Positions 1-64,000 of a DNA stretch of 64,000 nucleotides are shown in pieces. Within the stretch, counting starts at the first letter, position 1. Each line of letters starts with the position of its first letter. Source of the stretch: Jatrophihabitans cynanchi (GTDB taxonomy: Bacteria; Actinomycetota; Actinomycetes; Mycobacteriales; Jatrophihabitantaceae); NCBI RefSeq assembly GCF_027247405.1, contig NZ_CP097463.1:2542001-2606000 (forward strand), read 5' to 3'. The notes under the pieces are model-generated. The model worked only from the letters and a program-made list of their open reading frames with translations. It ran no database searches and was not told the DNA's origin. The translations under genes were made by a program, and so were the position numbers.

Positions 1-1086
1 GCCGTCTGCCGCCGGGCCGTCGCGCAGGCCCTCCACGGTGGTGCCCGCGAGCACCTCGGTGCTGCCGGTGCGCGGGTCGAAGGCCAGCAACAGGTGGACG
101 CCTGCCGCGGCGATGACGACCCGCTCGATGGCCGGCCACCAGCTGACGTCCCACGGCGAGAGCATCGGCGGGATCGGGCCGGTCACCGTCCGCGTCCCGG
201 CCAGGGCTGCGGCCAGGTCGATCGTCGCGACCACCTCGGCGGCCGCGGGCGTCCCGGTCGCGTCGGCCGCCTCGAGCCGGACCCCACGCAACACGTGGTT
301 GGCGGTGTCGGCCACCAGCACGTCGTAGCGGGCGAGTCCGGGCGGCAGCAAGGTGAGGCCGTTCGGCTCTGCGAAGCGGGCCATCTCGGCCGGGCCGTCC
401 ACCCGGCCGCGGGTGCCGGTGCCGATACGGGCCAGGACGGTCTCGCCGTCGGTGGCCAGCTCGAGGAGCGAATGATGGCCGGCGTCGGCGACGAGCACGC
501 TGTCGCGCTCGCGGCCGGTGCGGGCGGCGGGAAGGACGATCGCCTTGGCCGGGAAGCGCAGCGCGGACGGTGCGGCCGACGCGGTGACCGCCGGGGCGAC
601 GCCGCGGCGCAGCGTGCCGGCGGCCTCGTGCTCGGCCGCGAGCAGCTCGATCGTCGCCGCCAGCGCGCTGACCTGGCCCTCACCCGCGGCCTGGGCGACC
701 AGGTAGCCCTGCGGGTCGATCAGCGCGAGCGTCGGCCAGGCCTTGACCGCGTACTGCTGCCAGAGGTGCAGTTCGGGGTCGTTCACGACGACGTGCTCGA
801 CCTCGTATCGCTCCATCGCGGCGCGGACGGTGCGCGGATCGCGTTCGTGGGCGAACTTGGCCGAGTGGACGCCCACCACGGTGAGGATGTCGCCGAAGCG
901 CGCCTCGAGCGGGCGCAGCTCGTCCAGCACGTGCAGGCAGTTGGCGCAGCAGGACGTCCAGAAGTCCAGCAACACGAAACGCCCGCGTTGGGACGCGAGC
1001 GTTGTCGGGGTGCCGCCCAGCCAGTCCGCGCCCGCGCCGGGAAGTTCCGGAGCGCGGACGCGGGGCGGGCGGGCGGCGGCAGTCAC
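1..1086 (-). CDS. NHL-repeat protein with N-terminal thioredoxin-like domain (3' end outside window)
   Basis: The frame opens at a GTG at 1084-1086 and runs off the window edge, so the C-terminus is missing. The first ~140 residues are a TlpA/thioredoxin-like fold: a strand, then FWTSCCANCLHVL with a CxxC (CANC) redox pair, and later KAWPTLALIDPQG with the cis-proline region. The remainder contains NHL beta-propeller blades, for example VLVADAGHHSLLEL and VLVADTANHVLRGV. This two-domain arrangement is a known bacterial family of probable thiol oxidoreductases whose substrate is unknown. No signal peptide is visible, so a cytoplasmic location is likely. It lies downstream of the 45-residue gene, on the same strand. 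No strong ribosome binding site precedes the GTG. Confidence 0.85.
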   Translation of the reverse strand, partial: MTAAARPPRVRAPELPGAGADWLGGTPTTLASQRGRFVLLDFWTSCCANCLHVLDELRPLEARFGDILTVVGVHSAKFAHERDPRTVRAAMERYEVEHVVVNDPELHLWQQYAVKAWPTLALIDPQGYLVAQAAGEGQVSALAATIELLAAEHEAAGTLRRGVAPAVTASAAPSALRFPAKAIVLPAARTGRERDSVLVADAGHHSLLELATDGETVLARIGTGTRGRVDGPAEMARFAEPNGLTLLPPGLARYDVLVADTANHVLRGVRLEAADATGTPAAAEVVATIDLAAALAGTRTVTGPIPPMLSPWDVSWWPAIERVVIAAAGVHLLLAFDPRTGSTEVLAGTTVEGLRDGPAADG

Positions 1087-1129
1087 CTCAGCGCAACGGC
1101 GGGTGGCTGCGGGCTGTTCCGCAGATCGG

Positions 1130-1267
1130 TCAGCGGTTGTAGTCGCGGCTGGCCGCGGCGATGAGCTCCTGCCGGACGGCCGGCGAGGCGGTGCGCAGGG
1201 CGCGGTCGAACTCGCGGGCGTTGCGGCGGGCGCGAATGCGGGCGGTGAACTTGCTGGTGGTGGACAT
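1130..1267 (-). CDS. small basic protein, 45 aa, unknown function
   Basis: A short frame with ATG at 1265-1267, preceded by GGAGG at 7-nt spacing, and a TGA stop at 1130-1132. The product is basic and helical, starting MSTTSKFTARIRARRNAREF and ending in AASRDYNR. Two features support it as a gene: the strong Shine-Dalgarno site and the unusually regular charged composition for a stray frame. A longer overlapping frame (1083-1331) has composition typical of a shadow and was not chosen. I do not recognise a function. Short Arg-rich proteins of this style occur as hypothetical proteins in actinobacteria. Confidence 0.6.
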   Translation of the reverse strand: MSTTSKFTARIRARRNAREFDRALRTASPAVRQELIAAASRDYNR

Positions 1268-1298
1268 CGTTGGCCTCCGTGGCGGTTGCTTTACGTGA

Positions 1299-1304
1299 AC
1301 TATA
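1299..1304 (-). promoter_or_regulatory. candidate -10 element for the 45-aa gene
   Basis: Read on the minus strand, TATAGT sits 31 nt before the ATG at 1267. TTCGAT lies 16 nt further upstream as a possible -35. It is one of the few AT-rich hexamers in this gap, which is otherwise empty. Support is from sequence match only. Confidence 0.35.
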
Positions 1305-1361
1305 CCGCCACAACCGAGGAATCGAAGCCAATATGCCGCTCAGTGGCTAAGGTCACGAACC

Positions 1362-2795
1362 CTAAAGCAGTGCCAACCCTGGATCTGTTAGGACCTGAGC
1401 CACATCGGACAGGAACTGCGAACCCTGCTGGCCGTCCACCAGCCGGTGGTCGAAGGACACCGCCAGCTGGGTGACCCAACGCGGCTCGATCCGTTCGCCG
1501 GGCTGAGTGCGGTCACCGTCGGTCACCACCCACGGCATCCGCCGCACCGCGCCGAACGCGACGATGCCGGCCTCGCCCGGGTTGATGATCGGCGTGCCGG
1601 TGTCCACGCCGAACACGCCCACGTTGGTGATCGTGATCGTGCCGCCTGCCATGTCCGCCGGCGGCGTCTTGCCCGAGCGGGCCACCTCGGTGAGCCGGCC
1701 GATCGCGCCGGCCAGTTCGCGCAGCGACATCGTGTCGGCGTCCTTGATGTTCGGCACGATCAGGCCGCGTCCGGTGGCGGCGGCGATGCCCAGGTTGACG
1801 TAGTGCTTGAGGACGATCTCGCCGGCGGCCTCGTCCCAGGTCGCGTTGATCTCCGGGGTGCGCCGGGCGGCCAGGATCACCGCCTTGGCGACGAACAGCA
1901 GCGGCGAGACCTTGACGTCCCGGAACTCGCGCCGGGCCGCGACCCGATCGCGCAACTGCATCATCTCGGTCACGTCGACGGTGACGAACTCGGTGACGTG
2001 CGGGGCGGTGAACGCCGAGGCCACCATGGCGGCCGCGGTGTGCTTGCGCACGCCCTTGATCGGGATGCGGGTCTCCCGCGCCGCGGGGGCAGCCGGCGCA
2101 CCGCTGGGCGCGTACGCCTGCCCGGACGCGGCGGCGTGCACGTCCTCGCGCGAGATCGTGCCGTTCGGGCCGGTCGGCTGGACGCCGCCCAGATCCACGC
2201 CCAGGTCCCTGGCCAGCTTGCGCACGGGTGGCTTGGCGAGCACCTGGTGAGCGTGCCGCGCGGCCGCGGGCACGGACGCCGGCGGCGGCATGGTGTCGCT
2301 GTCCGGCTCGGGCAGCGGCGGCCGCTGCGCCGCCGACGGCGGAAGGTTGAACGACGCGTTCACTCCGGCCGTCACGGCGGGAGTGGCGCGCCGCCTCCGG
2401 CGGCCCCCGCCGCCTTCCTGGGGGCCGTAGCCGACCAGGGTCAGTTGCTTCTCGTCGGCGCCGGACGGCTCGCCGGGCAGTTCGGGCACCAGGTCCTCGA
2501 CCGCGGCGTTGCCCGGATCGGACGACGGCGCGCTCGCCGCTGCCCCGCCGGTGGCCACGTCGATCGAGATGATCGCGGTCCCGACCGGCACCGTCTCGCC
2601 CTCGGCGGCGTGGATGCCCGTGACGACCCCGGCCCACGGCGCCGGCAGTTCGACGGCCGCCTTCACGGTCTCCACCTCGGCGATGGTGTCGTTCACGGCG
2701 ACCGTGTCGCCCACCGCGACCATCCACTTGAGGATGTCGCCCTCGGTCAGCCCCTCGCCGAGGTCCGGAAGCTTGAACTGCCTGATGTCACTCAA
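1362..2795 (-). CDS. bkdC: branched-chain 2-oxoacid dehydrogenase E2 (dihydrolipoamide acyltransferase)
   Basis: Transfers the acyl group from E1 via lipoate to CoA. Domains in order: a lipoyl domain (residues ~4-80, lipoylated Lys45 in ETVKAAVEL), an Arg-rich Pro/Ala linker, a peripheral subunit-binding domain (~185-219, VRKLARDLGVDLGGV), and the catalytic domain ending in SFDHRLVDGQQG with His450 and the DG pair. 477 residues is usual for actinobacterial branched-chain E2. The start is a TTG at 2793-2795, one base after the TGA of the E1 beta gene and 8 nt after GGAG, so translation is probably coupled. It is the last gene of the E1 alpha-E1 beta-E2 operon. No E3 gene is present here. A pyruvate-type E2 is possible but less likely given the separate E1 alpha/beta subunits. 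Confidence 0.93.
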   Translation of the reverse strand: MSDIRQFKLPDLGEGLTEGDILKWMVAVGDTVAVNDTIAEVETVKAAVELPAPWAGVVTGIHAAEGETVPVGTAIISIDVATGGAAASAPSSDPGNAAVEDLVPELPGEPSGADEKQLTLVGYGPQEGGGGRRRRRATPAVTAGVNASFNLPPSAAQRPPLPEPDSDTMPPPASVPAAARHAHQVLAKPPVRKLARDLGVDLGGVQPTGPNGTISREDVHAAASGQAYAPSGAPAAPAARETRIPIKGVRKHTAAAMVASAFTAPHVTEFVTVDVTEMMQLRDRVAARREFRDVKVSPLLFVAKAVILAARRTPEINATWDEAAGEIVLKHYVNLGIAAATGRGLIVPNIKDADTMSLRELAGAIGRLTEVARSGKTPPADMAGGTITITNVGVFGVDTGTPIINPGEAGIVAFGAVRRMPWVVTDGDRTQPGERIEPRWVTQLAVSFDHRLVDGQQGSQFLSDVAQVLTDPGLALL

Positions 2796-2796
2796 C

Positions 2797-3771
2797 TCAG
2801 TACTCCAGTGAGGTGTCGACGGCGTCCAGGATGCGATCGACGCTGGGCAGCCATTCGTTCTCCAGCCTGCTCGGCGGGTACGGCGTGTCGTACGAGGTCA
2901 CTCGCAGCACCGGTGCCTCCAGCGAGTAGAACGCCTGCTCCTGGACGCGGGCGGCGATCTCGGCGCCCGCGCCGAAGCTGCCCGGCGCCTCGTGGACGAT
3001 GACCAGCCGGCCGGTGCGCCGCACCGACTCCAGCACGGTGGGCATGTCCAGCGGGGAGACCGAGCGCAGGTCGATGACCTCGAGGTTGCGCCCCTCCTCG
3101 GCGGCCACCGCGGCTGCCTCCAGCGTGGTGGTCAGCATCGAGCCGTACGCGAGCAGGGTGAGATCGGTTCCGGGACGGGCGATGCGGGCCTGGTAGAGCG
3201 GTGTCGGCCGCTCGGCGATCTCGGACTTGGCTGCGTGGTAGCGGCGCTTGGGCTCGAAGAAGATGACCGGGTCGTCGTCGGCGACGGCGTCCTGGATCAT
3301 CCAGTAGGCGTCCGACGGGTCGGCGCAGACGAGGACCTTCAACCCCGCGGTGTGTGCGAAGTAGGCCTCCGGCGACTCGCTGTGGTGCTCGACCGCGCCG
3401 ATGCCGCCGCCGTACGGGATGCGGATGGTGATCGGCATCTTGACCAGGCCGGACGAGCGGTTGTGCATCTTGGCGACCTGGCTGACGATCTGGTCGAAAC
3501 CGGGGAAGACGAAGCCGTCGAACTGGATCTCGCACACCGGCCGGTAGCCGCGGATCGCCAGCCCCACGGCGGTGCCGATGATCCCGGACTCGGCGAGCGG
3601 GGTGTCGATGACGCGGTCCTCGCCGAAGTCCTTCTGCAGCCCGTCGGTCACCCGGAACACGCCGCCCAGCTTGCCGACGTCCTCACCCATGATGAGGACC
3701 TTCGGGTCGGCCTCCATGGCCTTGCGCAGCCCCTCGTTCAGCGCCTTGGCCATCGTCAGCTTCTCGCTCAT
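2797..3771 (-). CDS. bkdB: branched-chain 2-oxoacid dehydrogenase E1 component, beta subunit
   Basis: 324 residues, the standard length for an E1 beta transketolase-like subunit. It has the N-terminal pyrimidine-binding domain (MAKALNEGLRKAMEADPKVL, then GEDVGKLGGVF) and the C-terminal transketolase domain (LLAYGSMLTTTLEAA, then VIDLRSVSPLDM). It pairs with E1 alpha to decarboxylate branched 2-oxoacids (from Val, Leu, Ile) using TPP. The ATG is at 3769-3771. A repeat-rich 103-bp spacer separates it from the upstream E1 alpha gene, unusual for an operon of this type. The 3' end is one nucleotide from the E2 TTG start. Confidence 0.94.
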   Translation of the reverse strand: MSEKLTMAKALNEGLRKAMEADPKVLIMGEDVGKLGGVFRVTDGLQKDFGEDRVIDTPLAESGIIGTAVGLAIRGYRPVCEIQFDGFVFPGFDQIVSQVAKMHNRSSGLVKMPITIRIPYGGGIGAVEHHSESPEAYFAHTAGLKVLVCADPSDAYWMIQDAVADDDPVIFFEPKRRYHAAKSEIAERPTPLYQARIARPGTDLTLLAYGSMLTTTLEAAAVAAEEGRNLEVIDLRSVSPLDMPTVLESVRRTGRLVIVHEAPGSFGAGAEIAARVQEQAFYSLEAPVLRVTSYDTPYPPSRLENEWLPSVDRILDAVDTSLEY

Positions 3772-3784
3772 GCCGCACCTGCCT

Positions 3785-3856
3785 CGTTGAGTGGCGGGTT
3801 ATGGGTTGAGTGGCGGCCTGTAGCCCGCCACTCAACGGGAAAGTCGCCACTCAACG
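3785..3856. repeat. nested inverted repeat between E1 alpha and E1 beta genes
   Basis: Four copies of one 11-12 bp word lie within 72 bp: GTTGAGTGGCGG at 3786-3797 and 3805-3816, then its complement CCGCCACTCAAC at 3825-3836 and CGCCACTCAAC at 3845-3855. They form two perfectly nested 12-bp stems, inner 3805-3816 with 3825-3836 (8-nt loop) and outer 3785-3796 with 3845-3856. The structure lies inside the operon transcript. It resembles a REP-type element or mRNA-stabilising/attenuating hairpin. No U-run follows, so a simple terminator is less likely. Confidence 0.85.
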
Positions 3857-3874
3857 GGAGACGCCGTGAGGTGG

Positions 3875-4996
3875 TCATGCGGTTGCCTCCTGAAGGGACG
3901 CGACGAAGTCGGCGAACTCGTCGCGCTGCTCACGTAGTTCTGGCGGCATGGTGACGTGCACGTGCTCGAAGACGGACTGCGCGGTGGGGTTCGCCAGCGC
4001 CCGGCAGCCGCTGCGGATGTGCTCGGCCAGCTGCTCGGACTCGGCCGCCAGTTCGTCGAAGAAGGACGCCGGCAGCCCGGCCTGGCGGGTCAGGTAGGCG
4101 CGCACCCGCTCGATCGGATCCTTCAGCTTCCACGTCTCGCCCTCGCTGGCCAGCCGGTAGCGGCGCGGGTCGTCGTTGGTGGTGTGCGGGTTCATCCGGT
4201 AGGTGAACGCCTCGATGAGGGTCGGTCCCTGGGCGTTGCGGGCGTCGTCGAGCGCCTTGCGGGTGACCGCGAGGCTGGCCAGCACGTCGTTGCCGTCGAT
4301 GCGGACGCCGGGGAAGCCGAAACCGTCCGCGCGCCGGTACAGCGGCACCCGGCTCTGCGTGGTCACCGGCTCGCTGATCGCCCACTGGTTGTTCTGGCAG
4401 AAGAAGACGACGGGCAGGTTGCCGGCGGCCGCGAACACGAACGACTCGTTCACGTCCCCCTGGCTCGAGGCGCCGTCGCCGAAGAACGCCAGGACCGCGG
4501 TGTCCCGGTCGTCGTCGCCGGTTCCGACGGCGCCGTCACGGACCACGCCCATCGCGTAGCCGGTCGCGTGCAACGTCTGCGCGCCGATCACGATCGTGTA
4601 GTTGTTGAAGTTGTGGGTGTACGGGCTGAAGCCGCCCAGGTTGGTCCCGCGGAACAGGCCCAGCAGCACCAGCGGGTCGACCTCGCGGCACCACGCGACG
4701 CCGTGCTCGCGATAGGTGGGGAAGGCCATGTCCTGCCGGCGCAGCGCGCGACCGGCGCCGATCTGGGCGCCCTCCTGGCCGAGCAGGCTGGCCCACAGGC
4801 CCAGCTCGCCCTGGCGCTGCAGCGCGATCGCCTCGCTGTCGATCCGCCGGACGAGCACGAGGTCGCGGTACAGCGCGGCGATCTGCTCGTCGGTGATCTC
4901 GAGCGGGTAGTCAGGGTGCTCGACGCGCTGGCCCTCCGGCGTCAAGAGCTGGACCATGTCCGGCTCGGGAGTCACCCGCTGGATGTGCTCGGTCAT
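3875..4996 (-). CDS. bkdA: branched-chain 2-oxoacid dehydrogenase E1 component, alpha subunit
   Basis: 373 residues with the thiamine diphosphate motif GDG at 173-175 running to NN at 202-203 (GDGASSQGDVNESF ... FCQNNQWAI), and the phosphorylation-loop-like region TYRMNPHTTNDDPRRY. It forms the alpha2beta2 E1 decarboxylase with the gene downstream. Starts at ATG 4994-4996, first in the operon, with a 172-bp upstream gap. That gap contains an imperfect dyad GTGATCGCGGTCAC at 5124-5137 that could bind a regulator. The Lrp/AsnC gene of this window is 11 kb away, so local control is not obvious. Confidence 0.93.
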   Translation of the reverse strand: MTEHIQRVTPEPDMVQLLTPEGQRVEHPDYPLEITDEQIAALYRDLVLVRRIDSEAIALQRQGELGLWASLLGQEGAQIGAGRALRRQDMAFPTYREHGVAWCREVDPLVLLGLFRGTNLGGFSPYTHNFNNYTIVIGAQTLHATGYAMGVVRDGAVGTGDDDRDTAVLAFFGDGASSQGDVNESFVFAAAGNLPVVFFCQNNQWAISEPVTTQSRVPLYRRADGFGFPGVRIDGNDVLASLAVTRKALDDARNAQGPTLIEAFTYRMNPHTTNDDPRRYRLASEGETWKLKDPIERVRAYLTRQAGLPASFFDELAAESEQLAEHIRSGCRALANPTAQSVFEHVHVTMPPELREQRDEFADFVASLQEATA

Positions 4997-5168
4997 CTCA
5001 GGACACCACTTTCCGCATCGCGGCGCCGCGGGGGATTGCCACGCGAGCCGTCAGTTGGCCGGGCATCTCGTTGGTACAGGGGTGGCGCACCCGCCGAGAT
5101 ACCCAGGGGTTCCTACCATATCCGTGATCGCGGTCACGGCGGCACGTGCGGCATCGAGCGCGCCGCGC

Positions 5169-5435
5169 TCAGTCGCTCCCGTCGGGCAGCGCGTGTGCGC
5201 CCGGCGGCACGTCCCGGGACACGGCGGCACCGCGCTGCGCGGTGAGCACGGTCAGCCCGGCCTGCACCTGGGCCCGGGACACCTCGCGGCGCACCTGAAG
5301 CGGCAACCGCCCCCAGACGGCGTCCACGATCTCGGCGACGGTGGGGGCGGCGGCGCTCTCGTCCCGCTCCCGCGCGTCGCGATCGTGGCGGGCCAGCGCG
5401 TCCTCGATCCAGCCGCGCAGTTCCGTCCGGTTCAA
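5169..5435 (-). CDS. hypothetical protein, 88 aa
   Basis: The only plausible start is a TTG at 5433-5435, directly abutting the TGA of the upstream gene at 5436-5438, which suggests translational coupling. The product is hydrophilic: an N-terminal helix (RTELRGWIEDALARHDRDAR), a middle part (VAEIVDAVWGRLPLQVRREV) and a short variable tail. No known domain is recognised. The tight coupling to the 137-aa gene, which is itself plausible as a gene, is the main support. Confidence 0.55.
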   Translation of the reverse strand: MNRTELRGWIEDALARHDRDARERDESAAAPTVAEIVDAVWGRLPLQVRREVSRAQVQAGLTVLTAQRGAAVSRDVPPGAHALPDGSD

Positions 5436-5849
5436 TCAGGCCGGGTTCGACGGCGGCTCGGGCTCGCGCGGTGGCACCTCGGGCGCGGTCTGTGGCAGCG
5501 GGTCCGGAGCCGGTGGCGGGTCGGACACCGGTGGCGCGTCGGGCACGACCGGCGACTCACGCCTCGGCTCGGGCTGGGACGGGTCGGTCGCGGGCGGCGC
5601 GCTCGCCGTCGAGTCATGGCCGGTGTCCTGCCCGCGCTCGTGCAGACCCTCGCGGAAGCCCTCGGCGGATTCCTTCACCTGGACGGCCATCTTGCCCGCC
5701 CGCTCGCGCGCCTTCGCGGCCAGCGGCTTGGCCCGCTCGACCGCGTTCTCGGCCATCGGACGCGCCTTCTGTGACATCTCCTGCGCGAGCGGCTTGGCCT
5801 TCTTGGACAGTTCTTCGGCCTTCAGCTTGGCTCGGTCCAGCAGCCCCAT
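5436..5849 (-). CDS. hypothetical protein with Lys/Ala-rich amphipathic helix and Pro-rich tail, 137 aa
   Basis: The first ~75 residues are a long amphipathic helix with repeated K-A/R-A-K heptad-like steps (LDRAKLKAEELSKKAKPLAQ). The last ~60 residues are rich in Pro, Asp and Ser and probably disordered. The start codon is ATG at 5847-5849. This architecture resembles small antitoxin-like or membrane-surface-binding proteins annotated as hypothetical in actinobacteria. No function can be assigned. It is followed without a gap by the 88-aa gene, so the two probably form an operon. Confidence 0.65.
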   Translation of the reverse strand: MGLLDRAKLKAEELSKKAKPLAQEMSQKARPMAENAVERAKPLAAKARERAGKMAVQVKESAEGFREGLHERGQDTGHDSTASAPPATDPSQPEPRRESPVVPDAPPVSDPPPAPDPLPQTAPEVPPREPEPPSNPA

Positions 5850-5909
5850 GGCGGTCCTCCTCGACGGCTCGGCTCCGTGCTGTTGACTACTACCCCGCCG
5901 TGAGCGCGG

Positions 5910-7955
5910 CTACACCGCGAGCTCGTCCGGCAACGGCTCGTCGTGCAGCACGGTCAGGCGGGACACCGCGCGGGTGAGCACCACGTACAGCCGGCGAAGT
6001 CCGCTGGTGCGTGTGGGCTCACCGGCGACGATACCCGCCGGTTCGACAAGAACCACCGAGTCGAACTCCAGGCCCTTGGCCTCGGAGGCCGGGACGAGGG
6101 TGACCCGCGGGTCCGCGTCCAGGTCCAGCTCCTCGGCGGTGATCCCGGCGTCGGCGAGTTGCTGGTGGACGGACTCGACGAGCGCGTCCGGGACGATGAC
6201 GCCCACCGACCCCTCGGCCTGCAGGGTGCGCTGCACTTCCTGCGCGAGCGCGGCTGCGGGCGCGAACCGCAGCGCACCCTCGCCGGCGCGGACCGAGGTG
6301 GCGGCCGGGACACCGGCGGCGATGTGCGGCAACAACCGGTTCGCCACCTCGAGAACCTCGCCGGGCACGCGGTAGCCGGCGGTCAGCGGCCGCACCTCGG
6401 CGCCGGGGTGGCCGAGGTGGTGCAGCGTCACCGCCCAGTCGCCCGGCGCCCATGGCGTGGTGGCCTGGGCGAGGTCGCCGAGCACGGTGACCGAGCCGAG
6501 CGGGCACCGGCGGGCGATCGCGCGGCACTGCATCTCGGACAGGTCCTGCGCCTCGTCGACGACGACGTGCAGGAACGCGCTCGTCCCGTCGATCAGGCCG
6601 GCCAGCTCGTCGAGAAGTGCCGCGTCGGCCGGCGTCCACTGCGTCGAGCGCAGCGTGCGGGCGGGCTTGCGGAACAGCGCCGCGTGTTCGTCGTCGGTGA
6701 GCAGGCCGGCCGAGCACCGGGCGAGGAACTCCGGCTCGGCGAACAGCCGGGACAGCAGCGCCGGTGCGGTGAGGGCCGGCCATACGGTGTCGACGAACTC
6801 GCGCACCGCGGCCGAACGCGCGACCTTCGCCGTCTCGGCGTCCGACGGCGCGCCACCGACGTCCTCACGCTGGCGGCGGACGTCCTCGGCGAGCTGCATC
6901 CGCAACCGTTCGCGGGCCTGCGACCAGAGCAGGCCGCCGCTCGCGCCGGCTGTGGCGCCGGCCGCGGTCGCGGCGAGCGCCCGCCGCGCGTCGTCGACGT
7001 ACCGGCGCAGGTGGTGCGCGCCGATCCGGTACCGCCGCGTGCCGACGATGGCGACCACGTCGTCGGTCGGCTTGCGGATGTGTGACAGCACGCCGCGGCG
7101 CAGCACCTCGGCCAGCCGTGCGTCTCCCTTGAGGGTGGCCAGCTCGGCGCTGTCGCGGGCCGGCCCGACGGCACCCACCAGGTCGTCGACCGTGGCCTGC
7201 TCGATGCCGATCTCGCCGAGGGAGGGCAGCACCTGGGCGATGTAGTGCAGGAACGCCTTGTTCGGGCCCACGACGAGCACGCCGGTGCGCCGCAGCCGCT
7301 CGGCGAAGGTGTAGAGCAGGAACGCGGCGCGGTGCAGCCCGACCGCGGTCTTGCCGGTGCCGGGCGCGCCCTGGATGCACAGCGAGGTCGCCAGGTCAGC
7401 GCGCACCAGTTCGTCCTGGTCCGGCTGGATCGTGGCGACGATGTCGCGCATCGGACCGACACGGGGGCGTTCGATCTCCTCGCGCAGCAACTCCGAGTTC
7501 AGCCCGAGCGCCTCGCCGCGATCCAGGTGCTCGTCCTCGAACGAGGTGAGCAGCCCGGCGTGGAACCCGAAACGGCGGCGCAACTGCACGCCCTGCCGGT
7601 CCGCCGGGCTGGCCCGGTAGAAGGGACGGGCCAACGGGGCGCGCCAGTCGATGACGACGGGATCGCCGGCCAGGTCGCGCACGTGCCGCCGGCCGATATG
7701 CAGGATCTCCGCGCCGGGCCGGTGGTCGTCGTGATCGCGGTCGGTGCGGCCGAAGAACGGCGGCGCGTCCGGGTCGGCGCGCAGCGCGGCCAGCCGTTCG
7801 GCGCGCATTCGGCCCAGCGCGTAGCTGGCCAGTTCGTCGACACCGTAGTCGGTGATGTGCTCGGCCGCCTCCTGCATCTGCAGGAGGCACCGGCGGGCGA
7901 GGTCGAGGTGGGCGCGTTCGTCGAGAAGGGCTTGGTCTACATCGTGGTCGGCCAC
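5910..7955 (-). CDS. helD: HelD-type superfamily 1 helicase / RNA polymerase recycling factor
   Basis: 681 residues. The N-terminus shows the HelD signature: a helical arm, FFGRTDRD, ILHIGRRHVRDLAGDPVVIDWRAPL and FYRAS. Helicase motifs follow: Walker A GAPGTGKT (196-203), Walker B DEAQDLS, motif III GDLAQATTPW, motif IV GYRVPGEVLEVANR, motif V EAKGLEFDSV and motif VI YVVLTRA. HelD proteins bind RNA polymerase and release stalled complexes in Gram-positive bacteria, and some confer rifamycin tolerance. UvrD/PcrA is excluded by the N-terminal arm and the WRAP region. GTG start at 7953-7955; TAACGT lies 9 nt upstream, so the transcript may be nearly leaderless. Confidence 0.85.
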   Translation of the reverse strand: MADHDVDQALLDERAHLDLARRCLLQMQEAAEHITDYGVDELASYALGRMRAERLAALRADPDAPPFFGRTDRDHDDHRPGAEILHIGRRHVRDLAGDPVVIDWRAPLARPFYRASPADRQGVQLRRRFGFHAGLLTSFEDEHLDRGEALGLNSELLREEIERPRVGPMRDIVATIQPDQDELVRADLATSLCIQGAPGTGKTAVGLHRAAFLLYTFAERLRRTGVLVVGPNKAFLHYIAQVLPSLGEIGIEQATVDDLVGAVGPARDSAELATLKGDARLAEVLRRGVLSHIRKPTDDVVAIVGTRRYRIGAHHLRRYVDDARRALAATAAGATAGASGGLLWSQARERLRMQLAEDVRRQREDVGGAPSDAETAKVARSAAVREFVDTVWPALTAPALLSRLFAEPEFLARCSAGLLTDDEHAALFRKPARTLRSTQWTPADAALLDELAGLIDGTSAFLHVVVDEAQDLSEMQCRAIARRCPLGSVTVLGDLAQATTPWAPGDWAVTLHHLGHPGAEVRPLTAGYRVPGEVLEVANRLLPHIAAGVPAATSVRAGEGALRFAPAAALAQEVQRTLQAEGSVGVIVPDALVESVHQQLADAGITAEELDLDADPRVTLVPASEAKGLEFDSVVLVEPAGIVAGEPTRTSGLRRLYVVLTRAVSRLTVLHDEPLPDELAV

Positions 7956-7996
7956 GATCAGCTGACGTTACGCGCCGCGCGCAAGCCGATTCCGGC

Positions 7997-8953
7997 TCAG
8001 GTGGTTGCGAAGCGGTTCAGGGCGCGCATCATCTGCTCGGTCATCTCCGCACCTCCGGCGTGGCCGGTGCCGACGAGGTACAGCTCGGCGTCCGGCCAGG
8101 CCCGCGCGAGCAGCCAGGGCACGTCGGGCGGCCCGCCGAGATCGAGCCGGCCGTGGATCAGCACGCCCGGGATGCCGGCCAGGCGGTGCGCGTTCGCCAA
8201 CAGCTCGCCCTCGTCCAGCCAGGCGGCGTTGGCGAAGTAGTGCGCGCAGAGCCGGGCGAACGTCATCCGGAACGCCGGGTCCGCGTACCGCGGGTTGGGC
8301 GCCCAGCCGTCCTCGAGCGAGACCACGGCGTCCTCCCACGCGCACCAGTCCAGCGCCGCCCTGGCCCGGACGTCCTCGTCCGGCTGCGCGTTCAGCAGCC
8401 GGTCGTAGGCGTGGATCAGGTTGCCGTCGCGCTGGTCGGCCGGCACGCCGGCGCGGAACCGGTCCCACTCGTCCGGGAAGAACCGGCCGGCCTCGTGGTA
8501 GAGCCAGTGGACGTCGGCGGGGCGGGTCATCGTCACCGAGACCAGCACGAGTTCGCTGACCCGGTGCGGGAACCGCTGCGCGTACGCGAGGGCGAGCGTG
8601 CAGCCCCACGAGCCGCCCCAGACCAGCCAGCGGTCGATGCCCAGGTGCTCGCGCAGCGCCTCGATGTCGGCGATCAGGTGCGCGGTGGTGTTCGCCGCCA
8701 GCGTCGTGGCCGGGTTGCTGACCGACGGCGTGCTGCGCCCGCAGCCGCGCTGGTCGAACTGGACGAAGTGGTAGCGCTGCGGGTCGAACGAGCGGCGCCG
8801 CCCCGGGGTCGTACCTCCGCCAGGGCCACCGTGCAACGCCAGGGCGGGCTTTCCGGCCGGGTTGCCGCTGGCCTCCCAATAGACGTGGTTGCCGTCGCCG
8901 ACGTCGAGCAGCCCGCTCGCGTACGGCTCGATCTCGGGGTACCGGGTGAGCAT
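7997..8953 (-). CDS. pip: proline iminopeptidase (alpha/beta hydrolase, S33)
   Basis: 318 residues, typical for S33 prolyl aminopeptidase. HGGPGGG (41-47) forms the oxyanion region, GGSWGC holds the nucleophile Ser115, and GRLDLGGP and GTGHAG give the catalytic Asp and His near the C-terminus. It removes N-terminal proline from peptides in the cytoplasm. No signal peptide is present. Starts at ATG 8951-8953, divergent from the membrane protein at 9001 with a 47-bp shared gap. Confidence 0.93.
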   Translation of the reverse strand: MLTRYPEIEPYASGLLDVGDGNHVYWEASGNPAGKPALALHGGPGGGTTPGRRRSFDPQRYHFVQFDQRGCGRSTPSVSNPATTLAANTTAHLIADIEALREHLGIDRWLVWGGSWGCTLALAYAQRFPHRVSELVLVSVTMTRPADVHWLYHEAGRFFPDEWDRFRAGVPADQRDGNLIHAYDRLLNAQPDEDVRARAALDWCAWEDAVVSLEDGWAPNPRYADPAFRMTFARLCAHYFANAAWLDEGELLANAHRLAGIPGVLIHGRLDLGGPPDVPWLLARAWPDAELYLVGTGHAGGAEMTEQMMRALNRFATT

Positions 8954-9000
8954 CGCGCCATTACACCGCAGCCCTCGCCCACCCTGTCATGCTGTGAGCT

Positions 9001-9537
9001 GTGAGCACGCCGGAGCAGCCGCAGACACGTTCGGTGTGGAAGCGCCGCGCGGTCATCGCTGCCGGCGTCATCGTGCTGCTGGTCATCGGCTACTTCGTGG
9101 CGACCTCGTTCCTGCCCCGGTGGTGGTCGCACCGGGTCGGCGACCAGGTCGGCGGCACGTTCCGGTGGGGCATCTTCTGGGGGCTCGTGTACGGCGTGCT
9201 GTGCACGCTCGTCCCGATCCTGGTGGCGCGGCAGGCGATCTACCGGCAGCTCGGCTGGCGCGGCAAGGGTTGGATCGTGCTGGCGGCGATCGTGCTCGCG
9301 CTGCCGAACCTGATGACGCTGGGCATCGCGTGGGGTTCGGGCTCTGGCGCGCACGCCGGGCAGCGCACTCTCGACGATCAGGCGCCGGGCTTTCGCGGCG
9401 CGACGCTGGCGGGGTTCATCGTCGCGCTCGCCCTCGCGGTACTGATCGAGATCGCGCTGCAGGTGCGCCGCCGGCACAGCGCCGAGCTCACCGCGCTGCG
9501 CGTGGACAAGAAGATCCACGACGCGCGCGCGGACTGA
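9001..9537 (+). CDS. predicted membrane protein, 178 aa, 4 TM segments
   Basis: Begins with GTG at 9001. CATGCT lies 7 nt before it, compatible with leaderless transcription. Hydrophobic segments lie at about residues 16-38, 54-75, 88-110 and 132-150, with charged ends (RSVWKRR, and KKIHDARAD at the C-terminus). It resembles permease-type hypothetical proteins of actinobacteria, but no transport motif is visible. It is convergent with the TetR gene that follows, with a 12-bp gap. Confidence 0.8.
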   Translation: MSTPEQPQTRSVWKRRAVIAAGVIVLLVIGYFVATSFLPRWWSHRVGDQVGGTFRWGIFWGLVYGVLCTLVPILVARQAIYRQLGWRGKGWIVLAAIVLALPNLMTLGIAWGSGSGAHAGQRTLDDQAPGFRGATLAGFIVALALAVLIEIALQVRRRHSAELTALRVDKKIHDARAD

Positions 9538-9549
9538 CGTCGTACCACC

Positions 9550-10146
9550 TCACGGCGAGGTGTCGCCGACCAGTGCCGCGGTCAGCTCGGCCACGAGCGC
9601 GCGGCGCGCGCGCGGGGTCTGCGGTAGCGCCGCCGGGACCGACTGGGTGAGCTGGACGTAGCCGAGGTACGCGGCGTACGCGAGTCGCGCCCGCCGCTCG
9701 GCAGCGGCCGCACCGAGGCCGGTTGCGCGCAGCAACCGCGCGACATAGGCGATCCGGCGCAGGGTGACCCGTTGCACCGCGGCGGCGACGGCCTGCTGCC
9801 CGGCCTGCTGTCCGGCGGCCTGCTGTCCGGCGGCGCCGAGCAGCCGCAGCTCGCCCGGCCGGGCCGACGTGGTGACCGCCGCGAACAGTTGCTGTACCTG
9901 GTCCGCCGCGGGACCGCCGGCCGCTTCGAGACGGGCGATCATCGAGTCGGTCACCTGCTCCTCCCACATCACGAGGGCGGCGGCGAGCAGTTCGTCGCGC
10001 GTGTGGAAGTGCCAGTAGAACGAGCCCTTCGTCGTGCCCAGGCGGCGGGCGAGCGGCTGGACGGCGACCGCGTCGGGGCCGGTCGTCATCAGCACGTCGA
10101 AGGCCGCCTCGACCCAGGTCGCCCTGCTGAGGCGCGCGCGTTCCAC
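9550..10146 (-). CDS. TetR family transcriptional regulator
   Basis: 198 residues with the N-terminal TetR helix-turn-helix: ATWVEAAFDVLMTTGPDAVAVQPLARRLGTTKGSFYWHFHTRDEL (in parts, residues ~9-52). The variable ligand domain contains a Gln/Ala-rich stretch around residues 103-120 (AGQQAAGQQAGQQAV). GTG start at 10144-10146. It is divergent from the DUF2867 gene. The 54-bp gap holds two copies of an 18-bp dyad, so it very likely represses itself and its neighbour. The ligand is unknown. Confidence 0.92.
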   Translation of the reverse strand: MERARLSRATWVEAAFDVLMTTGPDAVAVQPLARRLGTTKGSFYWHFHTRDELLAAALVMWEEQVTDSMIARLEAAGGPAADQVQQLFAAVTTSARPGELRLLGAAGQQAAGQQAGQQAVAAAVQRVTLRRIAYVARLLRATGLGAAAAERRARLAYAAYLGYVQLTQSVPAALPQTPRARRALVAELTAALVGDTSP

Positions 10147-10150
10147 GTCT

Positions 10151-10190
10151 CCGTACTCTAGCGTATGGTTGTCCGTACGCCGACGTATGG
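10151..10190. promoter_or_regulatory. twin operator between TetR and DUF2867 genes
   Basis: Two 18-bp imperfect dyads of the form CCGTAC-N6-GTATGG occur at 10151-10168 and 10173-10190, a 22-bp repeat period (two helical turns). They cover the whole space between the divergent starts and abut the GGAGG of the DUF2867 gene. This is the layout expected for two cooperative TetR dimers on one DNA face. Confidence 0.8.
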
Positions 10191-10200
10191 AGGATGTGCG

Positions 10201-10629
10201 ATGTCAGCTGCGCTGGAGCTCATGCCGCGGTCGGACTGGGCCACGGCAACCATCGTCACCGTGCCGGCGGCCGCGCCGGCCGACAGCCTCACCTGGGCCC
10301 GCGCGATCTTCGACGTCCGCTCGGTACCGGTGTGGGCCAAGGCGTTGTACGGGGTACGGGAGGCGCTGGTACGCGTCCTTGGCATCCCACCTGGCGAGCG
10401 GTCGATGCTGGCGGTCGACCACGTGCAGGACGGCGAGGCGATCATCGACACCGACGACGTACACCTGCACTTCGTGGCCGGCGTTCGCGTCGAGCCCGAG
10501 CGGGTGACGGTGACGACCGCGGTCACGCTCAAGGGCTGGCGCGGCCGGGTCTACTTCGTGCCCGTGCGGCTGCTGCACGATGCGATCACCCGGGCGATGA
10601 TCGACGCGGCGGCACGCAGACTCGCCTGA
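10201..10629 (+). CDS. DUF2867 family protein
   Basis: ATG at 10201 follows GGAGG at 10189-10193. A GTG at 10165 in the same frame is rejected because it lies within the operator. 142 residues: MSAALELMPRSDWATATIV, then AVPVWAKALYGVREAL-like and VTTAVTLKGWRGRVYFVPVR segments, matching the compact DUF2867 fold. This family is related to SRPBCC-like ligand-binding proteins. In actinobacteria it is often paired with a TetR gene, as here. The molecular role is unknown. Confidence 0.75.
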   Translation: MSAALELMPRSDWATATIVTVPAAAPADSLTWARAIFDVRSVPVWAKALYGVREALVRVLGIPPGERSMLAVDHVQDGEAIIDTDDVHLHFVAGVRVEPERVTVTTAVTLKGWRGRVYFVPVRLLHDAITRAMIDAAARRLA

Positions 10630-10662
10630 CCGATCGGCCCGCGGCGTGGCAGGGTAGGGGCG

Positions 10663-13365
10663 GTGAGCCGCCACGCCGTCGCCGAGGAGCGTGCGCACCG
10701 CAGCGCAGAGCACACCCGGCTGGCCGAGTCGCCCGACCCGGCCAGCCCGTGGCGGCTGTGGGGGCCGTACCTGTCCGGCCGGCAGTGGGGCACCGTCCGC
10801 GAGGACTACTCGCCCGACGGCGACGCGTGGGCGTACTTCCCCTTCGAGCACGCGCACCGGCGCGCCTACCGGTGGGGCGAGGACGGACTCGGTGGCATCT
10901 GTGATCGTTACGGTTTCCTCAACTTCTCCGTCGCGCTGTGGAACGGCAAGGACCCGGTCCTGAAGGAACGGCTGTTCGGCCTCACCAACGCCGAGGGCAA
11001 CCACGGTGAGGACGTGAAGGAACACTGGTGGGCGCTCGACGGCACGCCCACCCATTCGTGGATGCGCTGGCGGTACCGGTACCCGCAGGCCGAGTACCCG
11101 TACGCGCAACTGCGGGCCGAGAACGCCCGGCGCAACCGCGAGGACCGCGAGTACGAGCTGGCCGACACCGGGGTGCTCGCCGAGAACCGGTTCTTCGACG
11201 TCACGGTCAGCTACGCCAAGGCCGCGCCGGACGACATCGCGATCGTCATCGAGGCGACCAACCACGGGCCGGACGCGGCGCCGCTGCACCTGTTGCCGCA
11301 GTTGTGGTTCCGCAACACGTGGGCGTGGGGACGTGACGTGCGCCGGCCGAGCATGCGCCGCGTCGATCCTCCCCGGTTGCCTGCCGGGCGCATGCACGTG
11401 CTCGAGTGCCGGCACGACTACCTAGGCCGGTACCACCTCAGTGCCGAGGACACCGCCGAAACCAACGCCGAGGTGCTGGTGTGCGAGAACGAGTCGGACC
11501 TCGTCTCGCTGTACGGCGTGCCGGCCAACCCGACCGCGTACGCCAAGGACGGCATCGATCGGCGGGTGATCCACGGCGAGCAGGACGCGGTGAATCCGGA
11601 CGGAGCCGGTACCAAGGCGGCCATCTGGTACCGCTTCGACTCGATCGCGCCTGGAGCGAGTGTCCGCGTGCGGCTGCGGCTGTCGGCCGGACCGCCCGAC
11701 GAGCAGTGCTTCGGTGCGGGGTTCGCGGCGGTGCTGTCCGATCGGGTCGAGGAGGCCGACGAGTTCTACGCCGAGACACTGCCGGAGCGGCTGAACGAGG
11801 AGGACCGCGCGATCGCGCGCCGTGCCTTCGCCGGACTGCTGTGGGGCAAGCAGCTGTATCGATACAGCGTCGAGGAGTGGCTGGCCGGCGACCCGGGCCA
11901 GCCCGAGCCGCCGCCGCAGCGCTCGCAGCCCGGCGCACGCAACACGTCCTGGCAGCACCTGGCGCTGGCCGACGTGCTGTCGATGCCGGACGAGTGGGAG
12001 TACCCCTGGTTCGCGTCCTGGGACCTGGCATTCCAGTGCGTCGCCCTCGCGCACGTCGACCCGGCGTTCGCCAAGGAACAGTTGCTGCTGCTGTGCCGCG
12101 AATGGGCGATGCACTCGGACGGCCAGTTGCCCGCGTACGAATGGGCATTCGGCGACGTGAACCCGCCGGTGCACATCTGGGCGGCCTGGCAGGTGTATCT
12201 GATCGACGGCCGCCGGGACAGCGACTTCCTCGTCCGCATCGTCACCAAGCTGCTGCTCAACTTCGGCTGGTGGGTCAACCGCAAGGACAGCGAGGGGAAC
12301 AACCTGTTCGAGGGCGGCTTCCTCGGCATGGACAACATCGGGCTCTTCGACCGGTCCGCACCGCTGCCGGACGGCTGCCACCTGGAAGAGTCCGACGCGA
12401 CGAGCTGGATGGCGTTCTTCTGCCTGAACATGCTCAAGGTCACGCTCGAGCTCGCCGGGACGGTGCCCGCGTGGGACGAGCTCGCCACCAAGTTCCTGCG
12501 GCACTTCCTGGACATCGCGCACGCCATGCGACGCTTCGGCTCGCAGGGGACCGGGCTGTGGGACGAGACGGACGGCTTCTGCTACGACGTGCTGGTGCAC
12601 GCGAGCGGCCAGGCCGAGCCGTTGAAGGTGCGCTCGATGGTAGGGCTGCTACCCCTGCTGGCAGCGGCCCACGCGCCCGCATGGACCGCCGAAGCGCTGC
12701 CGGACTTCACCGCGCGGTTGCGCTGGCTGCAGCGGCGCCGTCCGGAGCTGCTCGACGGGCTGCTGTCACGCCCGGCCGAGCACGACGAGCCGGCCGACCA
12801 ACTGCTCGCGGTGCTGGACGTCGACCGACTGCGCCGCGTACTGGACCGGCTCTTCGACGAGGACGAGTTCTTGTCCCGGTACGGCATCCGCTCGCTGTCG
12901 GCGGCCTACCGCACGCCGTTCACCACCGAGGTGGACGGCCGTCCGATGTCGATCGACTACGAGCCGGGCGAGTCGCGGACCGGCCTGTTCGGCGGCAACT
13001 CCAACTGGCGCGGTCCGATCTGGTTCCCGGTGAACGTGCTGCTCGCCGACGCGCTGCGGACCTATCACGCCTACCTCGGCGACGGTGCCACCTTCGACGT
13101 GCCGACCGGGTCGGGTACGGCGCTGCACCTCGGCCAGGCCGCCGACCTGATCGAGGCGCGGTTGATCGACCTGTTCCGCCGCGGCCCGGACGGACGGCGC
13201 CCGTGCGACGGCGCCCGGATCGAGAGCTCGGACGATCCGCTGTGGAGCGGGCAGCTGAGCTTTCACGAGTACTTCCACGGCGACACCGGCGAAGGTCTCG
13301 GCGCGTCGCACCAGACCGGCTGGACGGCGCTGGTCGCGCACCTGCTGTGCCGCGCAGACAGCTGA
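10663..13365 (+). CDS. GH63-family glycoside hydrolase (MGH1-like glucosidase)
   Basis: 900 residues, GTG start. The N-terminal beta-sandwich (LSGRQWGTVREDYSPDGDAW) is followed by an (alpha/alpha)6 barrel with WFASWDLAFQCVALAHVDP, PVHIWAAWQVYLIDGR, GNSNWRGPIWFPVNVLL and, near the end, HEYFHGDTGEGLGASHQTGW, where the glutamates include the expected catalytic base. No signal peptide, so it probably acts on a cytoplasmic oligosaccharide such as glucosylglycerate-, mannosylglycerate- or trehalose-like compounds. The exact substrate cannot be read from the sequence. CAGGGT lies 7 nt upstream of the GTG, and no Shine-Dalgarno is seen. It ends in a strong hairpin shared with pckG. Confidence 0.85.
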   Translation: MSRHAVAEERAHRSAEHTRLAESPDPASPWRLWGPYLSGRQWGTVREDYSPDGDAWAYFPFEHAHRRAYRWGEDGLGGICDRYGFLNFSVALWNGKDPVLKERLFGLTNAEGNHGEDVKEHWWALDGTPTHSWMRWRYRYPQAEYPYAQLRAENARRNREDREYELADTGVLAENRFFDVTVSYAKAAPDDIAIVIEATNHGPDAAPLHLLPQLWFRNTWAWGRDVRRPSMRRVDPPRLPAGRMHVLECRHDYLGRYHLSAEDTAETNAEVLVCENESDLVSLYGVPANPTAYAKDGIDRRVIHGEQDAVNPDGAGTKAAIWYRFDSIAPGASVRVRLRLSAGPPDEQCFGAGFAAVLSDRVEEADEFYAETLPERLNEEDRAIARRAFAGLLWGKQLYRYSVEEWLAGDPGQPEPPPQRSQPGARNTSWQHLALADVLSMPDEWEYPWFASWDLAFQCVALAHVDPAFAKEQLLLLCREWAMHSDGQLPAYEWAFGDVNPPVHIWAAWQVYLIDGRRDSDFLVRIVTKLLLNFGWWVNRKDSEGNNLFEGGFLGMDNIGLFDRSAPLPDGCHLEESDATSWMAFFCLNMLKVTLELAGTVPAWDELATKFLRHFLDIAHAMRRFGSQGTGLWDETDGFCYDVLVHASGQAEPLKVRSMVGLLPLLAAAHAPAWTAEALPDFTARLRWLQRRRPELLDGLLSRPAEHDEPADQLLAVLDVDRLRRVLDRLFDEDEFLSRYGIRSLSAAYRTPFTTEVDGRPMSIDYEPGESRTGLFGGNSNWRGPIWFPVNVLLADALRTYHAYLGDGATFDVPTGSGTALHLGQAADLIEARLIDLFRRGPDGRRPCDGARIESSDDPLWSGQLSFHEYFHGDTGEGLGASHQTGWTALVAHLLCRADS

Positions 13366-13408
13366 GCACGCCCTGGGCCCACCCGCCGGTGCGACCCAGG
13401 GCGTACTC
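13364..13408. terminator. bidirectional terminator between GH63 gene and pckG
   Basis: A 14-bp stem with one mismatch, GAGCACGCCCTGGG at 13364-13377 and CCCAGGGCGTACTC at 13395-13408, with a 17-nt loop. It starts inside the stop codon of the GH63 gene and ends 7 nt before the pckG stop, so it serves both convergent transcripts. No U-tract, as is usual in high-GC actinobacteria. Confidence 0.8.
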
Positions 13409-13414
13409 AGGTGG

Positions 13415-15232
13415 TCAGGCCAACCGCTGCTTGAGCGCCTCGAGCTCGTCGTGCAGGGAGGACGGCAGCCGGTCACCGAGCTTGTCGAACCACTCCTCGA
13501 TCTGGGCGATCTCGCCGCGCCACTCCTGCGGGTGCACCGCGAGCGCCTTCGCGAGGTCGTCGGCGGTCACATCCAGGCCGTCGATGTCCAGTGCGCCCGG
13601 CGCCGGCACCCGGCCGATCGGGGTGTCGACAGCGGCGGCGGTGCCGTCCATCCGCTCCAGCGCCCACTTGAGCACCCGGATGTTCTCGCCGAAGCCCGGC
13701 CACAGGAACTTGCCGTCCTCGTCGCGACGGAACCAGTTCACGTAGAAGATCTTCGGCAGCTTCCCCGCGTCGGCGCCCTTGCCCATTTCGATCCAGTGGG
13801 CCAGGTAGTCGCCGGCGTTGTAGCCGATGAACGGCAGCATCGCCATCGGGTCGCGCCGCACCACGCCCACCTGGCCGGTGGCGGCGGCGGTGGTCTCGGA
13901 CGAGAGCGTGGCGCCCATGAACACGCCGTGCTGCCAGTCGCGCGCCTCGGTGATCAGCGGGATGGTGTCCTTGCGCCGACCACCGAAGAAGATCGCGTCG
14001 AGCGGCACGCCCTGCGGGTCGTCGTACTCGGCCGCGCGGGTCGGGCACTGCTCGATCGGGGTGCAGTAGCGGCTGTTCGGGTGCGCGGCCTTCTCCTCGC
14101 TCTCCGGCGTCCAGTCCTGCTGCTTCCACGACGTCAGATGCGCGGGCGGCTCGGCGCCCATGCCCTCCCACCAGATGTCGCCGTCGTCGGTCAGCGCGAC
14201 GTTGGTGAAGATCGAGTTGCCCTTGTCGATCGTGCGCATCGCGTTCGGGTTGGTGTGGTAGTCGGTGCCCGGCGCGACGCCGAAGAAGCCGTTCTCCGGG
14301 TTCACCGCGTAGAACCGGCCGTCCGGTCCGATCCTGATCCAGGCGATGTCGTCACCGACCGTCTCCAGCCGCCATCCCGGCAGCGCAGGCTCGAGCATCG
14401 CCAGGTTCGTCTTGCCGCACGAGGACGGGAACGCGGCGGCGATGTAGTACTTCTTGTTCTCCGGCGAGATCAGCTTGGCGATGAGCATGTGCTCGGCCAT
14501 CCAGCCGTCGTCGCGAGCCTGGACCGAGGCGATGCGAAGCGAGTGGCACTTCTTGCCGAGCAGCGCGTTGCCGCCGTAGCCCGAGCCGTACGACCAGATC
14601 GCCCGCTCCTCGGGGAACTGCACGATGTACTTGGTCTCGTTGCACGGCCAGGGCACGTCCTGCTCGCCGGGCTGCAGCGGCGCACCCACCGAGTGCAGCC
14701 CGGGGACGAAGGTGCGCTCGTCGGTGAACAGTTCGAGGGCACGCGTTCCGCAGCGGCTCATGATGTGCATCGAGGCGACCACGTACGGCGAGTCGGTGAT
14801 CTCGACGCCCAGCATAGGCTCGTCGGCATCGAGCGGACCCATGCAGTACGGCAGCACGTACATGGTGCGGCCGGTCATCGAACCGCGGAACCGCTCGGTG
14901 AGGATCGCCTTCATGTCCGCGGGATCCATCCAGTTGTTGGTGGGCCCGGCGTCCTTCGGATCGGCGCTGCAGATGAAGGTGCGGTCCTCGACCCGCGCGA
15001 CGTCGGCGGGGTCCGAGGCGCACCAGAACGAGTTCGGCTTCTTCTGCTCGTTGAGCCGGCGGAACGTCCCATTGGCGACCAGCAGATCGGTGATCCTCGT
15101 CCACTCCTGCGGCGAGCCGTCCACCCACTCGATCCGGTCCGGCTGGGTCAACTCCGCGCTCTCCCGGACAAATGTCAGTAGCTTCGCGTGCGTGGTGGGG
15201 GCCGAATCAAGACCAGGGATGGTTGCCGTCAT
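13415..15232 (-). CDS. pckG: phosphoenolpyruvate carboxykinase (GTP)
   Basis: 605 residues, full length for GTP-PEPCK. It contains the P-loop-like FPSSCGKTN (268-276) with the hyper-reactive Cys272, metal and substrate residues around [21 protein letters not shown] and [11 protein letters not shown], and [10 protein letters not shown] and [18 protein letters not shown] near the nucleotide pocket. It converts oxaloacetate + GTP to PEP, the committed step of gluconeogenesis in actinobacteria. ATG at 15230-15232 is preceded by GAGGAG. A 189-bp upstream gap carries its promoter, not clearly readable. Confidence 0.97.
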
Positions 15233-15421
15233 GCGTGTGTCTCCTCGCCAGTCAACGTCGACTGCGCGGCAGCGCTGAACTCGCCGCCGCGTGTCACGTG
15301 GGATGGCAGGAACGTACCCGCTGAAAGCGCTATCAGACCCACCCAGAACGTTGCGTTCATGGTCACATCGGGCCCGCCCAACGCGTGCTTCCTCAGTGTC
15401 TGCGGCGGGTTCTCGTCGCGC

Positions 15422-15847
15422 TCAGCCGTGTAGCCGCAGCCCTTTGGTGATCTTGTCGGCGTCGCGCCGCGCGGTGCGGAACGCCAGCCCGGTGAGGTGC
15501 AGTTCGGCGGCGTGCACCGCCCGCACCGCGGCGCGATTGTCGGCGTCGTTCCCGGTCGCGAACAAATCCTCGGTGAAGATCGCCGGGACGACTCCGCGGG
15601 CGAGCGCGCGCTCGCGGGTGCGGGTCAACTCGGCCCCGGTGCCGGCGAAAACCATGGCCGGCTGGCCGAAGGTCGCCAGGTACTTGGTGCCGTCGGCGTC
15701 CTCGTAATGCTCGCCGATGGACTCGGGCGCGTCCGCGGCAATCGCAGCGGCCAGGAACGCGGTCATGTTCAGCTTCTGCCAGGACGCGAGATCCTCGCGC
15801 ACCACGATGGCGATCTTGGTCTCGAAACGGGCGGGTTGCTCGGTCAT
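15422..15847 (-). CDS. DUF2000 family protein
   Basis: 141 residues from ATG 15845-15847. A longer frame back to 15949 would overlap the divergent Lrp gene and begins with unlike composition. Conserved features: KIAIVVREDLASWQKLNM near the N-terminus, GTKYLATFGQPAMVFAGTG in the middle and a C-terminal helix (AELHLTGLAFRTARRDADK). DUF2000 proteins adopt a peptidyl-tRNA-hydrolase-like fold of unknown activity. The neighbouring Lrp/AsnC regulator is transcribed divergently, as is common for this family, suggesting regulation by it. Confidence 0.82.
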   Translation of the reverse strand: MTEQPARFETKIAIVVREDLASWQKLNMTAFLAAAIAADAPESIGEHYEDADGTKYLATFGQPAMVFAGTGAELTRTRERALARGVVPAIFTEDLFATGNDADNRAAVRAVHAAELHLTGLAFRTARRDADKITKGLRLHG

Positions 15848-15927
15848 GAGATAGAAAGCTAACTGGAAGTAGCGTAGAACGCGGAGGTTGCCGAACACTA
15901 TTCGGTGATACAGCGATGGGCGGAGCG

Positions 15928-16392
15928 ATGGACGAACTTGATTCGGCACTGGTCCAGGCGCTGCAGGCAGATGGTCGGCGCAGCAATCGCGACCTGGCCC
16001 GGATGCTGGGCGTTGCGCCGTCCACGACGCTGGAGCGGGTGCGCTCGCTGCGCGCCCGCAACGTGATCGACGGCGTGCACGCCAGCGTCGACCTGGTCGC
16101 GCTCGGCCGCCCGGTCCAGGCGATGATCACCGTGCGGCTGCGCCCGCAGAGCCGGGCGATCATGCACGGCTTCCGCGACTTCGTCGCCGCGCTGCCGGAG
16201 ACGCTGAACGTCTACGTCACGACCGGGTTCGAGGACCTGCTGGTGCACGTCGCGGTGCCGAGCACGGACGCGTTGCAGGACTTCGTCCTGGACTCATTGA
16301 CCAAGCGCAAGGAAGTCTCGGGCGTCCGGACCGAGGTGGTGTTCGAGCATGTCCGCAATCACGTGATCGCGCCGGTCAGGACGCCTGACTGA
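15928..16392 (+). CDS. Lrp/AsnC family transcriptional regulator
   Basis: About 154 residues. The N-terminal HTH is typical (MDELDSALVQALQADGRRSN, then LARMLGVAPSTTLERVRSLR), followed by a RAM ligand-binding domain (ALPETLNVYVTTGFEDLLVHV). An upstream ATG at 15916 adds MGGA; the start at 15928 matches the usual MDxLDxxL beginning of the family and follows CGGAG closely. It binds amino acids and controls the divergent DUF2000 gene or distant targets. Its 3' end overlaps the TldE-like gene tail-to-tail by 17 nt. Confidence 0.92.
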   Translation: MDELDSALVQALQADGRRSNRDLARMLGVAPSTTLERVRSLRARNVIDGVHASVDLVALGRPVQAMITVRLRPQSRAIMHGFRDFVAALPETLNVYVTTGFEDLLVHVAVPSTDALQDFVLDSLTKRKEVSGVRTEVVFEHVRNHVIAPVRTPD

Positions 16393-17788
16393 CGGTCGAC
16401 ATGTTGAAGTCCGGGATCCGCAGCGCCGGCATCGCGGTGCGGCTGAGGTACTCGCCCCACTCGCGCGAGAGCGCGCGTTCGGTGCGGCCGACCTCGGTGG
16501 CGCGCGAGAGCAGGTCCACCGGTGACTCGTTGAAACGGAAGTTGTTCACCGCGCCCACCACCTCCCCGTTCTCCACCAGGTAGACGCCGTCGCGGGTCAG
16601 CCCGGTCAGCAGCAGCGTCTGCGGATCGACCTCGCGGATGTACCAGAGGCAGGTCAGCAGCAGCCCGCGCTCGGTCGCCGCGACCATCTCCTGCACCGTG
16701 GGCCCGCCGTCCGTGCTGTTCTCCAGGATCAGGTTGCCTGCGAACGGGCGCGGTTCGGCGCCGGTCTTGGCCGCCCAGGCGCGGGTGCGGATCAGGTCGC
16801 GCAGCCTGCCGTCGCTGATCCAGTCCCCGGCCGGGACGGGCGCGCCGTTGTCGAACACCGAGCGCAGCCCGCCGAGGGTGTCGGTGATCACCTCGAACGG
16901 CGCGCACTGCAGGCCCTGGTAGCCCGGGTCGGAGTACAGGTGAAGCGGGTGCGGCGAGAGTGCCTCGCCGATCCGCGTGCCGCCGGATCCGTCCGAGCCG
17001 GCCGAGTCGCTTCTCGCCGCGTAGACGTTGCGGCCCTCCTCGGCGTCGCGGGCCGAAGCCGTCCAGTAGGCGTAGACCATCAGGTCGGCAACGGTGCTGG
17101 GCGGCATGATCGTCTCGTAGCGGCCGGCCGGCAGATCGATCCGCTTGGCCGCCCAGTCCAGCCGCCGGTCCAGCTCGGCCCCGATCGCGGCGACGTCGAC
17201 GTCGCTGAAGTCGGTGGTGTGCTGGCCGACGAAGCCCGATCGCGCGAAGTCTGCCGACTTGCCGTTGACCCAGACCGTCCCGTTCGGCTGGTCGAAGCGA
17301 CGGCGCAGGCCGGTGGACGTCGCCACGAACTGTGCGGACATCGTGTGCTCGGCGTAGCCGAACAGCAACCGGTCGTTCTCGCGCCAACGACCGAACTCCG
17401 CACCCAGCCCGCCGGCGAAGTCGGCCAGGACGTCGATGTCGGTGCGAGCCGGTTCGGCGGACCAGTCGTCACCGTGCTGGTAGTTCGCCACGATCGGCGC
17501 GGCGTCGTCGGACGGTCCGGCGCCACGGCCGGCCTGCTCGGACGCGCGCACCAGCTCGAGCACCTCGTCCGCCGTGCTCACCGCGCGGGTCACCACGCCG
17601 GCGCTGGTGCCATCGGCCCCGTCGAACGTCGAGACGATGGTCAGCGAGCGCGAGTGCATCTGGCCGTTGGTGGTCAGGTTGTTGCCTGCCCAGCGCAGGT
17701 TGGCCTGGGTGCTCTCGTCGCCGACGACGATGCAGCCGTCGGCGGTGGAGGCGGCGACGGCCTGCTCGATGAGTTCCTGGATCTGCAT
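16376..17788 (-). CDS. TldE/PmbA-like subunit of a TldD/TldE metalloprotease
   Basis: 470 residues, beginning at ATG 17786-17788, which overlaps the TGA of tldD by one base (TGATG), so translation is coupled. It lacks the HExxxH zinc motif, as expected for the TldE/PmbA partner, and shows family segments such as GNLILENSTDGGPTVQEMV, GLTRDGVYLVENGEVVGAVN and NNFRFNESPVDLL. TldD and TldE form a heterodimeric zinc protease that degrades unfolded peptides and matures microcin B17-type RiPPs and CcdA. No RiPP precursor is visible nearby. Confidence 0.9.
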   Translation of the reverse strand: MQIQELIEQAVAASTADGCIVVGDESTQANLRWAGNNLTTNGQMHSRSLTIVSTFDGADGTSAGVVTRAVSTADEVLELVRASEQAGRGAGPSDDAAPIVANYQHGDDWSAEPARTDIDVLADFAGGLGAEFGRWRENDRLLFGYAEHTMSAQFVATSTGLRRRFDQPNGTVWVNGKSADFARSGFVGQHTTDFSDVDVAAIGAELDRRLDWAAKRIDLPAGRYETIMPPSTVADLMVYAYWTASARDAEEGRNVYAARSDSAGSDGSGGTRIGEALSPHPLHLYSDPGYQGLQCAPFEVITDTLGGLRSVFDNGAPVPAGDWISDGRLRDLIRTRAWAAKTGAEPRPFAGNLILENSTDGGPTVQEMVAATERGLLLTCLWYIREVDPQTLLLTGLTRDGVYLVENGEVVGAVNNFRFNESPVDLLSRATEVGRTERALSREWGEYLSRTAMPALRIPDFNMSTVSQAS

Positions 17789-19311
17789 CAGCGACCGCCC
17801 TCGGTCTTGGTGTTGAGCACGTTGACGTCGCGGAACAGTGCTGCCGGACAGCCGTGCGATACCGAGGCGACCTGGCCGGGCTGGCCCTTGCCGCAGTTGA
17901 ACGCGCCGCCGAGCACGTAGGTCTGCGGTCCGCCGACCGCCTCCATCGAGCCCCAGAAGTCGGTGGTCGTCGCCTGGTAGGCGACGTCGCGCAGTTGGCC
18001 GACGAGCCTGCCGTTCTCGATGCGGTGGAACTGCTGGCCGGTGAACTGGAAGTTGAAGCGCTGCATGTCGATCGACCAGGACCGGTCGCCCTTGATGTAG
18101 ATGCCGCGCTCGACCCGGCTGATCAGCTCCTGTGTGGACGGGCCGTCGGGAGCGGGCGAGATGGACACGTTCGCCATGCGCTGCAAGGGGATGTGCCCGG
18201 GGGAGTCGGCGTAACCGCAGCCGTTCGACCGGCTCTCGGCGCCGGCGAGCCGGTCGGCGTTGTCGTGCGCCATCTGCCGGTTCAACTGGTAGCCGACGAG
18301 CACGCCGTCCTTGATGATGTCGAACTGCTGGGTGGCGACGCCTTCGTCGTCGTAGCCGACGGTGCCCAGTCCGTGCTCGACGGTGCGGTCGCCGGTGACG
18401 TTCATGACCGGGCTGCCGTACCGCAGCGTGCCGAGCTTGTCGAGCGTCGCGAACGACGTGCCCGCGTACGCCGCCTCGTAACCGAGCGCGCGGTCCAGTT
18501 CGGTGGCGTGCCCGATCGACTCGTGGATGGTCAGCCAGAGGTTGGACGGGTCGATGACCAGGTCGTAGTGGCCGGCCTCGACGCTCGGGGCCTTGACGTG
18601 CTCGCGCAGCACGTCGGGCAGCTCGGCGATCTCGGCGTCGAAGTCCCACCCGGTGCCGGTCAGGTACTCCCAACCGCGGCCCGCCGGCGGAGCGAGGGTG
18701 CGCATCGAGGAGAACTGCCCGGCGGCGCGGTCGACGTTGACGGCGGTGAACTCCGGGTGCAGGCGCACCCGCTGCTGGGTGGTCATGGTTCCGGCGCTGT
18801 CGGCGTAGAACTTGTTCTCCAGCACCTGCATGAGGCTGGCATCGACGTGATCGACACCGTCGGAGGACATCAGCCGCGCGGACAGTTCGCTGAGCCGGCC
18901 GACCCGCTCGCCCTCCGGCACGTCGAACGGGTTCTGCTCGTACGCCGAGACCCAGGTGACGTCCGGGTAGACCGGCTCGGGGGCGAGCACGACGGGCTCG
19001 GAGCTGAGCTGCCGGCTGATCTTCGCCGTCGCGACGGCCTGTTCGGCCAGGGTGCGGGCGGCCGCGGCGGTGCGGGTGATGCCGCTCGCGAAACCCCAGG
19101 CGCCCTGGTGCACGACCCGCACGCACAGGCCGACGTCCTCGCTGTCCGAGCTCGTGGTCAGCGTGCCGTCGCGCAGCTGCAGGATGCCGACCCGGATCCG
19201 CTCGAGCCGGAAGTCGGCGTGCTCGGCGCCGAGTTCGGCGGCCCGCTGCAGCGCGGCGCCGGCCAGCTCCCGCGCCGGATAGGACAGAAAGGACGGATCG
19301 ATGTCGGGCAT
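17788..19311 (-). CDS. tldD: TldD metalloprotease, catalytic subunit
   Basis: 507 residues. The zinc motif HExxxH is HESIGH at 263-268, in TIHESIGHATELD, with the C-terminal Cys/Gly-rich ending GGAFNCGKGQPGQVA that supplies the third ligand region. Starts at ATG 19309-19311, directly behind TAGGTT at 7-nt spacing, so the mRNA is probably leaderless. First gene of the tldD-tldE operon. Confidence 0.93.
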   Translation of the reverse strand: MPDIDPSFLSYPARELAGAALQRAAELGAEHADFRLERIRVGILQLRDGTLTTSSDSEDVGLCVRVVHQGAWGFASGITRTAAAARTLAEQAVATAKISRQLSSEPVVLAPEPVYPDVTWVSAYEQNPFDVPEGERVGRLSELSARLMSSDGVDHVDASLMQVLENKFYADSAGTMTTQQRVRLHPEFTAVNVDRAAGQFSSMRTLAPPAGRGWEYLTGTGWDFDAEIAELPDVLREHVKAPSVEAGHYDLVIDPSNLWLTIHESIGHATELDRALGYEAAYAGTSFATLDKLGTLRYGSPVMNVTGDRTVEHGLGTVGYDDEGVATQQFDIIKDGVLVGYQLNRQMAHDNADRLAGAESRSNGCGYADSPGHIPLQRMANVSISPAPDGPSTQELISRVERGIYIKGDRSWSIDMQRFNFQFTGQQFHRIENGRLVGQLRDVAYQATTTDFWGSMEAVGGPQTYVLGGAFNCGKGQPGQVASVSHGCPAALFRDVNVLNTKTEGGR

Positions 19312-19318
19312 GACGTCG

Positions 19319-19324
19319 AACCTA
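19319..19324 (-). promoter_or_regulatory. -10 element TAGGTT, leaderless promoter of tldD
   Basis: TAGGTT on the minus strand lies exactly 7 nt before the tldD ATG, fitting the TANNNT-N6/7-start layout that marks leaderless transcripts in actinobacteria. No Shine-Dalgarno site precedes the ATG. Confidence 0.65.
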
Positions 19325-19344
19325 GCCGGTCGGCGGGCGAATCG

Positions 19345-20817
19345 TCAGCAGACCGACAGGCCGCCGCCGTACCCCTTGACGAACGACTGGACGCGCTGCA
19401 GGCCGGTGGTGCCCCGGGCACCGTAGGACTGGTCGAGGCCGACCAGGTTGAGCATCGCCGAGGTGGCCTCGTCCATGTCGGGCGGGGAGAGGGAGAAGGG
19501 CTTGTTGGGATCGGCGACGTTGATGTCCTTGGCATACGCGCCCGTGTAACAGATCGCGGCGTTCAGGGCCGAGGCGTCATCCGTCGAGCGGTTGAAGAGC
19601 TGGTGCCGCACGGCCATCCCCCAGCCGATCGCGAACAGGGTGCCGAGTGCGAAGTCTGCGGGCTGGTTGTCGACGAGCGTCACGTTGCCGTTGGTGCGAT
19701 CGATCTTGAGGTCGGTGAGGCTGTAGTACGCCTTCTTGGCGAACGCGTTGCTGTAGTAGACGGTGTTGTCCTCCGGGCAGTAGCCGAACTCGCTACTGGC
19801 GCCGGCGCCGCACTTGGGGTGGTCGGCCTGGGCGATCTTGACGTCCTTCCAGTCCTTGTTGATCGTGCCGGCCGCGGCCTTCCAGAACCGGTTCAGGTCC
19901 GGCTGCAGGCCACCGGCGTTGCTGTCCTTGGTCGGGTCGTTCGGGTTCAGCACCTGCTCCAGGGTCTCGTTCCCGCCGGAGGCGTAGTCCTGGTCGGTGA
20001 CGAACTGCCGCTCGGTGAAGGTCCGGTTGAAGTAGGACGGGTCGTAGCAGTAGGTGACACCCTTCTGGATGCCGTCCTCGATCGCCGACACCCGGTCGAA
20101 GCCGTTGCCGTGCGAGATGTCATCGGGCGACTCGGGTGTGGAGTCGCGGATCTGCAGGAAGCCGTTCAAGGCCTCGTCCAGCTGCGCAGGCGTGGAGCGG
20201 AAGTGCGGTGCGTTGCCCTTGAAGGCGGAGGCGATGAATGCGCCGGCCGCACAGTCGGCCTGGGACTCGGTCTTGATCGTCGGCAGGTTGTTGTCGGCGT
20301 CGACCTTGAGCCGGTACTGGATCGCGTGCCCGAACTCGTGCGCGAACACCAGCGCCATCAGCAGGTCGCCGTAGCGCTTCACCAGCACGCCGACGAGATG
20401 GTCGGGGTCGCGGTCCCAGACGATCGAGTCGTCGAGCAGGCAGAACGCCGCGTTGTCGATGATGAAGGACGGGCTGTGCTGGATGCAGGCCTCCTTGCCG
20501 GCTTCGCCCGCGACGGTCTTGGTACGCAGCACTTCGCCGCCGTCGACCGAGTAGAGACCGCCCTTGAGTGGCGGCAGTGCCGCTCCTCCGGAGACCTTCG
20601 GATAGTTCGTCTTCCAGAACGCCATGACGTCGCTGAGCGCGTTCTTGGCAGCTGTGTCGAACGCGCTGTGCGTGTCGCCGTAGACCTTGAGGTTGGCGTT
20701 GGGGACCTTGTTCTGCTCAGGGCTCCCGTCAACCACGGACGCGCAGCCGGACAGCGCGAGCGCCGCGGTGATGATCACGACCGCAGCCCGGCGGGCTCGG
20801 CTGAACTGTCCGCGCAT
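19345..20817 (-). CDS. lipoprotein zinc metallopeptidase
   Basis: 490 residues. The N-terminus is a lipoprotein signal (RRAAVVIITAALALSGC, lipobox Cys25), so the protein is exported and lipid-anchored. HEFGH at 160-164 (FAHEFGHAIQYRL) is a HExxH zinc site. The domain resembles the neutral zinc metallopeptidase family (YpfJ-like). ATG at 20815-20817 follows a GGGGG ribosome site at 5-nt spacing. A longer upstream frame on the same strand is not coding-like and overlaps the divergent gene. Substrate unknown; several Cys (111, 126 and others) suggest disulphides outside the membrane. Confidence 0.87.
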   Translation of the reverse strand: MRGQFSRARRAAVVIITAALALSGCASVVDGSPEQNKVPNANLKVYGDTHSAFDTAAKNALSDVMAFWKTNYPKVSGGAALPPLKGGLYSVDGGEVLRTKTVAGEAGKEACIQHSPSFIIDNAAFCLLDDSIVWDRDPDHLVGVLVKRYGDLLMALVFAHEFGHAIQYRLKVDADNNLPTIKTESQADCAAGAFIASAFKGNAPHFRSTPAQLDEALNGFLQIRDSTPESPDDISHGNGFDRVSAIEDGIQKGVTYCYDPSYFNRTFTERQFVTDQDYASGGNETLEQVLNPNDPTKDSNAGGLQPDLNRFWKAAAGTINKDWKDVKIAQADHPKCGAGASSEFGYCPEDNTVYYSNAFAKKAYYSLTDLKIDRTNGNVTLVDNQPADFALGTLFAIGWGMAVRHQLFNRSTDDASALNAAICYTGAYAKDINVADPNKPFSLSPPDMDEATSAMLNLVGLDQSYGARGTTGLQRVQSFVKGYGGGLSVC

Positions 20818-20922
20818 GACGACCCCCCACAGAATTCGCAGGTGATGAGCATGCCATGAGATGGCCCGGACACGAATCAGCGAATGAGCTGTCAGGAGCT
20901 TCGACTTTGACACACTGGCCCG

Positions 20923-21570
20923 ATGGGACGGCACTCGGCGGGCGACGCCGACCTCGACGACCAGCTCGAGGAGGTCGCCGAACCCAGCACTGGCGACGAG
21001 TCGGGCGGTAGGCACGCCCGAACGGGCGAGGACGATGCGGACGACCGTGCCGCGGCCGAGACCGCCGCGGTCGAGACCGGCGGGGTCGAGGCCGGTGAGG
21101 GTGCGTCCGGTGCAGCCATCGATGACGCCGCCGCTGCGCACCGTGATACCGAGCCGATCGATCTCATCGCCGCGATCGGCGGCCGGCCCGAGGTGGGCCC
21201 CCGCGACGAGGCTCCGGCCGCGGAACTCGCGACGCCGTCCGCGGCTGCGGCGCGCGAGGAGGAGGCAGAGTCTCCCGGTGACGCCTCCGGTGCTGCGCCG
21301 GTTACTCCGCGTGCGCCGTCCGGCACGCGCGCGGATCTGAAGCTGCTGCGTCAGAGTGCCAACCTGCGGGTGCGTTGCATCGGTGCGGTGGTTGCGACAT
21401 TCCTGATCTACACGGTCGTGCTGATCGTGCTCGGACGTACCGATGTCTACCTGCTGTGGGTCTGGATTCCGACCGTCTTGTCGGGGATTCTCGTCGGCAG
21501 CTTTCTCGATGCCGCACATCGCCGAATCGCGCGTGCGACGGATCCGCCGGACGATGTCGCTATGTCTTGA
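20923..21570 (+). CDS. acidic protein with C-terminal membrane anchor, 215 aa
   Basis: About 130 residues of Ala/Glu/Asp-rich probably disordered sequence (DDQLEEVAEPSTGDESGG) lead into a basic patch (GTRADLKLLRQSANLRVR) and two transmembrane helices (GAVVATFLIYTVVLIVLG and LLWVWIPTVLSGILVGSF). ATG at 20923. Divergent from the lipoprotein peptidase. No recognised family, but the tail-anchored design is common in actinobacterial hypothetical proteins. Confidence 0.72.
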   Translation: MGRHSAGDADLDDQLEEVAEPSTGDESGGRHARTGEDDADDRAAAETAAVETGGVEAGEGASGAAIDDAAAAHRDTEPIDLIAAIGGRPEVGPRDEAPAAELATPSAAAAREEEAESPGDASGAAPVTPRAPSGTRADLKLLRQSANLRVRCIGAVVATFLIYTVVLIVLGRTDVYLLWVWIPTVLSGILVGSFLDAAHRRIARATDPPDDVAMS

Positions 21571-21743
21571 GCGGGTAGTTGGGAGCCAGGCACGAGGCGG
21601 ACCACCGCCGTCGGTGGGTGCCCTTCACCAAGCGGTACGCGACCCGGCAGCGCGAACCGCGCTCGACCTGGGCACGAGTCGAACCGACGCTCCCGCCCGC
21701 CCGCCCGTCACCACAGGCGAGGGCGACAACCCGAACCGTCGAC

Positions 21744-22946
21744 TCAGTGGACGACGTGGAGCCCGGCAGCGACGGCGCCGTACGCGTCGAGGTACCCGCG
21801 GATCGCCCGCCACTGCTGCTGCAACGTCGCGCGCTCGGCCGCGGAGGTCGCTGGATCGGCCAAGGCGCGCGGGATGTCGATCAGTCGTAGCGCCGGGTCG
21901 TCCTGCATCCAGGTCGGGATCGCCTCGGCACGGGTGACCTGGAAATGCCCCGGCGATACCTCGGTGAAGGTGAACCGCGGCATGAGCCCCTCGCGTCCGG
22001 CCGCGATCGGGTCGGCGTGGCGCGAGATCTGGTTGCCCATGCAGAAGACGACCCACTTGCCGTGGAGCTTTTGCATCGGCTGCACGACGTGCGCATGGTC
22101 GCCGAGGATCACGTCGATGTCCGGCGAGGCGAGCAGCTGCTCGGCCTGTGAACGCTGGGTCGAAGTGGCCAAGTGGTCGTACTCGGTTCCCCAGTGCATC
22201 GACAGCACGACGATGTCGGCACCGGCCTTCTTGGCGCGGTGCGCGGCGGCCAGGATCGCCGGCACGTCGATGCGGTTCGCGAGCCACGGTTTGCCCGCGG
22301 GCACCGCGATGCCGTTGAAGTCGAAGGAGTACGCGAGCTGCGCGACCTTGACCCCGTTCGCGGTGGTGATGATCAGGGGGCGGGCCGCCTCGGCCGCGGT
22401 GCGCGCGCTGCCGGTGTGTTTCAGCCCGGCCGCGTCCAGTTCGTCGAGGGTGCGGACGACACCCTGGTAGCCCTCATCGATCGTGTGGTTGGACGCGGTG
22501 GTGCACGAGTCGTAGCCGACGCCCTTCAGTGCGGTCAGCACCTGGGGCGGCGCGGTGAAGGTGGGCCAGCCGGTGAACGGGCCCTGCGGCGGCGCGAGCG
22601 GCGTCTCCATTTCGCAGATCGCGAGGTCGGCGGCACGCGTGTCCGGCGCGACGCTCGCGTACATGGGGCCGAAGTCGTAGCCGGTGTGACCTGCTGCCCT
22701 CGCGTCGGCGTGCGCCTGCTGCCACAGCGGCGGGTGGATGAGCACGTCGCCGCTCGCGATGATCGTCACCGTGCGCGGCCGGACTGCGACCGGCGCCGAG
22801 GTCGCCGGCGCCGGTGCGGACGTCGAGCTGATCGAGTGCGCGGTCGACCGACGGCTCGGCTGCGTGTCCGGACCCACCGTGCAGCCGGCCAGGCACACTG
22901 CCGTGGCCGCCAGCGCCGCGGGAAACACACGGTGGCGGGCGGACAC
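21744..22946 (-). CDS. CapA-family lipoprotein (poly-gamma-glutamate synthesis-like)
   Basis: 400 residues, GTG start at 22944-22946. A lipoprotein signal (AALAATAVCLAGC, Cys22) is followed by a Ser/Thr/Ala-rich spacer and the CapA/metallophosphatase-like domain: TIIASGDVLIHPPLWQQA, GPMYASVAPDTRAADLAICE, TASNHTIDEGYQGVVRTLD, VVLSMHWGTEYDH and ILGDHAHVVQPMQ. The Asp/His/Asn pattern fits a two-metal phosphoesterase fold. CapA proteins are linked to poly-gamma-glutamate synthesis, but no capBC genes are nearby, so a different surface role is possible. TAGCGT at 22953-22958 lies 6 nt upstream of the start. Confidence 0.88.
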   Translation of the reverse strand: MSARHRVFPAALAATAVCLAGCTVGPDTQPSRRSTAHSISSTSAPAPATSAPVAVRPRTVTIIASGDVLIHPPLWQQAHADARAAGHTGYDFGPMYASVAPDTRAADLAICEMETPLAPPQGPFTGWPTFTAPPQVLTALKGVGYDSCTTASNHTIDEGYQGVVRTLDELDAAGLKHTGSARTAAEAARPLIITTANGVKVAQLAYSFDFNGIAVPAGKPWLANRIDVPAILAAAHRAKKAGADIVVLSMHWGTEYDHLATSTQRSQAEQLLASPDIDVILGDHAHVVQPMQKLHGKWVVFCMGNQISRHADPIAAGREGLMPRFTFTEVSPGHFQVTRAEAIPTWMQDDPALRLIDIPRALADPATSAAERATLQQQWRAIRGYLDAYGAVAAGLHVVH

Positions 22947-22952
22947 GCAGGC

Positions 22953-22958
22953 ACGCTA
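22953..22958 (-). promoter_or_regulatory. -10 element TAGCGT, leaderless promoter of capA-like gene
   Basis: TAGCGT on the minus strand ends 6 nt before the GTG start at 22946. There is no Shine-Dalgarno site. The same hexamer precedes other genes here at the same spacing (see the lysE-like, PBP and coiled-coil genes). Confidence 0.6.
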
Positions 22959-22970
22959 CCTCGCCGGCGA

Positions 22971-23489
22971 TCAACGTGGCGACGCGGCTCCGGGACGGCT
23001 CGGGTGCTCGGCAGCGATGCCGGGCGGCACGTGCTCGTACCAGCGCTCGTGCGCCTCGAGCTGGGCGGCGAGCGAGATCAGCAACGCCTCGCTGTTCGCC
23101 GGCCCGAGCAGTTGCGCGCCGAACGGCAGACCCTCGGACGCGAAGCCGGCGGGGACGTTGACAGCGGGCCAGCCCAGGACGTTCCACGGCCACGTGTACG
23201 GGCAGGCGCCGACGATCACCTTGTCGGTCTGCCAGCCGGACAGTCCGTCGGTGGCGCCGATGCGTAGCGGGGGACGTGCGGTGGTGGGCGCCAGCACGAC
23301 GTCCACCCGGCCGAAGATCGCACGGCCGTAGCGCGGGTCGGCGCAGATGACGTCGTGGCCCAGGGCGGCGAGCACGTCGGCCAGCCGGTACAGCCCGGCA
23401 CGCAGCTGCGGGTCCAGGCTGGTGCGCACGCCGCTGAACGTGACCTCGCCGGCGGCCAGCGCGCGAACCTGCTCCTGCAACCGATGCAT
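22971..23489 (-). pseudogene. amidase remnant (N-terminus and middle deleted)
   Basis: The 172-codon frame encodes two separated parts of an amidase-signature enzyme. First comes RLADVLAALGHDVICADPRYG, normally about residue 260 of a ~470-aa amidase. It runs directly into RVDVVLAPTTARPPL and PWNVLGWPAVNVPAGFASEG, the C-terminal part. The Ser-Ser-Lys catalytic core, normally at residues ~75-180, is absent, and about 100 residues are missing between the two parts. No coding-like sequence upstream restores the N-terminus; the space to the next gene is 68 bp. It is most likely a decayed gene, not active. Confidence 0.75.
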
Positions 23490-23557
23490 CGACCTGTCCC
23501 TCGTGGCGTCGCTGCGAACGCTAGGAGCGCGCGATCGGACCGTCCAGCCGGAACGCC

Positions 23558-24664
23558 TCAGGCCGGCAGGCCGACCAGTTCACCCAGTCGGGCGTGGTGC
23601 CGTGCGGCGCCGCCGAACGCGATCGAGTCTGCCTTGGCCCGCTTGAGGTACAGGTGCGCCGGGTGCTCCCAGGTGAAGCCGATGCCGCCGTGCAGTTGGA
23701 TGCACTCCTCGGCGGCGGTCACGGCGAGCGGCGAGCAGTACGCCTGTGCCAGCGCCGCGGCGACCGGCGCGTCGGCCGCTCCGTCAGCGGTTCCGTCCGC
23801 CAGGCACGCCGCCGCGTACCGGGCCACCGCGCGGGCCTGGGCGAGGTTCGCCCACAGGTCGGCGCAGCGGTGCTTGAGCGCCTGGAACGAGCCGATCTGC
23901 CGGCCGAACTGGTAGCGCTCCTTCAGGTACGCGACCGTGCTGTCCAGGCCGTGCTCGGCCAGCCCCACCTGCTCGCTGGCGAGGACCACGGCACCGGCGA
24001 GCAGCGCCGCCTCGAGCGCACGTACCGCGCCGTCACCTTCGGCGACCACGCTGCCGGCTGCCGCGTCGAGGTGGACGTTCGACAGCGGGCGGGTGAGGTC
24101 GAGCGAGGTGACCGGCTCACACCGCGCGGCACCGGCCTCGACGCTCAGCAGCACGGGACCGGCCGGACCGGCGGCCGGCACCAGCAGCAGGTCGGCTGCG
24201 GCGGCGTCGGCCGCACTACGCACCTGTCCGGTTGCGTGCGTGCCGTCGAAGCTGACCTGCCCCGGGAACGCCGAGCCGGGCGGCGTCGACAGCGGCACCA
24301 CGAGCACTGCCGTGCTGGTGCCGGCCGCGAGTGCGCCGACGAGCTCGCGCGCGGATGGGACGGCTGTCGCCGCCGCGGTCGCCAGCACGGTGCTGCCCAG
24401 GAACGGAGTGGCGGCGACCGCGCGCCCCAACTCCTCGGCCACCACGGCGACCTCGCGCCACGATCCGCCGTGCCCGCCGGCGCTCTCCGGCACGGCCAGC
24501 CCGGCGACGCCCAGCTCGCGCGCCAGCGCCGTCCAGAGCGCCGGTTCGTACGGCCGGTCCGACTCGGCACGGGCGACGGCACCGGACAGCGGGGCGCGGG
24601 CGGCGAGCAGGTCGCGCACGCTGGCGCGCAGCTGCTCCTCGACGTCGGAGTACAGCAGGTTCAC
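23558..24664 (-). CDS. acyl-CoA dehydrogenase (small, C-terminal-type)
   Basis: 368 residues from GTG 24662-24664, supported by GGGAGG at 6-nt spacing; an ATG 21 nt upstream is less well placed. Family segments: VNLLYSDVEEQLRASVRDLL, PESAGGHGGSWREVAVVAEE, GRQIGSFQALKHRCADLWA and ECIQLHGGIGFTWEHPAHLY. It probably oxidises acyl-CoA with FAD together with the upstream acyl-CoA dehydrogenase (24723-25931). Paired dehydrogenases like these in actinobacteria often form heteromers in sterol or fatty-acid side-chain breakdown. It is second in a two-gene operon. Confidence 0.9.
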   Translation of the reverse strand: MNLLYSDVEEQLRASVRDLLAARAPLSGAVARAESDRPYEPALWTALARELGVAGLAVPESAGGHGGSWREVAVVAEELGRAVAATPFLGSTVLATAAATAVPSARELVGALAAGTSTAVLVVPLSTPPGSAFPGQVSFDGTHATGQVRSAADAAAADLLLVPAAGPAGPVLLSVEAGAARCEPVTSLDLTRPLSNVHLDAAAGSVVAEGDGAVRALEAALLAGAVVLASEQVGLAEHGLDSTVAYLKERYQFGRQIGSFQALKHRCADLWANLAQARAVARYAAACLADGTADGAADAPVAAALAQAYCSPLAVTAAEECIQLHGGIGFTWEHPAHLYLKRAKADSIAFGGAARHHARLGELVGLPA

Positions 24665-24722
24665 CGTTGGCCTCCCAGCAGGCAAATCGTCGGCGTGTCG
24701 CCCTGCAGCGGGGCCAACGCGG

Positions 24723-25931
24723 TCACTTGGGCAGGTCCTTCCACGGGACGTCCTTGTCGACGCGGGGTTCGCCGGGCAGCCCGAGCACGCGTTCGGCGAT
24801 GATGTTGCGCAAGATCTCCGACGTCCCGCCCTCGATCGAGTTGCCCTTCGCGCGCAGGTACCGATACCCGGGGGAGCGGGCCAGGAAGTCCACCGCCGCG
24901 GGCCGCTTCGTCGCCCAGGTACCGGTCGACCAGTCGTCGTAGCGCAGCGCCTCGTCGCCGAGCAGGTCCAGCTCGAAGCCGGACACCGCCTGGTTCAGCC
25001 GCGCGTAGGACAGCTTCGCGGCCGAGCCTTCCGGCCCCGGCGCGCCCACGGCCAACTGCTGCCGCAGCCGCAGCCCGGTCAGCCGCAGCGCCTCGGCCTC
25101 GACCCAGAGCCGCATCAGCTCGGCGTGCCCGGCCGGGGTGCGCAACTCGGGGCGCTCGCGCCACGTCCGGCAGACCGCCGCGATCGTGCCCGACTCGCGC
25201 GGCGCGGCCCCACCGCCGATCGCGACGCGCTCGTTCATCAGCGTCGTCTGCGCCACCCGCCAGCCGTTGCCCACGTCGCCCAGCCGGTACTCGTCCGGGA
25301 TGCGCACGTCGGTCAGGAACACCTCGTTGAACTCGGCCTCGCCGGTGATCTGGCGCAGCGGCCGCACCTCGACGCCGGGTGCGGTCATGTCGCAGGCGAA
25401 GTACGTCATCCCGGCGTGCTTCGGGACGGACGGGTCGGTGCGCGTCACCAGGATCGCCCAGCGCGCCTCGTGCGCCATCGACGTCCACACCTTCTGCCCG
25501 TTGACGATCCACGAGTCCTGCTCACGCACCGCGCGGGTGCCCAGCGCGGCCAGGTCCGACCCGGCGCCGGGCTCGCTGAAGAGCTGACACCAGACCTCCT
25601 CGCCGGTCCACAGGGGGCGCAGCCAGCGGCGGCGCTGCTCGTCGGTGCCGTGCACCAGGATCGTCGGCGCCGCCATGCCGAGGCCGATGCCGATGCGGCG
25701 CGGGTCGTTGTCCGGCGCGCCGGCCGCGGCGAGCGCGTCGTCCACGACCGACTGCAGTTCGCGCGGCGCGCCGAGGCCGCCGAGCCCGGGCGGGTAGTGC
25801 ACCCAGGCCAGGCCGGCGTCGAACCGGGCCTGCAGGAACGCGAGCCGGTCACCGGCAGGGTCGTGCTCGGCCAGCAACTGCTCGACGCGTGCGCGCAGCC
25901 CGTCCGCGTCGACGGTTGCGAACTTTTCCAT
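24723..25931 (-). CDS. acyl-CoA dehydrogenase
   Basis: 402 residues from ATG 25929-25931 with GGAG upstream. It shows the acyl-CoA dehydrogenase pattern CQLFSEPGAGSDLAALGTRA (FAD/substrate loop), IVNGQKVWTSMAHEARWAIL, and near the C-terminus KGNSIEGGTSEILRNIIAER, the usual active-site/FAD region. First gene of the operon with the smaller dehydrogenase, and divergent from the acyl-CoA ligase. The shared 103-bp gap holds a perfect palindrome. Confidence 0.93.
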   Translation of the reverse strand: MEKFATVDADGLRARVEQLLAEHDPAGDRLAFLQARFDAGLAWVHYPPGLGGLGAPRELQSVVDDALAAAGAPDNDPRRIGIGLGMAAPTILVHGTDEQRRRWLRPLWTGEEVWCQLFSEPGAGSDLAALGTRAVREQDSWIVNGQKVWTSMAHEARWAILVTRTDPSVPKHAGMTYFACDMTAPGVEVRPLRQITGEAEFNEVFLTDVRIPDEYRLGDVGNGWRVAQTTLMNERVAIGGGAAPRESGTIAAVCRTWRERPELRTPAGHAELMRLWVEAEALRLTGLRLRQQLAVGAPGPEGSAAKLSYARLNQAVSGFELDLLGDEALRYDDWSTGTWATKRPAAVDFLARSPGYRYLRAKGNSIEGGTSEILRNIIAERVLGLPGEPRVDKDVPWKDLPK

Positions 25932-25998
25932 CAGACTCCTCGTTCACCGGGCAAGCACCTTGCTAATGCTCGCGGCGGGTGGCCCCGAGCGGTACCGT

Positions 25999-26012
25999 AC
26001 CGACTAGTCGGT
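25999..26012. promoter_or_regulatory. palindromic operator ACCGACTAGTCGGT
   Basis: A perfect 14-bp palindrome centred at 26005/26006 in the gap between the divergent acyl-CoA dehydrogenase and acyl-CoA ligase genes. It lies ~23 bp before the ligase TTG. Its size and symmetry fit TetR-family operators, and a TetR gene is the next gene in the ligase operon (27665-28315). Confidence 0.75.
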
Positions 26013-26034
26013 CGGTTGGCGAGAGGACGGCGAG

Positions 26035-27672
26035 TTGATCACCAGCACGATGCAGGACGACTTCCCCCTGACGATCCACCTGATCCTCGAACACGGACGG
26101 CGGGTCTACGGCCGCAGCGAGGTGGTGACCTGGGCAGGTGACAGCGCGCGCCGGGCGACCTACGCCGAGGTTGCCGACAACGCCGAGCGGCTGGCCGCCG
26201 CGCTGGCGAAGCTGGGCGTGGGGCAGGGCGATCGGGTCGCGACGTTCTGCTGGAACACCCAGGAACACCTCGAGGCGTACTACGCGGTGCCGTGCATGGG
26301 TGCGGTGCTGCACACCCTGAACATCCGGCTGCCCGGTGCGCAGTTGGCGCAGATCGCGAACCACGCCGAGGACAAGATCGTCATCGTCGACGCCACGTTG
26401 CTGCCGCTGCTCGCCGCGGTCGCCGATCAGTTGACCACCGTCGAGGGCTACATCGTCGTGGGCGACGGGGACCTCTCGGCGCTCGGTGACGCCAAGCCGG
26501 TCTACCGGTACGCCGACCTGCTCGGCGCCGAGCAGCCCGGCTTCGACTGGCCGGCAGTCGACGAGCGTGCGCCGGCGTCGATGTGTTACACCAGCGGGAC
26601 CACGGGCGATCCGAAGGGCGTCGTCTACTCGCACCGCTCGACCGTGCTGCACGCGCTGGCCACCAACTCCGCGTCGGTGACCGGCGCGACCGAGGCCGAC
26701 CGGGTGCTCACCTTCGTGCCGATGTTCCACGTCAACGCGTGGGGCATCCCGTTCGGTGCGTTCTTCTCCGGCGCGAGCCTGCACATGCCCGGGCCGTACA
26801 TGATGCCCGAGGGGATCTGCGCGTTCATCCGGTCCGAGCGCTCCACGCTCGCCTCGGCCGTCCCGACGATCTGGGCCGGCATCCTGGCCTACGGCGCCGA
26901 GCACGAGATCGACCTGTCCTCGCTGCGGATGGGCACGTCGGGCGGAGCGGCGATGCCGCGTTCGCTGATGGCCGCGTTCGAGCAGAAGTACGGGCTGCGG
27001 ATCATCCAGGGCTGGGGGATGACCGAGACGTCGCCCGTCGGCGGCATGGCGCACCCGCCCGCGGACGTCGAGCTCGGCTCGCCCGAGGAGCTGGACTGGC
27101 GGCTCAAGTCCGGCCGGGTGATCGCGGGCATGCAGATGCGCATCGTCCACGACACGGGGGACGTGCTGCCGTGGGACGGCGCGGCGGTCGGCGAGATCGA
27201 GGTGCGCGGGCCGTGGATCACCGGGTCGTACTACCGCGCGGACGTCCCGGACAAGTTCGACGACGGCTGGCTGCGCACCGGCGACATCGGCACGATCGAC
27301 CCGCGCGGCTTCTACCAGATCACCGACCGCAGCAAGGACGTGATCAAGTCCGGTGGCGAGTGGATCTCCTCGGTCGAGCTGGAGAACCTGCTCGCGGCCG
27401 CGCCCGGCGTGCTCGAGGCCGCGGTGATCGGGATCCCGGACGAGAAGTGGACCGAGCGCCCGCTCGCCTGCGTCGTGCCGCGGCCCGGCGAGGACGTCGA
27501 CCCGGCCGCGCTGGCCGGCTTCCTGGAGGGGAAGGTCGCGCACTGGCAGGTGCCGGAGTACTGGACTTTCATCGGCGAGGTGCCCAAGACGACGGTCGGC
27601 AAGTTCGACAAGAAGGTGCTGCGGGCCCAGCACCAGGCCGGCGCGCTGCGCGTCGAGCGGACCCGTGACTAG
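26035..27672 (+). CDS. AMP-dependent fatty-acyl-CoA ligase
   Basis: 545 residues. AMP-binding motif YTSGTTGDPKG (185-195), a second ANL motif GWGMTETSPVGG, YRADVPDKFDDGWLRTGDIG, and the C-terminal catalytic-lysine region KTTVGKFDKKVLR. The TTG at 26035 with an AGAGG-like site gives the start MITSTMQDDFPLTIHLILEH; the STMQD..LT opening is typical of this medium/long-chain clade. An internal ATG at 26050 would also work. It activates a fatty or branched acid to acyl-CoA for the adjacent dehydrogenases. Confidence 0.92.
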   Translation: MITSTMQDDFPLTIHLILEHGRRVYGRSEVVTWAGDSARRATYAEVADNAERLAAALAKLGVGQGDRVATFCWNTQEHLEAYYAVPCMGAVLHTLNIRLPGAQLAQIANHAEDKIVIVDATLLPLLAAVADQLTTVEGYIVVGDGDLSALGDAKPVYRYADLLGAEQPGFDWPAVDERAPASMCYTSGTTGDPKGVVYSHRSTVLHALATNSASVTGATEADRVLTFVPMFHVNAWGIPFGAFFSGASLHMPGPYMMPEGICAFIRSERSTLASAVPTIWAGILAYGAEHEIDLSSLRMGTSGGAAMPRSLMAAFEQKYGLRIIQGWGMTETSPVGGMAHPPADVELGSPEELDWRLKSGRVIAGMQMRIVHDTGDVLPWDGAAVGEIEVRGPWITGSYYRADVPDKFDDGWLRTGDIGTIDPRGFYQITDRSKDVIKSGGEWISSVELENLLAAAPGVLEAAVIGIPDEKWTERPLACVVPRPGEDVDPAALAGFLEGKVAHWQVPEYWTFIGEVPKTTVGKFDKKVLRAQHQAGALRVERTRD

Positions 27673-28315
27673 GGCGTTGCCGAAGCCCGCCGGCTCGTCG
27701 AAGGCGCGGACGGGTAAGACGGTGCGGCTGAGCAAGGCCGAGCAGGCGCTGCCGTTGCAGCAGCGGCTGGTGCTCGTGGCCACTCGCCTGTTCGCTGCGC
27801 AGGGCTACGACGCGACGTCCGTGCAGCAGATCGTCGAGGCGGCCGGCGTCACCAAGGGCGCGCTCTATCACCACTTCACCTGCAAGGACGACGTGCTGTA
27901 CGAGGTGTATCACCACGTGCTGGCCGAGCAGACCCGGCGGATGGAGGAGATCGCGGACGGTCCGGGCGACGCCGCTCAGCGGCTGGCCGCGGTGGTCGGC
28001 GATGTGATCGCCAGCAGCGTGGCGAACCTGGACGAACTGATCGTCTTCTTCCGCTCGATGCACCTGTTGCCCGAGGCGCAGCAGAAGACGGTGCGGGCCG
28101 AGCGGCGCCGCTACCACCTTCGGGTGCGTCGCCTGGTCGAGGAGGGACAGCGCGCCGGGGTGCTCACGACCGAGGTGCCCGCTGACCTGGCCGTGCACTT
28201 CGTCTACGGCGCGATCCACCAGATCGGCACCTGGTACTCCGACAGCGGGCCACTGACCGCGGACGAGATCGCGCAGCACTTCGAACGGCTGGTCCTGTCC
28301 GGGCTACGCCCCTGA
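27665..28315 (+). CDS. TetR family regulator of the acyl-CoA locus
   Basis: 216 residues, GTG at 27665, overlapping the ligase stop by 8 nt. The HTH reads RLFAAQGYDATSVQQIVEAA then GVTKGALYHHFTCKDDVLY. The N-terminus has a Lys/Arg-rich tail. The C-terminal domain resembles acyl-CoA-responsive TetR proteins. Its position makes it the probable ligand-responsive repressor acting at the palindrome upstream of the operon. Confidence 0.92.
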   Translation: MTRALPKPAGSSKARTGKTVRLSKAEQALPLQQRLVLVATRLFAAQGYDATSVQQIVEAAGVTKGALYHHFTCKDDVLYEVYHHVLAEQTRRMEEIADGPGDAAQRLAAVVGDVIASSVANLDELIVFFRSMHLLPEAQQKTVRAERRRYHLRVRRLVEEGQRAGVLTTEVPADLAVHFVYGAIHQIGTWYSDSGPLTADEIAQHFERLVLSGLRP

Positions 28316-28375
28316 CGCCTGCTCACCGTCCCCGGGCATCCTCCCGGCTGAAGATCGTCCTCGGACCAGGGGCAA

Positions 28376-29758
28376 TCAGCGCAGCGGCTCGAACGTGGCG
28401 GTGAAGTGCCGCAGCGCGGGCGGCTCGTCGATGATGCGGTAGCCGCGCAGGTCGCCTGCAGCCGCGACGACCTGTTCACAGACCTCGATGACGTAGTCGA
28501 TGTGGCTCTGCGTGTACGTGCGCCGCGGGATCGCCAGGCGCACCAGGTCGAGCGGGGCCGGCACCTCGCTGCCGTCCGGCCGGCGCCCGAACATCACCGT
28601 GCCGATCTCGCAGCTGCGCACCCCGCCGGCCTCGTAGAGCGCTATCGCGAGCGCCTGTCCCGGATAGTGCAGCGGGTCGATGTGCGGCAGCAGTGCGCGC
28701 GCGTCCAGGTAGACGGCATGCCCACCGGTCGGGGACAGGATCGGCATGCCGACGCGCTGAAGGGCGTCACCGAGGTAGGCGGTGCTGGTGATGCGGTAGC
28801 GCAGGTAGTCGTGGTCGACGGCCTCGGTAAGTCCCTGCGCCAGCGCCTCCAGGTCGCGGCCGGCCAGCCCGCCGTAGGTGGGGAACCCCTCGGTGAGGAT
28901 CAGCAGGCTGCGGCACTGGCTCGCCAGCTCGTCGTCGTTCATCGCCAGCCAGCCGCCGATGTTGCCCATCGGGTCCTTCTTGGCGCTCATCGTCATGCCG
29001 TCGGCGAGTGAGGCGATGTCGTGCACGATGTCGGCGACCTCGCGTCCGGCCTGCCCGTCCTCGCGCTCGTGGATGAACCAGGCGTTCTCGGCGAAGCGGC
29101 AGGCGTCGAGGAACAGGAGTTTGCCGTAGCGGTCGCACACTTCGCGGACCGCGCGCAGGTTGGCCAGCGACACCGGCTGCCCGCCGCCGCTGTTGTTGGT
29201 GATCGTCATGAACACGACCGGCACGTCGTCGGCCCGCTCGGCCAGCAGCGCCTGCAGGGCCTCGACGTCCATGTTGCCCTTGAACGGGTGCTGCGACCGT
29301 GGGTCCCTGCCCTCGGCGATGACGAGGTCGACCGCCTCCGCCCCGGTGAACTCGACGTTCGCGCGGGTGGTGTCGAAGTGGGTGTTGTTCGGGACGAGCT
29401 TGCCCGGCCCACCGAGCACCCCGAAGATGATCTTCTCGGCGGCACGGCCCTGGTGCGTCGGGATGACGTGCTCGAACGGGAACAGGGCGCGCACCGCGTC
29501 GCGGAACCGGAAGTACGACGGCGACCCGGCGTAGGACTCGTCGCCACGCTGGATGGCCGCCCACTGGTCGCGGCTCATCGCGCCGGTGCCGGAGTCGGTG
29601 AGCAGGTCGATCAGCACGTCCTGCGCGTCGACCTGGAACAGGTTGTAGCCGGCTTTGGCCACCGCGACCTCCCGCTCGGCACGCGTGGTCATGCGCAGCG
29701 GCTCCACGGAGTGGATCCGGAACGGCTCGATGATGGTGCGAAAGCCCGGTTCGGTCAT
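28376..29758 (-). CDS. tnaA: tryptophanase (tryptophan indole-lyase)
   Basis: 460 residues of the beta-eliminating lyase family (PLP). The PLP lysine is K261 in MTMSAKKDPMG. Tyr76 lies in GDESYAGS. Residues separate it from tyrosine phenol-lyase: LRHFTATF carries His451, equivalent to E. coli TnaA His463 (Phe in phenol-lyase), and GVRSCEIGTVMFG has Ile where phenol-lyase has its Arg381. So indole-lyase is the better call: L-tryptophan to indole, pyruvate and ammonia. Starts ATG 29756-29758. No tnaC-like leader or tnaB permease is seen. Confidence 0.88.
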   Translation of the reverse strand: MTEPGFRTIIEPFRIHSVEPLRMTTRAEREVAVAKAGYNLFQVDAQDVLIDLLTDSGTGAMSRDQWAAIQRGDESYAGSPSYFRFRDAVRALFPFEHVIPTHQGRAAEKIIFGVLGGPGKLVPNNTHFDTTRANVEFTGAEAVDLVIAEGRDPRSQHPFKGNMDVEALQALLAERADDVPVVFMTITNNSGGGQPVSLANLRAVREVCDRYGKLLFLDACRFAENAWFIHEREDGQAGREVADIVHDIASLADGMTMSAKKDPMGNIGGWLAMNDDELASQCRSLLILTEGFPTYGGLAGRDLEALAQGLTEAVDHDYLRYRITSTAYLGDALQRVGMPILSPTGGHAVYLDARALLPHIDPLHYPGQALAIALYEAGGVRSCEIGTVMFGRRPDGSEVPAPLDLVRLAIPRRTYTQSHIDYVIEVCEQVVAAAGDLRGYRIIDEPPALRHFTATFEPLR

Positions 29759-29903
29759 AGCTATGAGGATGCGACCTGACAGCCGGCGCGAGAATGGCCG
29801 CCGGCACCTCGTCGAACGCGGACGACCTTGTGAACATGACGCCTTCGAGCACCGGACGTCGCGATCGCAAGGTGCCCCGACCGCCGATGACAGCCTGGAG
29901 CTG

Positions 29904-30746
29904 CTACCGGCGCCTGCCGAGGGCTTGCTCGACGGCGCCGGCCAGCACGGCCTGGCCGGCACGCGACGGGTGCAGGTCGCACCGCCCGTCCGGCCGGATC
30001 GCGAGCAGGTGCGCCGCGCAGGCCGAGCCGCCGGTGCCCGCGCTGGCGTCGGCAAACGCCCGGTAGCCGTCCGCGACAAGGGCACCGTGCCGCTTGGCCG
30101 CCGCGGTGATGATCGCGTTGAGCGCGGCGACCTGAGCGTCCGGGTACTGGGTCGCGTAGTAGCGCAGCAGCACGAGCGGTCCGTGATAGCCGGCTCGCAC
30201 GCGCAGCGCGTCCAGGATGGTGTCCAGGTGGAGGGTCAGGCCGCGGGTGAACGCCGTGAGCGCGGCGCCCGAGCAGCCGGGGTGCAGGTCGCGGCAGACG
30301 AACAGGTCGTTGAGCCCGATGCCGAGGCTGACCAGCTTCACGCCGTGGTGGGTCTGCAGGAAGCGGACGGCGAAGGACAGCTGCGAGCTGTCGTACCAGG
30401 TGTGCAGCGCGTGGTGCTGGCGAAAGCCGCTGCGCTTTCCGACGTTGTTCTCGCAGCCGTGGCTCTGCGCCCGGGTGTCGATCATGCTGGCCGCGGTCTC
30501 ACCGGGGCAGGCCGCGTTGACCAGCGTCAGCCCGAACTTGTGGGCGGTGTCGTCGGCGTAGCTGCGGAAGTTGGCCAGGTCGGCGAACTCGGTCGGCGGC
30601 GCGGGGTGCGAACCGAACGTGATCGAGTCGCCCAGCGCCAGATAGTCCGGCTCGGCCGCGCCGGCTCGCACGGCGCAGGCGGAGGTGAGCACGAGCAGCA
30701 GCGCGGCGGCGCCGGCCCGCGCCCGCTGCCAGCGTCGCGCGATCAC
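29904..30746 (-). CDS. secreted SGNH/GDSL hydrolase
   Basis: 280 residues, GTG at 30744-30746. The signal sequence (RAGAAALLLVLTSACAVRAG) contains a lipobox-like LTSAC, so it is exported and may be lipidated. The GDSL block is LALGDSITFG, followed by GLNDLF (block III Asn) and a final DxxH-like DLHPSRAG, which together supply the Ser/Gly/Asn/His set. Its substrate is unknown; typical activities are esterase or lipase on cell-wall or lipid substrates. Confidence 0.87.
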   Translation of the reverse strand: MIARRWQRARAGAAALLLVLTSACAVRAGAAEPDYLALGDSITFGSHPAPPTEFADLANFRSYADDTAHKFGLTLVNAACPGETAASMIDTRAQSHGCENNVGKRSGFRQHHALHTWYDSSQLSFAVRFLQTHHGVKLVSLGIGLNDLFVCRDLHPGCSGAALTAFTRGLTLHLDTILDALRVRAGYHGPLVLLRYYATQYPDAQVAALNAIITAAAKRHGALVADGYRAFADASAGTGGSACAAHLLAIRPDGRCDLHPSRAGQAVLAGAVEQALGRRR

Positions 30747-30817
30747 GGCAGAATGATCGGCTGCCCACCCCGTCCGGACAAGTCACGGTTCGGCATCATT
30801 GCGGTGACCGGCCGGCC

Positions 30818-31492
30818 TCAGGGCTGGAACCGGTACCCCATCCCCGGTTCGGTGATCAGGTGGCGGGGCCGGCCGGGCTCGGGCTCGAGCTTGCGACGCA
30901 GCTGGCCGACGTAGATCCGCAGGTAGCTCGGGTCGGTGTGCTCGGGCCCACCGCGCAGCTGGGTCAGCAGGGCGCGGCCGGTCACGAGGGTGCCCGGGCG
31001 CCTGGCGAGCGTTTCCAGCAGCCGCCACTCGGTCGGGGTGAGGTGCACCGGCGCGCCGTCACGACCGGTCACCGTCTTGGCCACGAAGTCGACGACGGTG
31101 CCGCTCAGGTCGGCCAGCCGCGGCGCTTCCGGGGGCGGCACCCGCCGCGCGGCCGCCCGCAGCCGGGCGAGCAGTTCGTCGACGTTGAACGGTTTGGTCA
31201 CGTAGTCGTCGGCGCCCAGATCCAGCGCGGCGACCTTCTCCCCGCTGCTGCTGCGCGCGGACAGCACGATGATCGGGGCCGGCGTGAACTGCCGCAGCGA
31301 GCGGATCACCTCCAGCCCGCTGACGTCCGGCAGGCCCAGGTCGAGGATCACCGCATCGGGCGGCTCCACCCGGGCGGACCCGAGCGCCGCCGCCCCGGAG
31401 GCCGCCTCGCTCACCTGGTGACCGCGCGCCGTCAGGTTCATCGAGAGCGCGCGGGACAGGGCGCGATCGTCCTCGACCACCAGCACCCTCAT
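30818..31492 (-). CDS. kdpE: KdpE-like OmpR-family response regulator
   Basis: 224 residues. Receiver domain with phospho-acceptor Asp51 (AVILDLGLPDVSG), DD at 8-9 and Lys in DDYVTKPFNVDEL; winged-helix DNA-binding domain (LTPTEWRLLETLARRPGTLV ... YIRIYVGQLRRKLE-like). ATG at 31490-31492 overlaps the kinase stop (ATGA). The OmpR/KdpE assignment rests on domain order and the KdpD-like partner. Confidence 0.88.
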   Translation of the reverse strand: MRVLVVEDDRALSRALSMNLTARGHQVSEAASGAAALGSARVEPPDAVILDLGLPDVSGLEVIRSLRQFTPAPIIVLSARSSSGEKVAALDLGADDYVTKPFNVDELLARLRAAARRVPPPEAPRLADLSGTVVDFVAKTVTGRDGAPVHLTPTEWRLLETLARRPGTLVTGRALLTQLRGGPEHTDPSYLRIYVGQLRRKLEPEPGRPRHLITEPGMGYRFQP

Positions 31493-32526
31493 CGGACGTC
31501 CGCCACGAGTGGCAGGCGGACGACGATCGTGGTGCCGCCGCCCGGCGTCGGCTCGGCCCGGACGTCGCCTGCCATCGCCTCGGCGAAGCCGCGGACCGTC
31601 GCCAGGCCCAGCCCGATCCCGGCTCCCGGCGGGGGCGCGTCGCCCGCACGCTGGAACGCCGCGAACGCCGTGTCGGGGTCCCACGCGGCCAGGCCCGGGC
31701 CGGTGTCGATCACACGCAGCTCGATCCGACCGTCGACTGCCGCGCCGTGCACCCGCACCGGCGTATCGGGGGGCGCGAAGCGGAGCGCGTTCTGCAGCAG
31801 GTTGGCGACGACCCGCTCCAGCAGCCCGGCGTCGGCAAGGACCGCCGGCAAGTCGTCGGCGATCTCGAGCTGCAGCCGGGTGCCCGTCGGCGGCAGGTGC
31901 GCGAGCGCGCTCGCCACGACGTCGCCGAGGCCGACGGGCGCGGCGAGCACCGGCAGCACCCCGGCCTGAAGGCGGGACAGGTCGAGCAGGTTCGTGACCA
32001 GGTCGGTGAGCCGGTCCAGCGAGGCGTCCGCCGATGCGAGCAGTTCCTCCCGGTCGTCCGCCGACCACTCGACGTCCGTGGCACGCAGGCTGGAGACCGC
32101 GGCCTTGGCGGAGGCGATCGGCGTGCGCAGATCGTGGCTGGCCGCGTTGAGCAGCGCGGTGCGGGCGCGGTCCGCCCGCGCGAGCGGCTGCACGCGGCGG
32201 GCGGTGTGCACGATGCGCGAGACCAGGACGGCGACCAGCAGGAAGATCAGCAGCGCCAGCGCGTTCTGCCCCTCCGCGACGGTGAAGGCGTGCAGCGGCG
32301 GGGTGAAGTAGTAGTTCAGCAGCAGGCTGCCGGCGACGGCCGCCGCGAGCGCCGGAGCGAACCCGCCGGCGATGCTGGTGATCACCACGATCAGCAGGTA
32401 GATCGCGACGTCGCTGGCGAACGAGACCCGGTGCCGAAGCACGGCCAGCGCCACGGTGGCGCCCGCCAGCAGGACGGCGGCGAGCAGCGCGCCGCCCAGC
32501 GGGCGGCGCTCCTGGGGCCAGGTCAC
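31489..32526 (-). CDS. KdpD-like sensor kinase lacking the N-terminal KdpD/Usp sensor domains
   Basis: 345 residues versus ~850-900 for full KdpD. The DUF4118 transmembrane region is present (residues ~10-105, with IAGGFAPALAAAVAGSLLLN and NYYFTPPLHAFTV), then HisKA with His131 (AASHDLRTPIASAK), HATPase with NLLQNALRFAPP, DTGPGL and GIGLGLATVRGF. The cytoplasmic KdpD and Usp domains are absent. It starts at GTG 32524-32526; TAGCAC lies 7 nt upstream. It probably senses potassium, turgor or ionic conditions through the membrane part only. Confidence 0.88.
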   Translation of the reverse strand: MTWPQERRPLGGALLAAVLLAGATVALAVLRHRVSFASDVAIYLLIVVITSIAGGFAPALAAAVAGSLLLNYYFTPPLHAFTVAEGQNALALLIFLLVAVLVSRIVHTARRVQPLARADRARTALLNAASHDLRTPIASAKAAVSSLRATDVEWSADDREELLASADASLDRLTDLVTNLLDLSRLQAGVLPVLAAPVGLGDVVASALAHLPPTGTRLQLEIADDLPAVLADAGLLERVVANLLQNALRFAPPDTPVRVHGAAVDGRIELRVIDTGPGLAAWDPDTAFAAFQRAGDAPPPGAGIGLGLATVRGFAEAMAGDVRAEPTPGGGTTIVVRLPLVADVR

Positions 32527-32586
32527 CGGCTCATCGTGCTACGCCGCGCCTGGCTTCGCCTCGCGCGGCCCGTGAGGAAGTCGTGA

Positions 32587-34980
32587 ATGCGGCGTGAGCG
32601 GCGCGTGTGCGGCCTGCCCGCGCGGTGCCGGGCACGCTTTGGTGAGGGCGTGAACGAAGTGAACCTGCCCGAACGCGCCGGCTACCGGCTCAAGCGGCTC
32701 GTCCTCGGACCGCCGCTGGTGACCGCCCGGCTGCACGAGGAGAAGCTGTCCAACAAGGCGGCGCTCGGCGTGTTGAGCAGCGACTGCATCTCCTCCTCCG
32801 CCTACGGCTCGGAGGAGATGCTGATCGTGCTGCTGCCGGTGTTCGGGCTGGCCGGCTTTCACCTGCTGATGCCGATGACGGCAGTGGTGCTCGGGCTGCT
32901 GGTGCTGATGACGCTGTCCTACCGCGAGGTCGTCATGATCTACACGCGGGCCGGCGGCTCGTACGTGGTAGCGCGGGAGAACTTCGGTCCGCGCATCGCG
33001 CAGATCGCGTCGGTCGCGCTGCTGATCGACTACGTGGTGACCGTCGCGGTGCAGACGGCCGCCGGGACCGCGGCGATCACGTCGCTGGCGCCGCCGCTGC
33101 GGCCGTACACGGCGGAGATCACGATCGCGGCCGTGCTGCTGCTCGCCTACGGAAACCTGCGTGGCATCCGCGAGGCCGGCCGGTTGTTCGCGCTGCCCAC
33201 CTACCTGTTCGCCGGCGCCGCGGGAACGGTGATCGTCGTGGGCGTGCTGCGCGAGGTTCTCGGCGATCTGCCGCGCGTCAGCTACACCGGACACGAGCGG
33301 ACCCTGCTGATCGACGTGCACAGCTCGCACGGCGCGCTGCTGTCGGCGGGTGCGATCTACGTGCTGCTGAAGGCGTTCGCGAACGGCGGCGCCTCGCTGA
33401 CCGGGCTCGAGGCGATCTCGAACGGGGTGAGCGCGTTCCGTGACCCGGCCGGGAAGAACGCGCGGCGCACGCTGTCGCGGATGAGCGTGATCCTGGGCGC
33501 CCTGGTCCTCGGGGTCTCGTTCCTCGCCTGGCAGACGCACGCGACGCCCTACGCGAGCGGCAGCCCGACCGTGATCAGTCAGGTGGCCCGCGCCGCGTTC
33601 GGCGCTGCCTGGTACGGCCAACTCGGCTTCGTCGTGGTGCAGGTCGCGACCGCGCTGATCCTGTTCACCGGCGCGAACACGCCGTTCACCGGTTTCCCGT
33701 TCCTCGCCAGCTTCATCGCCGAGGATTCCTTCCTGCCCCGCCAGATGACGCGACGCGGCCACCGGCTGGCCTTCAGCAACGGCATCCTGGTGCTCACCGT
33801 CGCGGCTCTGGCGTTGCTGCTCGGCGTCGGCGCGCACGTGGACAAGTTGATCCCGTTCTACGCGATCGGGGTGTTCACCGGGTTCGCGATGGCGGGCCTG
33901 GGCATGGCGCGCTATCACCAGCGCACGCGCGAGCCGCGGTGGCGCTCCAAGCTCGTGATCAACCTCAGCGCCGGCGCGGTATCGGCCTGTGTCGTGGTGA
34001 TCTTCGCGGTGGTCAAGTTCACCGACGGCGCGTGGCTCGTCGTGGTGCTGTTCCCGGTCGGCTGGCTGGCGCTGCTGCGGCTGAACCGGCGCTATCGGGA
34101 CGAGTCGCGTGCCCTCGAGCTGGCCAGTTGGGTGCGCCCCGACCAGGCGGAGGCGCCGAGCTACGCGCGGCACACGGTTCTCGTGTTCGTCGACCACCTC
34201 GACCTCGCGGTGCTCCGCGCGCTGCGTTATGCCGGCAGCCTGCGCCCGACGAGCGTTCGCGCGGTGCACGTGATGCTCGATGCCGCGGCTGCCACCCAGC
34301 TGCAACGCGACTGGATCGCACGCGGCCTCGGCGACCGGCTGCCGCTCGCGGTGGTGCACTGCCCGGACCGGCGCCTGGTGCGGGCCGCGGTAACGCTCGC
34401 CATGGACGCGGTGATCAGCGACCGGGCCGAGGTCACCGTGCTGTTGCCGCGCCGCACCTTCCGCCCGCTGTCGCGACGGTTGCTGCACGACCGCACCGCC
34501 GATCGCATCGCCGAGTCGGTCAGCCGGTTGCCGCATGTGGCGGCCACGATCGTGCCCTTCGACACGACCCTGCCGCACGCGGCCGTCGAACGGTTGGAGG
34601 CGATGCAGCTGGCCGCCGCTCGCGACCCCGCGCTGGTGCGGGTCAACCGGGCGGCGGCGCCTGTGCGCGAGGCGCCGGGCGCCGGCGCGGACGGTGTGCC
34701 GGATGGGCGATCGCCGATCGGGACGGTGGCGTGGCGGCAACGGGTGAGCATCGAAGGGCAGGTGGAACTGGTCCAGGCCGGTACCGCGATGGGACGTTCG
34801 CTTGAGGTGCACGTGTTCGACGACACCGGCGGATTGCGGCTGCTGTTCTACGGGCGGACCGCGATCCCCGGGCTGGTGCCCGGTGCCCGGGTCCGGGCGA
34901 GCGGACGCGTCGGCGAGTTCAAGGGCCATCTCGCGCTGGCGAACCCGCGCTACGAACTGCTCGCTCCGGCGGGGCCGTAG
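32587..34980 (+). CDS. KimA-like APC-superfamily potassium permease with C-terminal OB-fold
   Basis: 797 residues with the opening LERAGYRLKRLVLGPPL-like region, LSSDCISSSAYGSEEML (the APC signature of the KimA/YdaO clade) and ~12 membrane helices to about residue 500. A cytoplasmic part with Usp-like elements (TVLVFVDHLDLAVLRAL, VRAVHVMLDA) follows. The last 86 residues (from 712) form an OB-fold: GTVAWRQRVSIEGQVELV and FDDTGGLRLLFYGRT, then VRASGRVGEFKGHLAL. A start at GTG 32650 is equally possible; the first 21 residues from 32587 look non-coding, though a GAGGAAG site favours 32587. The OB-fold fusion is unusual. Confidence 0.85.
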   Translation: MRRERRVCGLPARCRARFGEGVNEVNLPERAGYRLKRLVLGPPLVTARLHEEKLSNKAALGVLSSDCISSSAYGSEEMLIVLLPVFGLAGFHLLMPMTAVVLGLLVLMTLSYREVVMIYTRAGGSYVVARENFGPRIAQIASVALLIDYVVTVAVQTAAGTAAITSLAPPLRPYTAEITIAAVLLLAYGNLRGIREAGRLFALPTYLFAGAAGTVIVVGVLREVLGDLPRVSYTGHERTLLIDVHSSHGALLSAGAIYVLLKAFANGGASLTGLEAISNGVSAFRDPAGKNARRTLSRMSVILGALVLGVSFLAWQTHATPYASGSPTVISQVARAAFGAAWYGQLGFVVVQVATALILFTGANTPFTGFPFLASFIAEDSFLPRQMTRRGHRLAFSNGILVLTVAALALLLGVGAHVDKLIPFYAIGVFTGFAMAGLGMARYHQRTREPRWRSKLVINLSAGAVSACVVVIFAVVKFTDGAWLVVVLFPVGWLALLRLNRRYRDESRALELASWVRPDQAEAPSYARHTVLVFVDHLDLAVLRALRYAGSLRPTSVRAVHVMLDAAAATQLQRDWIARGLGDRLPLAVVHCPDRRLVRAAVTLAMDAVISDRAEVTVLLPRRTFRPLSRRLLHDRTADRIAESVSRLPHVAATIVPFDTTLPHAAVERLEAMQLAAARDPALVRVNRAAAPVREAPGAGADGVPDGRSPIGTVAWRQRVSIEGQVELVQAGTAMGRSLEVHVFDDTGGLRLLFYGRTAIPGLVPGARVRASGRVGEFKGHLALANPRYELLAPAGP

Positions 34981-34996
34981 CAGCGGACCGGCTCGT

Positions 34997-35593
34997 TCAG
35001 CGCGCCTCCGCGGCCAGGCTCATGCCGAGTCCGACCATGACGCCCCCGGTGATCCGCTCCATCGCGCGGCGCACCCCTGGGCGCAGGATCGTGGCAGCCC
35101 GGTCGACCATCCAGATCAAGGTGCCGAACCACATCACGTCGTAGAGCACGATCACCGCGCCCATCCCGAGCGCGCTCGGCAACACGGCCGCGCCGGGCGC
35201 GAGGAACTGCGGCAACAGCGCGATGAAGAACACGGCCAGCTTCGGGTTGGCCGCGGCGGCGATCAGGCCGGTGCGCCAGCCGACGCGTCCGCGCGCGGGG
35301 GCGGCGTCCGCCTCCTTGCGGTGCAGCAGCGAGCGGACGCCGAGGTAGATCAGCACGGCGGCACCGAACAGGCGCAGCACGTCGTAGGCGATCTCGGACG
35401 CAAGGATCAGCGAGGACACGCCGATCGCGGAAAGGCTCGCCCACATCAGCACGCCGATGCTGTTGCCGAGCACCGCGCCCATGGCCGGGCGCCGGCCGTC
35501 GCGCGCGGCCACCCGCAGGACGAGTGCGGTGGCCGGCCCGGGCGTCAGCGTGACGACGAGCGCGACGAGCAGGAACTCCGGGATCGAGTGCAC
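34997..35593 (-). CDS. LysE/RhtB family transporter
   Basis: 198 residues, GTG at 35591-35593. Six hydrophobic segments, with the family opening FLLVALVVTLTPGPATALVL and the NPKLAVFFIALLPQF block after the basic loop (RKEADAAPARG). Exports amino acids or related solutes. TAGCGT at 35601-35606 lies 7 nt upstream, giving a leaderless transcript. Convergent with the KimA-like gene. Confidence 0.9.
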   Translation of the reverse strand: MHSIPEFLLVALVVTLTPGPATALVLRVAARDGRRPAMGAVLGNSIGVLMWASLSAIGVSSLILASEIAYDVLRLFGAAVLIYLGVRSLLHRKEADAAPARGRVGWRTGLIAAAANPKLAVFFIALLPQFLAPGAAVLPSALGMGAVIVLYDVMWFGTLIWMVDRAATILRPGVRRAMERITGGVMVGLGMSLAAEAR

Positions 35594-35600
35594 GGCTTCG

Positions 35601-35606
35601 ACGCTA
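35601..35606 (-). promoter_or_regulatory. -10 element TAGCGT, leaderless promoter of the lysE-like gene
   Basis: TAGCGT on the minus strand, 7 nt before the GTG at 35593, in the 39-bp gap to the UbiA-family gene. No ribosome binding site is present, so this hexamer is the simplest promoter. Confidence 0.65.
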
Positions 35607-35632
35607 CTGAGGCGAGCCAGCGCATTCGGCTG

Positions 35633-36679
35633 TCAGCGGCCGAGCAGCGAGCCGGGCCAGATCGCGCCGACGGCGAGACCGAGCAGGAACAGCCAGCCGA
35701 ACGCGCGGTTGTGCACCAGGCACACGCGGTGGTACCAGAGCGGCCAGCCGACGTAGCCGGCCGGCGGTTCCGCCGGTGTCGGGCGCGACATGACGCTCAG
35801 CGCGCGCAGTGCCCTCGGGCCGGCGAGCAGCACGATCGCGACGAACGGGGTGAGCGCGCCGACCGCCACACCGAGCGCTGCGGTGAGGTAGATCAGGACG
35901 ACGACGGTGAGGTTGAGCCGCCGCGCCCAGGCCTCGCCGAGCAGCACCGGCAGGGTGCGCTGGTCCTGGCTGGTGTCGAACCCGCGCTGGTCGATGTGCT
36001 TGCCGATCAGGATGGACGCCACGCCCAGGCCGTACGGGACCGAGGCGAGGAACGCGTCGCCGGACCAGTGGCCGGTGATCACGTAGTAGCCGCCGCCGAT
36101 CATCAGCGGGCCCCACACCAGGAACGCGGCCAGCTCGCCCAGCCCGAGTTCCTTGAGCGCGCGCGGCGCGGCGTCATACGCGTACAGCAACACCGCGCCC
36201 GCGATGGTCAGCCAGACCGCGCCCCAGCCGCGCAGGGCGACGAAGTAGATCCCGATCGCAGCGGCGACGGCGCCCAGCACCACCAGGCCGGTTGCCAGGA
36301 AGCGCATCGTGAACACGCCGCTCGCGACCGGGTGCAGCGTGTAGCGCCGGCGCGGCGAGTCCTCGGTGTCGTGGCCGCGCTTGTAGCCGAAGTAGTCGTT
36401 CGACAGGTTGCTGATCGCGTGCAGCACCAGATAGCCGAGGAACACCAGCACGAACGGCGCCCACTCGAACCGGCGGTCGGTCGCGGCGAGCAGCCCCGCG
36501 ATGCCGGCCGCCTGCGCCGAGATCACCAGGATCACGCTGCGTGCGGCGTACAGGAACCGGGCTACCGGGTCGAAGCCGTCCAGGTCGGTGGCGGTGGCCG
36601 GGTAGAAGCCGGTGAACGCGCCCGCCCACGCGAACGGACCGCGCTGCGGGCGCTTACCCAGGGCGGGGGTCGCTGCCAT
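35633..36679 (-). CDS. UbiA-family prenyltransferase (MenA-like)
   Basis: 348 residues with ~9 hydrophobic helices. The first Asp-rich motif is NDYFGYKRGHD (Asn94, Asp95, Asp104), and the second is KHIDQRGFDTSQDQRTLPVLL. These bind Mg-prenyl diphosphate in UbiA/MenA enzymes. Homologues join a prenyl chain to an aromatic ring, and MenA (menaquinone) is a possible role, but no other men genes are near and length exceeds typical MenA (~290), so only the family is firm. ATG 36677-36679 lies 7 nt behind TAATGT. Confidence 0.8.
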   Translation of the reverse strand: MAATPALGKRPQRGPFAWAGAFTGFYPATATDLDGFDPVARFLYAARSVILVISAQAAGIAGLLAATDRRFEWAPFVLVFLGYLVLHAISNLSNDYFGYKRGHDTEDSPRRRYTLHPVASGVFTMRFLATGLVVLGAVAAAIGIYFVALRGWGAVWLTIAGAVLLYAYDAAPRALKELGLGELAAFLVWGPLMIGGGYYVITGHWSGDAFLASVPYGLGVASILIGKHIDQRGFDTSQDQRTLPVLLGEAWARRLNLTVVVLIYLTAALGVAVGALTPFVAIVLLAGPRALRALSVMSRPTPAEPPAGYVGWPLWYHRVCLVHNRAFGWLFLLGLAVGAIWPGSLLGR

Positions 36680-36686
36680 GACCCCA

Positions 36687-36692
36687 ACATTA
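36687..36692 (-). promoter_or_regulatory. -10 element TAATGT, leaderless promoter of the ubiA-like gene
   Basis: TAATGT on the minus strand ends 7 nt before the ATG at 36679. It is close to the ideal TANNNT and has no Shine-Dalgarno competitor. Confidence 0.68.
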
Positions 36693-36781
36693 CGGCGGCA
36701 GCGGATCGGCTCGGCACGACGGGACGGCCGCCGGCCGGCCCGGCCGCGACCGATCCCGGCCGGGCATGCCGGTCAGGCCGG

Positions 36782-37306
36782 TCATGCCGCGAAGGTCCCC
36801 GGCAGCGGCTGCAACCAGCGGGGGTGCTCGAACCCGGGTTCCCACGGGTACCGGCCGGCCTGGTCGGCCCAGCACAGCTGAAGCGCGGGGACCACCTGCC
36901 CGCCGTCGGTGCGATACAGCCGCTGCGCGGTGTGGGTGACCTGGTGCGCGTTCGGCAGCCGGAGGAGCCGCAGGTGCAGGTCGGTGTCGTCGGGGCCGCC
37001 GTGCACGGTCTCACCGGGGCGCAGCGTCTCGCCCGCCCGGACCAGCTCGCCGACCGCGTTGAGCAGCCGATGCGCGTCGGGCTGCGGCAGCCCGAACACC
37101 ACCAGTTCGGGATGGCCGAACCCCCAGAGCCCCACGGTGTACGCGAACGCGGGCCGGCGGCGGGGCTCGTCGCCGGCTACCGCCTGGACCGCCCAGCCGT
37201 GCCGTCTGATCGTCTCGCGGAACCAGGCGTCGGACTGGTCGAGCCACTGCTGCACGACGACCGGGTCCTCGGTGCCCGGCCCGGCGCATCCGGGATTGCT
37301 ACACAC
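36782..37306 (-). CDS. DUF4262 family protein
   Basis: 174 residues, GTG at 37304-37306 with a GGAGGA ribosome site. Conserved pieces: AFAYTVGLWGFGHPELVVFG near the N-terminus, PQPDAHRLLNAVGELVRAGE, and CWADQAGRYPWEPGF near the end. This DUF4262 fold is widespread in actinobacteria and has no known activity. A TAGCGT at 37339-37344 could be its -10 with a short 5' UTR. Confidence 0.8.
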   Translation of the reverse strand: MCSNPGCAGPGTEDPVVVQQWLDQSDAWFRETIRRHGWAVQAVAGDEPRRRPAFAYTVGLWGFGHPELVVFGLPQPDAHRLLNAVGELVRAGETLRPGETVHGGPDDTDLHLRLLRLPNAHQVTHTAQRLYRTDGGQVVPALQLCWADQAGRYPWEPGFEHPRWLQPLPGTFAA

Positions 37307-37368
37307 GGCGTCCTCCCTTTGCTAGAACGTGTGTGCGAACGCTAGCGACGGGTACCGACAGGAACGCC

Positions 37369-38028
37369 TCAGTCGCCGCGGAGCAGGCGCCGCACCGCGT
37401 CCTCGACGCCGGCGGCCGCGGCCAGCACCAGTTCGTCCCCGCCGCGCAAGGCGAGTCCCGGCTCGGGCGTCAGCACCGTCCCGGCCCGGAAGATCGCCAG
37501 CAGCGCAGCACCGGACGGGAGCGCAACCGCACTCACCGGCGAGCCCGCGAGGGGTGAATCGGGCGCAAGGGTCAGTTCGATGATGCTGCCCTGTCCCTGC
37601 TGCAACGTCATCAGCCGCACGACCTGGCCCACGGTCACCGCTGCTTCGACGGCACTGGCCACCGCGGTGGGCGTCGACACGGCGACGTCCACGCCCCACG
37701 GCTGCGCGAACAACCACTGGTTGTCCGGGTCGTTCACGCGGGCGACGACGCGCGGAACGGAGAACTCGGTCTTGGACAGCAAGGCGAAGACGAGGTTGGA
37801 CTTGTCGTCGCCGGTCGCGGCCATGACCACGTCGCACGTGTCGATCCCGGCCTTACGCAGCGCGTCCAGCTCACACGCGTCGGCGAGCATCCAATCGGCG
37901 TCCGGGACGAGCTCGGGCCGGAAGTGCGGGCGGTCCCGCTCGATCAGCAGCACCCGGTGGCCGGTAGCGAGCAGCGCTTGAGCGACCGAGCGGCCGACGG
38001 CGCCGGCCCCGGCGATCGCCACCCGCAT
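37369..38028 (-). CDS. TrkA-type potassium-channel regulatory protein (RCK)
   Basis: 219 residues: an N-terminal Rossmann/RCK-N domain (MRVAIAGAGAVGRSVAQALL, IERDRPHF, VMAATGDDKSNLVFALLS) that binds NAD/ATP, and a C-terminal RCK-C (IIELTLAPDSPLAGSPVSAV, GDELVLAAAAG). It gates potassium transport. Only one TrkA gene is present, whereas many actinobacteria have two in tandem beside the APC permease. The partner membrane subunit is not adjacent; the KimA-like gene ends 2.4 kb away. ATG 38026-38028 has GGAG upstream. Confidence 0.9.
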   Translation of the reverse strand: MRVAIAGAGAVGRSVAQALLATGHRVLLIERDRPHFRPELVPDADWMLADACELDALRKAGIDTCDVVMAATGDDKSNLVFALLSKTEFSVPRVVARVNDPDNQWLFAQPWGVDVAVSTPTAVASAVEAAVTVGQVVRLMTLQQGQGSIIELTLAPDSPLAGSPVSAVALPSGAALLAIFRAGTVLTPEPGLALRGGDELVLAAAAGVEDAVRRLLRGD

Positions 38029-38149
38029 GCGGTTCTCCGTTCCGATCGCCGTGCTCGCCGGCCCTGGACGTCCCTTAGCCTGTGGAACACGTCGCGTCCG
38101 CAGCGAGATGCCGTCCCCAGTATCGAGCACACGCCGGATCGGAGGGTCA

Positions 38150-39646
38150 GTGACTCTGCACCAGCTGTACCTCGCGCTGCTGGCGGGCGGCCTCGTGGTG
38201 CTGGTGAGCATCGTCGCGACGCGGGTGGCGGTGAGTGTCGGGCTACCCAGCCTGCTGCTGTACCTGGCTCTCGGCATCGTGCTCGGCGAGGACGTCCTGG
38301 GCATCGACTTCGATAACGCCCAGGTCGCCCAGAACCTCGGCAGTGCGGCGCTCGCGGTGATCCTGGTCGAGGGCGGCCTGACGACGCGCTGGTCGGACAT
38401 CCGCGAACTGCTCGCGCCCGCGGGCCTGCTCGGCTCGCTCGGAGTGGGCGTGAGCACCGTGGTCACCGCGGCCGGCGCCCACTTCCTGCTCGGCCTGCCG
38501 TGGCAGACTGCGCTGCTGCTCGGCGCGATCGTGTCCTCGACCGACGCCGCGGCAGTGTTCGCGGTGCTGCGGGTGCTGCCGCTGCCGCGGCGGGTCTCCG
38601 GCCTGCTCGAAGCCGAGTCCGGGTTCAACGACGCGCCGACCGTGATCCTGGTGATCGTCTTCAGCCAGACACCGTTCCACGTCAGCGCGGGTTCGCTGGT
38701 CGGCACGCTGGCCTACGAGCTCGCCGCGGGCGCCGCGATCGGGCTGCTCGTCGGCTGGCTGGGCGGCCTCGCGCTGCCGCGGCTGGCGCTGCCGGGCTCG
38801 GGCCTCTACCCGCTCGCGACCTTCGCCCTCGCGGTCGTCGCGTTCGCTGCGGCCGGGGCCGCGCACGCGAGCGGGTTCCTGGCCGCGTTCCTGTCCGCAC
38901 TGGTGCTCGCGAACGTCGGCCTACCGCACCGGGCCGCCACCCGATCCTTCGCCGAGGGGCTGGGTTGGCTCGCGCAGATCGGACTGTTCGTGCTGCTCGG
39001 CCTGCTGGTCAACCCGACCGAACTGCCCCGCGAGATCGGCAACGCGCTCGTGATCGGCCTGGTGCTGCTCGTCCTCGCCCGTCCGCTCTCGGTCGTGTTG
39101 TGCCTGCTGCCGTTCCGGGTGCCGTTGCGCGAGCAGGTGTTCCTGTCCTGGGCGGGACTGCGCGGTGCCGTGCCCATCGTGCTCGCGACCTTCCCCGTCG
39201 TGGCCGGTGTGCCGCACAGCGACCGGGTTCTCAACGTCGTCTTCGTGCTCGTCGTGATCTACACCCTGGTGCAGGGTCCGAGCCTGCCTCTGGTGGCCCG
39301 CTTGCTGCATCTCACCCCACGCGAGGCGACCCGGCAGATCCTGGTGGAGTCGGCGCCGCTGGACGTGCTGGACGCCGAGCTGATGACGATGACCATTCCG
39401 CCGACGTCCGGCCTGCACGCTGTCTCGGTGATCGAGTTGCGGCTGCCGGACCCGAGCGTGATCACGCTGATCATCCGCGACGGGCGCAGCTTCGTGCCGT
39501 CCCCGGACACCCGGCTCGAGACAGGGGACGAGTTGCTGATCGTCACCACGCGCAAGCGCCGCGACCTTGCCGAGCGCCGGCTGCGGGCGGTGAACCGGCG
39601 CGGGCCGCTGGCGCACTGGTTCGACGAGTTCGGCGCCCCGGACTGA
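38150..39646 (+). CDS. CPA1-family cation/proton antiporter with TrkA-C domain
   Basis: 498 residues; GTG 38150 follows GGAGGG. A 5' extension to 38027 would overlap the trkA-like gene and is non-coding. Twelve or thirteen membrane helices with the CPA signature AAAVFAVLRVLPLPRR and ESGFNDAPTVILV (Asp near Asn, the ion site), plus EGLGWLAQIGLFVLLGLLV and LRGAVPIVLATFPV. The last ~95 residues are an RCK-C/TrkA-C domain (SVIELRLPDPSVITLIIRD, GDELLIVTTRKRRDLAER), as in K+/H+ antiporters (NhaP2/CvrA, YcgO). Potassium efflux or pH control is inferred from the TrkA-C fusion; Na+/H+ exchange is the alternative. Confidence 0.9.
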   Translation: MTLHQLYLALLAGGLVVLVSIVATRVAVSVGLPSLLLYLALGIVLGEDVLGIDFDNAQVAQNLGSAALAVILVEGGLTTRWSDIRELLAPAGLLGSLGVGVSTVVTAAGAHFLLGLPWQTALLLGAIVSSTDAAAVFAVLRVLPLPRRVSGLLEAESGFNDAPTVILVIVFSQTPFHVSAGSLVGTLAYELAAGAAIGLLVGWLGGLALPRLALPGSGLYPLATFALAVVAFAAAGAAHASGFLAAFLSALVLANVGLPHRAATRSFAEGLGWLAQIGLFVLLGLLVNPTELPREIGNALVIGLVLLVLARPLSVVLCLLPFRVPLREQVFLSWAGLRGAVPIVLATFPVVAGVPHSDRVLNVVFVLVVIYTLVQGPSLPLVARLLHLTPREATRQILVESAPLDVLDAELMTMTIPPTSGLHAVSVIELRLPDPSVITLIIRDGRSFVPSPDTRLETGDELLIVTTRKRRDLAERRLRAVNRRGPLAHWFDEFGAPD

Positions 39647-39669
39647 GCCGTATCGCGTCGGGCGCGACA

Positions 39670-40413
39670 ATGGTGGCCGTGCCGGCGAATCATTTCGGCG
39701 CCGACGTTGCGGCGCGCTACGACGAGTCTGCGGCGGAGCTGTTCGAGCCGTCGTTGCTCGCCCGGACGGTGGACGTCCTGGCCGAGCTGGCCGGGAAGGG
39801 CGCGGCGCTCGAGTTGGGTATCGGAACCGGGCGGGTGGCGCTGCCGCTTCGTGCACGTGGCGTCCCGGTCAGCGGTATCGACCTGTCGCCGGACATGCTG
39901 GCCCGGCTGCGCGCCAAGCCGGGAGCCGAGCAGATCTCCTGCACCGTCGGCGACTTCGCGCACACGCGTGTCCCCGGGGCGTTCGGGTTGGTCTACCTGC
40001 TGTTCAACACGATCATGAACCTAACCACCCAGGACGCGCAGGTGGCGTGCTTCCAGAACGCCGCGGACTATCTCGAGCCGGGCGGCTACTTCGTGATCGA
40101 GGTCGGGGTCCCCGAGCTGCGGAGGTTGCCGCCCGGGGAGACGGTCCGGCCGTTCACGGTGACCGCGACCCGGTTGGGTTTCGACGAGTACGACGTGCCG
40201 ACCCAAGGACTCGTCTCGCACCACTACCGCGTCGAGGACGGCGAGCTGCGGACGGACTCCGTGCCGTTCCGCTACGTGTGGCCGGCCGAGCTGGACCTGA
40301 TGGCCAGGCTGGCCGGGATGAGCCTGCACGCGCGGTGGGGAGGCTGGGACCGCGAGCCTTTCACCGCCGACAGCCGCCGGCACGTGTCGGTCTGGCGGAC
40401 CGACGGGCCGTGA
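39670..40413 (+). CDS. class I SAM-dependent methyltransferase
   Basis: 247 residues, start ATG 39670; GTG at 39673 or 39679 are alternatives. SAM motif I is LELGIGTGRVALPL, then IDLSPDML, VGDFAHTRV and an acidic motif IV region (FGLVYLLFNTIMNL). The substrate is unknown. The C-terminus has a beta-rich part (YRVEDGELRTDSVPFRYVW) typical of the small-molecule methyltransferase group. It follows the antiporter by 23 bp. Confidence 0.83.
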   Translation: MVAVPANHFGADVAARYDESAAELFEPSLLARTVDVLAELAGKGAALELGIGTGRVALPLRARGVPVSGIDLSPDMLARLRAKPGAEQISCTVGDFAHTRVPGAFGLVYLLFNTIMNLTTQDAQVACFQNAADYLEPGGYFVIEVGVPELRRLPPGETVRPFTVTATRLGFDEYDVPTQGLVSHHYRVEDGELRTDSVPFRYVWPAELDLMARLAGMSLHARWGGWDREPFTADSRRHVSVWRTDGP

Positions 40414-40418
40414 ACCCG

Positions 40419-40793
40419 GTGACCCGCCCGGATCGCGCGCCGCGGCCGGCCGGATCGTCGGCTGCGTACGGGTGCGGCGGTACGGCGCCGACACCGGCGA
40501 GTTCGGGCTGCTGGCCTCGGACCCGGCATACCGCGGTGTCGGCGTCGGCCGCGAGTTGGTCCGGTTCGCCGAGCGCACCTGCCGGGCGGACGGGCTGCGC
40601 GTCATGCGGCGGGACGTACTCGTGCCCCGGCACCGGCCCGATCCGGGTAAGCAGTCGCTGTTCGCCTGGTACGGCCGGATGGGGTACCGGCTCGGCCCGC
40701 ACGCGGACCCTGGAGCAGGCGTACCCGGACCTCGTCCCGTTGCTGGCGGTGCCGGCCGAGCTGGTGAGCTACCGCAAGGATCTGGCTCCCTGA
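40419..40793 (+). pseudogene. GNAT acetyltransferase remnant (frameshift, 5' truncated)
   Basis: In the frame through 40454-40705 the GNAT core is clear: GRIVGCVRVRRYGADTGEFG, LLASDPAYRGVGVGRELVRF (acetyl-CoA loop) and LFAWYGRMGYRLGP. From ~40710 the reading moves to another frame that encodes the true C-terminus TLEQAYPDLVPLLAVPAELV then SYRKDL. One or two bases must be lost or gained at ~40695-40712. The N-terminal ~60 residues of a GNAT are absent, since only ~40 bp separate the core from the upstream methyltransferase stop. Confidence 0.75.
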
Positions 40794-40795
40794 CG

Positions 40796-42277
40796 TCAGG
40801 CTGCGGGATCGCGCCGGCCGGTGCTCTCGACCTCGTCGAACAGCAGCGCCGCCCGCGCGGCGGTGGTTGCGGCCCAGCGCCCGGTGCTCAGCAGCCCGAG
40901 AGCCACGACGCCGAGCCCGAGCCCCACCAGCAGCCACCACACGCCGTGCTCCGCGGTCGTGAACGCCGAGCCGCCGCGCGGTAGCGCTGAGCCGACGATC
41001 GTCCCGGCGATCGCGACGCCCAGCGTGGTGCCGGTCTGCCGGCCGGTGGACGCCAACGAGGCGGCGACTCCGGCCATCGACAGCGGCATCCCGGAGACCG
41101 CTGTGTTCGTGATCGGTGCGTTGACGGTTCCCATCGCGATGCCGATCAGCAGGTAGACGGCGAGCAGGGCGGGCAGCGGGGTAGCCGGCCCGATGAACGT
41201 GGACAGGGCACCGGCGGACGCCAGCGCCGTCCCCGCGACGACCAGTGGCAGCCGGGGGCCGCGCGAGCCGACGAGCCTGCCGGTGAGTGGTGAGAGCAGC
41301 ACGATCAGCACGCCGACGGGGAGCAGGGACAGCCCGGCGGCCAGCGCGGACATACCGCGGATGTCCTGCAGGTACAGGGTGGTCACGAACAGGAACGCCC
41401 CGAACCCGCACAGCCCGAACAGCGCCATCAGGATCGCCGCGGTGAACGGCACGCCGCGGAACAACCGCAACTCCAGCAGCGGGTCGGCCCGGCGCGGTTC
41501 GTAGCCGAGAACGCCGAGCACGCCCAACGCCGCGACGCCGAACAGTCCGATAACCGCCGGCGAGGCCCAGCCCGCCTTGCCCGACTCGATGATCGCGAAC
41601 ACCACGCTGCCCAGCACGAGGATCACCAGGGCCTGCCCGACCGGGTCCACCCGTCGCGCTCGCGCGGCCCGCGACTCCGGGACGAACAGCGCGGTACACA
41701 CGATCGCGGTGGCCACGATGGGCAGGTTGATCCAGAAGATGGAGCGCCAGCCCAGGCTGTCGACCAGGGCACCGCCGAGGATCGGTCCCAGGCCGAGCGC
41801 CAGCCCGGACATCGCGCCGAACACGCCGATTGCCCTGGCCCGTTCGGCGCGGTCGGGGAAGGAGTTGACGACGATCGCCAGCGCCACCGGGGTCAGCATC
41901 GAGCCGCCGACCGCCTGCAGTGCCCGCGCCGCGATCAGCGGGCCGATGCCCGGGGCCAGGCTGCACAGCAGGGACCCGATCCCGAAGGTCAGCAGGCCGA
42001 CAACGAAGGTGCGTCGGCGCCCGAGCCGGTCGGCGGTCGACCCGGACAGCAGCAGCAGCGACGCCAGCACCAGGCTGTACGCGTCGACCGTCCACTGCAA
42101 CCCGGACACCGAGGCGTGCAGGTCGTTGCGGATCGAGGGCAGCGCTACATTGACGATGGAGACGTCCATGACCGCGACGAGCAGGCTGGCGCAACAGATC
42201 GCGAGCACCAGTTGCCGGCGGCTCCGGCTGAGTGCGGGCGGCGGGGTGGGCGGTGGGCGCAGCGCGGAGGCGGTCAT
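40796..42277 (-). CDS. MFS transporter, DHA2/EmrB-QacA type
   Basis: 493 residues with 14 predicted membrane helices. It has the MFS loop motif (STADRLGRRRTFVVGLLTFG), motif C-like GGALVDSLGWRSIFWINLPI and the DHA2 opening LVLAICCASLLVAVMDVSIV (conserved Asp). Probable multidrug/efflux pump of the plasma membrane. Starts at ATG 42275-42277, divergent from a MerR regulator whose start is only 25 bp away, so the regulator very likely controls it. Confidence 0.9.
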   Translation of the reverse strand: MTASALRPPPTPPPALSRSRRQLVLAICCASLLVAVMDVSIVNVALPSIRNDLHASVSGLQWTVDAYSLVLASLLLLSGSTADRLGRRRTFVVGLLTFGIGSLLCSLAPGIGPLIAARALQAVGGSMLTPVALAIVVNSFPDRAERARAIGVFGAMSGLALGLGPILGGALVDSLGWRSIFWINLPIVATAIVCTALFVPESRAARARRVDPVGQALVILVLGSVVFAIIESGKAGWASPAVIGLFGVAALGVLGVLGYEPRRADPLLELRLFRGVPFTAAILMALFGLCGFGAFLFVTTLYLQDIRGMSALAAGLSLLPVGVLIVLLSPLTGRLVGSRGPRLPLVVAGTALASAGALSTFIGPATPLPALLAVYLLIGIAMGTVNAPITNTAVSGMPLSMAGVAASLASTGRQTGTTLGVAIAGTIVGSALPRGGSAFTTAEHGVWWLLVGLGLGVVALGLLSTGRWAATTAARAALLFDEVESTGRRDPAA

Positions 42278-42289
42278 GATGTCCGAGGC

Positions 42290-42295
42290 TAGGAT
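42290..42295 (+). promoter_or_regulatory. -10 element TAGGAT, leaderless promoter of merR-like gene
   Basis: TAGGAT lies 7 nt before the MerR GTG at 42303, in a divergent gap of only 25 bp shared with the efflux gene. There is no Shine-Dalgarno site for MerR, so the transcript probably begins at the GTG. Confidence 0.6.
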
Positions 42296-42302
42296 TTAGA
42301 GC

Positions 42303-42752
42303 GTGCTCGAAGTCAAGCCGAAGCCCACGAACCCGCTCGCCGAGGCCGTGCCCGAAGCCGGGCTGACGATCGCCGAGGCGGCGCGCCGTACCGGGGTCAG
42401 CGCGCACACGCTGCGCTACTACGAGCGGTCCGGCCTGGTGATCACTCCGGTCGGGCGCACCGAGGGCGGCCGCCGGCGGTACCACCGCGAGGACCTGCGC
42501 TGGATCTCGATCTGCACCAAGCTGCGCGCGACCGGGATGCCGATCAAGGCGATCCGGCGCTACGCCGAGCTCGTCTCGGCCGGTGAGGGCAACGGGGCCG
42601 AGCGGCTCGCCCTCATGAAGGCCCACCGCGTGGAGGTGCTCGCCCGCATCGCCGAGTTGCAGGAGAACCTGAAGCTGATCGACCACAAGATCGACGTCTA
42701 CGGCCGGCGCGTCGCTGCCGGCGACGCCGATCAACTCTGGGCCGGCGCCTAG
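42303..42752 (+). CDS. MerR family transcriptional regulator
   Basis: 149 residues, GTG start. MerR HTH with the arm: LTIAEAARRTGVSAHTLRYY, ERSGLVITP, GGRRRYHREDLRWIS, then a dimerisation helix ending in KIDVYGRRVAAGD. No metal-binding Cys pair is visible, so a drug- or redox-type MerR is more likely than a metal sensor. Probably activates the divergent MFS gene. Confidence 0.9.
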   Translation: MLEVKPKPTNPLAEAVPEAGLTIAEAARRTGVSAHTLRYYERSGLVITPVGRTEGGRRRYHREDLRWISICTKLRATGMPIKAIRRYAELVSAGEGNGAERLALMKAHRVEVLARIAELQENLKLIDHKIDVYGRRVAAGDADQLWAGA

Positions 42753-42780
42753 CAGCCGGCGGCGGTACCTGCCGGCCGCG

Positions 42781-43016
42781 TCACGAGCCGGCGGACTTCA
42801 CCAGGGCGGTGACCTTCTTCTCCACGGCCGGGCTCCACGCCTCGAGCGCGAACGAGGCGGGCCACTTTTCGCGGTCGTAGAGGTTCGCGGCGTCCGGGAA
42901 GCCCAGGGTGCAGTAGCGGTACTTGAACTTGCCCGCGTCCAGGACGGCCTGCAGGCCGTCGGCCCTCTTGGCGCCCTTCGTGTCTCGGCACGCAACTCGG
43001 CGGCGCGCTCCTTCAT
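42781..43016 (-). pseudogene. DUF1801 family gene remnant
   Basis: The start region MKERAAELRAETRR is in one frame, whereas the downstream C-terminal part GKFKYRYCTLGFPDAANLYD and REKWPASFALEAW is in another. The family (~140 residues) also has ~60 residues between these parts that are missing here. So there is one frameshift (around 42965-42985) and one internal deletion. The N-terminus may extend to ~43040 (AAEQRAAMKER). Non-functional as read. Confidence 0.72.
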
Positions 43017-43087
43017 GGCGGCGCGCTGCTCGGCGGCCTGACTAGTAGCGTCCGGCGGATGCGGTTGACGAGGAGGGACGGCGGCAG

Positions 43088-43528
43088 ATGAGCGAGTTCA
43101 CCGACGAGTACACGCGCGCGTCGAAGACGTTTCGTGCGGTCACCGAGCTGGCGCTGCGCCGGCACGGGCTGCACCTCGGGCAGAACCTGGTGCTCGCGGC
43201 CCTCGCCGATCGCGACGGGCAGACACCGGGCGAGGTTGCCGCCGCGGTGCACGTGAGCACGCCGACGATCGTGAAGATGGCCAATCGCATGGCCGAGGCC
43301 GGTCTGCTCACCCGCCGTCGTGACGATTTTGACAAGCGGCTCGTCCGACTGCACCTGACCCCGGCGGGGCGGAGGCTGCGCCGGCCCGTGGACGCCGAAC
43401 TCGAATTGGTGGACCAGCGGTTGACGGAGGGGCTGACCAAGACCGAGCGACGCACGCTGCTGACGCTGTTGGCCAAGGTGTCCGACAACGGGCAGGCGCT
43501 GCTGACCGAATGGGACAAGAGGGCGTGA
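43088..43528 (+). CDS. MarR family transcriptional regulator
   Basis: 146 residues, ATG 43088. Winged HTH: TPGEVAAAVHVSTPTIVKMA, GLLTRRRDDFDKRLVRLHLT (wing), C-terminal dimerisation helix (LTKTERRTLLTLLAKVSDNG). Convergent with the HbpS/GlcG-like gene, whose promoter region holds a near-perfect 15-bp palindrome, a likely site for this protein. Confidence 0.9.
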   Translation: MSEFTDEYTRASKTFRAVTELALRRHGLHLGQNLVLAALADRDGQTPGEVAAAVHVSTPTIVKMANRMAEAGLLTRRRDDFDKRLVRLHLTPAGRRLRRPVDAELELVDQRLTEGLTKTERRTLLTLLAKVSDNGQALLTEWDKRA

Positions 43529-43560
43529 GATCGTCGCCGGTTCCTGCCCAGGAGCGGCGA

Positions 43561-43968
43561 CTAGCCGGCGAGGCTGCTGATTCCTGCCGCGGCGCAGTCG
43601 TCGTCGTGACCGGGCGTCCCGCCACTGACGGCGATGGCGCCGAGGACGGTGCCGGCGCGGCGGATCAGCCGGGCACCGGCACCCACAAGGATGGGTTGTG
43701 GCGCGATCGGCTCGAGTTGGGCGAAGAATCCCGGGTTGTCGGTCTGCAGCTGTCGCAGCACGGTCCCGTCGCGCCGGAACAGCGCGGCCGTGGCCGCCTT
43801 GCTCTCCGCGATCCGGGCAGACAGCGGTGGCGCGCCCTCCATTCGGGACAGGTTCTGCAGTGCGCCCCCTTCGTCGACGACGGCGACCGTGACCTGCGCC
43901 CCGAGCTGCGTTGCCCGCTCGCGCACCGACGCGACAACGAGCTGGGCTTCTTCGAACGTGATCGGCAC
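43561..43968 (-). CDS. GlcG/HbpS family heme-binding-like protein
   Basis: 135 residues, GTG 43966-43968 with AGGAG upstream. Family motifs: TVAVVDEGGALQNLSRMEGA (the conserved LV.LxRmdGa region), SKAATAALFR and GAIAVSGGTPGHDDDCAAAG at the C-terminus. HbpS proteins bind heme and act with two-component systems in streptomycetes; GlcG is linked to glycolate metabolism. Function here is not certain. No signal peptide. Confidence 0.85.
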   Translation of the reverse strand: MPITFEEAQLVVASVRERATQLGAQVTVAVVDEGGALQNLSRMEGAPPLSARIAESKAATAALFRRDGTVLRQLQTDNPGFFAQLEPIAPQPILVGAGARLIRRAGTVLGAIAVSGGTPGHDDDCAAAGISSLAG

Positions 43969-44010
43969 TGGATGCTCCTGCTTCGCTGGACCAGGACCGA
44001 GACGTTAGCT

Positions 44011-44025
44011 GGCTAATCATTAGCC
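44011..44025. promoter_or_regulatory. palindromic operator GGCTAATCATTAGCC
   Basis: A 15-bp palindrome around one central base, 43 bp before the GlcG/HbpS-like start. Its AT-rich core (GCTAAT ... ATTAGC) resembles MarR-family operators. The MarR gene at 43088 is the natural candidate binder. Confidence 0.72.
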
Positions 44026-44072
44026 GTCAAGCGACTTGCCTGAACTCGCGCTAGAGCGTGTGACCGACTGCT

Positions 44073-44092
44073 TCCGGGCATACCTGCCCGGA
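44073..44092. terminator. hairpin upstream of the collagen-like gene
   Basis: A perfect 8-bp stem with a 4-nt loop: TCCGGGCA-tacc-TGCCCGGA. It lies between the HbpS-like gene promoter and the collagen-like gene (44223). No U-tract. The rest of the 44030-44222 gap holds no gene that I can support. Confidence 0.4.
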
Positions 44093-44222
44093 GGCTGCTG
44101 GTGCCGGCAGATCTGAGTCCCCGGCTAGGGCGACTGCCGCATGTGCGCCCGACCCCCTTAGCGGCAATCTCGTGATCGCTAGCGAACAGCGTTCATGTCC
44201 ACATCACTGAGGAGCACAACTG

Positions 44223-44984
44223 ATGAAGACTGCATTCACCCGCCGTCTCGTCGTCGGTGCCGCGATGGTCGCCGTCGCAGTCGCCGCCGCGGGTTCCACC
44301 GCGGCGCTGGCCAGCGAGCAGCCGTCGGCGGACGTCTATCAAGGCTGCCTGAGCCACAATCTCGGCGCGCTGTACCACGTCAGCACCGACGCGAGTCACC
44401 CGCCGCGGTGCCTCAAGCACGACACGCTGATCAGCTGGAACCAGAAGGGGCAACCAGGGCCGGCCGGTGTGCAGGGTCCGAAGGGCGACACCGGTGCCGC
44501 GGGTGCGACCGGTGCCACCGGTGCGACGGGTGCGACGGGTCCCAAGGGTGACGCCGGTCCGATTGGTCCCCAGGGCCCCCCGGGAGACCCCGGCGCCACA
44601 GGGGCAACCGGTGCGACGGGTCCCCAGGGTCCCAAGGGCGACACCGGTCCCAAGGGCGACACCGGCCCGAAGGGTGACACCGGTCCCAAGGGTGACACCG
44701 GCGCGCAAGGGCCGGCCGGGGCGCTCGAGTTGTACTGGCTGGGAACGCAGACGACGGCGACTTCGCCGAACAGCACGACGAAGCTCGCCTGCGACGACGG
44801 CGATCGGGTGTACGGCGGCGGCGTCTGGGGCACCAGCGGCGTGACGGTCAGCGAAAGCGCGCCCAGTGGCGACCTCACCGGCTGGTACGTGAATGTCACC
44901 AACCCGGACTTCCTGAGCACGTCATGGACCTACAACGTCTACGCGCTCTGCGGACCGCCGCACACGTCCCTGCGGATCAAGTGA
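44223..44984 (+). CDS. secreted collagen-like repeat protein
   Basis: 253 residues. Signal peptide ([20 protein letters not shown] then LA-S) followed by a Cys-containing head ([27 protein letters not shown]; Cys42 and Cys63). Thirty uninterrupted G-x-y triplets run from residue 76 to 165, rich in GDT, GAT and GPK. A C-terminal globular part follows ([16 protein letters not shown], then YALCGPPH) with two more Cys. ATG 44223 follows GAGGAG. Bacterial collagens form triple helices and serve in adhesion or surface display. No sortase motif or second membrane anchor is present. It ends just before a strong terminator. Confidence 0.9.
44628..44699 (+). repeat. four tandem 18-bp units inside the collagen-like gene
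   Basis: Four copies of an 18-bp word encoding GPKGDT at 44628-44645, 44646-44663, 44664-44681 and 44682-44699. The copies differ only at wobble bases. Repeat-number variation by slippage is plausible. Confidence 0.85.
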
Positions 44985-45013
44985 CACACCCGCCTCACGA
45001 CGACTGTTCCTGA

Positions 45014-45055
45014 GCGGACGGGCTTCCCTGCGGGCTCGCAGGGAGGCCCGTCCGC
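45014..45055. terminator. terminator between collagen-like gene and dnaB
   Basis: A long stem GCGGACGGGC (45014-45023), CCCTGC (45026-45031), loop 45032-45037, GCAGGG (45038-45043), GCCCGTCCGC (45046-45055), with a 2-nt internal loop on each side. It lies between two convergent genes, so it may stop both transcripts. The rest of the 44985-45214 gap shows nothing further. Confidence 0.85.
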
Positions 45056-45214
45056 GCCCGTTACGGGCTCCGAGGTCGTTCTGCGCGCGAGCCAACGGGA
45101 GATTCCAGAGCATCGGACGGCCGAGACGGGTGTCTCGCGTACCTCCGGGGCACCCATACCTGCTCCCCGCGGCACAGATCCCGGGACCGAGACCGCAGAT
45201 CGATCGACAGCAGG

Positions 45215-48200
45215 CTAATTGGGCATGTCGGCGAAGCGGCTGTAGCGCCCCTGGAACGCGACGGCCACCGTGGCGGTCGGTCCGTTGCGGTGCTTGGCCA
45301 AGATGAGGTCTGCCTCGCCGGCGCGCTCGGTCTCCGGCTCGTACAGGTCGGGCCGGTGCACCATGATCACCATGTCGGAGTCCTGCTCGATCGAGTTGTG
45401 CACGACGATGCCGTCGGCGATGAAGTTGTGCTCGCCCGGAACGGTGGCGTCGAACACCTCCTGCTCGCCGAGTTCCTCGATCGCGACGACGCTGTCCCAG
45501 AACACGTCGTTCGTCGCGAGCATGTCCAACTCGGCATCGTCGAGGACGGTGGCAACCCGGGCGAGTCGTGGCCGGCTCGGCGAATGCTTCCCCAGGGTCG
45601 AACCGCAGAACTGAGTCGCCTGCGCCGTGGCGAATTCACGATGCGTCATGCGCCGCTCCTGCAATACGTCACGCACGCGCTTCCACACCTCGACGGGCAC
45701 GGTGTCGACGTTGGTGTTCGGCGTCAGTGCCTCGACCAACGTCAAGGCGCGTGCCGCGAGCTGGCCCCGAGCACCGTGACATCCGATGTCCCGGAGGAAA
45801 ACGAGCTGTTGCTCGGCGCCGACGACGTGCACGTGGTAGCTGTCGCGATCCCCCGCCTTACGTGTCGTCTTGATCCGCGCCGTGATGCCGAAACGGGTGA
45901 GCAGGCGCGTGACGTCGTCGGCTAGTCGCCGGCTCGTCGTCGAGTAATAGATGCGCACCTGCTGGCTCTTGGCGATGTGGACGCAGCCGTCGGTCGCCCA
46001 CAGGTGACGCAGGAACAGCGCGACCTGCGCGTTGGGTAGGCCGAATACCCGGGCAGGCACGAACTTCTCGTGACTGCGGAGGTCGTACACCCCCAGCGAA
46101 TCAAGCCACGCCACGACGGGGTTCCGCCGCCCGTGCGTGACGCGGTACGGGGAGGGCAGCCGGAGCGTGGTGACGCGGGCGGCCGGGTACTCGTCGCGAA
46201 TTGCCGTGATCCCGAAGTGTGTTGCCGCCTCGGTCACCGCCGCCAGATTCGCCTCGTCGATGCCGGCGTAGCGCAACGGCTGCCGACGCAGCATGCAGCC
46301 GTCGCCGATCAAGTGGGCGAGCAACACGATCTGGTGCTCGGGCCAGCGAGCAGTATCGCGCGGCTCCGGCGCGACGCGCGGCACGGCCACTCGCTCACCC
46401 ACCGCCAGTTCGCCCAGCGGGCGCCAGCCGTCGTACGTGTAGAACGGATGGTTGGCGGTGGCCTCCACGCGCCGACCGGAGGCGAGCCTTAGCCGGTAGA
46501 CCTGCTTGACGCCGTTGGAGAACACATGGGTCATCCGGCGGCGGACCATGCGCAGCCGCTCGTCCAACGCCCACACCGGGATGTCGCGCTCGCCGCGCTC
46601 GTACAACTCGCCGAGGGTGACCTCCGCTCCGGTGTCTGCACGCCAGATCCGGGTCGACGCCGGCAGGCACCCTGATTCGCGCAAGTCGGACAGCAGAGGC
46701 TTCTTGTCGGTGCGCTGCTCGGGACCGCGGTTCAGCTGCGACAGCGTCACCACCGGAACGTCCAGCTCCTTGGCCAGCAGCTTCATCGCGCGGGAGAACT
46801 CGCTGACCTCCTGCTGGCGCGACTCGACCCGCTTGCCGGAGGTCATCAGCTGCAGGTAGTCGATCACGATCAACTGGATGTCGTGCCGCTGCCGCAGCCG
46901 GCGCGCCTTCGCGCGGATCTCCATCATGGTCAGGTTGGGGCTGTCGTCGATGAACAGCGGTGCCTCGGCCAGTTCGGACGAGCGGCGCGCCAGCCGAGTC
47001 CAGTCCTGATCGCTCATGTGCCCCGAGCGCATGTTCTGCAGGGCGACGCCGGCCTCCGCGGAGAACATCCGCATCATGATCTCGAGCTTGCCCATCTCCA
47101 GGGAGAAGATGACCGTCGGCTTGCCGTTCTTCACCGCCGCCGACCGCGCGAAATCCAAGGCGAGGGTCGAGTTGTGCGTCGGGATCATCGTCCGGCCGCA
47201 GAGATACATGTGGTCTTCGTTGTCGACCTGAACGCAGCGCACCGGGACGGAGGGGATCGGTCGCAGGTCAGTCACGGACCGCGTCCGCTGGGCGCCGGAC
47301 GCGGTGTCCTGCACGTCGTGTAGCCCGGCCGCAAGGTCCCTGGTGGCGATGACGCCCCCCGCCTCGGCGATGCGCGCCCCAACCGTGACGAGCGCGTTCA
47401 CGTGAACGCGCCACTGGTGCTCGGCGTCCGCAGTGATCACCGAGCCATCGGAGAACTCGACCTCGAAGCACGGTCGGTCGAGCATGACGTCGGTGGCGGC
47501 CACTACACGAGTCGGGCGCCCGTCGGCACCGAGCAGGAAGTCCCCGACCTGCACGGCGCCCATTGTCGTCCAGCCACTGGGCGTCGCAAGCGGCGTGTCC
47601 AGCGCCAGCGCCTTGCCCGAGCCCGGCCGGCCGGCCACCGTGATCATCTGACCGGGGTGCAGCCCGTTGGTGTACTCGTCCAGCTGCTGGAACCCGGTGG
47701 GGATGCCGGTGCCGACGCCGCCGTTCGCGCCGATTCGGTCGATCTCGTCCAGGGTGGGTTGCAGCAGCGTCTCGATGTGGACGAAGTCCTCGCTGGTGCG
47801 CCGCTCGGTGACCTCGTAGATCTCGGCCTGCGCCCGGTCGACCACGTCGTCGACGCTGCCCACCACATCGGATGAGCCGGATGCGGTGTCATAGCCCATC
47901 TGCACGATCCGGGTGCCGGCCGTGACCAGCCGGCGCAGCGTTGCGCGCTCGGCCACGATCTGCGCGTAGTAGCCGGCGTTCGCCGCCGTCGGGACCGTGT
48001 TGACGAGCGTGTGCAGGTAGAGCGCGCCGCCGACCCGGATCAGCTGGCCGCTGCGGGTGAGCTCCTCGGCGACGGTGATCGGGTCGGCCGGCTCGCCGCG
48101 CCCGTACAGATCCAGGATCGCGTCGTAGACCAGCTGGTGCGCCGGCCGGTAGAAGTCGCCCGGACGCACCACCTCGACGACGTCGGCGATCGCGTCCTTG

Positions 48201-48310
48201 CTCATCATCATCGCGCCGAGCACGGATTGTTCCGCCTCGATCGCCTGCGGCGGGGTGCGGTCGTACTCGCCAGGTCCCGACGTGGTCCGCGCCTCGTCAG
48301 CCAGCGTCAT
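45215..48310 (-). CDS. dnaB: replicative DNA helicase DnaB containing two inteins
   Basis: 1031 residues from ATG 48308-48310 (GGAGGG upstream; a longer frame to 48481 is not used). After removing the inteins the extein is 459 residues, normal for DnaB. N-domain opens PPQAIEAEQSVLGAMMMSKD. The P-loop GRPGSGK is at 227-233; STLALDF continues after intein 1. Walker B is IDYLQLMTSGKRVESRQQEVSEF in pieces (LIVIDYLQLM at 480-489), and LRESG-SIEQDSDMVIMVHR is the H4 region. It is the ring helicase that unwinds DNA at the fork. rplI lies upstream after a gap bearing DnaA-like boxes. Confidence 0.97.
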   Translation of the reverse strand: MTLADEARTTSGPGEYDRTPPQAIEAEQSVLGAMMMSKDAIADVVEVVRPGDFYRPAHQLVYDAILDLYGRGEPADPITVAEELTRSGQLIRVGGALYLHTLVNTVPTAANAGYYAQIVAERATLRRLVTAGTRIVQMGYDTASGSSDVVGSVDDVVDRAQAEIYEVTERRTSEDFVHIETLLQPTLDEIDRIGANGGVGTGIPTGFQQLDEYTNGLHPGQMITVAGRPGSGKALALDTPLATPSGWTTMGAVQVGDFLLGADGRPTRVVAATDVMLDRPCFEVEFSDGSVITADAEHQWRVHVNALVTVGARIAEAGGVIATRDLAAGLHDVQDTASGAQRTRSVTDLRPIPSVPVRCVQVDNEDHMYLCGRTMIPTHNSTLALDFARSAAVKNGKPTVIFSLEMGKLEIMMRMFSAEAGVALQNMRSGHMSDQDWTRLARRSSELAEAPLFIDDSPNLTMMEIRAKARRLRQRHDIQLIVIDYLQLMTSGKRVESRQQEVSEFSRAMKLLAKELDVPVVTLSQLNRGPEQRTDKKPLLSDLRESGCLPASTRIWRADTGAEVTLGELYERGERDIPVWALDERLRMVRRRMTHVFSNGVKQVYRLRLASGRRVEATANHPFYTYDGWRPLGELAVGERVAVPRVAPEPRDTARWPEHQIVLLAHLIGDGCMLRRQPLRYAGIDEANLAAVTEAATHFGITAIRDEYPAARVTTLRLPSPYRVTHGRRNPVVAWLDSLGVYDLRSHEKFVPARVFGLPNAQVALFLRHLWATDGCVHIAKSQQVRIYYSTTSRRLADDVTRLLTRFGITARIKTTRKAGDRDSYHVHVVGAEQQLVFLRDIGCHGARGQLAARALTLVEALTPNTNVDTVPVEVWKRVRDVLQERRMTHREFATAQATQFCGSTLGKHSPSRPRLARVATVLDDAELDMLATNDVFWDSVVAIEELGEQEVFDATVPGEHNFIADGIVVHNSIEQDSDMVIMVHRPDLYEPETERAGEADLILAKHRNGPTATVAVAFQGRYSRFADMPN
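45395..46669 (-). other. class 1 intein with LAGLIDADG endonuclease in DnaB (residues 548-972)
   Basis: 425 residues between LRESG and SIEQD, the same site as the Synechocystis DnaB intein. It starts with Cys548 (CLPASTRIWRADTG), has block B GRRVEATANHPFYTYDGW with TxxH at 618-621, and dodecapeptide blocks LAHLIGDG and HLWATDG (the two LAGLIDADG motifs). It ends VPGEHNFIADGIVVHN with His971-Asn972, followed by Ser973. So splicing by Cys1 and Asn and homing by a monomeric LAGLIDADG enzyme are both plausible. Confidence 0.92.
47171..47611 (-). other. class 3 mini-intein in the DnaB P-loop (residues 234-380)
   Basis: 147 residues inserted after Lys233 of the Walker A motif and before Ser381. 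It begins with Ala234 (ALALDTPLATPSGW) instead of Cys or Ser, has no endonuclease, and ends THN at 378-380. Its Trp300 (AEHQW), Cys359 (VRCVQVDNEDHMYLCG) and Thr378 (IPTHN) match the W-C-T signature of class 3 inteins, in which the block F Cys is the first nucleophile. Splicing would join Lys233 to Ser381 and restore the P-loop. Confidence 0.9.
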
Positions 48311-48484
48311 GGGCGTACGCCCTCCCGAAATCGACGATGCCGTGCACGCACACAACGATCCCGGCGGGGTATGACAGTTTCGGCTGTTGCCGACCCTCGT
48401 CATCTCGCCTGCACGACTGCGATGCGGTAGCCGCGACGCTATTGGGTAGGCCCGGCGCGCCACAAACCCGGCTGTGCACACACC

Positions 48485-48613
48485 TGTGGATAACGCTGTG
48501 GGAATCGCCGTCCGGGCTGTTCACGTCGTCGTGGACAACCTGTGGAAAACGGGAGGGCATGCGCCACGAACCCAGCGATTCCGGGGGGTGGATCGTCCAC
48601 CTGCTGTGGACAG
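48485..48613. promoter_or_regulatory. cluster of DnaA-box-like 9-mers upstream of dnaB
   Basis: Four words in the same orientation: TGTGGATAA (48485-48493, complement of the consensus TTATCCACA), CGTGGACAA (48530-48538), TGTGGAAAA (48541-48549) and TGTGGACAG (48605-48613). They lie in the 386-bp gap between dnaB and rplI, which is otherwise without genes. No strongly AT-rich unwinding element is seen, so it is more likely a regulatory cluster than the chromosomal origin. Confidence 0.6.
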
Positions 48614-48696
48614 GAAAAAGTTCGCGGCGCCGGAAAGCCGACGAGCCCGGCGGCGCCGCGAGGGCGTCCGCCGGGCTCGAACCGGGTCGGGTGCGG

Positions 48697-49143
48697 TCAG
48701 ACCGCGGCGACCGTGAGCGGCACGGTGGCCACCACATCCGGGTGCAGATCCACCGTTACCGTGTGCGTGCCGACCGTCTTGATGTGGCCGGGCAGCCGGA
48801 TCCGCTTCTTGTCCAGCAGTGGGCCGCCGGCGCTCTTGACGGCCGCCGCGACGTCGGTCGCGGTGATCGAGCCGAACAGCTTGCCGTCCTTGCCGGCGCG
48901 GGCGTCCAGCGTGATCGCCAGCTTCTCCAGATCGGCCTTGATCTCGCGGGCGTGCCCGAGGTCGCGGATCTCGCGGGCGTCGCGCGCCCGCCGGATCTGC
49001 ACGATCTGCTTCTCGGCGCCCTTGGACCAGGTGATGGCCGCGCCGCGCGGGACGAGGAAGTTGCGGCCGTAGCCGTCGGCCACCTCGACGATGTCGCCGG
49101 CGAGGCCGAGGCCCGTGACCTCACGGGTCAGGATGAGCTTCAT
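48697..49143 (-). CDS. rplI: 50S ribosomal protein bL9
   Basis: 148 residues, ATG 49141-49143. N-terminal [40 protein letters not shown], then a long helix and C-terminal domain ([32 protein letters not shown]). It is part of the rpsF-ssb-rpsR-rplI operon. It binds the L1 stalk region of the 50S subunit. Confidence 0.97.
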
Positions 49144-49157
49144 GTGTTCTCGCCTCC

Positions 49158-49394
49158 TTAGCGTGCGGTCGAGGTGTAGGGCAGCAGGGCCATCTCTCGC
49201 GCGTTCTTGATCGCCTTGGCGAGCTGGCGCTGCTGTTGGCTGGTCACACCGGTGACGCGGCGGGCGCGGATCTTGCCGCGGTCGGACACGAACTTGCGCA
49301 GCAGGTTGGTGTCCTTGTAGTCGATGTACTCGATCTTGGCCGCGAGAAGCGGGTTGGCCTTCTTCTTCGGCTTGCGGATCGGGGGCTTGGGCAT
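49158..49394 (-). CDS. rpsR: 30S ribosomal protein bS18, zinc-free form
   Basis: 78 residues. The sequence follows the usual S18 ([53 protein letters not shown]) but the zinc ligands are replaced: where the usual form has CxxC after the basic N-terminus, this has ANPLLAAK, and the later C-x2-H is VTSQQ. So it is a C-minus paralogue in the position normally held by the C-plus form. ATG 49392-49394. Confidence 0.96.
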
Positions 49395-49464
49395 GTCAGG
49401 TACTCCGTATCAAGGGTGGTCGCGCTGCGCCGGCCGGGCCGGGGCGCGATCGCGAAATGGTGGT

Positions 49465-49971
49465 TTAGAAGGGGGGCTCGTCGCTGAAGCCGCCACCGCT
49501 GGACGGTGCTGCGCTGCCCCACGGGTCGTCGGCAGGCGCGCCGCTGCCGCCGGAGCCGCCGCCGTCCGAGCCGGACGAGCCGAAGCCGCCGCCACCGGAC
49601 GAACCGCGCTGGGTGCGGTTCACCTTGGCCGACGCGTAGCGCAGCGACGGGCCGATCTCGTCGACCTGCAACTCGATCACGGTGCGCTTCTCGCCCTCGC
49701 GGGTCTCGTACGAGCGCTGCTGCAGCCGGCCCTGGGCGATCACCCGCATGCCGCGCGTCAGCGACTCGGCCGCGTTCTCGGCAGCCTGGCGCCACAGCGA
49801 GCAGCGCAGGAACAGCGCCTCGCCGTCCTTCCACTCGTTGCTGTTGCGGTCGAACGTGCGCGGCGTGGACGCGATGGTGAATGAGGCCACCGCCGCCCCG
49901 GACGCGGTGAACCGCAGCTCCGGGTCGGCGGTCAGGTTGCCGACCACGGTGATGACGGTGTCGCCAGCCAT
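49465..49971 (-). CDS. ssb: single-stranded DNA-binding protein
   Basis: 168 residues. OB-fold ([76 protein letters not shown]), Gly/Ser-rich linker, and the acidic tip DEPPF that recruits partner proteins. Standard for an actinobacterial SSB. ATG 49969-49971 lies 5 bp after the rpsF stop. Confidence 0.96.
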
Positions 49972-49976
49972 CGCGC

Positions 49977-50279
49977 TTACCGCTCGTCCGGGCGCAGGAC
50001 CTTGGTCCGCAGCACCGACTCGTTCAGGTTCAGCTGGCGGTCGAGCTCCTGCACCGACGACGGCTTGGCCTGCACGTCGATGACGGCGTAGATGCCCTCG
50101 GCGTTCTTGTCGATCTCGTAGGCCAGCCGGCGACGGCCCCAGATGTCGACCTTCTCCACGGTGCCGCCGTCGGTCTTGACGACGTTCAGGAAGGTGTCGA
50201 TGGACGGCGCGATGGTGCGCTCGTCGAGGCTGGGGTCGAGGATGACCATGACTTCGTAATGGCGAAGAGGAGTGCTCAA
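49977..50279 (-). CDS. rpsF: 30S ribosomal protein bS6
   Basis: 100 residues from TTG 50277-50279, with AGGAGGA at 9-nt spacing. In-frame upstream codons offer no better start, so the initiator is [43 protein letters not shown] and [20 protein letters not shown] are typical of S6. First gene of the operon. Confidence 0.95.
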
Positions 50280-50307
50280 AGCGACTCGTCCTCCTGTGGA
50301 CTGATCG

Positions 50308-50378
50308 GCCACGGGCTCTCCGTGGCAGGAGGTGCTCGCCGGCATGATGCGATTCCGGACATCCATGCGTCCGGGATC
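50308..50378 (-). promoter_or_regulatory. two hairpins in the rpsF leader
   Basis: GCCACGG-gctct-CCGTGGC (50308-50326, 7-bp stem, 5-nt loop) and GATTCCGGAC-atccatgc-GTCCGGGATC (50351-50378, 10-bp stem, one mismatch), both upstream of rpsF on its transcript. S6:S18 complexes are known to bind a leader hairpin of rpsF in many bacteria. I cannot show that the CCG-bulge motif is present, so this is only a candidate autoregulatory element. Confidence 0.4.
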
Positions 50379-50440
50379 AGTCGGGCGAACCCGCTCAGCC
50401 TACCCGGCGGCGGCCGGGTTACCGAAATCCGGTGGACCTG

Positions 50441-51523
50441 TCAGTTGCGGCGCAGCAGGTACAGGCGCGCGTAGGTGGCGGTGACCAGCGACAGCGCGAG
50501 GATCGCGAGGATCGCGAGCAGGACCGGCAGTTGAGCGCTCGGCGACGGGTTGGCTGCCAGGTCGGCGGCGTTGCTGCTGACGCGCGCGGACGCCGGCGAG
50601 CTGCTGCCGGACGGGGCTGCCTCGGCACCGCCGGAGTCCGGCGCCCCGTTCACGAGGTTGCCGCCGAGATCGGGCAGCGCGTTACCGAAGCCGCCGCCGC
50701 CGACCGTCCCGGCGCCGTTCCCGTAGCCCGTGGGGACGACCTGCTCCGGGATGGTCAGGCCGGGCGGGGTGTAGTTCGTCCCCGAACTCGGCGCACTGCT
50801 GTGCCCGGATCCGGAGCCGGAGGTCTTGCTGCTGCCACCGGGAAGCAGGCCCCCGAGATCGGGCAGGGTGGGTTCTGGGACCGCCACGGTCACCGACGGC
50901 AGCGGCACCTTCACCGGGCCCAGCGAGATCGTCCCGGACGGCGCCGCGACGGCCAGCTTGCAGGTCGGCGCTGAGTCCGTGACGTGAATGACGCCCGACC
51001 AGTCGAGCGATGCACCCGCCTGTAGTGCCGATGAACTGAGCGGTACCGGAGGCAGCACGGCCCCTAGCAGGCCGGGAAGGAGGGCGATGGATTTCGCAGT
51101 CCAGGTGAGGGTGTGATCGCCCGCGCTCAGGTTCGCGACCGTGGTGTCCGTGCCCGCGGCTACGTCGGCGACCACCTTGCCGTCGATCCTGGCGGATACG
51201 TTGAGTCCCGCGATCTGCTTCGTCGTCAGGCCCAAAGTGGCGAGATCGATGCCCGCCAGGGCCGAGTCGAAGTCGATCGAGTCGCCGGGCTTGATCCACA
51301 CCTCGGTGCCGCCGGTGCTGACCAGGCAGTTGCTGTCCAGCACGCCGGTGACCGTGAACGTGGCCTTGTCCTTGCCGGGGTGGTAGTTCGGGCTCGGGTC
51401 AGGGGCGGCGTGGGCGGGGGACATGGTCAGGACCGCAGCACCGGCGACTGCCAGTCCGGTCACTCCGGCCAGCCAGCGCCAGCCGCGCCGACGTGTGACG
51501 GCGTGTCGCCCTCGTCCTGACAT
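50441..51523 (-). CDS. secreted protein with C-terminal membrane anchor, 360 aa
   Basis: Signal sequence (WRWLAGVTGLAVAGAAVLTM then SPAHA-A), a beta-rich extracellular part (ATFTVTGVLDSNCLVSTGGT, HTLTWTAKSIALLPGLLGAV) with two Cys (near residues 60 and 190), then a long Ser/Gly/Pro-rich linker and a single C-terminal membrane helix (LLAILAILALSLVTATYARL) ending in RRN. It could be a cell-wall-spanning protein. No LPxTG motif is seen. ATG 51521-51523 has AAGGAG upstream. Function unknown. Confidence 0.8.
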   Translation of the reverse strand: MSGRGRHAVTRRRGWRWLAGVTGLAVAGAAVLTMSPAHAAPDPSPNYHPGKDKATFTVTGVLDSNCLVSTGGTEVWIKPGDSIDFDSALAGIDLATLGLTTKQIAGLNVSARIDGKVVADVAAGTDTTVANLSAGDHTLTWTAKSIALLPGLLGAVLPPVPLSSSALQAGASLDWSGVIHVTDSAPTCKLAVAAPSGTISLGPVKVPLPSVTVAVPEPTLPDLGGLLPGGSSKTSGSGSGHSSAPSSGTNYTPPGLTIPEQVVPTGYGNGAGTVGGGGFGNALPDLGGNLVNGAPDSGGAEAAPSGSSSPASARVSSNAADLAANPSPSAQLPVLLAILAILALSLVTATYARLYLLRRN

Positions 51524-51578
51524 GCCTGCTCCTTACCGACAGCGGACCGCCGTCAGCTTTTCCAACCGGCCACCTTCT

Positions 51579-53084
51579 CTAACGACGATGTTCAGTCTGA
51601 GTTACGTGCCGGCTGAATGCCAGGCTTGCCGTGGAGCGGGCGAGATGATCCTCGGCGCCGTCGAACTCGCCGCCGCCGGGATCGTCGGCGCCGTCGGAGC
51701 GCACCACGTCCAGCTCCGGCCGCCACATCTCCCGGATCATCAGGCCGGCCAGCGCCAGCAGCAGCGCGTCCCGCGCGAGCAGCACCAGCATCAGCCACCC
51801 GTAGCCCACGCCGTGCGCGCTCTGTGCCGGGTCGAGGCCCAGCAATAGCAACAGGGTCAGGAACCACACCGCGATCTCGACGAACTGCCAGATCAGCGCC
51901 AGCCGCCAGCGCGGCCGGGCCAGGGCGAGCAGCGGCACCAGCCACAGCGAGTACTGCGGGCTCCACACCTTGGTGGTGAGCAGGAACGCGAGCACGACCA
52001 GGAATGCGAGTTGGGCGAGCCGCGGCTTCACCGGCGCGCGCAACCCCACGTACGCGACGCCGCAGAGCGCGCCGATCAGCAGCAGCGCGACCGCCGCGCC
52101 CGGCGGCACCCAGTACACGGCGTCGGCGGCGCCCGCGCCGGAATCGACCAGCGTCTTGACGATCGCCCAGACCGTGCTGCGTTCCGTGGCCCGGTCGATG
52201 CTGAACCGGTAGAACTCCCACCAACCCTGGTGATAGGCGAGTGCCACCGGCACGTTCACGGCGGCCCACGCCGCGGCGGCGGCCGCGGTCGCCCAGCCGA
52301 ACCCCGACCAGCGCCGGGTGCGGTAGGCCAGGATCGCGATCGCGATCAGCAGCAGCCCGGGGTACAGCTTCGCCGCCGTCCCGAGACCGACCAGGGTGCC
52401 GGCCAGCACCGGTCTGCCCCGGGCCCAGGCCCACAGGGCGCCGCTGGTGAACGCCATCGCCAGCAGGTCCCAGTTGGTGTACGCGTGGAAGATCAGCAGC
52501 GGTGACAGCGCGAACAGTGCGGCGTCGTAGGGACGTCGCCGGTTGGTGGCGGCGGTCGCGGCGGTCACGACCAGGGCGCACAGCGCGAGCAGGATCGCGC
52601 TGATCGCGCCGAACAGGACCAGTTCGGACGAGGACGTCGACAGGCCGTGGGCCAGCCGGGTCAGCTCCGCGGTGAGCCACATGAAGCCACCGGTCAGCAC
52701 TGGGTATTCGACGGCGGTGTCGCGGTACGGCACCGCGCCCACATCCAGCCGCTCGTCACTCCACAACGGGACGATGTCGGAGTAGCACGCGTGCGTGTAC
52801 TGCTTGTAGCCGGTCCAGTACCCGGTCGCGCAGGGCGATTTCTGCGCGTACCCGAGCAGCAGGCTCAGGCAGGCGAAGGCGAGCACGACCCGCGTCGGCG
52901 TCCACCACGACAGCGGCGACACCGCAGCGTAGCGACCCCAGATCCCACCGAGCATCCCGCTGGCTCGAGAGGCGGTGGGGTCGGTGCGGCTCGGCAGCGG
53001 CGGTGGCGCCGGTGATGGTGACAGCGATGGTGGCGGCGGCCCGGACGCGTCAGGCGGAGCGGCCGGGGAACTCACGCTGCACAT
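51579..53084 (-). CDS. GT87-family membrane glycosyltransferase (DUF2029)
   Basis: 501 residues with a Pro/Ser-rich N-terminal tail (~45 residues) and ~11 membrane helices. Family motifs: PYRDTAVEYPVLTGGFMWLT (with the acidic residue of the DxE-like loop), HAYTNWDLLAMAFTSGALWA, LGTAAKLYPGLLL and WSPQYSLWLVPLLAL. GT87 enzymes transfer mannose or arabinose from polyprenyl-phosphate donors to cell-envelope glycans. In mycobacteria the homologous gene is also between ponA1 and rpsF. The start may be GTG 53075 (AGGA at 8 nt); ATG 53084 is the longer choice. Confidence 0.88.
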   Translation of the reverse strand: MCSVSSPAAPPDASGPPPPSLSPSPAPPPLPSRTDPTASRASGMLGGIWGRYAAVSPLSWWTPTRVVLAFACLSLLLGYAQKSPCATGYWTGYKQYTHACYSDIVPLWSDERLDVGAVPYRDTAVEYPVLTGGFMWLTAELTRLAHGLSTSSSELVLFGAISAILLALCALVVTAATAATNRRRPYDAALFALSPLLIFHAYTNWDLLAMAFTSGALWAWARGRPVLAGTLVGLGTAAKLYPGLLLIAIAILAYRTRRWSGFGWATAAAAAAWAAVNVPVALAYHQGWWEFYRFSIDRATERSTVWAIVKTLVDSGAGAADAVYWVPPGAAVALLLIGALCGVAYVGLRAPVKPRLAQLAFLVVLAFLLTTKVWSPQYSLWLVPLLALARPRWRLALIWQFVEIAVWFLTLLLLLGLDPAQSAHGVGYGWLMLVLLARDALLLALAGLMIREMWRPELDVVRSDGADDPGGGEFDGAEDHLARSTASLAFSRHVTQTEHRR

Positions 53085-53100
53085 CCTGGCACGGCGCGGG

Positions 53101-55431
53101 TCACGGAGCTGGCGGCGCCGGGCTGCTCGTGCAGGTGGATCCGAGCAGGCCGGGCCTGCAGGTCGGCGTCGGAGTGGGTGTCGGCGTGGTCGGTGGCGGG
53201 GTCGTCGGAGTGGGTGTCGGCGTGACCGGCGGAGGCGTGGTGATGATGCTGGACGTCGGCGCCGGCGTGCTGCTTCCCGCAGTGCTACTCGGCGCGGTCT
53301 TGGTCGGGCTCGGCGAGGTGGTCCGTGCAGTGTTCGCCGCGCCGATCTGCTGGGTGTCCGGGAGCGGCAGGTTCGCCTTGTCGGCCAGGTACGTGTCCAT
53401 GAACAGCTTCCAGGTGCGACCGGGCAGGTCGCGGCCGTACTCGGCGTTGCCGTAGTGGTCGTAGATCGCGTGCGTCGAGTCGCCGCTGCCGGCCCACACC
53501 GCCGCGCTCACCTGCTGGGTGAACCCCACCGTCCAGGCATCGCTGTTCTTCGGCGAGTTCGTGCCGATGCCGACCGTCCCTGTCTTGGCCGCCGAGCGCC
53601 GGCCACCGTCGAGCCCGAACCCGGAGTTGCCGGCGATCGGCTCGAGCGTCAGCGTGACGTCGTTCGCGACCTTGCTGTCGATCGCCCGGTGTGAGGCCTT
53701 CTTGTGCCGGTACACGAGCTTGCCGGTGGAGTCGGTCGCGGACTGGACGAAGTACGGCGCGGTGGAGCGGCCGCCGTTGGCCAGCGTGCCGAACGCGCTC
53801 GCCTGATCCAGCGGGCTCACCGCGTAGTCGCCGATGCCGATGCCGAAGCCGGTGTGGCCGTCGGCGTCGACGAGCGTCGGGTTGCCGTGACTGTCGGTGG
53901 TCGCGATGCCCATCGCGTGTGCGGTCTTGGCGACATTGTCCGGGCCGGCCTGCGCGGCGAGCAGGTCGAACGTGGTGTTCAGCGAGTACTTCATCGCGTA
54001 GGCGATCGTTACCGAGGAGCCGCTGTACGGCGCGTCGCTGGGGTCGTTGCAGATCTGCAGTCCCTCGATCTTGACGCACTGGCTGCCGTCGACGTGGCTG
54101 CTGATCGTCAGGCGCGGCTTGTCCTTCGTCTTGTTCAGCGTCTGGGACAGCACGGTTGCCAGCGTGAACGGCTTGAACGACGAGCCGGCCGGTCGCGCGC
54201 CCACGCCCGCGTAGTCGTTGTAGTCCGGCTTGCCGTCGTAGCCGGTGCCGTTGGGTCCGCCGTAGTAGGCGAGGACGGCGCCGGTAGCCGGATTGACCGC
54301 CGTCAGCGCGTTCTTGTAGTTGCGTTGCTTGCGGGTCAGGTCGCTGAAGGTGGTCCGGATCGCAGACAGTGCGGCGGCCTGCGCCTTGCGGTCGATCGTG
54401 GTGCGGATCGACAGGCCGCGCTGGTTGATCTCGGCCTCGCTGACGCCGTGCGCCTCCAGGTCGGCGACCACCTGCCGGTAGATGAAGTACTTCCACCCGT
54501 CGGCGCCGAGCTGCTGCTCGTTGGTTGCCGAGCGCACCGTCGGGTACTTCATCGTGGCGGCCTGCTGCTTGGTCAGCTTGCCGATCGCGGCCATCCCGTC
54601 GATCACGTAGTGCCAGCGGGCCTTGGCCTGTGCCGGGTTCACCGCCGGGTCGTAGTAGCTCGGTGCACGCAACGAGGCCGCGAGCACCGCACCCTCGGCG
54701 GCATCGAGCTGGCTGACGTCCTTGCCGAAATAGGCCTGGGACGCTGCCTGGATGCCGTACGTGCCGCGGCCGAAGTAGACGGTGTTCAGGTAGAACTCGA
54801 GGATCTGGTTCTTGGAGTAGTCGCGGGCCAGTTTGACCGCGATCATCAGCTCCTTGAGCTTGCGGCTGAGCGTGCGGGCGTCGGTCAGGTAGGCGTTCTT
54901 CGCGTACTGCTGGGTGATGCTCGAGCCGCCCTGGGTGTCGCCGCCGGTGAGGTCGGTCATCGCCGCGCGCACGGTGCCCTTGATGGACACGCCCGGCTCG
55001 GAGTAGAAGTTGCGGTCCTCGGCGGCGATGACCGCGTAGCGCACCGCCTCGGGCACCTTGTCGAGGCTGACGATCGTGCGGTTCACCGTGCCGATGCGGG
55101 CCATCGTCGAGCCGTCGGAGTACTCGATCGTGGCCACCTGCGGCAGCGGCAGCGTCTCCGGACGGGGGACATCGCTGAGCACGTAGAACATCGCGACCAG
55201 GCTGACCACGCCGACGGTCAGCAGCGCGAGGATCCAGGTGCCGGTGATGCCGAAGCGGCGCAGGATCCGCCGGCGCCGGCTCATCGCGGCGAGGCGGCGC
55301 TTCTTGGCCGCGCGGCGCCGCTTGTGGCGCACGCGGATCCGCTCCCACCGGCTCGCGTTCGGGTCCACCGGCGGTTTCGCCTTACGCGTGCGGCGGTCCC
55401 GGCCGTACCGCAGCCGCTCCTTGTCCGCCAC
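53101..55431 (-). CDS. class A penicillin-binding protein (bifunctional transglycosylase/transpeptidase)
   Basis: 776 residues, GTG start. Basic cytoplasmic tail, membrane helix (WILALLTVGVVSLVAMFYVL, 66-85), GT51 domain with Glu138 (AAEDRNFYSEPG) and GGSSITQQYAKN, transpeptidase domain with SxxK Ser417-Lys420 (GSSFKPFTL), SxN (YSLNTTFD) and KTGT near residue 625. The last ~55 residues are a Pro/Thr-rich tail that could anchor in or sense the wall. It polymerises and cross-links peptidoglycan. TAGCGT lies 7 nt upstream (55439-55444). It is the ponA1 counterpart by position. Confidence 0.95.
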   Translation of the reverse strand: MADKERLRYGRDRRTRKAKPPVDPNASRWERIRVRHKRRRAAKKRRLAAMSRRRRILRRFGITGTWILALLTVGVVSLVAMFYVLSDVPRPETLPLPQVATIEYSDGSTMARIGTVNRTIVSLDKVPEAVRYAVIAAEDRNFYSEPGVSIKGTVRAAMTDLTGGDTQGGSSITQQYAKNAYLTDARTLSRKLKELMIAVKLARDYSKNQILEFYLNTVYFGRGTYGIQAASQAYFGKDVSQLDAAEGAVLAASLRAPSYYDPAVNPAQAKARWHYVIDGMAAIGKLTKQQAATMKYPTVRSATNEQQLGADGWKYFIYRQVVADLEAHGVSEAEINQRGLSIRTTIDRKAQAAALSAIRTTFSDLTRKQRNYKNALTAVNPATGAVLAYYGGPNGTGYDGKPDYNDYAGVGARPAGSSFKPFTLATVLSQTLNKTKDKPRLTISSHVDGSQCVKIEGLQICNDPSDAPYSGSSVTIAYAMKYSLNTTFDLLAAQAGPDNVAKTAHAMGIATTDSHGNPTLVDADGHTGFGIGIGDYAVSPLDQASAFGTLANGGRSTAPYFVQSATDSTGKLVYRHKKASHRAIDSKVANDVTLTLEPIAGNSGFGLDGGRRSAAKTGTVGIGTNSPKNSDAWTVGFTQQVSAAVWAGSGDSTHAIYDHYGNAEYGRDLPGRTWKLFMDTYLADKANLPLPDTQQIGAANTARTTSPSPTKTAPSSTAGSSTPAPTSSIITTPPPVTPTPTPTTPPPTTPTPTPTPTCRPGLLGSTCTSSPAPPAP

Positions 55432-55438
55432 GAATCAC

Positions 55439-55444
55439 ACGCTA
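55439..55444 (-). promoter_or_regulatory. -10 element TAGCGT, leaderless promoter of the PBP gene
   Basis: TAGCGT on the minus strand, 7 nt before the GTG at 55431. The gap to the upstream Fe-S gene is only 55 bp, with no ribosome site for the PBP. Confidence 0.65.
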
Positions 55445-55486
55445 CTTCGCAAACCGGGATCGCTCGCGCCGAGTGAGGGCGGCCTC

Positions 55487-57850
55487 TCAGGACGTGCTCG
55501 CGGCCTCCGGCTGCGAGTCTCCGGTGCTCGGCGTGCCGAGCGAACGGCGCAGGATCTGCGCGACGTCGAGCACCTCGACGTGCTCCTTGGCCGAGCCGTC
55601 GCCCTTCTTCTCGGCAACCGCGTCCGACAGCATGACCATGCAGAACGGGCAGGCAGTGCCGATCATGTCCGGGTCCAGGCCGATGGCCTCGTCGGTGCGT
55701 TCACGGTTGATCCGCTTGCCGATCTTCTCCTCCATCCAGAAGCGCGCGCCGCCGGCACCGCAGCAGAAGCCGCGGTCCTTGCAGCGGTGCATCTCCTGGG
55801 AAGTGAGGGACGGGATGGCCGCGAGCACCTCGCGCGGCGGCGTGTACACCTTGTTGTGCCGGCCGAGGTAGCACGGGTCGTGATACGTCACGGTCTTGTC
55901 GACCGGCTCGATCGGGGTGAGCCGGCCCTCCTCGACGAGGCGGCCGAGCAGTTGCGTGTGGTGCACCACCTCGTAGTGCCCGCCGAGCTGCGGGTACTCG
56001 TTCGCGATGGTGTTGAAGCAGTGCGGGCAGGTGGCCACGATCTTGAGCGGCCCGGCGCGCTCGATCGAGTTGAGCGTCTCGACGTTCTGCATGCCCTGCA
56101 TCTGGTACACGAACTCGTTGCCCAGCCGGCGGGCCGGATCGCCGGTGCACGACTCGCCCTGGCCCAGCACCGCGAACTCGACCCCTGCGACGTGCAGCAG
56201 TTCGGCGAACGCGACGGTCACCTTGCGCGAGCGGTCCTCCAGGGCGCCTGCGCAGCCCACCCAGAACAGGTAGTCGATGTCGGCATCGAGCTTGGTACCC
56301 GGCGTGGCGCGTCGCACCTCGAAGGACAGTTCCTTCATCCACTCGTCGCGGCCGCTGTTGGCCATGCCCCACGGATTGCCCTTGTTCTCGATGTTGCGCA
56401 GCATGGTGCCGGCCTCGGACGGGAACGCGGACTCGATCAGCACCTGGTAGCGGCGCATGTCGACGATGTGGTCGATGTGCTCGATGTCGACGGGGCACTG
56501 CTCGACGCAGGCGCCGCACGTGGTGCACGACCACAGCACGTCCGGGTCGATGACGCCGCCGGCGGCCAGGTCGCCGACGAGCGGGCGCAGCGCCTGCTCG
56601 ACCGTCGAGCCCTCGATGCGCGGGTAGCCGGCCTCCGGCACGTGGTGCCCTCGCCCGGCGGCTACGCCCCCACTGCCGGGGGGACCCCCATTGTCACCAC
56701 CTTCGGCGGCGGGTGTGTTGAAGTTCGGGGTCGCCCCGTCAGGCACGGTCTGCGTGCCGAAGATGTACGGCGCCTTCGCGAACAGGTGATCGCGCAGGTC
56801 CATGATCAGCAGCTTGGGCGACAGCGGCTTGTCGGTGTTCCACGCCGGGCACTGCGACTGGCACCGTCCGCACTCGGTACACGTCGCGAAGTCCAGGTAG
56901 CCCTTCCAGGTGAAGTCCTCGATCTTGCCCTTGCCGAAGACGGTGTCCTCGGACAGGTTCTCGACGTCGGCGAAGTCGATCGCCTTGCCGTCGTCGTCGG
57001 TGACCGGCGGCAGCGCGCCCAAACCGTCGGGCAGCCGCTTGAAGTACACGTTGATCGGGGCGGTGCCGATGTGCAGGTGCTTGGAGTGCACCACCAGGAT
57101 CAAGAAGGCGAAGACGACCGCCATCTGGGCCACGATGAAGAACGTCTCGATGCCCTGGTTGATCGCACCGGACGGCAGCAGCTGGGCGACCGCGTAGGAG
57201 AAGAACGGCGCCTTCGACCTGCCCCACGGGAAGTGGCCGGTGTTGTACTGCGCCGCGCGGTACAGCACGAGCGTCGCGACCACCAGGAAGATCATGAACA
57301 GCACGAACCAGGCCGGTCCGTTGTGCGAACCGTAGAACCGGCTGCTGCGCTTCTTGCGCTCCGGGCCGTTGCGCAGCCGGTTGATCGAGAACCAGATGAT
57401 CGCGACCAGCACGGCGGCCGCGAACAGGTCCTCGAGGAACCCGAGCCAGCGCGCGTGGCCGAAGAACGGGAAGGCGAAGTCACGGCTGACGACCAGCGCG
57501 CCGTACGCCTCGACGATGGTGATGCCGAGGATGTTGAAGCCCCAGAACGTGAAGAAGTGGGCCAGGCCCGCGCCGGACCACTTGAGCAGCTTGCGCTGGC
57601 CGAGCACCTCCTCGCCGGCGTTCTCGGCACGCGGCCGCGGCTCGCGGGTGCGCGTCTTGTCCGCCTTGCCCGAGCGGATCAGCTTGGTGAGCCAGAGGAT
57701 GCGCCGCCCGGCGACCGCGAGCGTGACGACGAGCATCGCGATGCCGAGCACGATCCGCAGCACGCCCGGGCTGTGGTACTCCCAGTCGACGAAGATGCCG
57801 TTGGCCTCGGCGTGCTGGTCGGCGAGCAGGCCGGCGAGCGGATGCGACAC
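55487..57850 (-). CDS. membrane iron-sulphur heterodisulphide-reductase-like protein
   Basis: 787 residues. The first ~270 carry ~5 membrane helices (narI/HdrE-like, FILVVHSKHLHIG). Then two 4Fe-4S motifs: CTECGRCQSQCP near residue 323 and CTTCGACVEQCP near residue 440. The C-terminal half has two Cys-rich CCG-type domains (VGCAGALEDRSRKV, CPHCFNTIANEYP, HDPCYLGRHNKVY, FCCGAGGARFWMEE, CPFCMVMLSD). This is the HdrD/GlpC-type arrangement, the counterpart of mycobacterial Rv0338c. It probably moves electrons from an unknown donor to the quinone pool. A Gly/Pro-rich low-complexity insert separates the two clusters. Confidence 0.9.
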   Translation of the reverse strand: MSHPLAGLLADQHAEANGIFVDWEYHSPGVLRIVLGIAMLVVTLAVAGRRILWLTKLIRSGKADKTRTREPRPRAENAGEEVLGQRKLLKWSGAGLAHFFTFWGFNILGITIVEAYGALVVSRDFAFPFFGHARWLGFLEDLFAAAVLVAIIWFSINRLRNGPERKKRSSRFYGSHNGPAWFVLFMIFLVVATLVLYRAAQYNTGHFPWGRSKAPFFSYAVAQLLPSGAINQGIETFFIVAQMAVVFAFLILVVHSKHLHIGTAPINVYFKRLPDGLGALPPVTDDDGKAIDFADVENLSEDTVFGKGKIEDFTWKGYLDFATCTECGRCQSQCPAWNTDKPLSPKLLIMDLRDHLFAKAPYIFGTQTVPDGATPNFNTPAAEGGDNGGPPGSGGVAAGRGHHVPEAGYPRIEGSTVEQALRPLVGDLAAGGVIDPDVLWSCTTCGACVEQCPVDIEHIDHIVDMRRYQVLIESAFPSEAGTMLRNIENKGNPWGMANSGRDEWMKELSFEVRRATPGTKLDADIDYLFWVGCAGALEDRSRKVTVAFAELLHVAGVEFAVLGQGESCTGDPARRLGNEFVYQMQGMQNVETLNSIERAGPLKIVATCPHCFNTIANEYPQLGGHYEVVHHTQLLGRLVEEGRLTPIEPVDKTVTYHDPCYLGRHNKVYTPPREVLAAIPSLTSQEMHRCKDRGFCCGAGGARFWMEEKIGKRINRERTDEAIGLDPDMIGTACPFCMVMLSDAVAEKKGDGSAKEHVEVLDVAQILRRSLGTPSTGDSQPEAASTS
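56675..56689. repeat. G/C palindrome in the linker of the Fe-S gene
   Basis: GCCGGGGGGACCCCC, with flanking GCTACGCCCCC and GCCGGGCGAGG, encodes the linker GGPPGSGGVAAGRG between the two Fe-S clusters. The sequence is like the G/C-rich palindromic elements known between genes in streptomycetes, here in frame within a gene. It may be a decayed or captured mobile palindrome. Confidence 0.4.
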
Positions 57851-57943
57851 GGGCTCTCCTGACGATCGGCACGCGATGCGGGTCCGGCCGTGGGTACCGG
57901 CTCGTCGCGCGCGTTCGGGGCAACTGGCTGAGACTATTCGGTA

Positions 57944-57957
57944 TTACTTTCCAGTAA
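57944..57957. promoter_or_regulatory. inverted repeat TTACTTTCCAGTAA
   Basis: Perfect TTACT-N4-AGTAA in the 298-bp divergent gap between the Fe-S gene (57850) and opuCA (58149). It is the most AT-rich part of the gap, 94 bp before the Fe-S start. It fits a TetR-type operator for the Fe-S gene; no matching regulator is present nearby. The rest of the gap has no supported element. Confidence 0.5.
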
Positions 57958-58148
57958 CCAATCGGGCGAGGCGATGTGGTGCGCCACACGCCAGCTCTTC
58001 CGGCGGCCCCGTTTCGGGAAGCGCACCCGCCGGCCGACTGAGGGAAGGGTCACAGATCGGTCACGGACTGCCCGAAACAGACGGATTGGGCGTTCGGTTG
58101 TCCGGTTACCCCTTTGCCGATGTCGTACCCAGATGGTGGGGTGGTTCG

Positions 58149-59306
58149 GTGATTCGGTTCGAATCAGTGACCAAGCGCTACCCGGACGGCACCCTCGCGG
58201 TCGACTCGCTCGACCTGCAGGCGCCCACCGGCAAGATCACGGTGTTCGTGGGTCCGTCCGGCTGCGGCAAGACCACGTCGCTGCGGATGATCAACCGGAT
58301 GATCATCCCGACGTCGGGACGGATCTGGCTGGACGACATCGACACCGCGAAGATCAAGCCGGCGAAACTGCGTCGCGGCATCGGGTACGTCATCCAGCAG
58401 GCGGGGCTGTTCCCGCACCGGACTGTCGTGGAGAACGTCGCCACCGTGCCGGTACTGCTCGGCGAGAGCCGCCGCGACGCGCGCCGGCGGGCGCTGGAGG
58501 TACTGGACCGCGTCGGGCTGCCGGCCGAGCTCTCCGAGCGCTACCCGGCACAGCTGTCCGGCGGCCAGCAGCAACGGGTCGGGGTGGCGCGCGCGCTCGC
58601 GGCCGACCCGCCGGTGATGCTGATGGACGAGCCGTTCTCGGCCGTCGACCCGGTGGTGCGCGCGCAGCTGCAGGACGAGTTCTTGCGGCTGCAGGGCGAA
58701 CTCGGCAAGACGATCGTGTTCGTCACGCACGACATCGACGAGGCGATCAAGCTCGGTGATCAGGTCGCGGTGATGCGGGTGGGCGGCCGGCTGGCGCAAC
58801 TCGCCTCCCCCGCCGAGCTGCTGTCGAGGCCGGCCGACGCGTTCGTGGCCGGCTTCGTCGGACGCGACCGCGGGTACCGCGCGCTCGGCTTCGCGGCCGC
58901 CGGTGAGCTGCCGTTGACGTCCGAGCCGACGGTGCGGATCAGGTCCGACCTGGCGAGCGTGCGCGGCAACGCCGTCGACGGGTGGGCGCTGGCGGTCGAC
59001 GACGACCAGCAGCCGCTGGGCTGGCTGGCAGTGGGCGGCCTGGCCGACGAGCAACTGCACGGCCCGGTGACGCCCGACCTGCTGAACCTCGGCGGCACGC
59101 TCACCACCGAGGCGGGCACGCTGCGCGAGGCACTCGACGCGGCGCTGTCCTCGCCGAGCGGGCGCGGTGTCGTGGTCGACGACGACGGGCGGTTCGTGGG
59201 CACCATCACCGCGTCCGAGGTCCTGGCCCGCATCGAGTCGCGCGCGTCCACGCTGCGGCAGGAGGCGATCGAAGCCGCGGCCGTCGAAGTCATGGCCGAC
59301 CGGTGA
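58149..59306 (+). CDS. opuCA: glycine betaine/choline ABC transporter, ATP-binding protein
   Basis: 385 residues, GTG 58149. Walker A GPSGCGKT (35-42), signature LSGGQQQRVGVARALAADPP, Walker B VMLMDEPFSAVDP and H-loop VFVTHDIDEAI. The C-terminal ~110 residues contain CBS-like sequence (LREALDAALSSPSGRGVVVD), the ionic-strength or c-di-AMP-sensing part in this family. A longer frame upstream is not coding. First gene of the opuC operon: ATPase, two permeases and a binding protein. Confidence 0.95.
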   Translation: MIRFESVTKRYPDGTLAVDSLDLQAPTGKITVFVGPSGCGKTTSLRMINRMIIPTSGRIWLDDIDTAKIKPAKLRRGIGYVIQQAGLFPHRTVVENVATVPVLLGESRRDARRRALEVLDRVGLPAELSERYPAQLSGGQQQRVGVARALAADPPVMLMDEPFSAVDPVVRAQLQDEFLRLQGELGKTIVFVTHDIDEAIKLGDQVAVMRVGGRLAQLASPAELLSRPADAFVAGFVGRDRGYRALGFAAAGELPLTSEPTVRIRSDLASVRGNAVDGWALAVDDDQQPLGWLAVGGLADEQLHGPVTPDLLNLGGTLTTEAGTLREALDAALSSPSGRGVVVDDDGRFVGTITASEVLARIESRASTLRQEAIEAAAVEVMADR

Positions 59307-59376
59307 GTGACCCCACGAACCTGCTCCGCCACAAGCACCGCGCACTTTCGCGGCGGCCCCGGAGGAGCGGAGCACA

Positions 59377-60030
59377 GTGAGCGAGATCTGGGATTACTTC
59401 CAGCACCACCGGGACGACGTCCTGCACTGGACGTGGACGACGGTCTGGCTGGCCGGGCTGCCGCTGGTCGTGGGCCTGCTCATCGCGCTGCCGCTCGGCT
59501 GGCTGGCCAGCAAGTACCGGTGGACGTACCCGCCGCTGGTGTCCGTCGCCGGCATCCTCTACACGATCCCGTCGCTGGTGCTGTTCATCGTGCTGCCCGG
59601 GCTCATCGGCACCCGCATCCTGGACACCGTCAACGTCGCGGTGGCGCTCACCGTGTACACCGTCGCGCTGCTCGTACGGGTCGTCGCCGACGGCTTGTCC
59701 TCGGTGTCCACCGACACGCTCGCCGCGGCGTCCGCGATGGGATTCACCGCGCGGCAACGCGTGTTCGGGGTGCAGCTGCCCATCGCGGTGCCGGTGATCG
59801 GCGCCGGCCTGCGGGTGGCAGCGGTCTCCAACGTCTCGCTGGTCTCGGTCGCCTCGATCATCGGGATACCGCAGCTGGGCCAGCTGTTCATCGACGGCAA
59901 CAACCTGAACTCGCTCACCCCGATCCTGCTCGGCTTGATCATGATCGTCATCCTGGCGCTGCTGTTCGACGTCGCGATCCTGCTCGGCGTCCGGTTGCTG
60001 ACGCCCTGGCAGCGGGCCACGGCGACATGA
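59377..60030 (+). CDS. opuCB: glycine betaine/choline ABC transporter, permease
   Basis: 217 residues, GTG 59377 preceded by GGAGGAG. Six membrane helices and the permease EAA-like loop (TDTLAAASAMGFTARQRVFG, VQLPIAVPVIGAGLRVAAV). Partner of opuCD; the two short permeases together form the channel. Confidence 0.93.
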   Translation: MSEIWDYFQHHRDDVLHWTWTTVWLAGLPLVVGLLIALPLGWLASKYRWTYPPLVSVAGILYTIPSLVLFIVLPGLIGTRILDTVNVAVALTVYTVALLVRVVADGLSSVSTDTLAAASAMGFTARQRVFGVQLPIAVPVIGAGLRVAAVSNVSLVSVASIIGIPQLGQLFIDGNNLNSLTPILLGLIMIVILALLFDVAILLGVRLLTPWQRATAT

Positions 60031-60040
60031 GAGCACCGAG

Positions 60041-60853
60041 ATGAGCTCCTACCTGCCCGGGCTGGACCGGGTTCCGGTCTGGCTCAACGACCCGGCGAAC
60101 TGGACCGGCGCCGAGGGACTGCTGGTGCGGATTCGCGAACACCTCGTGTACACCGGCGCGGCGGTCCTGATCGCGCTGCTGATCGGCCTGCCGCTCGGTC
60201 TGCTGATCGGGCACACCGGCCGCGGCGTGTTCCTGGTCGCCGGACTCGCCAACGGGCTGCGTGCCGTACCCACCCTGGGTCTGGTCATCTTGCTGGTGGT
60301 GTGGATCTCGCCGAAGATCCACCTGCTGCAGTCGGTGCCCGGTCTGGTCCCGCGAGGCGGCCTGCCGTACGTCGTCCCGATCGAGATCGCCCTGGTGCTG
60401 CTGGCGATCCCGCCGGTCCTGACCAACACCTACGCCGGCGTGCAGGCCGTCGATCCGGCTGCCGTCGACGCGGCGCGGGGAATGGGCATGCGGGGTGGCC
60501 AGGTTGTGCGTCAGGTGGAGTTCCCGTGCGCGCTGCCGCTGATCATGTCCGGCATCCGGAGCGCGACGTTGCAGGTGATCGCGACGGCCACCGTGGCCGC
60601 GTACGTCCCGTTCCTGGGCGGGCTGGGCAGATTCATCATCGACGGCGCGGCCCAGCTGACCGATCCCACCGCCGGGTACCCGGCGATGGTCGGCGCCGGG
60701 GTCGTCGTGGCGTTGCTGGCGGTTCTGGTCGACGCGGTGCTCGCGCTCGTGCAGCGCCTGGTCGTCTCGCGCGGGGTGTCCGAGCGCTTCGGACGTGAGC
60801 GCCGCCGTCCCGGTCCGGTGACCGCGGCCGTGCCGGAGGTGGAGTTGACCTAA
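60041..60853 (+). CDS. opuCD: glycine betaine/choline ABC transporter, permease
   Basis: 270 residues, ATG 60041, ten bp after opuCB. Six membrane helices with the loop DAARGMGMRGGQVVRQVEFP and ALPLIMSGIRSATLQVIATA. It forms the other half of the channel with opuCB. Confidence 0.93.
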   Translation: MSSYLPGLDRVPVWLNDPANWTGAEGLLVRIREHLVYTGAAVLIALLIGLPLGLLIGHTGRGVFLVAGLANGLRAVPTLGLVILLVVWISPKIHLLQSVPGLVPRGGLPYVVPIEIALVLLAIPPVLTNTYAGVQAVDPAAVDAARGMGMRGGQVVRQVEFPCALPLIMSGIRSATLQVIATATVAAYVPFLGGLGRFIIDGAAQLTDPTAGYPAMVGAGVVVALLAVLVDAVLALVQRLVVSRGVSERFGRERRRPGPVTAAVPEVELT

Positions 60854-60897
60854 CCGGTTCCACCTCGCACGCCTGCCCCATCTGACTGTGTCCGCCC

Positions 60898-60950
60898 GAG
60901 CCTGAATCCACCTGAGCCTGAATCCACCTGAGCCTGAATCCACCTGAGCC
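60898..60950 (+). repeat. 16-bp tandem repeat upstream of opuCC
   Basis: Three identical units GAGCCTGAATCCACCT at 60898-60913, 60914-60929 and 60930-60945, with a partial fourth to 60950. It ends 10 bp before the opuCC ATG, so the AAGGAG ribosome site follows directly. It could tune expression by repeat number. The rest of the 60854-60960 gap has nothing else supported. Confidence 0.9.
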
Positions 60951-60960
60951 AAGGAGAAGC

Positions 60961-61926
60961 ATGAAGCGCATCTATCTGCTGCTGGCAGCATTGCTGGGCC
61001 TGACCTTGACCCTCGCCGCGTGCGGCAGTAGCGGCAGTTCGAAACAGACGAACTCGCCGCCGCCCAACACCCAGTCCGCCCCCGGCACCGCTGCCGGTAG
61101 CGCGACGGGCCTGCCCACGGCGCCCGGTTCGATCACGGTCGGCTCGGCCGACTTCCCGGAGAGCACGCTGCTCGCGGACATCTACGCCGGCGCGATGAGC
61201 GCCAAGGGCGTGCAGGTGACCAAGAAGCTGAACATCGGCGAGCGATCGGCGTACATGGCCGCCCTGAACGACGGCTCCATCGGGTTCATCCCGGAGTACA
61301 CCGGGTCGATCCTGGTCTACCTGGACAAGTCCGCGACGGCGAAGACGCCGGACGAGGTGTACGCGGCGCTCAAGCAGGCCGCGTCCGGCCAGGGCCTGGT
61401 GGCGCTGCAGTTCGCGGCCGCGCAGGACAGTGACACGATCACCGTCACCAAGCAGACGGCGGACAAGTACCACCTGACCTCGATCGCCGATCTCAAGAGC
61501 GTCGCCGGGAAGCTCACCTTCGGGGCGCCGGCGCAGTTCAAGACGCGGGCCGACGGCATCCCCGCGCTCAAGAGCGTGTACGGCGTGGAGTTCGGCCGGT
61601 TCACCGCGCTGCAGGCCGGCGGCACGATCACGGTCACCGCGCTGAAGAACGGCAGCATCGACGCGGGCGACATCTTCTCCACCGACCCGTCGATCGCGAA
61701 GAACAACTTCGTGTCGCTGACCGACCCGAAGAGCATGTTCGCGGCGCAGAACATCGTGCCGCTGTTCGCGCAGGCCAAGCTGAGCCAGCCGATGGCGGAC
61801 GCCTGCAACGCGGTGTCGGCGAAGCTGGACACCGCGACGCTCGCCGGACTGGTCGCGAAGGTGGCTGACGGGGCGGACCCGGACTCGGTCGCGAAGGACT
61901 GGCTGTCCAGCGCCGGGCTGAGCTGA
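60961..61926 (+). CDS. opuCC: glycine betaine/choline-binding lipoprotein
   Basis: 321 residues, ATG 60961 with AAGGAG. Lipoprotein signal (LLAALLGLTLTLAACG, Cys21). The ligand domain has the OpuAC/OsmF-like pattern SITVGSADFPESTLLADIYA, YMAALNDGSIGFIPEYTGSI and SIDAGDIFSTDPSIAKNNFV. It captures quaternary-ammonium solutes outside the membrane for the opuC permease. Last gene of the operon, followed by a terminator. Confidence 0.93.
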   Translation: MKRIYLLLAALLGLTLTLAACGSSGSSKQTNSPPPNTQSAPGTAAGSATGLPTAPGSITVGSADFPESTLLADIYAGAMSAKGVQVTKKLNIGERSAYMAALNDGSIGFIPEYTGSILVYLDKSATAKTPDEVYAALKQAASGQGLVALQFAAAQDSDTITVTKQTADKYHLTSIADLKSVAGKLTFGAPAQFKTRADGIPALKSVYGVEFGRFTALQAGGTITVTALKNGSIDAGDIFSTDPSIAKNNFVSLTDPKSMFAAQNIVPLFAQAKLSQPMADACNAVSAKLDTATLAGLVAKVADGADPDSVAKDWLSSAGLS

Positions 61927-61936
61927 CAGCAGTCGA

Positions 61937-61977
61937 CGGGTCCTCCTGCGCCGGATCTGGTGGCGCGGGAGGACCCG
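61937..61977 (+). terminator. terminator of the opuC operon
   Basis: CGGGTCCTCCTGCGCC (61937-61952), loop 61953-61961, GGCGCGGGAGGACCCG (61962-61977). A 16-bp stem with one mismatch and a 9-nt loop, 10 nt after the opuCC stop. No U-run. Confidence 0.85.
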
Positions 61978-62012
61978 CCGATCTTCGCCGTGCCGCCGCG
62001 GCGGTTCCGGGC

Positions 62013-62018
62013 TAGCGT
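62013..62018 (+). promoter_or_regulatory. -10 element TAGCGT, leaderless promoter of the coiled-coil gene
   Basis: TAGCGT ends 7 nt before the GTG at 62026. An upstream GTG at 61960 falls in the terminator hairpin, which supports 62026 as the true start. Confidence 0.6.
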
Positions 62019-62025
62019 CCCCCGG

Positions 62026-62628
62026 GTGAGCGATACCGAGGACGCCGGCGGGTCGCGGCAGCTCGATCCGGTGCGGCCCTGGCAGGTCCGGCGGCTCGCA
62101 GGTCCGGCAGCCGAGCAGCCGGGTGCATCGCCTGCGCAGGCGCGCCAGGACGCCGCGGGGCTGCCCGCCCGGCTCGCGCAGGTCGAGGCCGAGCAGGTCC
62201 GACTCACCGCCGAGCTGGCAGCGTCCCAAGCGCGCAACCGCCGGCTCGAGCACGAACTGGCGCGGGCCACCGCCGACCGACGGGCCGAACGAGCCACGGC
62301 CGAGGCAGGCCGGGAGGCCGCCGAGCGCGACCGCGTCGCGGCAGAGAGCGAGCGGCAGCGGACGGCAGCCGAGCTCGACGGTGCGTGCCGGCGCGCCGAG
62401 CAGGCTGAGCACACCCTGGCCGAGGCCGTCGAGCTGATCGAAGCCGAGCGTTCACGGTCGCTGGCCGCGTCGCGCGAGCAGGCAGCTCGGCTCGCCGCGG
62501 CCGAGCAGCGGGCCGATCGTGCCGAGCAGCGCGCCGAGGCGATCCGGCGGGAAGTGCTGGAGGAGCTGGCGGCCGAGCGCGCCCGGATTCGGGCCGAGCC
62601 GGGCACGACCGGCACCGCGGACGGCTGA
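62026..62628 (+). CDS. coiled-coil protein, 200 aa
   Basis: From GTG 62026: MSDTEDAGGSRQLDPVRPWQ, then from about residue 60 a long Ala/Glu/Arg helix (LPARLAQVEAEQVRLTAELA, ERATAEAGREAAERDRVAAE, AAEQRADRAEQRAEAIRREV) with heptad character. No membrane or DNA-binding motif is seen. It may be a scaffold or DivIVA-like structural protein, but that is only a guess from the coiled coil. The composition could in part be due to GC-rich coding. Confidence 0.62.
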   Translation: MSDTEDAGGSRQLDPVRPWQVRRLAGPAAEQPGASPAQARQDAAGLPARLAQVEAEQVRLTAELAASQARNRRLEHELARATADRRAERATAEAGREAAERDRVAAESERQRTAAELDGACRRAEQAEHTLAEAVELIEAERSRSLAASREQAARLAAAEQRADRAEQRAEAIRREVLEELAAERARIRAEPGTTGTADG

Positions 62629-62683
62629 GCGCTCGCCCGCGACGACCCGATCGGGCTGGCGCTGCTGTGGGAGAATTCGCGGG

Positions 62684-64000
62684 GTGACCAGCATCGCCGA
62701 GCGGGCTCCCTGGAGCGCTCGGCTGGAGGGAATTCCGCGCGCGTACGCCCCGGCGTTGGTGTCCGCGCTGAACGCGGTCGCCTTCTTGCTGGTCCGTCCG
62801 GACGTCAACGATCTGTGGGCCGCGCGGGCGAGGGCGTCCGCAGTCGACCACGGCGTCGGCCTCACCTACTGGTTCTCGTGGTTCGGCGGCGGGTCCACGC
62901 CCGGCAACTACTCGATCCTCACCCCGTACCTCTCCGCGCTGATCACCGCCGAACTGCTCGGCGCGCTGTCGGCCGTCGCGATCCCGGTGCTGTGCGCCGT
63001 CGCGATGCGTGGCACCGAGCACCCGGTCGCCGGCACCTGGGTCGCCGCCTTCGCGAGCGGCGTGAACCTGTGGAGCGGGCGCGTGCCGTTCCTGTTCGGC
63101 GCCGCGCTCGCGCTCGGTGCCCTGATCACCTTGCGCCACAAGCAGATCGTGCTCACCTCGATCCTCGCGCTGCTCAGCATCCTCGCCTCGCCGGTCACCG
63201 GGGCGTTCCTCGCGATGGGCCTGTCCGGCGTGTTCCTGTCCAACCGCGAGTACCGCCGGATCAGCTTGATCACGATCGCGGTGATCGGTGTCGGGCTGGC
63301 CGTGGTGGGGTTTGCCTTCGGCGCCCCCGGCCCGGAGCCGTTCTCGAACGCACTCAAGGTCGAGGTGGTCAGCGGGCTGCTGCTGATGCTGCTGACCCGC
63401 CCGCCGATCTGGATGCGCAGCACCATCTGGCTCTCGGTCATCGCCACGTTCGTGATCGCCGCGATCCCGAACGGGCTGGGATCGAACTTCAGCCGCATCG
63501 TCTGGTACTGCTTGCCGGCGGCGGTGGTCGCGCTGAGCAAGTTCCGGGTGTGGCTGCTGACTCTCATCGTCCTGCCGTTGCTCGTCGCCGGCGCGAACGG
63601 GACGGTGATCGACCTTCGCAACGCCGGGAAGCCGATCTCGACCGTGGCGTACTACAAGCCGCTCGCGGCGCAACTGGACACCATCTCCGGTCTGGCCAAC
63701 TACCGCGTCGAGGTCGTCAACCACGGCGCGCACGCCGCGTACGACGCGCTGCTCGACCACGCGGTGCTGGCCCGCGGCTGGGAGACGCAGGAGGACATCG
63801 CCCTCAACTCCTCGCTCGCGCAGCACGACCTGGATGCGGTCACGTACAAGGCCTGGCTGGACAACAACGCCGTCGGCTACGTCGCCCTGCCCGCGATCGC
63901 GGTGAACGACTATCCCGAGTACCGCCTGGTGCAGGCCGCGACGCCGGACTACCTCAAGCTGATCTGGCAGACGGACGACTGGCGGCTGTACCGGGTCGCC
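62684..64000 (+). CDS. predicted polytopic membrane protein (3' end outside window)
   Basis: 439 codons from GTG 62684 remain open to the window edge. About 9-10 membrane helices (LLGALSAVAIPVLCAVAMRG, IVLTSILALLSILASPVTGA, SLITIAVIGVGLAVVGFAFG), and an extracytoplasmic-looking C-terminal part begins at about residue 320 (YYKPLAAQLDTISGLANYRV, LARGWETQEDIALNSSLAQH). The layout recalls GT-C-type glycosyltransferases, but no motif decides this. GAGAAT lies 7 nt before the GTG, a possible leaderless promoter. No Shine-Dalgarno site. Confidence 0.78.
   Translation, partial: MTSIAERAPWSARLEGIPRAYAPALVSALNAVAFLLVRPDVNDLWAARARASAVDHGVGLTYWFSWFGGGSTPGNYSILTPYLSALITAELLGALSAVAIPVLCAVAMRGTEHPVAGTWVAAFASGVNLWSGRVPFLFGAALALGALITLRHKQIVLTSILALLSILASPVTGAFLAMGLSGVFLSNREYRRISLITIAVIGVGLAVVGFAFGAPGPEPFSNALKVEVVSGLLLMLLTRPPIWMRSTIWLSVIATFVIAAIPNGLGSNFSRIVWYCLPAAVVALSKFRVWLLTLIVLPLLVAGANGTVIDLRNAGKPISTVAYYKPLAAQLDTISGLANYRVEVVNHGAHAAYDALLDHAVLARGWETQEDIALNSSLAQHDLDAVTYKAWLDNNAVGYVALPAIAVNDYPEYRLVQAATPDYLKLIWQTDDWRLYRVA

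What the first reader, a model, noticed from the sequence alone, without database searches (positions are those of the whole stretch)
47171..47611. Class 3 mini-intein in the P-loop of DnaB
The insert splits GRPGSGK from STLALDF in the Walker A motif. It begins with Ala instead of a nucleophile and has Trp300, Cys359 and Thr378 at the places that define the class 3 W-C-T signature. Class 3 inteins use the internal block F Cys as first nucleophile. Since helicase activity needs the P-loop, splicing is a switch for DNA replication: an unspliced DnaB cannot bind ATP. Redox control through the single Cys nucleophile is an attractive idea.
Basis: partly seen in the sequence, partly recalled or inferred. 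Interest (0 to 1): 0.78.

Follow-up and report, generated by a model that had tools for sequence, protein, structure and literature searches.

The report
Class 3 mini-intein in DnaB helicase
The gene for this actinobacterium's DNA-replication helicase carries a small protein segment that should cut itself out of the enzyme's ATP-binding site; the same arrangement is already published for Mycobacterium smegmatis, so it is a well-supported further example rather than a new kind of thing.

Summary
Window 47171-47611 (-) encodes a 147-residue insert splitting GRPGSGK from STLALDF in the Walker A motif of DnaB, with Ala1, Trp300, Cys359, Thr378, His-Asn and Ser+1. Thirteen of 20 same-family loci read have an empty site. 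Nearest solved structures, by sequence and predicted fold, are the class 3 DnaB inteins of M. smegmatis (6BS8) and M. chimaera (6RIX). So it is a class 3 mini-intein, counterpart of M. smegmatis DnaBi1. The insert has three cysteines, not one; Cys281 (intein 48) matches the published disulfide partner of the nucleophile. What I add: Cys48, called 'non-conserved' in that paper, is Cys in 141 of 141 distinct DnaB P-loop class 3 inteins read, 116 of them over 250 residues, so it probably predates endonuclease loss. The linker suggests that this family's mini form arose apart from the mycobacterial one. The window alone (1 of 140) has Cys at intein position 138. Splicing and switching were not tested. 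New member of a known kind.

The parts
45215..48310 (-). dnaB, replicative helicase, 1031 aa (ATG 48310), interrupted by two inteins
   Evidence: Pfam DnaB and DnaB_C; NCBIfam NF005852 and TIGR00665
47612..48310 (-). N-extein, residues 1-233, ending in GRPGSGK (Walker A)
47171..47611 (-). intein 1 (class 3 mini-intein), residues 234-380, 147 aa
47609..47611 (-). Ala234 = intein residue 1, no nucleophile
   Evidence: Ala in 141 of 141 DnaB P-loop inteins
47468..47470 (-). Cys281 = intein Cys48, equivalent of the published disulfide partner
   Evidence: PMC6195587
47411..47413 (-). Trp300 = intein Trp67, block B W of the WCT triplet
47234..47236 (-). Cys359 = intein Cys126, block F nucleophile (Cys118 in M. 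smegmatis)
47198..47200 (-). Cys371 = intein Cys138, Cys only here among 140 DnaB P-loop inteins
47177..47179 (-). Thr378 = intein Thr145, block G T of the WCT triplet
47171..47176 (-). His379-Asn380, C-terminal His-Asn of intein 1
47168..47170 (-). Ser381 = Ser+1, also the Walker A serine of mature DnaB
46670..47170 (-). middle extein, residues 381-547, STLALDF...LRESG
45395..46669 (-). intein 2 (class 1 type), residues 548-972, 425 aa, Cys1 ... His-Asn, Ser+1, LAGLIDADG endonuclease
   Evidence: (PF14890, PF14528)
45218..45394 (-). C-extein, residues 973-1031

Best explanation
The insert is a class 3 mini-intein, the counterpart of the M. smegmatis DnaBi1 intein at the same P-loop site. It should excise itself: Cys359 attacks the Lys233-Ala234 bond directly, forming a branched thioester; Ser381 takes over the N-extein; Asn380 cyclises and frees the intein; the exteins join as GRPGSGKSTLALDF. 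Until then the Walker A motif is broken and DnaB should be unable to bind ATP. It has no homing endonuclease and so should not move by homing. Shown here: anatomy, class signature, fold match of a predicted model, empty sites, group of relatives. Inferred from the family: the chemistry. Weaker inference (I give about 0.35): splicing is slowed by oxidants through a Cys281-Cys359 disulfide, and by zinc on Cys359 and Tyr369, as published for M. smegmatis. The confidence given is for the class 3 mini-intein, not for the switch.
For: WCT triplet, Ala1, DxxH block B (Asp62, His65), His-Asn end and Ser+1 in register. PDB matches 6rix, 6riy, 6bs8 at E 2.3e-45, 1.5e-44 and 1.4e-43. AF2 model pLDDT 88.5, best Foldseek matches 6bs8, 6rix and 6riy, 53-57% identity. 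Same-family relatives with an empty site: 13 of 20 loci read. Splicing domain under purifying selection, dN/dS 0.16-0.30 in 5 pairs. One dnaB in the genome, so a non-splicing insert should be lethal (inference). The M. smegmatis counterpart is solved and described as splicing by the class 3 path (PMC6195587). Zinc ligands of the M. smegmatis structure (C118, V119, Y128; PMC7360933 passages) are present as C126, V127, Y136.
Against: I found nothing in the sequence that speaks against a class 3 intein. No splicing was tested. Pfam and NCBIfam models do not recognise this insert, so the assignment rests on alignment and a predicted structure. Cys48 conservation does not prove redox control: in M. 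smegmatis every Cys48 substitution tried abolished splicing (PMC6195587), so it may simply be needed for folding or catalysis.
Confidence: 0.94

Rival explanations
1. A constitutive, neutral leftover (still a class 3 mini-intein): it splices fast and always, is no switch, and stays only because precise deletion from an essential motif is rare.
For: No endonuclease; the same family holds empty sites and long forms, so presence is not required. Cys48 is equally invariant in 116 of 116 inteins over 250 residues, which argues that it was not acquired as a host sensor after endonuclease loss.
Against: The best-studied counterpart splices slowly and is reversibly inhibited by peroxide and by zinc in its own host (PMC6195587, PMC7360933; passages), and by chlorine species in a reporter (PMC8557812; passages). 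A shared mini linker in three genera of this family suggests long retention.
Confidence: 0.55
2. A class 1 intein with a decayed first residue, that is, a broken intein.
For: Position 1 is Ala.
Against: Ala1 in 141 of 141 relatives at this site; intact WCT triplet; block F position holds Cys; strong match to solved class 3 inteins; the gene is the only dnaB and is open throughout.
Confidence: 0.02
3. A host-adapted redox and metal sensor of DNA replication (still a class 3 mini-intein), as proposed for M. smegmatis, perhaps retuned here by a third thiol at intein position 138.
For: Cys48 and the block F Cys are both present, with the zinc ligands; Cys138 is private to this intein among 140.
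Against: No functional data for this organism; Cys48 is invariant in the P-loop DnaB inteins read, endonuclease-sized ones included, so it is not evidence of later adaptation; Cys at position 138 is common in class 3-like inteins of other hosts (10 of 24 with block G read) and may be neutral.
Confidence: 0.35

Closest known systems
M. smegmatis DnaBi1 (PDB 6BS8, zinc form 6OWN)
   Same: Same gene, same Walker A site, class 3 WCT, Ala1, Ser+1, no endonuclease, Cys48 and block F Cys; 56-57% identity in Foldseek; followed by a class 1 endonuclease intein in the same gene (PMC6195587)
   Different: 147 instead of 139 aa; linker only weakly alike (z 3.7, against 18.2 and 6.2 for two relatives of its own family); third Cys at position 138 where 6BS8 has Ala
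M. chimaera DnaB1 intein (PDB 6RIX, 6RIY)
   Same: Best sequence match (E 2.3e-45), same class
   Different: Linker not alike (z 1.7); Ala at the position of Cys138
Long P-loop DnaB class 3 inteins of actinobacteria (for example L071, L072, L077 in the same family)
   Same: Same site, same invariant residues; splicing domain of L071 81% identical
   Different: 350-501 aa for those three; LAGLIDADG_3 matches in 27 of 32 long ones scanned, out of 116
Class 3 inteins of phage terminases, helicases and exonucleases
   Same: WCT triplet in 13 of 14 read (the C-part of the other was not found)
   Different: Other host proteins; about 327-355 aa; position 48 is Cys in 8 of the 14
M. smegmatis DnaBi2 and M. 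tuberculosis DnaB intein (class 1, site a)
   Same: Counterparts of intein 2 here, by the description in PMC6195587
   Different: Different mechanism and site from intein 1; identity to the window's intein 2 was not measured

Membership tests
Class 3 intein | No nucleophile at position 1 | tested here: met
   Ala234
Class 3 intein | Trp in block B, Cys in block F, Thr in block G (WCT) | tested here: met
   W300, C359, T378 in register with solved class 3 inteins
Class 3 intein | Block B DxxH, C-terminal His-Asn, nucleophile at +1 | tested here: met
   Asp62 and His65 invariant; H379, N380, S381
Class 3 intein | Hint fold | tested here: met
   Predicted model only; top matches 6bs8, 6rix, 6riy, then gp41-1 and other inteins
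Class 3 intein | Splicing starts at the block F Cys through a branched thioester | not testable with these tools
   Needs the precursor
Mini-intein | No homing endonuclease domain | tested here: met
   147 aa; the only Pfam match up to E 10 is DUF3389 at E 0.22
DnaB site b (P-loop) intein, DnaBi1 group | Insertion between Walker A Lys and Ser | tested here: met
   GRPGSGK|insert|STLALDF; empty relatives show the junction
Class 1 intein | Cys, Ser or Thr at position 1 | tested here: not met
   Ala234 for intein 1; intein 2 does have Cys548
Redox-responsive DnaBi1 type | Second cysteine at the place of Cys48 | tested here: met
   Cys281 present
Redox-responsive DnaBi1 type | Reversible disulfide and inhibition by oxidants | not testable with these tools
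   Needs biochemistry

The most novel reading that the evidence does not exclude
The cysteine partner of the redox toggle is not a mycobacterial adaptation but a fixed feature of P-loop DnaB class 3 inteins, laid down while they still carried endonucleases; the oxidant-sensitive pause of replication would then be a built-in property of the whole clade, and the third thiol here (Cys371) would make a three-cysteine active site with a different redox set point.
Probability: 0.2. Interest if true: 0.55.

Novelty: new member of a known kind. Interest (0 to 1): 0.3.

Why it matters
The case adds little by itself, since M. smegmatis DnaB is the same arrangement and is published. The comparison bears on an open question in the intein field, whether endonuclease-free inteins are kept as environmental sensors. 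The Cys48 partner of the redox toggle is as fixed as the catalytic residues in long and mini forms alike, which speaks against its having been gained as a sensor after endonuclease loss, while some phage class 3 inteins have Ser, Thr or Val there. That gives natural variants with which to separate 'needed for splicing' from 'needed for sensing'.

Tried and rejected
Considered and rejected: decayed class 1 intein (position 1 is Ala in all 141 relatives read at this site); a second, intact dnaB that would make splicing dispensable (none found; the weak DnaB_C match at G000:C1:2861224 lies in an ORF that I read by eye as RadA from its zinc-finger and P-loop sequence); chance resemblance.

Led nowhere: Pfam and NCBIfam give no intein call for this insert; the viral-contig scan gave no relative of intein 2; two parsing scripts were replaced (one search stopped with an error; one search used too narrow a pattern and matched 17 of 64 loci). 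The tree of splicing domains is weak (113 columns, 66 of 117 inner branches unresolved), so the 10 changes between mini and long forms are not robust; starred branches force 3. Distances between the three cysteines were not measured: I had no coordinates. Synonymous divergence is higher in the intein than in the middle extein in 4 of 5 pairs, which could mean horizontal transfer; not followed up. In alignment A2 I cut the last residue of one row (L072) by a slip; A2 was used for the consensus in that call and the endonuclease scan.

Limits of the conservation count: searches found loci with six peptide patterns, one of which contains Cys48, so those sets lean towards Cys48; the sets are not so seeded (101 of 101 distinct DnaB ones have Cys48). 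Of 108 genomes with a match, 12 weaker ones (best E 1.6e-11 to 4.9e-7) had no place printed and were not read; further places in genomes with several matches were not all read. One of the 141 (L073) ends at a contig edge, so counts for blocks F and G are out of 140. The 113-column set joins fixed lengths from the two ends without realignment. For phages 14 of 358 matching records were read, picked by me for diversity from a spread listing of 60 rows; several have a one-residue gap just before position 48. In the other-host set of 34, ten had no block F match. Of the six without Cys48 (L060 Thr, L065 Ala, L067 Val, L083 Val, L084 Ile, L085 Val), L083-L085 may not be class 3; L067 had no block F match, but one search shows an end with Cys and THN, so it may be.

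Full report
What is there. On the minus strand, 45215-48310 encodes a 1031-residue DnaB replicative helicase (ATG at 48310) with two in-frame inserts. Upstream lie genes for L9, SSB and S6, the usual actinobacterial order by recall. Insert 1 is residues 234-380 (47171-47611), insert 2 residues 548-972 (45395-46669). Without them the flanks read GRPGSGK-STLALDF and LRESG-SIEQD.

Insert 1 is a class 3 mini-intein. It has Ala at position 1, Asp62 and His65 in block B, Trp67, Cys126 in block F, Thr145, His146 and Asn147 in block G, and Ser at +1. phmmer against the PDB gives three sequences: 6rix (E 2.3e-45), 6riy (E 1.5e-44) and 6bs8/6own (E 1.4e-43), all class 3 DnaB inteins by the titles, the abstract start of PMC7664689 (its text was only searched for terms, none found) and PMC7360933. 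AlphaFold2 with 33 sequences gave pLDDT 88.5, and Foldseek ranks 6bs8, 6rix and 6riy first, at 53-57% identity. Pfam and NCBIfam do not recognise the insert, so annotation by these libraries would miss it.

The insertion is precise. Of 24 genomes in the window's family among the 61 searched, 20 gave a DnaB locus that I read at this point: 7 are filled (window genome included) and 13 show an uninterrupted GRPGSGKSTLA. Ten further DnaB loci of the same order were read: 2 filled, 8 empty. The genome has a single dnaB, the other weak match lying in an ORF that I read as RadA.

Published counterpart. PMC6195587 (outline, passages, section 6 and the first part of the discussion read) describes M. 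smegmatis DnaB with two inteins: DnaBi1, a class 3 mini-intein at the P-loop, and DnaBi2, a class 1 endonuclease-bearing intein in motif H4. DnaBi1 splicing is reversibly inhibited by oxidants through a Cys48-Cys118 disulfide. PMC7360933 (passages) shows zinc inhibition with zinc bound by Cys118, Val119 and Tyr128. PMC8557812 (passages) reports inhibition by reactive chlorine species and says that the M. leprae intein also has C-48. The window has the same pair: insert 2 starts with Cys548, ends His-Asn before Ser973, matches Intein_splicing and LAGLIDADG_3 and lies at SDLRESG|SIEQD. The mini form, the class, the site and the double occupancy are therefore already known.

The insert has three cysteines: intein positions 48, 126 and 138. 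Position 48 is the published disulfide partner. PMC6195587 calls Cys48 'non-conserved' and outside the splicing blocks. I collected 141 distinct P-loop DnaB class 3 inteins: the window, 101 from whole-genome searches (with regions) and 43, four rows being repeats. Position 1 is Ala, 48 Cys, 65 His and 67 Trp in 141 of 141; block F Cys, Thr145 and Asn147 are present in 140 of 140 with a complete C-part. By length, 17 are at most 160 aa, 7 are 161-250, 116 are over 250 and one is cut by a contig edge; all have Cys48. In 120 sequences under 90% identical, 16 of 113 columns are invariant, Cys48 among them. Of 32 of the 116 long ones scanned, 27 match LAGLIDADG_3 and 20 Hom_end. A search for intein, DnaB and Cys48 found two papers (PMC6195587, and PMC8529194, one passage read). 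In what I read I saw no report of this wide conservation, but subscription papers are not in the library and earlier surveys may hold it.

Outside DnaB the residue varies. Of 34 distinct class 3-like inteins in other proteins, 28 have Cys48 (three of the six exceptions may not be class 3). Of 14 phage inteins read from 358 matching records, 8 have Cys48, 2 Ser, 2 Thr and 2 Val; 13 of the 14 show the whole WCT triplet. If those phage inteins splice, Cys48 is not required by the class 3 mechanism as such, yet it is fixed in the DnaB group, endonuclease-sized forms included. The simplest reading is a structural or catalytic dependence in this group (all Cys48 substitutions tried stop splicing in M. 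smegmatis, PMC6195587), with redox sensitivity as a by-product or later use. This is inference.

What is particular to this copy. Position 138 is Cys only here (1 of 140; otherwise 135 Ala, 4 Val), although Cys is common there in other hosts (10 of 24). In M. smegmatis Tyr128 (Tyr136 here) is a zinc ligand two residues before this position; whether the thiol reaches the active site was not measured. The linker between block B and block F is related to those of two other family members, G001 (z 18.2) and G012 (z 6.2); the next best mini-intein has z 3.3 and the best long ones z 3.8-4.0. Against the linkers of the solved inteins it has z 3.7 (6bs8) and 1.7 (6rix), while seven other minis (L121-L127) have 5.6-25.4 against them. 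So the mini form was probably inherited or shared within this family, apart from the mycobacterial type; the z of 3.7 leaves some doubt. The tree needs 10 mini/long changes, but only 3 are forced by well-supported branches, and it puts the long L071 nearer to the window than either mini relative. dN/dS of the splicing domain is 0.16-0.30 in five pairs, against 0.12-0.20 in the middle extein: purifying selection, as expected where failure to splice would be lethal.

Double occupancy. Among 55 relatives with the middle extein located, 15 have intein 1, 8 have intein 2 and 6 have both (Fisher one-sided p 0.003; built by hand). Relatedness is not corrected for, so this is a lead only.

Verdict. 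The regulatory claim is plausible by homology but untested here. The finding is a new member of a known kind; its modest interest lies in the Cys48 census and in the probably separate origin of the mini form.

Noticed in passing
window 45395-46669 (-): Second intein in the same gene: class 1 type (Cys1, His-Asn, Ser+1) with a LAGLIDADG endonuclease that keeps an acidic residue in both motifs (LIGDG, WATDG; read by eye).
   Followed up: partly
55 relatives with a DnaB locus: Intein 1 and intein 2 occur together more often than independent occurrence would give (6 of 8 intein-2 carriers also have intein 1, against 9 of 47 others); phylogeny not corrected for.
   Followed up: partly
long P-loop DnaB inteins, alignment A2 (L071, L009 and others): Their consensus holds Cys-x-x-Cys-like pairs between the two LAGLIDADG parts, and one of 32 scanned matches a double zinc ribbon model.
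   Followed up: no
L017, Actinophytocola xinjiangensis: A close relative of this class 3 intein (69% over residues 1-83) sits in a different protein, at LGGGK|SFLGGG, which may mean transfer between host genes.
   Followed up: no
window 44223-44984 (+): An ORF with matches, far below cut-off, to collagen-like adhesin models; it overlaps an ORF on the other strand and may be a reading-frame artefact of repetitive GC-rich DNA.
   Followed up: no
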